Shown: piece after piece, positions 1-39,268 of the stretch | How the letters are laid out: each line of letters starts with the position of its first letter | Numbering within the stretch: position 1 is the first letter of the stretch | NCBI GenBank assembly: GCA_027003115.1 | Contig: JALWYS010000182.1 | Coordinates: 1 to 39,268 of the forward strand | Origin: Deltaproteobacteria bacterium | Lineage (GTDB): Bacteria > Desulfobacterota > Dissulfuribacteria > Dissulfuribacterales > QOAL01 | Direction of reading: 5' to 3' | DNA: 39,268 nt | Program-made: the position numbers and the translations under genes | Notes under the pieces: generated by a model | Databases searched by the model: none | The model's input: the letters and a program-made list of their open reading frames with translations, nothing else | Told to the model about the DNA's origin: nothing

Positions 1-255
1 GGAGAGCCTGGTCCAGAGGGTCCGCAGGGTCCGCCAGGTCCTGAAGGCCCACCGGGTCCCAAGGGAGATAAGGGTGAGCCTGGACCTCAAGGCCCACCGG
101 GTCCGGAAGGACCTCCTGGGCCAAAGGGTGACAAGGGAGAACCTGGTCCACAGGGGCCTCCAGGGCCAGAAGGACCAAGGGGCCCAAGGGGTCCGAGGGG
201 ACCGAAAGGCACATCGGCCACCAAGTCTTCAAAGTCCAAGACCAAGAAGAAGTAA
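1..255 (+). CDS. Collagen-like Gly-X-Y repeat protein, C-terminal part (5' end outside window)
   Basis: Frame +1 is open from base 1 to TAA at 253-255 and reads [84 protein letters not shown]. Perfect G-X-Y periodicity. Absent from the ORF track because no start codon lies in the window. Confidence 0.93.
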
Positions 256-270
256 CTAAAAAGCAACCAG

Positions 271-315
271 GCGGGCAATTCCTGGAAGATCATCCGGGAC
301 TGCCCGCTTTTTTAA
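271..315 (+). terminator. Rho-independent terminator of the collagen-like gene
   Basis: GCGGGCA...TGCCCGC stem with additional inner pairing, followed by TTTTTT, 15 nt after the stop codon. Confidence 0.8.
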
Positions 316-335
316 TTTTTTATGGATTTGACATC

Positions 336-1187
336 CTAGATTTCTATTTTTACCCCCACTGAGGCGTAAAAAAAGCGCTCTCCAAGTTTTGATGCAAGAC
401 GGGCGGAGTTTAAAAGCCCAGTGCAGTGTGATGCCCCCAGTCTTTTAATCCCAAAGGCCTCAAGTTCCTTAATGGTCTGATTAAACTGGGTTTCTTCTGC
501 AAAGCCCAGATGGGTCCCTCCAATGACGGTATGTATCTTTTTCCCAGGAAGGTTTTTCTGAACATGGCTAAGGATGTTTATGAGCCCTGCGTGTGCGCAT
601 CCAAGCACAACAACCAGTCCCAAAGGGGTGTCAATTACAAGTGACAGGTCATCTCTCAAGGGGTCCTGGACGCGGGTTATCTTCCCGTTTTCTTCTATCT
701 CTATCTCCATGTGGGGATCTGGTTTTTCAAAATCTGTTATCCTTGGTACCTCCCCTGTTATATAGACGCCAGGCACTATTTCAGTGAATTCTGAATAGAA
801 GCGAAAACGGCATCCAAGGGATTCAAGAAATGGCCTCCTATGAATCATGCCGATGAACCTGTGATCCCCATCCTTTACCCAGTAGCGCGGAAGGAACACG
901 TCTTGGTGGCACAATACCTGTAGATTGGCGTTAAGGCCTGCAACCTGGGGAATGCCAGATGCATGATCATAATGGCCGTGGCTTAGGACCAGCATATCCA
1001 GACCGGCCAGATCCTTACCAAGTCTCATACTGTTGTTTAAGATGCCAATGCCCTGCCCCGTGTCAAAGAGAATCTTTCTCCCCCTCATTTCAATGAGTAT
1101 GGACCAGCCATGCTCACCAATGAGTCCAAAGGGGCCTGCCACACTGTTTTCACAAAGTACTGTAAGCTGCACCGGGGAGTCTTTCAT
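336..1187 (-). CDS. MBL-fold metallo-hydrolase (dihydropterin-ribofuranosyl-aminobenzene phosphate synthase-like family)
   Basis: 283 aa; LSHGHYDHASG metal-binding motif, ILFDTGQG, GCAHAGLINIL and IGGTHLGF motifs. Confidence 0.85.
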   Translation of the reverse strand: MKDSPVQLTVLCENSVAGPFGLIGEHGWSILIEMRGRKILFDTGQGIGILNNSMRLGKDLAGLDMLVLSHGHYDHASGIPQVAGLNANLQVLCHQDVFLPRYWVKDGDHRFIGMIHRRPFLESLGCRFRFYSEFTEIVPGVYITGEVPRITDFEKPDPHMEIEIEENGKITRVQDPLRDDLSLVIDTPLGLVVVLGCAHAGLINILSHVQKNLPGKKIHTVIGGTHLGFAEETQFNQTIKELEAFGIKRLGASHCTGLLNSARLASKLGERFFYASVGVKIEI

Positions 1188-1190
1188 CTA

Positions 1191-1589
1191 TTATCCCTCC
1201 TTCCTTATATGGCGCATCTCAAAGCCCTTTACCAGGACATAGGCCATTAGAGCGAAGACAAAGACCACAAGGTACATCCAGGCAAGGCTTTGAAGGGTTT
1301 CTATGACAGTTCTGTAAATCTCCAGGGTCCACCTTTCCGCATTCAGGGTAAGGACCCTTTGATTCTTGTAAGGTGCGTTTATGTAGCGTTCCAACTGGTA
1401 GATTCTAACTCCCCCGGATACGCCCACCACTAGACCCGCAAAGGTGATGTATCTTTCCCACACGGAGCTTACCGGGTCCTGAATGATGCGTCTAAAGATG
1501 GTGGAGACCGGGCTCTTGAAGGATCTGACGACAATAAAGGAAACTGCCGCAGCAAGGAGGAAGGTTACAGCAAGGAGGGCGAAAAACAT
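1191..1589 (-). CDS. Small membrane protein of unknown function
   Basis: 132 aa with about three hydrophobic segments; stop is 3 nt before the MBL gene start, consistent with one operon. Confidence 0.65.
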   Translation of the reverse strand: MFFALLAVTFLLAAAVSFIVVRSFKSPVSTIFRRIIQDPVSSVWERYITFAGLVVGVSGGVRIYQLERYINAPYKNQRVLTLNAERWTLEIYRTVIETLQSLAWMYLVVFVFALMAYVLVKGFEMRHIRKEG

Positions 1590-1604
1590 TACATGGAATC
1601 CTCA

Positions 1605-1826
1605 TTAATCCTCTGATTCATCACTACTTCCAGAATCACATTTCTTTTTCCGCCTTTTCGCCCTCTCCTTTTCCTTTTCCATGAAGTGGATCATGCAGGC
1701 ATTCCTGTGGCTGCAAAAGTCCCTGGGGTGCAGGCACCCTTTACTTGCATCGGTTTGGCGGTTATCCTTTGCACAATAATAATCCATTTGAGGACGACCT
1801 CGCTGCTTAAATTGGTTTGATTCCAT
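1605..1826 (-). CDS. Small Cys-rich protein with basic C-terminal tail (start may be ATG at 1787)
   Basis: 73 aa; four spaced Cys (YYC-x12-C-x6-C-x5-C) then KEKERAKRRKKK. An internal ATG at 1787 has a GAGG-like SD upstream, unlike the longest start. Confidence 0.55.
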   Translation of the reverse strand: MESNQFKQRGRPQMDYYCAKDNRQTDASKGCLHPRDFCSHRNACMIHFMEKEKERAKRRKKKCDSGSSDESED

Positions 1827-1863
1827 TTAGTAACTTGAAAACCATGTTGTCAAGGAGGAAGAG

Positions 1864-3237
1864 TTGAAACCCAAGGAGAGAATGGCAATACCTCGGCAGA
1901 AGCCAAAAGAGCTTTCAGTGGAGGAAAGGATAACAAATTTCAACGAGATTGTGTCCGGTTTTGATGACAAGACTGCCAAACTCGAGGCTGAGCGGTGCCT
2001 GCAGTGCAAAAAACCAGGCTGCATCCAGGGGTGCCCGCTTCACAACGATATCCCTGCCTTTATTAGGCTTTTGAGGGAGGACAAGATAGAGGATGCCTAC
2101 TGGACAATCAGGAAGACGAGTTCCTTGCCGGCTGTCTGTTCAAGGGTATGCCCCCAGGAGTTTCAGTGTGAAGGCAGTTGCATAAGGGGCAAGAAGGGTG
2201 AGCCCGTAGCAATTGGCCTTTTAGAGCGTTACGTGGTGGACTGGATGGTGGATCACAACAAGAATCTCATGGAGCCTTGTGCTCTACCCACCGGTCAGAA
2301 GGTGGCAATCGTCGGTTCAGGGCCTGCAGGCATGACCGTTGCCTACAACCTTGCCCACAAGGGCATAAAATGCACCATCTACGACAACCTGCCCGTACTG
2401 GGTGGTATGCTTTCGGTTGGTATTCCGCCATTCAGGCTTCCTCGAGATATTGTTAAGGCAGAGTTTGATGCGCTTAAAAGCTGTGGTGTGGACATCATTG
2501 ACGAGGTCACCATTGGAAAGGACAAGACCCTTCAGGATTTAAAGGACGAGGGTTACGGTGCAATATTTGTGGGAGTTGGCGCCCACGAGAGCAGGAAGCT
2601 AAATATCCCTGGGGAAGACCTTGAGGGTGTGCTTCATGGTGTCGACTACCTTCGCGACATAAACCTTGGAAAGGACGTAGACCTGGGCCAGAGGGTAGTG
2701 GTTGTTGGAGGTGGAAACGTTGCCATAGATGTTGCAAGGACTGCCTTGAGGCTTGGTTCCAAGGACGTTTTCATCCTCTATCGCAGGACAAGAAAGGAGA
2801 TGCCTGCCTCTGAGGCCGAAATTCACCACATGGAGGAAGAGGGTGTACGGGTGGAGTTTCTGGCGTCCCCTGTTGCAATCCACGGTGAAAAGGGCAGGCT
2901 CAGAAAGATAGAGTGTGTAAGGATGGAGCTTGGTGAACCCGACGAGTCTGGCAGGAGAAGGCCTGTTCCCATTGATGGTTCAAATTTTTTCATTGAGGCG
3001 GACGCGGTGGTTGCTGCAATAAGCCAGCGGGTGGATCCTACTGTGGCCCAGGGAATTGACATAAAACGCACACCTTGGGGCACCTTTGACGTAAACCCAG
3101 AGACCCTTCAGACATCGGTTCCATGGATTTTTGCAGGTGGCGACGATGTCCTTGGCCCCCAGACCGTTGCAAAGGCGGCCTATCACGGAAGGGTTGCATC
3201 CGAGTCCATTGTGAAATTCCTTAACGGCGAACTTTAA
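1864..3237 (+). CDS. NAD(P)-dependent glutamate synthase small-subunit-like oxidoreductase (GltD family)
   Basis: 457 aa; N-terminal Cys clusters (CLQCKKPGCIQGCPLHNDIPAF...CSRVCPQEFQCEGSC), GSGPAGMTVAYNLA and VVVGGGNVAIDVARTA dinucleotide-binding motifs. TTG start preceded by AGGAGG. Confidence 0.92.
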   Translation: MKPKERMAIPRQKPKELSVEERITNFNEIVSGFDDKTAKLEAERCLQCKKPGCIQGCPLHNDIPAFIRLLREDKIEDAYWTIRKTSSLPAVCSRVCPQEFQCEGSCIRGKKGEPVAIGLLERYVVDWMVDHNKNLMEPCALPTGQKVAIVGSGPAGMTVAYNLAHKGIKCTIYDNLPVLGGMLSVGIPPFRLPRDIVKAEFDALKSCGVDIIDEVTIGKDKTLQDLKDEGYGAIFVGVGAHESRKLNIPGEDLEGVLHGVDYLRDINLGKDVDLGQRVVVVGGGNVAIDVARTALRLGSKDVFILYRRTRKEMPASEAEIHHMEEEGVRVEFLASPVAIHGEKGRLRKIECVRMELGEPDESGRRRPVPIDGSNFFIEADAVVAAISQRVDPTVAQGIDIKRTPWGTFDVNPETLQTSVPWIFAGGDDVLGPQTVAKAAYHGRVASESIVKFLNGEL

Positions 3238-3249
3238 ATGCGTTTTTCA

Positions 3250-3276
3250 TCCGCAGGGGCTTGATTCCCCTGCGGA
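3250..3276 (+). promoter_or_regulatory. GC-rich 10-bp hairpin upstream of the rhomboid gene, overlapping its SD
   Basis: TCCGCAGGGG-cttgatt-CCCCTGCGGA; the 3' arm runs into GGAAGG (3274-3279), the likely SD of ATG 3289. No T-run. Confidence 0.5.
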
Positions 3277-3288
3277 AGGCCTTTCTTG

Positions 3289-4239
3289 ATGCATGAATCA
3301 AAAGAACCCCTTGAAAATTCCCCTCACTCCCATGAAAAGCATTCAAAGGGGCTTGACACCTTAACCCTTTTTGAAGGCCTGGACCCTGAAACTGCAAGGC
3401 TTTACTCCCTGGTCCTTACCTCAAGACACATCCCCCACTTGTTGGAAAAGCAGAGGGATGGAACCTTTTCCATCCTTGTAGACCAGTCCGAGACAAAGCG
3501 GGCCATGAAAGAGATCGAGCTTTACAACAGGGAAAACCGGGATTTTTCCCATGAGAAGGACCATCAGAGCAGAGAATTCAAGAATATAAAACCCTCCCTT
3601 TTATCTGTGGTTTTCATGGCATGTTTTCTGTCTTTGACCTTCAGATATGAAGTCAGGGATTTTCTTCTTGAGGTGGGGGCGGCAGACTCATCCCGCATAA
3701 TTCAGGGTGAGATTTGGCGCACGGTCACGGCCCTGTTCCTCCATTCTGACCCGTCCCACTTTTTCAGCAATGTCTTCATGGGTGGCCTGTTCTTTGTCAT
3801 TCTTTTTGAGGAGACAGGGGTGGGAATGGGCTGGTTCCTGGTAATTATTGGTGGTGCAGCAGGTAACTATCTTAATGCCATGATGTACGGTTACGGGCAT
3901 GTCTCCATAGGGCTATCTACATCAATATTTTCAAGCATAGGAACCTACTGCTCAATAAGGGCCATGGAACACGGTTTTTCAGGGCTTGGGGAGGGTGTCA
4001 AGGTCCTTCTTTCAGGTCTTGCCCTTCTTGGAATCCTGGGGACAGGGCAGGGCAGGGTGGACATCTTAGCCCATTTTTATGGCTTTTTATGCGGACTCTT
4101 GCTGGGAGGCCTTGTGGTGCTCTTTAGGCACCTTATTCCCTGGAATCTTTCCAAAAAGGATATCCTTTTTGCAGCCCTCACAGTTATTTTAGTTTCTGCC
4201 TCCTGGGTCCTTGCCATAACCAAGGGTGGTATGCCCTAG
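3289..4239 (+). CDS. Rhomboid family intramembrane serine protease with N-terminal soluble domain
   Basis: HSDPSHFFSNVFMGG (H...HxxxN), GLSTSIFSSIG (catalytic Ser region) and ILAHFYGFLCG (catalytic His); several TM segments. Confidence 0.88.
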   Translation: MHESKEPLENSPHSHEKHSKGLDTLTLFEGLDPETARLYSLVLTSRHIPHLLEKQRDGTFSILVDQSETKRAMKEIELYNRENRDFSHEKDHQSREFKNIKPSLLSVVFMACFLSLTFRYEVRDFLLEVGAADSSRIIQGEIWRTVTALFLHSDPSHFFSNVFMGGLFFVILFEETGVGMGWFLVIIGGAAGNYLNAMMYGYGHVSIGLSTSIFSSIGTYCSIRAMEHGFSGLGEGVKVLLSGLALLGILGTGQGRVDILAHFYGFLCGLLLGGLVVLFRHLIPWNLSKKDILFAALTVILVSASWVLAITKGGMP

Positions 4240-4363
4240 GAAAAGACGACTTTAAAAAATGTGAGTGCCCAAAAGGTCTTGCCCTTAGATGAATGGCTTT
4301 TTGTGTAAAATGTCCCAGGAATGAGGTAAGATGTCAACATATCCTTAAGAAGGGATAATCGTC

Positions 4364-5137
4364 ATGGAAACTATTTTTGACATCCTGAAACAGACGAAAA
4401 AGGATAATTGCGGAAAATGCGGCTATCCAACATGCATGGCCTATGCTGCTGCTGTTCACACCGGGGCCTGTTCCAAGGCTGCCTGCCCCTTCGTTGAGGC
4501 AGAAGGTGAGGAGAGGCGCACCCCCCTTCAGGACCCAGAAACTGCCCTTGCAAAGGAGCTAAAAGAAAAGGTGAAGAGCGTTGACCTTGAAGAACGGGCC
4601 CATGGTCTGGACGGAGAGGTGGTTGAAACGGATTTTGGAAGGGCGCTTCGTATAAAGTACCTTGGCAGGGACGTTTTCATAAGCCCTGAGCGGGTGTTTT
4701 CAGAAGATGGCTCAGAGCTTGAAACCAGGGATCAGATACTCCTTTACAATTACCTCTTTTTTGGTGGAAAGGGAGAGCTCAGCGGAAAGTGGGTAGGACT
4801 TGAGTCCTTTCCAAATTCCATCTCCAAGGTTGTGACACTAAAGCGCTATACAGAGGAAAAGATAGCCCGCCACTTTGCAGGGCGCGAAGAGGAGTTCCTT
4901 GAGCAGTGCAAAAGGCTTGGGGCAAAAGAGGTGGAGGATTGCCAGGCAGACGCCTGTGTAGTGGTCTTTGTTCTACCAAAGGTGCCAATCCAGCTAAACT
5001 TCTGGGACGAGGACAGGGAAGACAACTTTCCTGCAGAGGTAAAGGCCCTTTTTGACAGTAGGGCCCTTGACTTCCTTGACATTGAATCCCTTATCTTTGC
5101 CGCTGAAAGGCTTGCAGAGACAATTATCGGGCAGTGA
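4364..5137 (+). CDS. Fe-S (CFeSP-type 4Cys) domain plus DUF3786 protein
   Basis: 257 aa; N-terminal DNCGKCGYPTCMAYAAAVHTGACSKAACPF cluster; C-terminal region resembles DUF3786 (recalled, not searched). Confidence 0.75.
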   Translation: METIFDILKQTKKDNCGKCGYPTCMAYAAAVHTGACSKAACPFVEAEGEERRTPLQDPETALAKELKEKVKSVDLEERAHGLDGEVVETDFGRALRIKYLGRDVFISPERVFSEDGSELETRDQILLYNYLFFGGKGELSGKWVGLESFPNSISKVVTLKRYTEEKIARHFAGREEEFLEQCKRLGAKEVEDCQADACVVVFVLPKVPIQLNFWDEDREDNFPAEVKALFDSRALDFLDIESLIFAAERLAETIIGQ

Positions 5138-5606
5138 GCCTTGAAAGGGCCTGCCGCATGGCCTTGGGAAACCTGCAAAGAAGCCTGTTTCCTTCAAGGG
5201 CAAGGGCAGTACCAAGGTGGTGTTTCTTGAATTTTACCATTACATAACCTGGAACATCCACACTTTCAGAAAGGGTTGGAAGTGATATTTCTCCCTCGGT
5301 GCAGAGGCTGGTTATGGTCTCAAGGTCAAGTTCAAGAACGTTTCTTCTTGCCTCCCTACCAAAGCGCTGGATGAAAACCGTTGTAGGCTTTAGAAAACCT
5401 GCCACGTTTCTTACAAAGGGAAGGCCACATCTTACAAACGCACCCTCAGGCCACTTAATTTCAAATGGCTGCCGTCGAAAAAGGAACGCCTGCCTGGAGA
5501 AGGCAAACATGTCAAAATCTTGAAAAATTTTCCTGGAAATTTCAAACCTTTCCTCAAAAAAGCCGGCAAGGATGTCTCTCTGATCATCACTTAACAATCT
5601 TGGCAA
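5124..5606 (-). CDS. RsmF C-terminal/PUA-like RNA-binding protein (start uncertain: TTG 5606/5597 or ATG 5669)
   Basis: YVMVKFKKHHLGTALALEGNRLLCRFPKAMRQ matches the pattern of the C-terminal PUA-like domain of NOL1/NOP2/Sun methyltransferases. Overlaps the upstream methyltransferase stop codon. Confidence 0.7.
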   Translation of the reverse strand: MPRLLSDDQRDILAGFFEERFEISRKIFQDFDMFAFSRQAFLFRRQPFEIKWPEGAFVRCGLPFVRNVAGFLKPTTVFIQRFGREARRNVLELDLETITSLCTEGEISLPTLSESVDVPGYVMVKFKKHHLGTALALEGNRLLCRFPKAMRQALSRLTAR

Positions 5607-6504
5607 CGAAGAATCCCACTGAGTCGATCTTGTGGGGGTAAAAACGTCCAGCAAGTCTGATCTGTTCATGGTATCTTTTTTCCTTAAAACTTGTGATTCC
5701 AGGTTCGTGTTCCACAGGAAGGTCCAGAGGGGCCAGGGAGGCGCGCCTTTTATTCAAAAGAAACTCGATTACCTCCTCGTTTTCCTCCACGTTTAGCGTG
5801 CACGTGGAATAGACCAGGATGCCTCCGGGCCGTAGCATGTCAAAGGCATGTTTTATCAGGGCCTTTTGTATTGCAGAGAGGTTGGTCTTACCCTTTACCA
5901 TGTGTTTTACCTGGCCTGTATTCGGGTCGATCCTGTACTTGCCCTGGCCGCTGCATGGCGCATCCACCAGGACCTTGTGAAAGGAGTAGGGCAGGAGGAG
6001 ATGCTCGCCCCTTCCCTGGGTGACAAGGGTGTTGGTGATCCCGAGCCTTTTGACATTTGAAAGAAGGGAGGTGATCCTTCCGCGTTTTCGGTCATTTGCC
6101 ACCAGAAAGCCTCTGTCCTGCATCTTTTGTGAGATGTAGGTGGCCTTACCCCCTGGGGCGGCACAAAGGTCAAGGACGGTTTCTCCGGGCTTGGGATCAA
6201 GGGCAAGTACTGGCAGACAGGAAGAAATGGCCTGGGGGTAGATGTATCCAAGGAAGTAGCTGAGTAGCGGCCTTTGGTGGTCATGGTACAGGACCTTTAC
6301 CACCTCATCTATTGGAGTTTCCTCAAAATCTACCCCTTCATCCTTGAGAAAGGCCTTGGCCTTTTCCAGGTTTGTTTTAAGGGTATTGATCCTGAAGTAA
6401 ACGGGTAGGGGTTTTTGGAGGTGTTCCAGGAGTTCTTGGAAGCCCGGAATCAGATCCCTGTATTCTTCCAGCGTCTTTAAAAATGGCTGCATCAGCAGAC
6501 GCAA
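5587..6504 (-). CDS. RsmB/NOP family class I SAM-dependent RNA (C5-cytosine) methyltransferase
   Basis: 305 aa; VLDLCAAPGGKATYISQKM, VLVDAPCSGQGKYR and ILVYSTCTLNVEENEEVI (PCS and TCT catalytic Cys motifs). Confidence 0.93.
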   Translation of the reverse strand: MRLLMQPFLKTLEEYRDLIPGFQELLEHLQKPLPVYFRINTLKTNLEKAKAFLKDEGVDFEETPIDEVVKVLYHDHQRPLLSYFLGYIYPQAISSCLPVLALDPKPGETVLDLCAAPGGKATYISQKMQDRGFLVANDRKRGRITSLLSNVKRLGITNTLVTQGRGEHLLLPYSFHKVLVDAPCSGQGKYRIDPNTGQVKHMVKGKTNLSAIQKALIKHAFDMLRPGGILVYSTCTLNVEENEEVIEFLLNKRRASLAPLDLPVEHEPGITSFKEKRYHEQIRLAGRFYPHKIDSVGFFVAKIVK

Positions 6505-6529
6505 AATCGGTTAAAAGATGGCAAGCCTG

Positions 6530-7180
6530 CTATTTTTTGGACCTTTTGGTTTTCTTGACCGGTCTCTTCTTTTTTTTCTTTTGTGTTTCAGGACAGGGGA
6601 CCTCAAGGATGCCGTTTAAGAAGAAATGGCTGATTTGCTTTGCTGCTGTTTTTACACCATATTTCTTCCTGGGAGACAGGACCCAGAACCTGGACATTTC
6701 ATCCAGGGCGCCAAAAAAGGCCCTTTTGAAAATGCCAGGCATAACATCTTTTCTGAAAAGCCCCTTTTCCTGGCCCTCTTTAACTATGGTAGAGATGATT
6801 TGAAGGTATTCAGCAAACTTTCTGTTCCTGTATTCCTTCATGAATTTGCTACTCTGGCGAAGCTCAACCTGTATGATCTCCGCCAGGTCCTTGTTTTTTT
6901 CCACAAGGCTCAGGTGCTGAAGCGCAAATATCTCAAGTTTTTCGCAGGGGTTATCGATCTTGGAAAGTTCTTGCTTGACACTGGCAATGATCTTGCCCAT
7001 TTCCTCTTCGAATATGGTTATAAGGATGTCGTACTTGTTGTTGAAATAGAGATAGATGGTGCCGTCTGCAACATTTGCCTCCTTGGCTATCTCGGCAATC
7101 CGTGAATTAAAGAACCCATTTCTTGCAAAGACCTTTATGGCAGCCTGGATTATTCTGCCGTGTTTATCTGCTACCTTCAT
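6530..7180 (-). CDS. TetR/AcrR family transcriptional regulator with Lys-rich C-terminus
   Basis: 216 aa; N-terminal HTH RIIQAAIKVFARNGFFNSRIAEIAKEANVADGTIYLYFNNK; C-terminus KKKKKRPVKKTKRSKK. Confidence 0.92.
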   Translation of the reverse strand: MKVADKHGRIIQAAIKVFARNGFFNSRIAEIAKEANVADGTIYLYFNNKYDILITIFEEEMGKIIASVKQELSKIDNPCEKLEIFALQHLSLVEKNKDLAEIIQVELRQSSKFMKEYRNRKFAEYLQIISTIVKEGQEKGLFRKDVMPGIFKRAFFGALDEMSRFWVLSPRKKYGVKTAAKQISHFFLNGILEVPCPETQKKKKKRPVKKTKRSKK

Positions 7181-7278
7181 AAAGTAAGTTCTCTCTCTGC
7201 TTGCGTGATTAGTAAGGGGCTTGAGATAAAGGCCACTTGAAATTCAAAATTTTATTATACACCCAAATCTCCAATAAA

Positions 7279-7296
7279 TGAATGTGTGTTCATTCA
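7279..7296. promoter_or_regulatory. Putative TetR operator (inverted repeat)
   Basis: TGAATG-TGTGTT-CATTCA, perfect 6-bp arms, about 100 bp upstream of the TetR gene in the divergent intergenic region. Confidence 0.5.
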
Positions 7297-7515
7297 GATA
7301 TTATATTTATAAGTATGTTGTCAAGGGAAAAAAATCACACAATTTTACCTATAGTTAAATTTTAATTTTTTGAATTTTAATTTTTAGATGTAATTATTTT
7401 CTAAGGTAAGAAGATCAAGATTCTCCATGTTTTTCCAAAAATCGCTTTAAACTTTTCTACAAGCAGTCGATAAGGAGAATGACTAGGCCAGTTTAAAAAA
7501 AGCAGGAGGAAAGCA

Positions 7516-9060
7516 ATGAAATTCTCTTTTGGCAGTATCCAGGGGAAGATAATTATGGTGATGATCTCTCTCTTGTTAATAAATGTCGTCACCGTTGCAG
7601 CCACGTTTTACAAACTCTCCCAGCAGGAAAGGGATGGGCTTTACATTGACGTGGCAGGGCGCCAGCGCATGTTCACCCAGAAGATGACAAAGGAGGCATA
7701 TCTTTACGCCCTTACAAAGGATAAGAAGTGGAGAGACGAGCTTTCAAAGACAGAGGCCCTTTTTCAAAAAAGCCTCCTGGCCCTTAGAAATGGGGATAAA
7801 AAACTTGGTCTGGCACCAACAACCAATGGAAAGGTCCTTTCCGAGCTTGATAAGCTTGAGGCTGCTTGGAAGGACTTTATGGCCCAGGTTGACCAGGTGG
7901 TTAAGTCAGAGCTTGGCTCAGGAAGCAGCAATAACGCCCTTGATTACCTGTCAAAGTACAATATACCCCTTCTTAAACAGGCAAATGTGGTTACCCAGGC
8001 CTACAAAAAGATGACCATGAATTCCATCAAGGAGCTTAAGGAGGTGGAGCTTCTACTTCTTGCAGCAGGGGTATGTCTGTTCTTTTTCTCAGTCTGGTTT
8101 ATTCACGTACATGTGTTGAGGCCACTTGGTAAGCTTTTCCCTATGATAGAGAGCATTGCCAGTGGGGATCTAAAGGCCAGGGTGAACATCAAGGTAAAGG
8201 GCGAACTACAGGAGCTTGGAAATGCCCTTAACCACATGGCTGAAAAGCTCAACAAGATGGTGAAAGACATTCAGAATGATTCCACTGACATCAAGGGCGC
8301 TTCGGAAAAACTTGATGATATAAGCCAAAAGGTCTACAGCCGGGCCACTTCCATGAACGAGATTGTCTCTGAGGTAGTTCAGGCAGCAGAGTCTGTTGAC
8401 GACAGGATAATGTCAGTAACCCGCGCATCCCAGGAACTTACTGAGGCCACAACGGAAATTGCCCAGAGTGTTGCCCATACCGCTTCCATCACCAACGATG
8501 CCCAGGAAAAGGCCTATAAGGCCAACGAGGTGATTCAGAGGCTTGGGGAAAGCTCTGATAAGATAGGAAGCATCATCCAGGTGATCAACACCATTGCCGA
8601 GCAGACCAATCTCCTGGCACTAAATGCCACCATAGAGGCCGCAAGGGCAGGAGAGGCCGGAAAGGGCTTTGCCGTTGTTGCAAATGAGATCAAGGAGCTT
8701 GCGAGACAGACCAGTGAGGCTACAGACGAGATCACAAACATGATCCAGGCCATACAGGAAGAAACAGGCGTTGCAGTAACTTCTGTAGAAGAGATAACAA
8801 ACATCGTTGGCCAGATAAATGACCTGGCCAACACCATCGCATCTGCTGCAGAGGAGCAGACTGCAACCGTTTCAGAAATAAGCGTCAACATGGAAGAGGC
8901 AGAGGTAGAGGTAAGAGGCGTAAAGGATAAAAGCACCGGAACCGCAGACCTTGCAGGCTCAGTCCAGGCAGTTGCAGAGGAGACTGCAACCTACTCCAGG
9001 AAGCTAAACAGCCTTGCAAACAGTCTGGAAGACATGATGAAAAGCTTTAAGACAGCCTGA
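7516..9060 (+). CDS. Methyl-accepting chemotaxis protein with PilJ-type N-terminal sensor domain
   Basis: 514 aa; two TM segments, [19 protein letters not shown] sensor motif, HAMP-like region, [35 protein letters not shown] signalling tip. Confidence 0.93.
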
Positions 9061-9084
9061 TGGTTAAGTAAACGCAAAACAGAA

Positions 9085-9124
9085 ACAAAAAGGGGGAGCC
9101 AGCCAGCTCCCCCTTTTTGTTTTA
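9085..9124. terminator. Bidirectional Rho-independent terminator between the MCP gene and gltB
   Basis: ACAAAAAGGGGGAGC-cagcca-GCTCCCCCTTTTTGT, 15-bp perfect stem with A/T runs on both sides, between convergent genes. Confidence 0.92.
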
Positions 9125-9141
9125 TTGTTGGTTGGTGAAAG

Positions 9142-12100
9142 TTACCCGGCGGATTTTGGCCTGAAGCTCTTGGGAACGATCATGATGAAGCGCTCCTTGG
9201 CATTTTTCATAATCTCTTCAACGGCCTTTGTCTCGTCCAGCTGGAAGGTGGAGCGAAGTTCGTCTATGTAAAGGCCGAGAAGCTCCTCTATGTCTTTGAT
9301 CCCCTCCTTGGAAAGTTTTTCTATCTTTACTATTGCACCCCTTGCAAGGCGTCTTTTAATGGAAGAGACATCAAAGTTAAATTCCGGGTAGAGGCATTGA
9401 TAGATTACGCCTCCAGTCATTCCTGCACACATCCAGGGGCCAGGGTCCCCAAGAACCACTGCCCGTCCTCCTGTCATGTACTCAAAGGCAAAGCCCTTTA
9501 AAAAGGCCTTGTGGGCAATATTTCCTTTGGAGTCATCCACAGGCTCTGTTATGCGCCTTCCAAAGACCACGTCTGCCCCTGAAAAGCGTATGCATGCGCG
9601 GGAGTCTGCCATGTTCTGGATGAGGAAGGTACCCTTTATGGCGCCGTAGGCAAAGCTCTTACCGGTTGAGCCGTCAACCCGGTTTCCAAGGTAATTTATG
9701 CCCTTGAACACACCGACAACGCCCCCATAGCTACCCTTTACAGTCCCGTCCTGGGCCCCGCCCATGATGCTTGCATCCACTGCAGTGATGTTAAAGGCGC
9801 AAAGGCCGTTTCCAGGAACGGATGAAACCAGCCTGAGCCTTGCCTTTTTGTCTGTGGAGATGGTGTAGCGTCTTACTATCTCGCCAGACAGATAGGTGGC
9901 CATGGCCCTGTCTGTGCTTTTTACGCCCTGTTCCTTGAACCTCACCACCTTTTTACCCTGCTCAAATTCATCGATTATGAGATCGCTGACGAGCTTGGTA
10001 AGGTAGTTAAGGGGAAGCCTGATGCTCTTTTCCTGGTTGATGTCCTTGGGGATGTTCGAAAGATCTGGCTTTGCAAGCACACCTGACGCGTCGAGCCTTT
10101 CCTGAAAGCGGTACTGCTCAAGAAGATCGGTTCTTCCTACCAGGGCCTGGAGGTTTTTCTCGCCGATATCTGCAAGTATCTGGCGTACCTCGTCACCCAG
10201 GGCTCGAAGAAGCCTTGCCAGGTTTTCTGCCTCGATGTCCACCTTCCTTGGTGAAAAGCCCTTGACACCCCTGGCCTCTGCCTGCTCCTTTGTCTGAAGC
10301 TGTGTGGATATGCCCCTTGGGCAGCGATCCAGATGGCACCTATGACAGCTTATGCAACCAACTCCCATGAGTGCCACAGTTCCCATGCCAACCCTGTTGG
10401 CGCCAAGAAGTATCATCTTCACGATATCTGCGCCACTTCTGAGCCCTCCATCAGCCCACACCTCCACCTTGTCCCTGAGATTTGACTCACAAAGTGCCCT
10501 GTGGGCCTCTGAGACACCAACCTCTATGGGAAGTCCAACGTAGCGTTTAGCATGCTCCCTGGCAGCCCCGGTTCCACCTTCGAAGCCGCTCAGGTTCACA
10601 ATGTCTGCCCCTGCCTTGGCAATTCCAACGGCAATGGTTCCCACACCACTTGTAACTGGTATCTTGACAGAGACCTTTGCGTAGGGGTTTGCAGTCTTAA
10701 GCTCGGTGATTATCTGGGCAAGGTCTTCAATGGAGTAGATGTCATGCTGGTTGGATGGTGAGATGAGAGTTATCCCTGGTTTGCAGTGCCGTGCCCTTGC
10801 AACCTGTTCAGAGACCTTCTGGCCAGGAAGGTGGCCTCCCTCTCCCGGCTTTGCCCCCTGGCCAATCTTTATCTCCAGGTAGTCAGCCGAGTTTAAAAGC
10901 TCCATATACACGCCAAAGCGGCCAGAGGCTATCTGCTGCCCCCTGTTTTTTCTGTACTTTCCAAGCATGTCCGGGATCTCGCCGCCTTCACCGTTCATGC
11001 AGATGATGTTTACCTTTTTTGCCGCCTCTGCGTAGCTTCTGAAGGAATTTTCTCCCTGGGAGCCAAAGCTCATGGCGGCAATAACAATGGGCATGTCATG
11101 GTGTCCAATGGAGATGTCAACCTGGTCCATGGTGAGGCGTTTATTTTCCTCTACGAGGACAGGCCTTAGAAGATGCCTTATTCCAATGGGCATTTCCTCG
11201 TCTATTTTTGCAAGGCCCTTTGCCATCTCATAGTATCCCTTCTTGCCCTCGGCAGTCTGCCTGAGAATGCGGCCAACCTTGGCGTTTCTGTTGGGCTCTC
11301 CGTAAAGGGGCTTCTCTTCTGCCTCATGTGCGCGCTTTATGCGCTCTTTGCCAAGTTCTTCAAGAAGCGTAAAACTGAGGCCTACCTGGTCTGATTTGCA
11401 AAAACATGGGACCTTGAAAATCTCCTCGAATTCATTTGTTACGCCAATGCCGGCAAATATCCTGCCGTATCCGCAAAGCTCGTGGATGCCCATGGTGGAC
11501 ATGACCTTTTCCATTCCCTTTTGGAATACATCTATGGTGTTTGAGATGGCATTGGCCTCATCAACCTTTTCACTGGTGAAAGTGGTAACGGTTTGCCACA
11601 GCTTATAAGGGTTGAGAGCGTCCGTTCCCATGCCAAGGAGAAACATTATGTCGTGGAGGTTTCTTATGGCTCCTGAGCGTACAATCACGCTGCAGCGCCT
11701 GCGAAGGTGTTTTTCTTCAAGTTTCTGGTTGAGATAGGAAACACAAAGTGCTGGGTCCATGAAGGACTTTTCTTCCTTAAAGGCGTTACTGTCATCAAGG
11801 AGCAGGAGTACTGCACCGTTTTCTACAGCCTCTATCGCCTCACTGCACATGGCCTCAAGCTGTTTCTTAAGGCCTTCTTCTGGATCAAAAAGCGTCTCGA
11901 GAATCTTTACCCTGGAAGGGTCAAGACCCTTTGCAGAAAAATGGGAGAGTATGTCTTCAAGGACAACAGAGCCATGCTTCCTTGCAAGCTCATTTATCCC
12001 CTCCCTGGAAATGACACCTTCCAGGCCCTGGTAATCCAGAAGAAGTGGGCAGAGTATCTCAAGGCCTGTTGGGGCCTTTTCCTGTTCAACGAGCAGACAC

Positions 12101-13710
12101 GGCTTGTCTCCAAGGATCACCCTGGTAGTGAAGTGTTCTGCCTCCCGTTCCCTGTCAATTGCAGGATTTGTAACAACGGCCACGTTTTCCTTGAAAAATT
12201 CCGATGCATTTGGAAGGGCCTCTGGCATAAGGGCAGCCAAGGGGCCTGTATGGCCCATGGAGCCTATTATGTCTATTCCCTCAAGGGCTACCCTTTTCCT
12301 CAGGTCCATGTCGTACTTCTGCCAGCCAAAGGCACCAAGAAGGTTGATGTCCTTCATTTCCTGGCTGGCCTTTTTGGGCTCAAGGCCAAGTTTTTCCAGG
12401 GATGCTGAATCCTTGACCTTTACCGAGTCTGCACGTACAAGGCCTTCAAGGAGCTCCATCTTGGTTCTTCTTTGATGCATGAGCTCCTTGATCCTTTCCT
12501 GGAACTGCGTGTGCCTGTAAACCTTTGCCCTTTGGCCAAGGTTGGCCTCTATGGCGATCTTTTCACCTGGTGCAAGGGGGATCGGGTCTGTCATGGTGTT
12601 CTTTATGTCCACCACTCCCTTTTCAGAAGACAGAAAGTACTCATAGTCGCTTTCTCCGAACCAGAGTGGTCTCAACCCCAGGGCATCAACGCTTCCCATA
12701 CAGATGTTTGCATACCTTGCAACAACTGCTGCAGGCCCCTGGGCAGAGCTTGGAAAGAACCAGCGGTAAAAATCAAAGACCTTCTGAAGGTCCTCTTCAT
12801 AGTATTCAACTTCGCTGTGAATGGCTGGAAAGACCATTTCCAGGGCCTCCATGGGGTCAAGCTGGTACATGTTGATGAGGCCTTCGATGATCCTGTTCAG
12901 ATCCTGGGAATCACTTCCACCTGGTACAGGCTCTATGCCCAAAATGCGGCCGGTGCTCCTAAGCCTTTCTATGGTGTTGATCTCGCCGTTATGGCACAAG
13001 ATGGAAAAGGGCTGTGCCCTTTCCATGGTTGGAAGCGTGTTTGTGGAGTACCTGCTGTGGCCAAGGCTTATTATGGAGGTGAGATCCCGGTCCATGAGCT
13101 CTGGGAATACCCTTGGAAGGAGGTCTGGTGTGCCTCTGAGCTTGTAAACCACGGAATCAGGGCTCAGGGAGGCGATATGGATCTCTGGTATCTCCTTTTC
13201 TATCTCCATCTGGATCATGAAAAGGCTTTTTTGTGCCTCCTGTATTGTGGAAAAGTCCAGCATTCCTGCCACTTGCCAGAAAAGGGGCGCTTCTGCCAGT
13301 GCCCGGGGCCCGAGTTCCTCATTCCTGGTGTTGCCCTTGACCTCGAGAAGTATGTTTATGGACTCCCTTTTGAATATCTGGCGTATCTTTTCGAGGACGC
13401 TCTTTTCATCCTTGACTATGGAGCACGGGAGAAGGAAGTGACCTACAAAGAAGCTTCTGCTGTCGGCAAGGTGTCTGCTGAGGCCTTCCTTTTCAAGCCG
13501 TTTTGCCCAGACCTTTCTAGGCAGATCACAGAGGATTCCGCAGCCGTCTCCCTCGCCATCAATGTCACCTGAGCGATGACCCATCTTCTGAAGGGCCTCT
13601 ATGGTCTTTACAATATTTGCATGGGTGCTTTTGCCTCTTTTGTCCACAAAGGCGATAATTGCGCATGCATCTTTTTCCCTGGGGCAATTATAGTTTTCCA
13701 TAAGAAGCAA
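9142..13710 (-). CDS. gltB: Glutamate synthase large subunit (class II amidotransferase, FMN-binding and GXGXG domains)
   Basis: 1522 aa; N-terminal propeptide then CAIIAFVDKRG, GHSRYSTNT, LSGFEGGTGAA, GVGCISCHRCHLDRCPRGI, and a C-terminal region with MGGAQDGTVKGSYGG. Confidence 0.96.
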   Translation of the reverse strand: MLLMENYNCPREKDACAIIAFVDKRGKSTHANIVKTIEALQKMGHRSGDIDGEGDGCGILCDLPRKVWAKRLEKEGLSRHLADSRSFFVGHFLLPCSIVKDEKSVLEKIRQIFKRESINILLEVKGNTRNEELGPRALAEAPLFWQVAGMLDFSTIQEAQKSLFMIQMEIEKEIPEIHIASLSPDSVVYKLRGTPDLLPRVFPELMDRDLTSIISLGHSRYSTNTLPTMERAQPFSILCHNGEINTIERLRSTGRILGIEPVPGGSDSQDLNRIIEGLINMYQLDPMEALEMVFPAIHSEVEYYEEDLQKVFDFYRWFFPSSAQGPAAVVARYANICMGSVDALGLRPLWFGESDYEYFLSSEKGVVDIKNTMTDPIPLAPGEKIAIEANLGQRAKVYRHTQFQERIKELMHQRRTKMELLEGLVRADSVKVKDSASLEKLGLEPKKASQEMKDINLLGAFGWQKYDMDLRKRVALEGIDIIGSMGHTGPLAALMPEALPNASEFFKENVAVVTNPAIDREREAEHFTTRVILGDKPCLLVEQEKAPTGLEILCPLLLDYQGLEGVISREGINELARKHGSVVLEDILSHFSAKGLDPSRVKILETLFDPEEGLKKQLEAMCSEAIEAVENGAVLLLLDDSNAFKEEKSFMDPALCVSYLNQKLEEKHLRRRCSVIVRSGAIRNLHDIMFLLGMGTDALNPYKLWQTVTTFTSEKVDEANAISNTIDVFQKGMEKVMSTMGIHELCGYGRIFAGIGVTNEFEEIFKVPCFCKSDQVGLSFTLLEELGKERIKRAHEAEEKPLYGEPNRNAKVGRILRQTAEGKKGYYEMAKGLAKIDEEMPIGIRHLLRPVLVEENKRLTMDQVDISIGHHDMPIVIAAMSFGSQGENSFRSYAEAAKKVNIICMNGEGGEIPDMLGKYRKNRGQQIASGRFGVYMELLNSADYLEIKIGQGAKPGEGGHLPGQKVSEQVARARHCKPGITLISPSNQHDIYSIEDLAQIITELKTANPYAKVSVKIPVTSGVGTIAVGIAKAGADIVNLSGFEGGTGAAREHAKRYVGLPIEVGVSEAHRALCESNLRDKVEVWADGGLRSGADIVKMILLGANRVGMGTVALMGVGCISCHRCHLDRCPRGISTQLQTKEQAEARGVKGFSPRKVDIEAENLARLLRALGDEVRQILADIGEKNLQALVGRTDLLEQYRFQERLDASGVLAKPDLSNIPKDINQEKSIRLPLNYLTKLVSDLIIDEFEQGKKVVRFKEQGVKSTDRAMATYLSGEIVRRYTISTDKKARLRLVSSVPGNGLCAFNITAVDASIMGGAQDGTVKGSYGGVVGVFKGINYLGNRVDGSTGKSFAYGAIKGTFLIQNMADSRACIRFSGADVVFGRRITEPVDDSKGNIAHKAFLKGFAFEYMTGGRAVVLGDPGPWMCAGMTGGVIYQCLYPEFNFDVSSIKRRLARGAIVKIEKLSKEGIKDIEELLGLYIDELRSTFQLDETKAVEEIMKNAKERFIMIVPKSFRPKSAG

Positions 13711-13883
13711 GGTCTCCTTATTTTGTATTTTTTGGCGGTGTCCTGCCTGCTTTTAATCAATTTCGCAGCCCTTAAAAAAGGGGATGAATTTTCATTCAAA
13801 CAGCAAGGAAACATATACTTTTAGACGATAAATGCCAAGGGGAAATGGAAAAACAAGGAGGTTTTAGACCCTTATTTTGAACT

Positions 13884-14639
13884 CTATTCACCCAGATACG
13901 CTGCTATCACATCTGGATTTTTCTGTATCTGTTCAGGAGGTCCCTCTGCAAGGAGCCTTCCGTAATTTAACACCAGGACCCTTTGGGATATTTCCATTAC
14001 AAGACTCATGTTGTGCTCTACAAGGAGCACGGTTATTCCTGACTCACATATCCGTTTTATGAGTTGGCAAAGTTCCTGTGTTTCCGTATCGTTGAGGCCG
14101 GCAGCAGGTTCATCCATAAGGAGCAGTTTTGGCTTAGATGCCAGGGACCTAGCCACTTCAAGCTTTTTAAGAAGTCCGTAAGGAAGGCCAGCAGCTGGAC
14201 GATCCTTATACTCAGAAAGGCCACAAAAGTGGAGGGCTTCCTCTGCCATGCGCCTTACCTCTTTCTCTTCTTGAATCACAGAGGGAAGCCTCAGGGCAGA
14301 GGCCAGAAGTCCCGTTCTGGAACGCAGGTGGCAGCCCACCATAACGTTTTCTATGGCACTCATGTTTAAAAAGACCTGAAGGTTCTGAAACGTGCGGCTT
14401 ATGCCAAGCCTTGCAATTTTAAAGGGCGGAAGCCCTGTTATTTCCTTATCCTTGAAAAAGATGGAGCCTGCACTTGGTTTGTAGATATTGGTGAGCAGGT
14501 TAAAAAGGGTGGTCTTTCCTGCTCCATTTGGCCCGATTATGGAAAAGATGATGTTTTCTGGCACGGAAAAGCTTAGATCCGAGATGGCCTTTAGCCCTCC
14601 AAACTGTTTTTCCAGGTTTTTAACCTTTAAAAGGGACAT
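13884..14639 (-). CDS. livG: Branched-chain amino acid-type ABC transporter ATP-binding protein
   Basis: GPNGAGKTTLFNLLTN Walker A, LLLMDEPAAGLN Walker B, in order with the permease genes. Confidence 0.92.
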   Translation of the reverse strand: MSLLKVKNLEKQFGGLKAISDLSFSVPENIIFSIIGPNGAGKTTLFNLLTNIYKPSAGSIFFKDKEITGLPPFKIARLGISRTFQNLQVFLNMSAIENVMVGCHLRSRTGLLASALRLPSVIQEEKEVRRMAEEALHFCGLSEYKDRPAAGLPYGLLKKLEVARSLASKPKLLLMDEPAAGLNDTETQELCQLIKRICESGITVLLVEHNMSLVMEISQRVLVLNYGRLLAEGPPEQIQKNPDVIAAYLGE

Positions 14640-15592
14640 CAGGAGCCAATCCCCCTTTTTGAAAGCATCATGGCTGCCCTGTTTTTTAGTGAAACAAACA
14701 GGCCTTCTGGCAGGAATATCATTATTACCATGAGGATCAGGCCAAAGACGAGGACCTCAAAGTCTTCGAACACTATGAGCACCTCTGGCAGTATGGAAAG
14801 AATGAATGCGCCCAGGACAGCCCCAAAGGTTGAACCAAGGCCGCCCAGCACCACCATTGTCACTAGTTCAATGGAGAAGAAGAAGCTGAAGGATTCAGGG
14901 CTTACAAAATCCTGCTGGTGGGCAAAGAGGCTTCCGGCTAATGCGGCCATGAGCGCGGAAAAGACAAAGATGTGGGACTTGACTTTTGCCGTGTCGATGC
15001 CCATCATCTGTGCGGCTATTTCGCTTCCGTGCACTGCAGAAAGGGCGCGACCTGCCCTGGAATCAGCAATGTTAAGTGAAAAGAGTACGCTTAAAAGCAT
15101 GTAGGAGCAAAGGACGAAGTACCATTTGATGTCCGAATCTATGGCTACGCCAAAGAGGGAAAGGGTGGGAAGGCCGGTTATGCCGTCTGGACCGCCGGTA
15201 AGCTCGTCTGCCTGTACAAAAAATATGTGTACAATTATTCCAAGTCCCAGGGTGGCCATGGCCAGATAGTGGCCCTTTAATCTCAGGATTGGACGGGAAA
15301 GTACATAGGAAAGACAAATGACAAGGACTGCCCCCAAGATCATTGCAAGCCAAGGGTTAAGGCCATACTTTATGGTGAGAATGGCTGAAGAATATGCTCC
15401 AAGGCCAAAAAAGGCGGCATGTCCAAGGGATATTTGACCGGCGTAACCCATGAGCAGGTTGAGGCTTACGGCAAGGGTGATGTTAAGAAAGATGGTAAGT
15501 CCAACCACTGTGACGTAGTAATTGTCAGGAAATATAACAGGCAGCAAAAGGCAGACTGCAGCAAAGATTGCAAAGCCGGCTAGCCTTTTCAT
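14639..15592 (-). CDS. livM: Branched-chain amino acid-type ABC transporter permease
   Basis: 317 aa polytopic protein; NLLMGYAGQISLGHAAFFGLGAY and VLGGLGSTFGAVLGA LivM motifs. Confidence 0.92.
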   Translation of the reverse strand: MKRLAGFAIFAAVCLLLPVIFPDNYYVTVVGLTIFLNITLAVSLNLLMGYAGQISLGHAAFFGLGAYSSAILTIKYGLNPWLAMILGAVLVICLSYVLSRPILRLKGHYLAMATLGLGIIVHIFFVQADELTGGPDGITGLPTLSLFGVAIDSDIKWYFVLCSYMLLSVLFSLNIADSRAGRALSAVHGSEIAAQMMGIDTAKVKSHIFVFSALMAALAGSLFAHQQDFVSPESFSFFFSIELVTMVVLGGLGSTFGAVLGAFILSILPEVLIVFEDFEVLVFGLILMVIMIFLPEGLFVSLKNRAAMMLSKRGIGS

Positions 15593-16461
15593 ACCCTTTC
15601 TGTTTCTCCCTTACCCAGGATTCCGCTCGGTTTGACGAAAAGCACAAGTAAGATCACGAAAAAGGCAATGGCATCCTTGTAGCCTGAGGAAATAAAGCCT
15701 GCGCCAACGGTTTCAACTATTCCAAGGAGAATTCCTCCAAGGACTGCGCCCATGGAGTTTCCCATGCCTCCAAGGATGGCTGCGCAAAATCCCTTAAGCC
15801 CAAGCATTACCCCTGCCCCGTAGGACATGAAGGTTATGGGGGTAACGAGAAGCCCGGCCGCTGAACCAAGGGCTGCAGACAGTCCGTAGGCCACAAGGAG
15901 CATCTTTTTTACGTCGATCCCCACAAGATAGGCGGCCTTCTTGTTGTACGAACAGGCAAGTATTGCCTTTCCCATTCTGGTTCGGTCGAAAAAGTACTTT
16001 ACCGCAAGGACCGTTACAGCAGTCCCCATCATGACCCACAGGTTCTGGGGAAGTATGGTTGCATTTCCAATTTTTATAGGATTATTGGATGTGAATGGGG
16101 GAAGCCCGTAGATTTCCTTTCCCCAGATCAAAAGGGCTGCTCCTCTAAGGAAGATGGAGGCGCCTATGGTGATTATGATGGTGCTTACCACAGTGGCGTT
16201 TTTTGCCGGCTCTATGGCGAATTTTTCAAGGGCAAGGCCAACTCCCGCCGTTATGGCAATGGCAAGAAGTGCAGCAAAGGGATAGGAAAGGCCAGCCTTC
16301 ATCAAGAAGATGGCGCTCATGGCACCAATCATGACAAACTCGCCCTGGGCGAAGTTTACCACGTCAGATGCGTTGTAAATTATTGAGAAACCAAGGGCCA
16401 CTAGGGCGTAGATGGAACCTACGGTAAGTCCGCTTATGAGAAACTGTAGAAGCTGGTCCAT
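15589..16461 (-). CDS. livH: Branched-chain amino acid-type ABC transporter permease
   Basis: 290 aa polytopic protein; SGLTVGSIYALVALGFSIIYNASDVVNFAQGEFVMIGA LivH motif. Confidence 0.93.
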   Translation of the reverse strand: MDQLLQFLISGLTVGSIYALVALGFSIIYNASDVVNFAQGEFVMIGAMSAIFLMKAGLSYPFAALLAIAITAGVGLALEKFAIEPAKNATVVSTIIITIGASIFLRGAALLIWGKEIYGLPPFTSNNPIKIGNATILPQNLWVMMGTAVTVLAVKYFFDRTRMGKAILACSYNKKAAYLVGIDVKKMLLVAYGLSAALGSAAGLLVTPITFMSYGAGVMLGLKGFCAAILGGMGNSMGAVLGGILLGIVETVGAGFISSGYKDAIAFFVILLVLFVKPSGILGKGETERV

Positions 16462-16502
16462 TCAGTCTGGCCTTCCAGGTTCAATGATACTTCAAGAGCA
16501 AA

Positions 16503-16539
16503 AATTACCCCCGATCAGCAGTCTGAAACGGGGGTAATT
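16503..16539 (-). terminator. Intra-operon hairpin between livK and livH (attenuating terminator candidate)
   Basis: AATTACCCCCG-15 nt-CGGGGGTAATT, 11-bp perfect stem; reading the minus strand the 3' arm runs into TTTTTG. Confidence 0.65.
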
Positions 16540-16561
16540 GAGCGTTATGTCAATCCTTATT

Positions 16562-17713
16562 TTAATAGAGCAGTTTCCAGTTTCCGTTTTGTATCTCAAT
16601 CATCTTGAAGGCGTCGAGGTTCAGGCCTAGGTGGTCGGTGGGGCTCATGTTGAAGATGCCGCCTGTACCAACAAAGCCGTGGGTCTTTTCGATTTCATCC
16701 CTAATTTTGGCTCTGTCTATGGTGCCTGCCCTCTTGACCGCCTCCACTGTTATGAACAGGGCGTCATAGGCGTGTCCACCGAAGGTTGAGACCGGGCCAT
16801 ATTTTGCCTCGTATTTCTTCTTGTAAGCAAGAAGGACCTTCTTCTGCGGGTCATCAGCAGGAAGCTGGTCCGCAACGATGAGTGCAGCAGCAGGAAGCCT
16901 TATCCCGTTTGCAGCATCTCCTGCAAGCTCAATGAATTTCTTGGAGGCGACTCCGTGGGATTCGTAAACTGGTAGCTTTATTCCAAGTTGCTTAATGTTC
17001 TTTGCAACTATGGCAGGGGCCTTGCCGAAGCCGAAGTTTATAATGGCCTGGGCATCGGTTGCCCTTATCTTGGTAAGCTGGGTGGTCATGTCCGTGTCGG
17101 CATTGCCATACTTTTCATCAGCTACTATCTCGATGCCATACTTTGGGGCAAGGGCAAGACACTGGGCACGGCCGGACTTGTCAAAACCGCCGTTTCCTGT
17201 GATGAGTGCGGCCTTCTTGATTCCACGTTTCTTCATGTCTGCAAATATCTTCTCGGCGGCCATTTTGTCCGTGTGGGGTGTCTTGAAGACCCACTTTTTC
17301 ACGGGTTCAACTATCTTGATGGAGCCTGCAAGTGATATGAAGGGTACCTTTGCCTTTTCCACAATGTCAATTACGGCAAGGCTGTTTCCAGATGTGGTTC
17401 CGCCAATGATTACGTCAACCTTGTCCTTCTTGATGAGACGGTTGACGAAATTCTTGGCCTCCTTGGCCTTGCCCTTGGTGTCATAGTGGACAAACTCAAT
17501 TTTGTGTCCGTTTATCCCACCCTTTGCATTTATCTCCTCTATGTACATCTGAAGGGTCTTGAGCTCCGGATCACCAAGAAATGACGCAGGGCCGGTAACT
17601 GCTAGGAAAGAGCCTATTTTTAAGGTATCCTTTGCCTGAACCAGGCTGGTTCCAGAAAGAAATGCCAGTGAAAAAACGGCCAGTAACGTAACGATGTTTT
17701 TGAAGAAACGCAT
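16562..17713 (-). CDS. livK: Periplasmic substrate-binding protein of a branched-chain amino acid-type ABC transporter
   Basis: Signal peptide MRFFKNIVTLLAVFSLAFLSGTSLVQA; LKIGSFLAVTGPASFLGDPELKTLQMYIEEINAKGGINGHKIE. ATG 17713 preceded by GGGAGGAG; the longer ORF start looks spurious. Confidence 0.92.
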   Translation of the reverse strand: MRFFKNIVTLLAVFSLAFLSGTSLVQAKDTLKIGSFLAVTGPASFLGDPELKTLQMYIEEINAKGGINGHKIEFVHYDTKGKAKEAKNFVNRLIKKDKVDVIIGGTTSGNSLAVIDIVEKAKVPFISLAGSIKIVEPVKKWVFKTPHTDKMAAEKIFADMKKRGIKKAALITGNGGFDKSGRAQCLALAPKYGIEIVADEKYGNADTDMTTQLTKIRATDAQAIINFGFGKAPAIVAKNIKQLGIKLPVYESHGVASKKFIELAGDAANGIRLPAAALIVADQLPADDPQKKVLLAYKKKYEAKYGPVSTFGGHAYDALFITVEAVKRAGTIDRAKIRDEIEKTHGFVGTGGIFNMSPTDHLGLNLDAFKMIEIQNGNWKLLY

Positions 17714-17740
17714 TTTTTCTCCTCCCTCTAAGATTTTATA

Positions 17741-17779
17741 ACGTTGACTAATACACAAAAAGAGAGCATTTATCAACGT
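17741..17779 (-). promoter_or_regulatory. Putative sigma-70 promoter of livK flanked by an inverted repeat
   Basis: Minus strand TTGATA (17776-17771), 17-nt spacer, TATTAG (17753-17748). ACGTTGA (17741-17747) and TCAACGT (17773-17779) form an inverted repeat around it. Confidence 0.45.
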
Positions 17780-17878
17780 CAAAACCTGAAAGCAAAAAGT
17801 GTTAGGTTTTGTTTGTGGCCACTAGCTGAACCGAAAAAGGAAGCGCAGTGTGCAAATGGTGAAAGGCAAGGCTTATAA

Positions 17879-18613
17879 ATGCTTCATATAAAAAATCTAA
17901 ATGCAAGTTATGGTCCCATACAGGTTTTAAAAAACTGCTCCCTCCACGTGGATGAGGGAGAGATTGTTTCCATAATTGGAGCAAATGGGGCAGGAAAGAC
18001 CACCCTTCTGCTTTCTGTCTCAGGCCTCATGGGTTCCCTTTCAGGTGAGATAACCTTTTGTGGCAAATCAATTAAGGGCCTTTCCCCGGACAAAATAGTA
18101 TCCCTTGGTATTGCCCACTGCCCTGAAGGAAGGCAGCTTTTCAGCCCCCTTTCCGTGTATGAAAACCTAATGCTTGGTGCCTATGCCAGGAAAAAGGTGG
18201 ACCAGAAGACGCTGGATCAGGAACTTGAGCAGATATTTGAGCTTTTTCCCAGGCTCAAGGAACGCCTGGATCAGACCGCAGGTACACTAAGTGGAGGCGA
18301 GCAGCAGATGCTTGCAATTGGTCGCGCCCTTATGGCCAGTCCGAGGCTCCTGCTTCTTGACGAGCCTTCCCTTGGACTTGCGCCCCGCCTTGTGGAAACC
18401 ATTATAAAAACCATTGTTGATCTTAACTCAAAGGGTATGACCATCTTGCTTGTTGAGCAGAATGCAAGAAAGGCCCTTGAGATATCGCACAGGGCCTATA
18501 TCCTTGAGACAGGCCGTATTATACTCCAGGGAAAGGCCTCTGACCTGGCTGAAGACAGTGAAATAAAGAGGGCCTATCTGGGCAAGGATTACAAAGACCT
18601 ATCTGAAAGGTAA
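17879..18613 (+). CDS. livF: Branched-chain amino acid-type ABC transporter ATP-binding protein
   Basis: GANGAGKTTLLLSVSGLMG Walker A, LSGGEQQMLAIGRALMASPRLLLLDEPSLGLAP; divergent from livKHMG. Confidence 0.93.
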   Translation: MLHIKNLNASYGPIQVLKNCSLHVDEGEIVSIIGANGAGKTTLLLSVSGLMGSLSGEITFCGKSIKGLSPDKIVSLGIAHCPEGRQLFSPLSVYENLMLGAYARKKVDQKTLDQELEQIFELFPRLKERLDQTAGTLSGGEQQMLAIGRALMASPRLLLLDEPSLGLAPRLVETIIKTIVDLNSKGMTILLVEQNARKALEISHRAYILETGRIILQGKASDLAEDSEIKRAYLGKDYKDLSER

Positions 18614-18620
18614 AAAAGAC

Positions 18621-19931
18621 ATGGAACTTGACAGGGTGGAGTATCTTTCGACTGAGGCGTGGAATCAGTGGCACACGGAACTTTTGCAATCAACTGTAAA
18701 TCGGGCTTACAACAGGGTGCCCTTCTACAGGAAGAGGCTTGATGAGATTGGTGTGGGCCCAGATGACATTGGTTCCGTAGAGGATATAAAAAAGCTTCCC
18801 TTTACAAGCAGGGAGGACATGGCTGAAAATTATCCCTACGGGCTTTTTTCAGTGCCTTTGCGTGATATTGTGCGCATTAATACCCTCAGAAGCGGGCAGG
18901 CGAATCCCATAGCCCTTGGCTATACCAAGCAAGACCTCAAGAGAAGGAGGGAGCTTACCGGGCGATTTTTTCGCTCTGCCGGGGTCAACCAGGACGACAT
19001 CGTGCAGATATGCCTTGACCCTGGCATGTCTCTTCACGGGCAGGATCTAAAGGAGGGTGCGGAATTTCTGGGTGCACTTGTGATTCCTCCAGATCCTGTT
19101 TCAGTGCTAAGCAGAATCAGGGTCATGGTGGATTTTAAAACCACTGTCCTTGTGACTACCCCTTCCTACGGCCTTTATATGCTCGAGACCTTCAAAGAGA
19201 CAAACATGCCACTGGCTTCGCTCAATCTCAGGCTCATGATCCTTCTTGGCGAAACCCTGACAGATGAGACCAGGGCCATATTTGAGAGAGAGCTCGATGT
19301 GAAGACCAGGGCTGCATATGGCCTTTTCGAGGCCTCTGGCCCTGCCATGGCCTACGAATGCAAGAATAAGAAAGGGCTGCATATTGCCCTGGACCATGTA
19401 ATTGCCGAGATTATCAATCCTGAAACCCTGGAGGTCCTTGGTCCAGGCCAGGAAGGTGAGCTTGTCATAACCACGGTTACGGTGAGGGCAAATCCGCTCC
19501 TTCGCTTCCGCACAGGTGACATTACCAGCCTGCACAAAAAAACCTGCTCCTGCGGAAGAACCACATGGAGAATGAGTCCCGTAAGCAGAAGGAGTGACAA
19601 CATCGTGACCGTACGCGGTGTAAAGATATCCCCAGACCATGTGCGCAACATCATACGCCAGTCCACTGGGGGAAAAAACCTCTCTTTCATTATCGTTTTG
19701 GGTAAATGGAAACATCTGACCCAGGTAGAGATACCAGTTGCCATCGATGATTCCTTTTTTTCAGGGAGCCTCCCGAAACTTCACAACTGGATCAGGGAGA
19801 CCGAGGACCTCTTCCTTGAGTCCCTGGGGCTCAGATGCAGGATAAAGCCTGTGGAGCTTAGATCCATTAAGGGTTTTCTGGAATCAGGGCAGGTGATTGT
19901 GGATAGGGATCGGTTTCTTTCTGGCGTCTGA
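18621..19931 (+). CDS. Phenylacetate-CoA ligase (PaaK)-like protein with atypical ATP-binding motif
   Basis: 436 aa; family-level similarity (NRAYNRVPFYRKRLDE, TTPSYGLYMLE, AAYGLFEASGPAMAYEC, LRFRTGDIT, SRRSDNIVTVRGVKISPDHV), but the P-loop position reads LRSGQANP. Confidence 0.85.
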   Translation: MELDRVEYLSTEAWNQWHTELLQSTVNRAYNRVPFYRKRLDEIGVGPDDIGSVEDIKKLPFTSREDMAENYPYGLFSVPLRDIVRINTLRSGQANPIALGYTKQDLKRRRELTGRFFRSAGVNQDDIVQICLDPGMSLHGQDLKEGAEFLGALVIPPDPVSVLSRIRVMVDFKTTVLVTTPSYGLYMLETFKETNMPLASLNLRLMILLGETLTDETRAIFERELDVKTRAAYGLFEASGPAMAYECKNKKGLHIALDHVIAEIINPETLEVLGPGQEGELVITTVTVRANPLLRFRTGDITSLHKKTCSCGRTTWRMSPVSRRSDNIVTVRGVKISPDHVRNIIRQSTGGKNLSFIIVLGKWKHLTQVEIPVAIDDSFFSGSLPKLHNWIRETEDLFLESLGLRCRIKPVELRSIKGFLESGQVIVDRDRFLSGV

Positions 19932-19978
19932 TTCTGGATTGTTATCTGGGGAGATGGTGGAAGAAAATATTTGGAAAG

Positions 19979-20002
19979 GTGCCCCAGCCCTTACTGGGGC
20001 AC
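19979..20002. terminator. Hairpin between the convergent PaaK-like and cold-shock genes
   Basis: GTGCCCCAG-ccctta-CTGGGGCAC, 9-bp perfect stem; only weak T-tracts follow. Confidence 0.6.
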
Positions 20003-20017
20003 TCTTCATAGGCATTT

Positions 20018-20218
20018 TTAAATTTTTTCTACGTTTACTGCCTGAGGACCCCTACTGGTTTCTTCGATATCAAAGGTAACAGACTCCCCCTCCTTGAGAG
20101 ACTTGAATCCTTCTGCCTTGATACCTGAATAGTGTACGAAGACATCGGACTGACCTTCAATTTCGATGAAACCATAACCCTTCTTGTCATTGAACCATTT
20201 TACCTTTCCTTCTGCCAT
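20018..20218 (-). CDS. Cold-shock domain protein (CspA family)
   Basis: [33 protein letters not shown]...; RNP1 KGYGFIE and RNP2 DVFVHYS motifs. Start trimmed to ATG 20218. Confidence 0.96.
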
Positions 20219-20507
20219 TTTTAAGTAGTGCTCCTTTCGAAAAACTTGAAAATTTCCAAAGAAAGGACTGATCCTCAAGGAATGGAAATGGAAAATTCCC
20301 GCCTCCCCAGATTTGAATCAGGCATCCTTTGGTTGGCAAATTTATTCTATATTAGCTTTTGTGAATAATAAAGTGTTATTTGATATAAAACAAAAATTTT
20401 CATAATCTTGGCCAGGTAACATTGTAACCCCTTGAGAAGATGGGTGGGAATGGTTAATCAAAGATAGAGGATCAGACACTCTTTTTACAAGAAGGAGGAC
20501 AGGTTTC

Positions 20508-21011
20508 ATGCCCATATATGAGTTCTACTGCTCAGATTGCCATATGATATTCAACTTTTTTTCTCGAAGGATAAATGTCGAGAAGAGGCCGTCATGTCCA
20601 AAGTGCGGAAAGGAAAGGCTGGAGAAAAAGATGTCCATCTTTGCAATTTCAAAGAACCGTAGTGAGCCAGAAGAGGACAATCCCTTTGCCAACGTTGACG
20701 AGTCCAAGCTTGAGAAGGCCATGATGTCCCTGGCTTCCGAGGTGGAAAACATTGATGAAAACGATCCAAGGCAGGCGGCACGGTTTATGAGAAAACTTTT
20801 TGATTCCGCAGGCCTTGAGGTTGGTGGCTCCATAGAAGAGGCCATAAGCCGCATGGAGGCAGGAGAAGATCCAGAAAAGATAGAGGAGGAGATGGGGGAC
20901 CTCTTTGATGATGAGGATATCTTCAAGAACCTGGGTACCAAGAAGGCCATAAAGGGTCTAAGGAGGAGGTATCTTCCACCAGCTGTTGATGAAACCCTGT
21001 ATGAGCTTTAG
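20508..21011 (+). CDS. FmdB-type zinc ribbon domain protein
   Basis: MPIYEFYCSDCHMIFNFFSRRINVEKRPSCPKCGKERLEKKMS; CxxC...CxxC at the N-terminus. Confidence 0.88.
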   Translation: MPIYEFYCSDCHMIFNFFSRRINVEKRPSCPKCGKERLEKKMSIFAISKNRSEPEEDNPFANVDESKLEKAMMSLASEVENIDENDPRQAARFMRKLFDSAGLEVGGSIEEAISRMEAGEDPEKIEEEMGDLFDDEDIFKNLGTKKAIKGLRRRYLPPAVDETLYEL

Positions 21012-22774
21012 ATGATGAGGCGTACCCCGCCCAGTTCCTCGATGCGGTAGGGGAAGTGATCCCCAGGGGATCCTATGAACATGAAGTTTATTGGGATTCC
21101 CCATTTCTTTGACAGCTTTCTTACAAGCTCAGGGGTAAACTTTCCCTGTACCTTAACGAACTCTATTTCAATATCAGGGTATTCCCTTTTCAAGAATTCT
21201 ATGTCTTGAACCAGCTTTTCAAGAAGCTCCTTGTCCTCTTGTTCCATGACAGTTACGATCTTTATCTTCTTGGTGTGTTCGTTTTGCCTTATGTAAAGGA
21301 GAACCTTGTTGAGGTTTGCAATATTGTCTCCACGGGTAAAAAAGACAAATTCCTGGGATTGTATCTTGTCTATGGTTTCATATATTTTCTGATTGACCTT
21401 GGTTACGAATTGGAGGATGGGGACAAACAGAAACTCAATGAAATTGAGGAGCATTTCCAAAAGGGCGATCCTGTTAAGCATTATGGCAACAAGCATTATG
21501 GTGGGTATGAAGTATTCTGCAAAGACAACAATGTTTGCAGGTTGCCCAGGCTCTGGCTGCTTGACGATGTTACCCACCAGGGCTGCCAGGACCGCAAAAA
21601 GGGCAGTGAAGACGGCAGGCCAGCTTGCGCGCTCGGGTCTCGGCAGAGACCTTCTTCTTATCTTCAGAAGTATGTTGCCCACTGCAAAGAGCGCCATAAC
21701 CGAAAGAAAGGAGATGGTATAGACCCCAGCCAGCACCTCAACCTGCCCCTTAGTGATGAAAAGAATGGATACGCACAGGAGAAAGAATGCAATGATGATC
21801 CTGTATGAGCTTCCCCTTCGGTTCTTCTTGAGAAAGAAGGCGGGGAATATCCTGTCCAGGGTGATTCGTTCCACAAGCCCTGTCACACCCACATAGGAGG
21901 TAAGTACCGCACCGCTTAAAACAAGGGCTGCATCTATGGAGATGATAAGGGCAAGCCAGTCTCCCCCGGCAATCTCTCCCATGTGGGACAAAAGGTCTGC
22001 CATATAGTCGTTGACCTCTGGAATGGGAACGATTGCCAAGGCAAGGAAGGCCATAAGGGGGTTGAAGATGCTGACGGCAACCCACATGTTTCGCAGGGTC
22101 TTGGGAAATACCCCACGCTGCTGCTCCTCCACGAAGTTTGCAGAGCTTTCAAACCCGGAGATTCCAAGCATTGCCGCTGAAAATCCCCAGTAAAGGTCCT
22201 TTATTATGCTTCCGTGGGGTGTTGGAAGATGCCAATTCATGAAAAAGGTATCAAGGCCTGTGTGGATAATGTAGAAAATCACGGTGCCTGCAAGGAGAGT
22301 CAAGGACGAAAGATGAAATAAAAATATGGCAACCGCTACTGCTGCCGACTCTCCAATGCCAAGGATTGTAAGCCCCATGAATATGGCGAGAAGGACTATG
22401 GTTGCAGGGATTACTGGCAGCGCCGGGATTATCGAGTGAAGATAATGCATGCCCTCTGAGGCAGAAATCACAGAGGTTGCAATGTATGACAGCAGGGTAA
22501 GGCTTGCTGCCAAAGAGGCCATGGATTTGCTTGTGGTATTTAAAAGGGCATTATAGGCACCGCCGTTTAGGGGAAGGGCACCAACCACCTCTCCATAGAT
22601 CTTTCTGAACAGATAAAGAACCCCTGCCACTATGAGAAGGGCAATCCAGGCATATTTTCCAGAGGCTGCAATGGACAGGGCGGAAACGTAAAGAACAGAA
22701 GAGGTGATATCGTTTCCACAGATTGCCGTGGCTTGAAGCTCTGACAGCTTTTTTTTCTTTTGGGTATCTGCCAT
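21008..22774 (-). CDS. APC family amino acid permease with C-terminal cytosolic domain
   Basis: 588 aa polytopic protein; LPLNGGAYNALLN, ISGFESSANFVEEQ motifs; soluble C-terminal tail. Confidence 0.88.
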   Translation of the reverse strand: MADTQKKKKLSELQATAICGNDITSSVLYVSALSIAASGKYAWIALLIVAGVLYLFRKIYGEVVGALPLNGGAYNALLNTTSKSMASLAASLTLLSYIATSVISASEGMHYLHSIIPALPVIPATIVLLAIFMGLTILGIGESAAVAVAIFLFHLSSLTLLAGTVIFYIIHTGLDTFFMNWHLPTPHGSIIKDLYWGFSAAMLGISGFESSANFVEEQQRGVFPKTLRNMWVAVSIFNPLMAFLALAIVPIPEVNDYMADLLSHMGEIAGGDWLALIISIDAALVLSGAVLTSYVGVTGLVERITLDRIFPAFFLKKNRRGSSYRIIIAFFLLCVSILFITKGQVEVLAGVYTISFLSVMALFAVGNILLKIRRRSLPRPERASWPAVFTALFAVLAALVGNIVKQPEPGQPANIVVFAEYFIPTIMLVAIMLNRIALLEMLLNFIEFLFVPILQFVTKVNQKIYETIDKIQSQEFVFFTRGDNIANLNKVLLYIRQNEHTKKIKIVTVMEQEDKELLEKLVQDIEFLKREYPDIEIEFVKVQGKFTPELVRKLSKKWGIPINFMFIGSPGDHFPYRIEELGGVRLII

Positions 22775-23006
22775 ATCTCCTTCTCACCCGTCCAAAGACC
22801 CTTTTATCATTAAGTTTCAGGCCTTACCAGCGGTATTTAAGCCATATTTTGAAGAAAGTAAAAGAAAAATTGCGCATTAAATGGGGGGAAGGTTTAAGTT
22901 TCAAATTTTCTTTTCATTAAAGGACTCTCACTTTCTCTTCGTATTTTTTAAAATTTCCTCAAAAAGAATCACCTGGTTGACGATAAAGAAAATAAAAAAG
23001 CTAACC

Positions 23007-24017
23007 ATGACTGTTAATCAAGACGCCTTTAGCCTGAAAAAGCCTGTGGCATTACGCCAAGGCCACGAAATGTCAACGCAGGATAGAGGAAGTCCTAGCC
23101 TTGATTTTTCAGGAAGGGACCTCTCTGGCACGAACTTCCAGGCCCAGGATCTTAAAGGGGCAAACTTTTCAGGCGCAAATCTTACAGGTGTATCATTTTT
23201 GAGGGCGGATCTTACTGGCGCCATATTCATTGGTGCAAATCTTGAAAGGGCGGATTTTAGCGGGGCATGTCTAAAGGATGCGCACCTTGAAAGGGTAAAG
23301 GCGGAAAGGGCAGGCTTTGGAATGGCAGACCTTTCAGGCGCATGCCTTTTTGGTGCGAACCTTGCCCAGGCATGTTTCGTAAAGGCGGATCTTCCAGACG
23401 CAGACCTTCGTTGCTCAGAGCTTCGGGGTGCAAGGCTCAGAGAAGCCAATCTTTGTAGCGCCGATCTTACAGAGGCCAATCTAAAGGGTAGTGATCTTTC
23501 CATGTGCAATGTGAGGGGTGCTCTTTTCACAAATGCCGACATGAGAAACACCAGGCTTAGGCAAGTAACAGGTTTTAAAGAGGCGGACTGGATAGGAACG
23601 GATCTCAGGAACATAAATTTCGCCGGCGCCTACCTTCTTCGCCGCCATGCAGTGGATCAGAATTATATAAAAGAGTTCAAGGAATCAGGCAGGGTTGCCA
23701 AATGCCTGTATTACCTTTGGCTCATAAGCAGTGATTGCGGCAGAAGCATGTCCAGGTGGTGTTTTTGGATAGTGGTTCAGATATGTTTCTTTGCTTGGCT
23801 CTACTCCCTGGTTGGGGTGGATTACGGACTGCATCCCACCTCCATTTCCGACCTTTATTTGAGCGTTGTTACTCTTACCACCCTTGGTTTTGGCGATGTG
23901 GTGCCAAAAAACGTGGCTGGCCAGATAGTGGTAATGTGCGAGGTGGTAACTGGATACATGATGTTGGGAGGCCTTCTGTCTATCTTCAGTAATAAGATGG
24001 CCCGAAGAGGAGAATAA
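23007..24017 (+). CDS. Pentapeptide-repeat protein fused to a two-TM K+ channel pore (start uncertain; longest ORF 22881)
   Basis: About 25 A(D/N)LxX-type repeats, then TM, VVTLTTLGFGDVVPKN selectivity filter, TM. Confidence 0.88.
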   Translation: MTVNQDAFSLKKPVALRQGHEMSTQDRGSPSLDFSGRDLSGTNFQAQDLKGANFSGANLTGVSFLRADLTGAIFIGANLERADFSGACLKDAHLERVKAERAGFGMADLSGACLFGANLAQACFVKADLPDADLRCSELRGARLREANLCSADLTEANLKGSDLSMCNVRGALFTNADMRNTRLRQVTGFKEADWIGTDLRNINFAGAYLLRRHAVDQNYIKEFKESGRVAKCLYYLWLISSDCGRSMSRWCFWIVVQICFFAWLYSLVGVDYGLHPTSISDLYLSVVTLTTLGFGDVVPKNVAGQIVVMCEVVTGYMMLGGLLSIFSNKMARRGE

Positions 24018-24018
24018 G

Positions 24019-24888
24019 GTGTCTTTTTTAAATATTTTCAGGAGGAAAAAACAGGATCCGGGGGACCAGTTGAGGGAGCTGCTGAAGGACTACGAGCTTC
24101 CGTCCTTTCCAGGGTCTGTAATGAGGGTGCTTGAGCTTTTGCGCGACCCAGATGCACCCCTTTCAGAGATCTCAAGGCTCATCGAGGCGGACCCTGGAAT
24201 GCACGTTAAGGTTCTTAAAACCGTCAATTCTGCTGCCTATGGCCTTTCCCGGAAAATCGGCAATATTCAGCACGCCATAAGCCTTCTTGGAAAGATGCGT
24301 CTTGAGGGAATAATCCTTCCCATTGCGGTAAAAAACGCCATTCCCAAGACCGAACTTTACTGCCTCAAGCAGCAGGATTTTTGGAGAATAAGCGCAAGGC
24401 GCGCCTGTCTTGCAAGGGCCATTGCTGAAACGCTTCACCCAACCAATCAGGAAGAATGTTTCACTGCAGGGCTCCTTCAGGACATGGCCATTCCTGTGTT
24501 GGTTCACGTAAAGGAACAAAAATATTGCATGACCCTCGAGATGTGGAACGAGGACAGGCAGGCAAGCCTTGAGAAGCTTGAACGGGAGACCTTTGGCGTT
24601 GACCACCAGGTGGTCGGTGCGCTCATGGCAGAAAAATGGCAGTTCCCGGATTATCTCCTTGACTCAATCCTCCACCACCATAACGGTAGCTCACAGTCGT
24701 CGGTACCAAAGGCGGTGACTGCGGTATCCCAGATTCGCTACAAACAGCCAGGCCAGGAAAAGGACGAGTACGAACAGATGCTTGAAATATTAAAGAAAAG
24801 TCTGGAAACAAGTCCTGCCCTTTCCCAGAAGATACTTGAGCGGGCAAGTCAGGAGGCAGACGAGTTTTATGCCATCTTTTCAGGGTAG
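24019..24888 (+). CDS. HDOD domain protein
   Basis: GTG start 1 nt after the channel stop; LPSFPGSVMRVLELLRDPDAPLSEISRLIEADPGMHVKVLKTVNSAAYGLSRKIGNIQHAISLLG HDOD signature. Confidence 0.92.
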   Translation: MSFLNIFRRKKQDPGDQLRELLKDYELPSFPGSVMRVLELLRDPDAPLSEISRLIEADPGMHVKVLKTVNSAAYGLSRKIGNIQHAISLLGKMRLEGIILPIAVKNAIPKTELYCLKQQDFWRISARRACLARAIAETLHPTNQEECFTAGLLQDMAIPVLVHVKEQKYCMTLEMWNEDRQASLEKLERETFGVDHQVVGALMAEKWQFPDYLLDSILHHHNGSSQSSVPKAVTAVSQIRYKQPGQEKDEYEQMLEILKKSLETSPALSQKILERASQEADEFYAIFSG

Positions 24889-24932
24889 CTCTTGAGCCAG
24901 AAAGTGTTTTGAAAAGACAGGGCTAAATTGTG

Positions 24933-26042
24933 CTAATTCCAGAAATCCTCCTGGAACTTCCGTATGGCATTTTCAAGGCTGCCAAGCCTTTCCACATTCC
25001 TTCTGAAAAGCGAGCTGGTGGGTCCTTTATGGATCATGTCTTCCAGAACGGGTAGATAGGAGGAGGAGCCTAATTCTTCAAAGACAGGCTCAAGGGCATG
25101 CAGCTGACGAACAAGCATGGTTTTCATCATCCTCTTTTCAAACCTTTGCTGGTCAACGAATATCCCTTGAAGTCCATGCCGGGCTGCCTGCCATTTGTTG
25201 CTCAGTATCACAGCGATGTGCATGGGAAAAAGCGAGATGCTGTCTGTTGAAATGGCTGCAACCAAGGCCTGGATCAAGGCAGAAAGTGCCATGATTTGCT
25301 TGAATCTTGCGGGTATATCGCAGATTCTGATCTCTATGGTCCCAAAGTCAGGACTTGGCCGGACGTCCCACCAGATGTCCCTTGGCTGCTCTATTATGCC
25401 GCATTTTTTAAGCAGCTCCACAAGCTTGCAGTAGTTTTCCCAGGAACCTAGGGAATCGGGCATTCCAGAGCGAGGCAGGGTGTCAAAGAGCTTTGAGCGA
25501 AAGGAGGCAAAGCCCGTATCCTTCCCCTCAAGAAAGGGACTTGATGCGCTTAGGGCAAGAAGCATGGGAAGAAACGCCCTCAGATTGTCAAAAACCTTTA
25601 TGGCAGTCTCTCCACAGTCAAGCCCCACGTGGCAGTGAAGCCCCTGGGTTATGAGCCTTTTGCCTATGATTTGAAGCTCCTTCAGAATGGTCTTGTATCG
25701 TGGGTCTGGGTAGAGCTTCTGTTCCTGATAACTAGAGAAGGGGTGAAGGCTTGAGGCAAAGATGGAGCAGTTGTTTTTTCTTGCGGCCTTTTCCAGAAAC
25801 TCGATGGAGCCCCTGATGTCGGCTTCTGCCTCTTTGATGCTGGAGCAGACTTTGGTGTTCACTTCCACCATTGACTGGATGAACTCTGGCTTTATGTAAC
25901 CTTTTAGCTCACTTGGAAGGGAAGAGATTATCTCAACGGCCTTTGGACTAAGTCCCAGATGCCGCTCATCAAGAAGTTGAAATTCCACCTCTATTCCAAC
26001 AGTGAACTGTTTGCTCTTTTTAAAAGAAATGGTTTTTGCCAA
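24933..26042 (-). CDS. GCS2-family carboxylate-amine ligase (YbdK-like glutamate-cysteine ligase)
   Basis: FTVGIEVEFQLLDERHLGLSPKA, QGLHCHVGLDC, DVRPSPDFGTIEIRICDIPA motifs. Confidence 0.9.
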   Translation of the reverse strand: MAKTISFKKSKQFTVGIEVEFQLLDERHLGLSPKAVEIISSLPSELKGYIKPEFIQSMVEVNTKVCSSIKEAEADIRGSIEFLEKAARKNNCSIFASSLHPFSSYQEQKLYPDPRYKTILKELQIIGKRLITQGLHCHVGLDCGETAIKVFDNLRAFLPMLLALSASSPFLEGKDTGFASFRSKLFDTLPRSGMPDSLGSWENYCKLVELLKKCGIIEQPRDIWWDVRPSPDFGTIEIRICDIPARFKQIMALSALIQALVAAISTDSISLFPMHIAVILSNKWQAARHGLQGIFVDQQRFEKRMMKTMLVRQLHALEPVFEELGSSSYLPVLEDMIHKGPTSSLFRRNVERLGSLENAIRKFQEDFWN

Positions 26043-26082
26043 AAGGGTACCATCTCCTTGTTGATATCAGGCCTCAACTATT

Positions 26083-27267
26083 TTAGCCCAAAAGGGCCCT
26101 TAATGCACAGTTTGCAAAGAAGGCAGCACCTACAGGAAGCACGTTCTCGTCAAAATCAAAGCCTGAGCTGTGGGCTGGGTAGTCATTGCCCCTTTTTCTT
26201 GCCCCAAACCTTACGAAACACCCTGGAACCTTTTCAAGGTAGAAGGAAAAGTCCTCCCCTCCCAAGCTTGGGATAGGGTAGGGGATTACTCCTTCCTTTC
26301 CAACAACCTCAATTGCGGCCTGTCTTGCAATCCTGGTCGCTTCCTCACTGTTTATTACCGGTGGGTAGTGTTCAGGAAAGGTGACGCTGGTCTTAACCCT
26401 GAAGGCTGTCTCCACTGCCCGGGCACAGGCCTTTATGGCCCCAAATGTCTCCTTTCGTATCTCCTTGCAGGTGGTCCTCATGGTGCCCTTTAGTATCGCC
26501 TTTTCGGCAATGGCGTTGGGGGCGCTTCCTGCCTCAAACCTGCCAATGGAAACCAGGGAGGGATACTGGGGGTTTATCCTCTTGTTTATGGCCGATTGCA
26601 GCATGACAATCAAGTTCGCTGCGGCAACTATTGCATCTGCTGCCTCATGGGGTCTTGCAGCGTGTCCTCCCTTGCCCTTTACCTCGATGCTGACCCTGTC
26701 TGCATAGGCGCAGATAAGCCCCTCCTGGACTGCCACCTTGCCAACATCAAAGTGGGTGTCTATGTGGCCTCCAAATATGTAACGGCAATTTTCAAGACAC
26801 CCTTCCTGAACCATGCTTTTTGCTCCTCCCTTGCCCTCCTCTGCTGGCTGAAAAAGGAGCCTGACAAGCCCTTTGTTTACGCAGCGTTCCATTAAGAGCC
26901 TTGCGCAACCAAGGAGCATGGCCACATGCCCGTCATGCCCGCATGCGTGCATGACCCCCTGTTTTTTTGATGAAAACTCAAGCCCTGTCTTCTCCTGAAT
27001 GGGCAAAGCGTCCATGTCTGCCCGGAGACACACTACGTTTTTGCTGTGTCTGTCTCCTATTTCTGCAACGATTCCCGTGCGCGCTATGTTGTTTTTATAA
27101 GGTATGCCAAGTTCCTTTAGAATTGAGCAGATGTATCTGGATGTCTCCTTCTCCTTGAAGGCTACTTCTGGATTTTCATGGATGTGGCGCCTTATTGATG
27201 AAAGCCACGGGGACATACCCTTTGCCCTTGAAAGGAAACCTTCTTGGTATTTGTTTTCTTTCTTCAT
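26083..27267 (-). CDS. M20-family amidohydrolase
   Basis: RRHIHENPEVAFKEKET, VCLRADMDALPIQEKTGLEFSSK, MHACGHDGHVAMLLG, SLGGEDFSFYLEKVPG motifs. Confidence 0.95.
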   Translation of the reverse strand: MKKENKYQEGFLSRAKGMSPWLSSIRRHIHENPEVAFKEKETSRYICSILKELGIPYKNNIARTGIVAEIGDRHSKNVVCLRADMDALPIQEKTGLEFSSKKQGVMHACGHDGHVAMLLGCARLLMERCVNKGLVRLLFQPAEEGKGGAKSMVQEGCLENCRYIFGGHIDTHFDVGKVAVQEGLICAYADRVSIEVKGKGGHAARPHEAADAIVAAANLIVMLQSAINKRINPQYPSLVSIGRFEAGSAPNAIAEKAILKGTMRTTCKEIRKETFGAIKACARAVETAFRVKTSVTFPEHYPPVINSEEATRIARQAAIEVVGKEGVIPYPIPSLGGEDFSFYLEKVPGCFVRFGARKRGNDYPAHSSGFDFDENVLPVGAAFFANCALRALLG

Positions 27268-28112
27268 GGTTTTCCAACGGCCCTTTCAAGAAAGTTTGGA
27301 AGAGTAAAGGAGGCCGCACCAAGCCCAGGATTAAAGTATTTTAGTTCAGCGTATCCTTCTTCAGAAAGGAGTCTTCTTTTTATCTTTTCAATTTCAAAGG
27401 CACCGTTTCCTGCCACAACCCACGACCAGTACCCGCCTGGATAGGTGGGTATGGGGGCGGTGTAAAAGCGTGTAAAGGAAAAGCCTGCACAAAGTATGGC
27501 CTCTTTCATTTCACGCATGGTTGGCAGATGATAGATGGGGGATTCGCTTTGAGCACAAAGTATGCCCCCTTCCTTTAGCGCCCTGTTACACGTGTTGTAA
27601 AACGTTTCTGTAAAGAGGCCCTTTGCCGCTCCAATGGGGTCTGTTGAGTCCACAATTATGATGTCAAACTTCCTTTCAGTGTCTTTAAGGATCTTGCTAC
27701 CATCCTCAAAGACGATCTCCACCCTTTCATCCCCAAGGCCACAGGAGATGTCCGGGAAAAACTTCTTGGATGTCTCAACCACCTGCTTGTCTATCTCGCA
27801 CAGAAGCACCTTTTTTACAAAGGAATAGCGGAGAAGCTCCCTCACGGCGCCCCCGTCTCCCCCTCCGATCACCAGGATTTCTTCAGCCCTCTCATGAAGG
27901 TGCATGGCTGGGTGCACTAGCATCTCGTGGTAGATGAACTCGTCCCTTTCAGTGGTCATAACCAGGCCGTCCAGAAGAAGCATTCGGCCGTATTCCTCGG
28001 TCTCTAACACGTCTATCCGTTGATACCTGGTGGTTGTGGAAAAGAGGGTCCTCTTGCACTTAAGAGTAATACCAGCGGCTGGTGTATGTTTTTCCGTGTA
28101 CCAAAGTTCCAT
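27264..28112 (-). CDS. speE: Polyamine aminopropyltransferase (spermidine synthase)
   Basis: ELWYTEKHTPAAGITLKCKRTLFSTTTRYQRIDVLETEEYGRMLLLDG, YHEMLVHPAMHLHERAEEILVIGGGDGGAVRELLR, IIVDSTDPIGAAKGLFTETFY. Confidence 0.96.
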   Translation of the reverse strand: MELWYTEKHTPAAGITLKCKRTLFSTTTRYQRIDVLETEEYGRMLLLDGLVMTTERDEFIYHEMLVHPAMHLHERAEEILVIGGGDGGAVRELLRYSFVKKVLLCEIDKQVVETSKKFFPDISCGLGDERVEIVFEDGSKILKDTERKFDIIIVDSTDPIGAAKGLFTETFYNTCNRALKEGGILCAQSESPIYHLPTMREMKEAILCAGFSFTRFYTAPIPTYPGGYWSWVVAGNGAFEIEKIKRRLLSEEGYAELKYFNPGLGAASFTLPNFLERAVGKP

Positions 28113-28118
28113 GTCAGA

Positions 28119-28388
28119 TCAAGACCCTGGCTTGGCCTTTTTATGGCAAAAAAGGCATCTGTACTTTGGGGGATGATTCTTTGGAAGAGGCATGCCAGCC
28201 TCCTTTCCATGGCACTTTGAACACATCTTTTCCGCCTCCTTCTTTGGCATGTTGTAAAACTGTCTGTGGTTTTCATCATAGGGTATCTTGGCAGTGGTCT
28301 CAGGAGGTGCCATCCACAGGAATATGAGCAGGGCCGCAGATCCGATTATAAAGATTACGTTGTAGATAAAGGCCTTTTTCTTTTTCAT
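28119..28388 (-). CDS. Small membrane-anchored diheme c-type cytochrome-like protein
   Basis: 89 aa; N-terminal TM segment then CSKCH and CLFCH (two CxxCH). Start overlaps the preceding HD gene stop. Confidence 0.82.
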   Translation of the reverse strand: MKKKKAFIYNVIFIIGSAALLIFLWMAPPETTAKIPYDENHRQFYNMPKKEAEKMCSKCHGKEAGMPLPKNHPPKYRCLFCHKKAKPGS

Positions 28389-29188
28389 GTGCCAAGTCTC
28401 TCCTTTAAGAACCTGGAAAGCTTGCTGGATATGAGGCGTCTTTCCTCGCCTTGTGGGAGCCTTTCCAGGATGGTGTCAATGTAGCCTCTCTGGGTGATGA
28501 TCTTTAGGGAGGCTTTAAAATTTATGTCAAAGAGCCAGCTTAGGCGCATGACCATGAAATCAAGCTGGTTCTTTACGTTTTCAAGCCTGACTATCCTGCC
28601 TGAAGAAAAATCCTCCATTACTTCAGAAGAGATGGCATCCCCAGGCGGAAGGCCAAGGTTTATCTCATTGCTTCCCTTACCCTTTGTGTAAAATTCGTCA
28701 AAGACGCGCCAGATGTCAATCTTGTCTGCATCCCTAAGTATTTTTGAAAGCGTAAGTTTAAGGCCCTTGAAATTTTCCGGTATGGAAAACTTGTTGTGCA
28801 CGTAGATGGCATCAAGAACCACCTGTCTTTCCTCGTCCTTTAAATCTTTTAGTACCTGATTTTCCTTTAGGACCTTTACGCTTAAAAGCGCATGGTCCTC
28901 TGACTTTGCATCGAGAAACGTCCCATATTTCTCAAACTGGGGAAGTCTTCCAATGTCATGGAAAAGCCCGCAAAGCTCACTTAGAAATAGCGCCCGCTGG
29001 TCAATGTCTAGGTCTTCGCCCAGTGTAAGGGCCAGATGGCGCACCCTCTGGCTGTGAACGAGCTTGAGTCCCATGGCCTCTCTGCCTGTTTTTGATGCAT
29101 TAGATAAAAAAGCCCGGGAGAAGGCGCCAAACCAGCCCTGGTAACGAATCATCTCCTGCCTAAAGGGCCTATTTAGTGTCGTTTTCAT
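28385..29188 (-). CDS. HD domain phosphohydrolase
   Basis: 267 aa; H...LFHDIGRLPQFEKYGTF...EDHALLSVKVL HD-type metal-binding pattern. Confidence 0.87.
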   Translation of the reverse strand: MKTTLNRPFRQEMIRYQGWFGAFSRAFLSNASKTGREAMGLKLVHSQRVRHLALTLGEDLDIDQRALFLSELCGLFHDIGRLPQFEKYGTFLDAKSEDHALLSVKVLKENQVLKDLKDEERQVVLDAIYVHNKFSIPENFKGLKLTLSKILRDADKIDIWRVFDEFYTKGKGSNEINLGLPPGDAISSEVMEDFSSGRIVRLENVKNQLDFMVMRLSWLFDINFKASLKIITQRGYIDTILERLPQGEERRLISSKLSRFLKERLGT

Positions 29189-29197
29189 GCATGCGCC

Positions 29198-29923
29198 TTA
29201 AGTCAAAACCTTTCTTCTTATCAACACTATGTCTCCATGATGTATCTTCTGAAAAAGCCTTATAATTCCCCTTTTTGAAAGCTCAAGTATGGCAAGAAAT
29301 GTCACTATGACAAGTCTTCGATCCATCTTTTCATCAAAGAGGCTGAAGAAACTTAGCCTTCCCTTCTCTGTTACGATCTTCTCTATTTCCTTTATACGCT
29401 CAGATAGCCTGACCCTGGCCCTTTCTATCTCTATGGTTCTAGGAAGGCCCTTTTCCTTTAAGAGCCTCCTTAGGGCCTCAACAAGCTCAAAGACGCTGAC
29501 ATTAAGCACTTCTATTTCTTCAAGACCCTCCTGGATATTTTGGGACTCCCCTGGGCATAGAAAAACGTCCCTTCCAAGCATTGGGCACTCGTTCAGCCTA
29601 TCTGCAAGCTCCTTTGCCTTCTTGAGTTCCTGAAGGGCCACTGTTATCTGAAGCCTTGGGTCATCTTCGTCCATCTCCTGGGGCCTTTGAGCAGGCAGGA
29701 GCATCCTGCTCTTTATCTGTATAAGGGTTGCTGCCATGAGCAGGTATTCTGCTGCCACCTCTATGTCCAGGGCCTTCAGGAGCTCCAGGTATTCAAGGTA
29801 CTGGTTGGTTACAAGGGAGATGGGAATATCTGTGATGTCTAGCCTGTTTCGCGTAATGAGATGAAGTAGCAGGTCCAGGGGGCCTTCAAAGACGTCTAAT
29901 CTGACCTTGCATTCCGGCTCCAC
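29198..29923 (-). CDS. scpA: Segregation and condensation protein A
   Basis: VRLDVFEGPLDLLLHLITRNRLDITDIPISLVTNQYLEYLELLKALDIEVAAEYLLMAATLIQIKSRMLLP. Confidence 0.95.
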   Translation of the reverse strand: MEPECKVRLDVFEGPLDLLLHLITRNRLDITDIPISLVTNQYLEYLELLKALDIEVAAEYLLMAATLIQIKSRMLLPAQRPQEMDEDDPRLQITVALQELKKAKELADRLNECPMLGRDVFLCPGESQNIQEGLEEIEVLNVSVFELVEALRRLLKEKGLPRTIEIERARVRLSERIKEIEKIVTEKGRLSFFSLFDEKMDRRLVIVTFLAILELSKRGIIRLFQKIHHGDIVLIRRKVLT

Positions 29924-30897
29924 AGGGCTTCCCTTACCTGGATCATGGTGTTAGAGGCCTCTTTTCTGGCCCTCTTTGCCCCATCCTCAAGTATATTGTG
30001 AATGATCTCTGGGGACTTTGAAAACTCCCGTCTCCTTTCCCAGATGGGCTCAAGAAATCTTACCACGGCCTTTGCAAGCTCTTTCTTGCAGGCAACACAG
30101 CCAAGCCTGGCCGCCTTGCACTCATTTACTATCTCTTCAATGCGCTCTTTTGGCATGTAGAGCCTGTGCAGGTTAAAGGCTATGCATCTTTTTTCCGGGT
30201 CCCCTGGGTCTGATTTTCTTGGCCTTTCAACATCGGTGACCATGGTCATTATCTTTTTTGTCACCTCTTCTGGGGTGTCTGAGATAAAGATGGAGTTTCC
30301 ATAGCTCTTGCTCATCTTTCTACCATCAAGGCCTGGAAGCTTGGGCGTTTCAGCCAAAAGGGGCTCTGGAATGGGAAAGATCTCCTGGTAGAGGAAGTTG
30401 AACCGCCTTGTTATCTCCCTAGTCAGCTCTACGTGGGGTAGCTGGTCAATGCCAACTGGCACCTTGTTGGCCTTGTACATAATGATGTCTGCGGCCTGGA
30501 GGACAGGATATCCCAGGAAGCCGTAGGTGGATATGTCCTTATCCTTAAGCTGCTGCTTCTGCTCCTTGTAGGTTGGATTTCTTTCCAGCCAGCCAAGGGG
30601 CGTTATCATGGAAAGGAGCAGGTGAAGCTCTGCATGCTCCTTAATGTCCGACTGGATAAAAAGGGTGGCCTTTTCAGGGTCTATTCCAACTGCCAGCCAG
30701 TCCAGGACCATTTCAGATATGTTTTCCGGGATTTCCCAGGCCCTTTTGTAGTTTGTGGTAAGGGCGTGCCAGTCGGCCACAAAAAAGAAACACTCGTATT
30801 CCTCCTGGAGCCGTTTCCAGTTTTCAAGCACACCGTGCAGGTGGCCAAGGTGAAGCTTCCCAGATGGACGCATACCACTCAAGCAGCGTTTTTTCAT
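29896..30897 (-). CDS. trpS: Tryptophanyl-tRNA synthetase
   Basis: SGMRPSGKLHLGHLHGVLENW (HIGH region), DGRKMSKSYGNSI (KMSKS). Overlaps scpA by 28 nt. Confidence 0.97.
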   Translation of the reverse strand: MKKRCLSGMRPSGKLHLGHLHGVLENWKRLQEEYECFFFVADWHALTTNYKRAWEIPENISEMVLDWLAVGIDPEKATLFIQSDIKEHAELHLLLSMITPLGWLERNPTYKEQKQQLKDKDISTYGFLGYPVLQAADIIMYKANKVPVGIDQLPHVELTREITRRFNFLYQEIFPIPEPLLAETPKLPGLDGRKMSKSYGNSIFISDTPEEVTKKIMTMVTDVERPRKSDPGDPEKRCIAFNLHRLYMPKERIEEIVNECKAARLGCVACKKELAKAVVRFLEPIWERRREFSKSPEIIHNILEDGAKRARKEASNTMIQVREALWSRNARSD

Positions 30898-30923
30898 GTC
30901 TGAAACGATCCTTTCTGCAATAG

Positions 30924-31571
30924 TTATATGATTGGGCCTATCAGGAGTCTGTTGGCGTAATTGATGAGCGGGACTATAATTCGGTCGGTCACCCCTGTAA
31001 AGATGAGCACAAGGAGAATTATGAACCCGTACCGTTCAAGGGCCTCGTAGTGGTGCATGAGGTTTCTTGGCAAAAGCCCTGCAAGCACCTTGCTGCCGTC
31101 AAGGGGAGGAACAGGTATCAGATTAAATATGGCAAGTCCTATGTTTATTTGTATGCTTACAAAGGCCATGTAAAGAAGCGGCCTTATGATATAGCCCATG
31201 GACGCTGAAGCCCCGGATAGGGGCCCGATTATGGAGCGAAGAACAAGGGCGCTCAAAACTGCAAGGGCTATGTTAGAAGCTGGGCCGGCCAGGGCAACCC
31301 ATATCATGTCCCTCTTGGGGTCCTTGAAATTCAAAGGGTTTACAGGCACAGGCTTTGCCCAGCCTATCATCTGGGTAATGAAAAAGACAAGGGTTCCAAC
31401 AGGGTCAAGGTGCTTGATGGGGTTAAGGGTTAGCCTTCCCATGGCCTTTGCCGTTGGATCCCCAAGCTTCCATGCTGCAAGCCCGTGGGCAACCTCGTGG
31501 ACCGTTACCGCAAAGAGTATGGGCGGGGTAAGGATGAGTATCTTTTGAATCATGGATGGTATATCTATCAT
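30924..31571 (-). CDS. Site-2 protease family (M50) membrane metalloprotease
   Basis: 215 aa; AVTVHEVAHGLAAWKLGD (HExxH) and NLIPVPPLDGSKVL motifs. Confidence 0.93.
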   Translation of the reverse strand: MIDIPSMIQKILILTPPILFAVTVHEVAHGLAAWKLGDPTAKAMGRLTLNPIKHLDPVGTLVFFITQMIGWAKPVPVNPLNFKDPKRDMIWVALAGPASNIALAVLSALVLRSIIGPLSGASASMGYIIRPLLYMAFVSIQINIGLAIFNLIPVPPLDGSKVLAGLLPRNLMHHYEALERYGFIILLVLIFTGVTDRIIVPLINYANRLLIGPII

Positions 31572-34234
31572 TTGGATTTCTCTCCGAAATTTTTCTTTAC
31601 GTATTCGATTTCTTCTTCTTTCGTGTTTAAGAGGCCGTCAAGCCGGGCCTTTTTCACGGCATCAAGGATCTTACGATATATGGGGCCTGGAGTAAAGCCA
31701 AGCCTCTTTAGGTCTCTGCCTGTGATTCGTGGCCTTATCCTTGATAGTTCGGTTATGTATCTGGAGATGGCCTGCCTTACAGGTTTTCTTGAAAGGGCCA
31801 TAAGGTAAAGGAGAAACTCTGTCTCCTGTCCTTCAAGTAGTTCCACTATCTTGCTAGCCTTAAGCCTTGAGACTGCCTCCATCTCTTCCATGAGCCTTTT
31901 GGCCTTTTCTGGCGCCGTGATTATCTCCCTTTCGACTTTGCCTGTGATTCCAAGACGCCTTGTGAGTTCCTGACGCTCATTAAAGCCCATATTGGTAACA
32001 AGGGCCATGAGATAGACCTGCCACCTCCTTACCTTCCTGCTTAGATAAAGGAGTTCATACCAGGCAAGAACGTCATATACAGAGTCAAGGAGCCTTTTTT
32101 CCTGCCTTCCCAGAGACAGCTTGGGGTGAATTGCCTCAAGGACCTTGAGGCTGTTAAGGCGCAAAAGGGAGGGTCTTGGGTCAGGCTCTTCCAGGATGAG
32201 TCTCAGCTCTGTAAAGAGCCTTTTTGACGAAAGCCTGTCAAGGATACCAAGTTTAAGGCTGTTTTTTATTAGCCTAAGTGTGTGTTTCCCAATCTTGAAG
32301 CCGAATCTCTGCTCGAATCTCACTGCACGAAGTATGCGGGTTGGATCATCAATGAAGCTCAGGCTGTGAAGCACCCTGATGATCCCATCTTTCAGGTCCC
32401 TTTGGCCTCCAAAAAAGTCTATCAGAACGCCAAAATCTTTGGAGTTGAGCTTTATGGCAAGGGTATTGATGGTAAAATCTCTTCTAAAAAGGTCGAGCTT
32501 TATGGAGGAGAGGGCCACTGTGGGCATTGCCGCCGGATACTCGTAATACTCCCACCTGGCAGTTGCCACGTCTATCTTTGATCCGTCAGGAAAGATGATG
32601 ACTGCCGTTCCAAATTTTTTGTGGGTGCGGGTCCTTGCGGAAAATTTTTCTGCAAATTTCTTGGCAAAACGGATTCCATCTCCCTCCACCACAAGGTCTA
32701 TGTCGAAGTTTGGTCTTCTTAGAAGAAGGTCACGGACAAAGCCCCCAACCACGTAAACATTCATGCCTAGCTCATCAGCCGTCTTCCCCGCCTCCTCGAG
32801 AAACAATAGAGTCCTCTCAGGAAGCTGCATCTCCATGAGTTTCCTGATGTTTCTCCTGCTGGCGCTTGGAGGGATAAGGGCCTCCGGGCGCTTTGTGGGG
32901 TCTGATGATAGAATCTCCAGAAGGTCCGTCCTGGTGATTATCCCGGTAAGCGTGCCATCTTCCCCCACAACTGGTATGAAACGCTGGTGGCCTTCTACTA
33001 TGGCCTGTTGAACCTTTGAAAGATCATCCTTTGGAGAAAAGACCTTGAATTCCGTGGACATGTACTCGTAAACGGGCTGGGCCCCAAGGCCGTGGTAGAT
33101 GGCCTTTTCCACAATGTTCCTTGTCACAAAGCCCTTTATTCTCCCTTTTTTTGCAACGGGAATTATGGAAAAACCATACTTGGCAATGAGATCATGGACC
33201 TCATAAATTGGGGCCTCTGGCTCAACCCACACAACTGGGCTTGACATTATATCCGCCACCTTGAGCCCCTTTCCAAGGTGCGCACTAAGGGCAGAGACCA
33301 GCCTGTTTTCCGCCTCGGAAAGGGTTACGCCTTTCAAGGAGGCGGAGGCAGCAAAGGGGTGGCCGCCACCACCTAATTCCTGAAGGATCTTGCCCACATC
33401 GACCCTCTTGTCCCTGCTTCTCGCCACAACTATCACGTGGTCATCCATCATGGCCAAGGCAAAAAGCACAGGAAGTCTGGCCATGTCCATGAGTTCGTGC
33501 ACTAGAACTGCATAGTCATCCAGGTACATGGAGGAAGAAGATCTCGCAATGGTTACAGGGATGCTTCCAAAATTGAGGGTTTGGGCCGATTCCAGGAGGT
33601 CATTAAGTGCGCTTATGTGCTCTGGAGTGAACCTCCCTCCAAGAAACTTTGTGATCTGGGCAAGGCTCCCCCCCTTTTCAAGGAGCCACGCAGCCTGTCT
33701 GAGATCCTCGGCAGTTGTTGATGTAAAGGTGAAGGAGCCCGTATCTTCGTATATGCCAAGTAGAAACAGGTCAAGCTCCTGCCTTGACAGTTTAATTCCC
33801 CTTTTTCTGAGCCCTCTCAAAAGAAGAGTGGTGTTTGCGCCAACATCTCCCGAGATATACCTGTTGAACCGAATGTCGCAGTCGTCCTTTTTGTGGTGGT
33901 CGTAGATGATGACCTTCAGGTCTTTTTTTTCTAAAAGTTCGCCAAGGGGGCCGAGGCGCTCCCTCTGGTTGGTATCCACCACCACAAGGCGCTCAAGATA
34001 TGAAAGGTCAAGCTCCTTTAAGGAGGAAAACATGGAAAGAAGGGGTGAGCCCTTTTCCTTGAGGGCCTTTAGATAGTCCCTAACCGCCTTTTCCTGGGAA
34101 CCTGGCAGAACAACCACCGTTTCATTCCCGTAGAGCCGGGCAGCAGCCACGCTGGAGGCCAGACCGTCAAAGTCTGCGTTCAGATGGGTAGTTACGACAG
34201 TAACTGGTTTCTTGCTGAAGGTATTGGTTGTCAA
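31568..34234 (-). CDS. DHH/DHHA1 - tandem CBS - tRNA nucleotidyltransferase (class II, CCA/A-adding type) fusion
   Basis: 888 aa; THLNADFDGLASSVAA, IYDHHKKDD, GGGGHPFAA (DHH/DHHA1); two CBS segments; VYVVGGFVRDLLLRRPNFDIDLVVEGDG and RRDFTINTLAIKL (nucleotidyltransferase). Confidence 0.93.
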   Translation of the reverse strand: MTTNTFSKKPVTVVTTHLNADFDGLASSVAAARLYGNETVVVLPGSQEKAVRDYLKALKEKGSPLLSMFSSLKELDLSYLERLVVVDTNQRERLGPLGELLEKKDLKVIIYDHHKKDDCDIRFNRYISGDVGANTTLLLRGLRKRGIKLSRQELDLFLLGIYEDTGSFTFTSTTAEDLRQAAWLLEKGGSLAQITKFLGGRFTPEHISALNDLLESAQTLNFGSIPVTIARSSSSMYLDDYAVLVHELMDMARLPVLFALAMMDDHVIVVARSRDKRVDVGKILQELGGGGHPFAASASLKGVTLSEAENRLVSALSAHLGKGLKVADIMSSPVVWVEPEAPIYEVHDLIAKYGFSIIPVAKKGRIKGFVTRNIVEKAIYHGLGAQPVYEYMSTEFKVFSPKDDLSKVQQAIVEGHQRFIPVVGEDGTLTGIITRTDLLEILSSDPTKRPEALIPPSASRRNIRKLMEMQLPERTLLFLEEAGKTADELGMNVYVVGGFVRDLLLRRPNFDIDLVVEGDGIRFAKKFAEKFSARTRTHKKFGTAVIIFPDGSKIDVATARWEYYEYPAAMPTVALSSIKLDLFRRDFTINTLAIKLNSKDFGVLIDFFGGQRDLKDGIIRVLHSLSFIDDPTRILRAVRFEQRFGFKIGKHTLRLIKNSLKLGILDRLSSKRLFTELRLILEEPDPRPSLLRLNSLKVLEAIHPKLSLGRQEKRLLDSVYDVLAWYELLYLSRKVRRWQVYLMALVTNMGFNERQELTRRLGITGKVEREIITAPEKAKRLMEEMEAVSRLKASKIVELLEGQETEFLLYLMALSRKPVRQAISRYITELSRIRPRITGRDLKRLGFTPGPIYRKILDAVKKARLDGLLNTKEEEIEYVKKNFGEKSK

Positions 34235-34253
34235 AATGGTTGGGGCGCAAACT

Positions 34254-34273
34254 AAAAAGGGGGCAAAGCCCCC
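34254..34273 (-). terminator. Rho-independent terminator of the universal stress protein gene
   Basis: Minus strand GGGGGC-TTT-GCCCCC-TTTTT, between the usp stop and the next gene start. Confidence 0.85.
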
Positions 34274-34301
34274 TGCTTGGTTTCAAGAGATTTTTTTGAA
34301 T

Positions 34302-34757
34302 CTATTTTTTTATCTTGTACGGGTTGATTGTGAGGACCGGGCAGGGTGCATCCTTTATGACTCCCTCTGCCACGCTTCCAAACATGACCTTCTCCAGGCC
34401 CTTTCTTCCGTGGGTTCCAATGATGATCATGTCTATGTCATTGTCGTTTACAAAGCCGATGATTGTATCAACGATATCTCCAACCTCAATCTTGGTTTCC
34501 ACATCTCCAAGGTCTTCCAACTGTTCAGCAACAAGACGTCTCATGGACTTTTCAGCGCCTTCCTTAAGATCTTTTTCAAGGGCAGCATACCAGGCCGGGC
34601 CCATTTCAAAGCCTGCGAATTCTTCAGGGCTTCTGATTACGTGCATTATGTAAAGCTTGGCATTAAAAGCCCTCACCATATCCTTTACAAAGGGCAGAAT
34701 TTTGTCGGTAGCGGTGGTAAAATCAACTGGAAACAAGATCTTCTTTATCTCTGGCAT
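34302..34757 (-). CDS. Universal stress protein (UspA family)
   Basis: KKILFPVDFTTATDKILPFV...IDMIIIGTHGRKGLEKVMFGSVAEGVIKDAPCPVLTI, GxxGxxxxxxGS nucleotide-binding pattern. Confidence 0.95.
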   Translation of the reverse strand: MPEIKKILFPVDFTTATDKILPFVKDMVRAFNAKLYIMHVIRSPEEFAGFEMGPAWYAALEKDLKEGAEKSMRRLVAEQLEDLGDVETKIEVGDIVDTIIGFVNDNDIDMIIIGTHGRKGLEKVMFGSVAEGVIKDAPCPVLTINPYKIKK

Positions 34758-34893
34758 CTCTCCCTCCTTTGGTTTTTTAAGGACAAAAATTCAAGACATT
34801 TTTAATCTTGGTTTTATTATCATTATCCAGGGGCGTCATGTCAAGGCAATATCTTGTTAACATCATTAAAATTTGGTGCAGCAGGGGGTTTTC

Positions 34894-35541
34894 ATGGATA
34901 GGGTGAAAGAAAGAGAAAAGGAGACTGTGATCCTGCTCCATGGCATTTGGACAAGAGGTCTTGAGATGGCACTACTCAAGAAAAGGCTGCAAGGGGCAGG
35001 TTTTGTTGCCCGTATTTATTCCTATCCCACTATTTCCAAGCCCTTGACTGAAAATGTGGACGCACTTGCCGGATTCATTCAGGATAACACTTGCGGCACT
35101 GTTTCCCTGGTGGGTCATAGCTATGGTGGCATAGTTGCGTGTAGCCTCGTGAACAGAGTCTTGGCCGGAACCATTAAAGGGGTGCGGATAAAAAGGTGCA
35201 TTTTTCTTGGAAGTCCGCTTCTTGGCAGCAGCATTGCGAGGAGGCTTGAGCGCTGGGCCTTTTTCAGGTTCATCACTGGCAAGAGCCTGGATGCTCTAAA
35301 GGCGGGCTGCAATCTTTCTGATCGTGGTCAAGTAGAATCGTTAATGGTGGCTGGCACCATGAATTTTGGCTTTGGAATGTTCATGATAAAAGGCCCTGGA
35401 GACGGTGTGGTTGCCCTTTCAGAGACAATGGCCCCTTGGCTTGATGCCCACCACACGGTACATGTTACCCATTTGGGCCTGCTATTTTCACGAAAGGTTG
35501 CAAGATTGTGCATTGATTTTCTCCACTCTGGCCCCTCTTAA
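34894..35541 (+). CDS. Alpha/beta hydrolase (lipase-like)
   Basis: VILLHGIWTRGLEM, VSLVGHSYGGIVACSLV (GHSYGG nucleophile elbow). ATG 34894 preceded by GGGGG. Confidence 0.85.
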   Translation: MDRVKEREKETVILLHGIWTRGLEMALLKKRLQGAGFVARIYSYPTISKPLTENVDALAGFIQDNTCGTVSLVGHSYGGIVACSLVNRVLAGTIKGVRIKRCIFLGSPLLGSSIARRLERWAFFRFITGKSLDALKAGCNLSDRGQVESLMVAGTMNFGFGMFMIKGPGDGVVALSETMAPWLDAHHTVHVTHLGLLFSRKVARLCIDFLHSGPS

Positions 35542-35815
35542 GCCCGGTTCCAAAGCCTGATATGCAGTTTCATATTGGGCTTATGGGGCATTTCTTCCTT
35601 TAAGTGATCCAAATCGACAGAGATTCCCAAACGGCTCTACTTTTTTATTGTTGGTCAAAAATCGCCGAGTAGTAGTTGGCGGTGTATTATTTGTTACAAA
35701 AATGCAATAAATCTCCCGCCAATTTATTACAATTTTGTATTAAAAATAGTTAAACTTGAAGCCCTTTTGGGAATAAAGCTTATCATATCAAATGGTTATA
35801 GGTACTTTTGGGTGT

Positions 35816-35831
35816 TGGCCCTCTTCTTGCT
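35816..35831 (+). promoter_or_regulatory. Sigma-54 (-24/-12) promoter candidate for amtB
   Basis: TGGCCC-TCTTC-TTGCT versus consensus TGGCAC-N5-TTGCT: one mismatch, correct GG-N10-GC spacing, 43 nt upstream of the amtB ATG. Confidence 0.75.
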
Positions 35832-35873
35832 CATATGGACGTAAGAAAACAAAAATGAGAAAGGGGAAAGGTT

Positions 35874-37582
<1,709 letters not shown>

Positions 37583-37621
37583 CCTGTTTTTGCAAAAAAA
37601 TAATTAACTTGGAGGGAGAAA

Positions 37622-38422
37622 ATGAAAATGAAGAGAATTGTCACGATTTTGGTAGCTTTTAGCTTGCTTGTGGGAGCGGTAGCGGCCTTTGGCCAGGAGG
37701 AGAGGCCGAGTGCGGATCTGTCTGTGAGCCTGCTTAGCGCTTACATCTGGAGGGGCCAGCAGCTCAGTAAGAATTCCCTTGTGATACAACCGTCTGCCAC
37801 CTTTTCCTACAAAGGGTTCTCTGCAAACATCTGGGCGAACTACGACACGGACCTCTACGATGACATCGAGGCCCTGGATAACCTGACGGAGACGGATTAC
37901 ACCCTGAGCTACGAACACGATTTTGGACTGGTCAGCGCATCGGTTGGTTACATCTATTATGCACTGGATCAGGCCCTTGACAGCCAGGAATTTTATGTGT
38001 CTGCCTCGCTAAATACCTTTTTGTCACCAACGCTTACGGTGTATAGGGAATTTGCCCACTATTCCAGCACCTACATCACGCTTGAGGTTTCACATAGCAT
38101 TCCAGTGGTACAGGACATAAGCCTTGATGTCTCGCTCCTTGGAAGCGCACTCTTCTCAGACGATGAAGATGCCTATCCTGACCCAGATGATCCAAAGGAT
38201 GAATTTTCCGGGCTTCATCATGGTAAGGCAAGCCTGTCAATGTGCATTCCTCTTTCCACCTTTGTAAAGGCAGAAGGTGCAAAGTATTTTACCATCACCC
38301 CTGAGGTGGATTGGGTGTTTCCTCTAAGCGGAGATGGTTCAAAGGATATGTCACAAAGGGCACTTGGAAGCAGCGATAATAACTTTGTCTATGGAGGAGT
38401 AACCCTGAGCTTTTCTTTCTGA
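37622..38422 (+). CDS. TorF family putative outer-membrane porin
   Basis: 266 aa; signal peptide, SVSLLSAYIWRGQQLSKNSLVIQPSATFSYKGFSANIWANYDT, C-terminal GGVTLSFSF ending in Phe. Confidence 0.85.
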   Translation: MKMKRIVTILVAFSLLVGAVAAFGQEERPSADLSVSLLSAYIWRGQQLSKNSLVIQPSATFSYKGFSANIWANYDTDLYDDIEALDNLTETDYTLSYEHDFGLVSASVGYIYYALDQALDSQEFYVSASLNTFLSPTLTVYREFAHYSSTYITLEVSHSIPVVQDISLDVSLLGSALFSDDEDAYPDPDDPKDEFSGLHHGKASLSMCIPLSTFVKAEGAKYFTITPEVDWVFPLSGDGSKDMSQRALGSSDNNFVYGGVTLSFSF

Positions 38423-38456
38423 TAAAGTCAAGGCATAGTATTTAATATCCACTACT

Positions 38457-38485
38457 AAAGGCGGCTTAAAAGGCCGCCTTTTTTG
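38457..38485 (+). terminator. Rho-independent terminator after the TorF porin
   Basis: AAAGGCGGC-ttaaaag-GCCGCCTTT followed by TTT, about 35 nt after the stop codon. Confidence 0.9.
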
Positions 38486-38601
38486 TCTTTATAGTCTCAT
38501 TTCGTCTTGACTCACAAGTGACAATACTTAATGTGAAATTATAAAAGCGAAAACGTTATGTGTAACGAGCTGATTTTTAAAGTAAAAAGGGGGGAAGAAA
38601 A

Positions 38602-38946
38602 ATGGAAAGACTAAAGACCAGATTGGAAGAGATATTGGAAAAGGCAAAAGGGGCAGAAAAGGTAAACTGCTCAGTAACTCTTTTTAAGCAGCCTGTTAAA
38701 TATCTTGTTCATCCAGAGGCAGAAATTACAGAGGAGATGGAGGCCTTTTTATACACGGCGGACTTCAATTTTGAAATAGATGGTAAAAATTATATTGCGA
38801 GAAAGACCTATGCCACCGAGTTTGCAACCGAGTCCTTTGAGGCGAAAATGGCTTGCAGAAACCTTGCAAACGCAAGACTGAAGGAGGATTATAAGCGTTT
38901 GAAGGATGCAGGAATTGAGGTGGAAGAAAAATACTTCGAAGAATAG
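38602..38946 (+). CDS. Hypothetical protein, 114 aa
   Basis: ORF with GGGG SD-like sequence upstream (aaaggggggaagaaaaATG); charged alpha/beta-like sequence; no family recognised. Confidence 0.65.
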   Translation: MERLKTRLEEILEKAKGAEKVNCSVTLFKQPVKYLVHPEAEITEEMEAFLYTADFNFEIDGKNYIARKTYATEFATESFEAKMACRNLANARLKEDYKRLKDAGIEVEEKYFEE

Positions 38947-38980
38947 GGTCCATTAAGGTTTATTTAAGGTTCAAAGGCTA

Positions 38981-39016
38981 TAAAGAGGGGGCGGGAGGCC
39001 CTCTCTTTCCATTTTT
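38981..39016 (+). terminator. Imperfect terminator-like hairpin after the 114-aa ORF
   Basis: AAAGAGGG...CCCTCTCTTT imperfect stem followed by ccaTTTTTT. Confidence 0.5.
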
Positions 39017-39268
39017 TAGCCAAAAAGCGATAAGTTCCTTTCACTTCTCCTTCCCTAATTTTAGGGGCCCGTTACCTGATATAGAAAAAATGGAAAAAAT
39101 TTCTCCAATCTAAGAAAAATCTTTCCTTTTTGAAAATAGCTACTCAACTTTCGGACTTGTATTTCCCCCTCATCTAACGTCCTGAATTGTTTGCCATAGT
39201 GGTGTGGCTGGGTGCAGTAAGTGGATAATGGATTTCACTACAATGTCTGTTACTAGGCTGCATAGCTC

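Follow-up and report, generated by a model that had tools for sequence, protein, structure and literature searches.

A predicted PaaK-derived pseudoenzyme encoded directly after livF in the order Dissulfuribacterales

The gene at positions 18621 to 19931 (plus strand) of the window, by which we mean the whole 39,268-nucleotide stretch of DNA that was analysed, encodes a 436-residue protein (hereafter psPaaK) that is well supported, on its sequence and that of its relatives, as a pseudoenzyme derived from the PaaK family. The loss of catalytic motifs, the purifying selection and the coupling to livF are seen directly, and the fold is a confident prediction. We favour, with moderate confidence, a role for psPaaK as a non-catalytic cytosolic partner of LivF, the ATPase of an amino-acid-type importer, which would bind a product-like ligand and adjust the importer to the internal supply.

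Predicted structure of psPaaK

The open reading frame is full length, in frame and free of internal stops, as an earlier sequence-only reading had stated. The AlphaFold2 model, made with an alignment of 48 relatives, has a pLDDT of 93.7 and a pTM of 0.90. PaaK enzymes are the nearest solved structures. In a Foldseek comparison the model came closest to the conformation of PaaK2 with phenylacetyl adenylate (2y4o, TM 0.90), compared with a TM of 0.71 to PaaK1 (2y27). psPaaK thus appears, from the model, to have a complete ANL fold of the full-length PaaK type, with both N- and C-terminal domains. The Pfam matches to psPaaK are AMP-binding at residues 152 to 285 (43 bits) and a sub-threshold AMP-binding_C_2 (19.8 bits), versus 61.3 bits, from residue 78 and so taking in the P-loop, and 109.1 bits for an intact paralogue (PaaK1; L002/L074). 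The latter is kept elsewhere in the window's genome, unlinked to psPaaK, where it adjoins a double-ACT protein. The alpha subunit of indolepyruvate ferredoxin oxidoreductase (IorA) appears split over two contig ends of the same genome (G000; C85:5-1012 and C194:2506-3273), which probably therefore has this aryl-pyruvate oxidising enzyme.

Loss of the phosphate loop and of the A10 lysine

Orthologues of psPaaK were found in 29 of the 46 genomes of the order and form a monophyletic clade with 100/100 support. Two of them, in G001 and G037, are truncated at contig edges; the other 27 were aligned, including that of G009, which is cut short at its C-terminus.

Residues 84 to 102 (18870-18926) read VRINTLRSGQANPIALGYT. 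The psPaaK segment RINTLRSGQANPIALGYT aligns with RIHSSSGTTGKPTVVGYT of the intact paralogue (L002/L074) with no gap, the P-loop S-S-G-T-T-G-K-P of the latter becoming L-R-S-G-Q-A-N-P. At the A3 phosphate loop position (residues 88 to 96, 18882-18908, plus strand), TLRSGQANP thus stands in place of SSSGTTGKP: the Ser/Thr/Gly pattern is lost, the final proline is the sole survivor and the flanks are kept. In the psPaaK model the former loop sits between the same two strands, E85-89 and E97-101. The gap-free replacement claimed by the sequence-only reading is confirmed. The P-loop is missing from all 27 aligned orthologues, so the loss goes beyond chance. The presence of the same replacement in 27 members of the order excludes a sequencing or frame error, and the alignment, gap-free at the loop position, gives no sign that the P-loop has moved elsewhere in the open reading frame.

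The usual C-terminal lysine had likewise been reported as apparently missing. In the A10 region the paralogue reads GKAKRIID and psPaaK ESGQVIVD, so that in the former motif (residues 420-425, LESGQV; 19878-19895, plus strand) Ser422 occupies the column of the catalytic lysine. A lysine six residues upstream of this column, in SIKG, is not conserved among the orthologues. The observation needs one caution, as the column is mixed in the order (five Lys, four Ser, three each of Arg, Glu and Ala, plus others); with an aligned lysine in 5 of 27 members, the A10 lysine is not conserved in the order, rather than absent everywhere. The canonical comparison set, with lysine in 23 of 23 members, was picked for having both P-loop and lysine and serves as a reference, not as a test.

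Other motifs are retained on the plus strand: A5 (Y233-E237, YGLFE; 19317-19331), A7 (R297-D300, RTGD, with the ribose-binding Asp; 19509-19520) and A8 (R324-x-D326-x6-G333; 19590-19619). Their residues are kept in 26 or 27 of the 27 members of the order, R324 in 22 of 27. In a review of these motifs A3 binds the phosphates of ATP, the A10 lysine is the key catalytic residue, A7 and A8 contact the ribose hydroxyls and A5 helps to stabilise ATP; in a related ligase, mutation of A3 residues lowered the activity by up to 2,000-fold (PMC8388817). Given these roles, the pattern in psPaaK reads as loss of the parts predicted to handle phosphates and retention of those predicted to hold adenosine.

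Within the order clade, 25 further positions each carry, in 92% or more of members, a residue that is rare in canonical PaaK. Several lie in residues 131 to 158 (19011-19094, plus strand), CLDPGMSLHGQDLKEGAEFLGALVIPPD, where the fixed changes are C131, L132, D133, E145, L153, P157 and D158 in place of canonical A, Y, G, Y, S, V and S. In a PaaK protein this segment would lie on the acyl-binding side.

Retention of A5, A7, A8 and the two-domain architecture would suit an enzyme of altered chemistry, which might for instance be limited to the thioester half-reaction (from acyl-AMP and CoA, or in the opposite direction) or handle phosphates through a different loop and lysine. The proximity of the model to the 2y4o conformation, a Lys or Arg that some members carry close to A10 and the GTT that the sister groups (families f17 and f60) keep in a P-loop only partly eroded (PGTTEKP) point the same way. 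We nevertheless consider such an enzyme unlikely: residues 90 to 95 lie at the 87th percentile of variability among six-residue windows in the order clade, versus the 1st percentile (the most conserved 1%) in canonical PaaK, a misfit for a new catalytic loop, and the A10 region of the psPaaK clade has no conserved substitute lysine.

Coupling of psPaaK to livF

The livF gene (17879-18613, plus strand) encodes an ABC ATPase with intact Walker A (GANGAGKTT) and signature (LSGGEQQ) motifs and forms a two-gene unit with psPaaK, which starts after a gap of 7 nucleotides. A ribosome-binding-like GAAAGGT (18605-18613, plus strand) precedes the start of psPaaK and overlaps the stop codon of livF, and translational coupling of the two genes is therefore likely. 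The substrate-binding protein gene livK (16562-17782) is divergent from livF and is followed on the minus strand by the permease genes livH (15589-16461) and livM (14639-15592) and the ATPase gene livG (13884-14639), the last three named by position and similarity; livKHMG is thus oriented opposite to livF-psPaaK. A promoter and terminator scan of the region gave no signal above chance. Elsewhere in the window, a pentapeptide-repeat protein is fused to an ion channel domain (22881-24017, plus strand; Ion_trans_2, filter-like TLGFGD), and an 888-residue fusion joins DHH/DHHA1, two CBS domains and a poly(A) polymerase head (31568-34234, minus strand).

In every genome of the order with a readable junction, psPaaK lies directly after livF, so the livF linkage noted from the window alone extends through the order. 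The exceptions are at assembly edges: livF at a contig end in G030, psPaaK at a contig end in G037 and a cut psPaaK in G001. Each livF-bearing genome has one LivF match at 1e-50. At least eight genomes (G011, G012, G015, G020, G022, G024, G028 and G032) have livF and psPaaK adjacent and livH on another contig, and in G011 this split is separate from the genus-mate G014. Since livF and psPaaK stay together where livH is elsewhere, the coupling is with livF and does not extend to the operon as a whole. In G029 a diverged liv cluster (LivF 48%) lacks psPaaK, so this partner is not needed by every Liv-type importer; otherwise, genomes of the order that lack livF also lack psPaaK.

This distribution bears on another unlikely possibility, that psPaaK is a dead subunit which heterodimerises with intact PaaK1 and regulates it. 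Characterised Burkholderia PaaK1 and PaaK2 form homodimers (PMC8388817, PMC4498308), most genomes with psPaaK also encode an intact PaaK1, and other families hold both genes in one cluster, ordered PaaK1-ACT-livKHMGF-PaaK2. This order points to a second CoA ligase within a Liv cluster as the ancestor of psPaaK. PaaK1 is however unlinked in the window's genome, and the presence of psPaaK follows livF better than PaaK1: G026 and G033 have PaaK1 and neither livF nor psPaaK, and G020 and G025 have psPaaK and livF with no PaaK1-type match, although these are drafts (86-89% complete), in which absences are soft.

The strict and likely translational coupling to livF would also be expected of a ligand-free scaffold, or of a factor that assembles or stabilises LivF or the transporter. 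As this leaves the retention of the adenosine-binding motifs A5, A7 and A8 unexplained, we hold it to be more doubtful still.

Selection on psPaaK

Approximate Nei-Gojobori omega values for psPaaK were 0.063 (G000-G003, dS 0.94) and 0.061 (G004-G005, dS 0.10), the remaining genome pairs being at or near dS saturation. At the same two pairs the intact paralogue had omega values of 0.034 and 0.020, and livF had values of 0.074 and 0.144. The dN of psPaaK is about four times that of the intact paralogue, and the copies in the order are free of internal stops even though most comparisons among them show saturated dS. Because omega is about 0.06 and 25 clade-specific sites are fixed, psPaaK is read as being under purifying selection, with random, neutral decay excluded; the estimate of dN/dS thus agrees with the suggestion of the sequence-only reading that this is a repurposed pseudoenzyme and not a decaying gene. 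A redundant duplicate in slow decay, its stop codon yet to come, might show such fast dN and freely varying motif columns, but the low omega, the intact frames, the fixed residues and a livF linkage kept across families make it highly improbable.

Distribution in the phylum

Among the PaaK sequences from fetched loci, 75 of 104 follow livF; the loci were chosen for similarity to psPaaK, so that fractions for the phylum are no census. A quick tree built without the trait columns placed psPaaK in a clade of 57 sequences (SH-aLRT 99), all of them livF-linked; the order clade thus lies within a larger group of the kind that the sequence-only reading had envisaged, joining the substitutions with livF linkage. 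By a loose rule the P-loop is eroded in 55 of the 57, and the other two (L055 and L066) have kept the loop (SGITGKP) and lost the lysine. The L055 stretch holds three copies of PaaK along with three sets of liv genes; one liv-cluster PaaK there (4990-6306, minus strand) has no A10 lysine and a three-residue deletion inside the P-loop, between SGDVG and ITGFT.

A second livF-linked group also includes eroded copies, its other members being intact. Among the eroded ones, L069, L137, L139 and L161 show a P-loop loss of their own (TETSLTP or TDTIDTP) with an intact PaaK nearby. The starred branches require the state of the P-loop to have changed at least three times. Fully intact copies number 3 of 75 in livF-linked sequences and 23 of 29 in the others (Fisher p 1.4e-14), a value that ignores relatedness, comes from similarity-picked loci and is illustrative only; phylogenetically independent comparison of livF linkage with P-loop loss has only 3 to 6 pairs and no power. 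No natural livF-PaaK fusion was found among the fetched loci. Directly beside the eroded livF-linked PaaK of families f17 and f60, a second periplasmic binding protein is encoded (L129:7030-8163, L130:7533, L132:4624, L134:4410, L135:6693, L142:7368); it is Peripla_BP_6 in L129 and about 28-30% identical to the window's livK product.

Proposed function

psPaaK would have descended from a livF-linked PaaK-type aryl- or acyl-CoA ligase. From the loss of the A3 loop and the A10 lysine, the elements that deal with the phosphates of ATP, we infer that adenylation was lost. The whole predicted fold and the adenosine and ribose motifs would have been retained, other residues changing and then becoming fixed. 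The protein might then bind AMP, an acyl-adenylate, or an acyl-CoA or acid, contact LivF and tune import activity to internal supply, in principle as PII, EIIA-Glc and the C2 domain of MetN do. Gene order is no proof of contact between psPaaK and LivF.

More tentatively, PaaK-derived pseudoenzymes throughout the phylum could be undescribed LivF-associated regulatory subunits that sense adenylate or acyl-CoA and control a Liv-type importer, having arisen from an ancestral livF-linked CoA ligase whose phosphate loop was lost independently more than once. No description of a livF-linked PaaK pseudoenzyme was found in the open-access literature, and proteins of this type probably carry the annotation phenylacetate-CoA ligase, a label that would lead pathway reconstructions astray. 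Should the link with LivF prove functional, the fold of a metabolic enzyme has become a transporter partner at the scale of a phylum, with a hint at how Liv-type importers are controlled in these organisms. A graded series survives at one gene position, from intact copies through loss of the lysine only to loss of both features, so that the path by which an enzyme became a pseudoenzyme can be put to the test.

Comparison with known systems

psPaaK is 30-32% identical to the solved structures of PaaK phenylacetate-CoA ligases (TIGR02155; 2y27, 2y4n, 2y4o; also 4r1l). It shares with them the full-length fold, the A5 Tyr/Glu, the A7 Asp and the A8 RxDx6G of active PaaK-type CoA ligases, and differs in lacking the SSGTTGKP-like A3 loop and the A10 lysine (GKxxR), in its clade-fixed residues and in its livF linkage. 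Its TIGR02155 score, 278.5 bits, is below the cut-off of 646.3, a weak criterion as the intact paralogue (532.7) also falls below. A PaaK-like N-terminal region is shared with the DVU_1553-family AMP-dependent CoA ligases (NF045666), at 170.5 bits against a cut-off of 300; this model, 331 positions long, stops before the C-terminal domain. Other livF-linked PaaK2 copies in the phylum, such as L063, L143 and L157, are of the same family and occupy the same position after livF; since both P-loop and lysine are intact, they are presumably active ligases and may show the ancestral form of psPaaK. Loss of catalytic residues, a retained predicted fold and clade-wide purifying selection place psPaaK among pseudoenzymes under selection.

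With importer regulatory subunits psPaaK has in common its genetic coupling to a transporter ATPase gene. We know of no ANL-fold protein among importer regulators of the PII, EIIA-Glc and MetN C2 type. Those cytosolic regulators act on importer ATPases, PII on Urt and Nrt, EIIA-Glc on MalK and the C2 domain within MetN (PMC10710835). The proposed mode of action of psPaaK, in which a cytosolic protein or domain responds to a metabolite and acts on an importer ATPase, would thus be a functional analogy to these systems.
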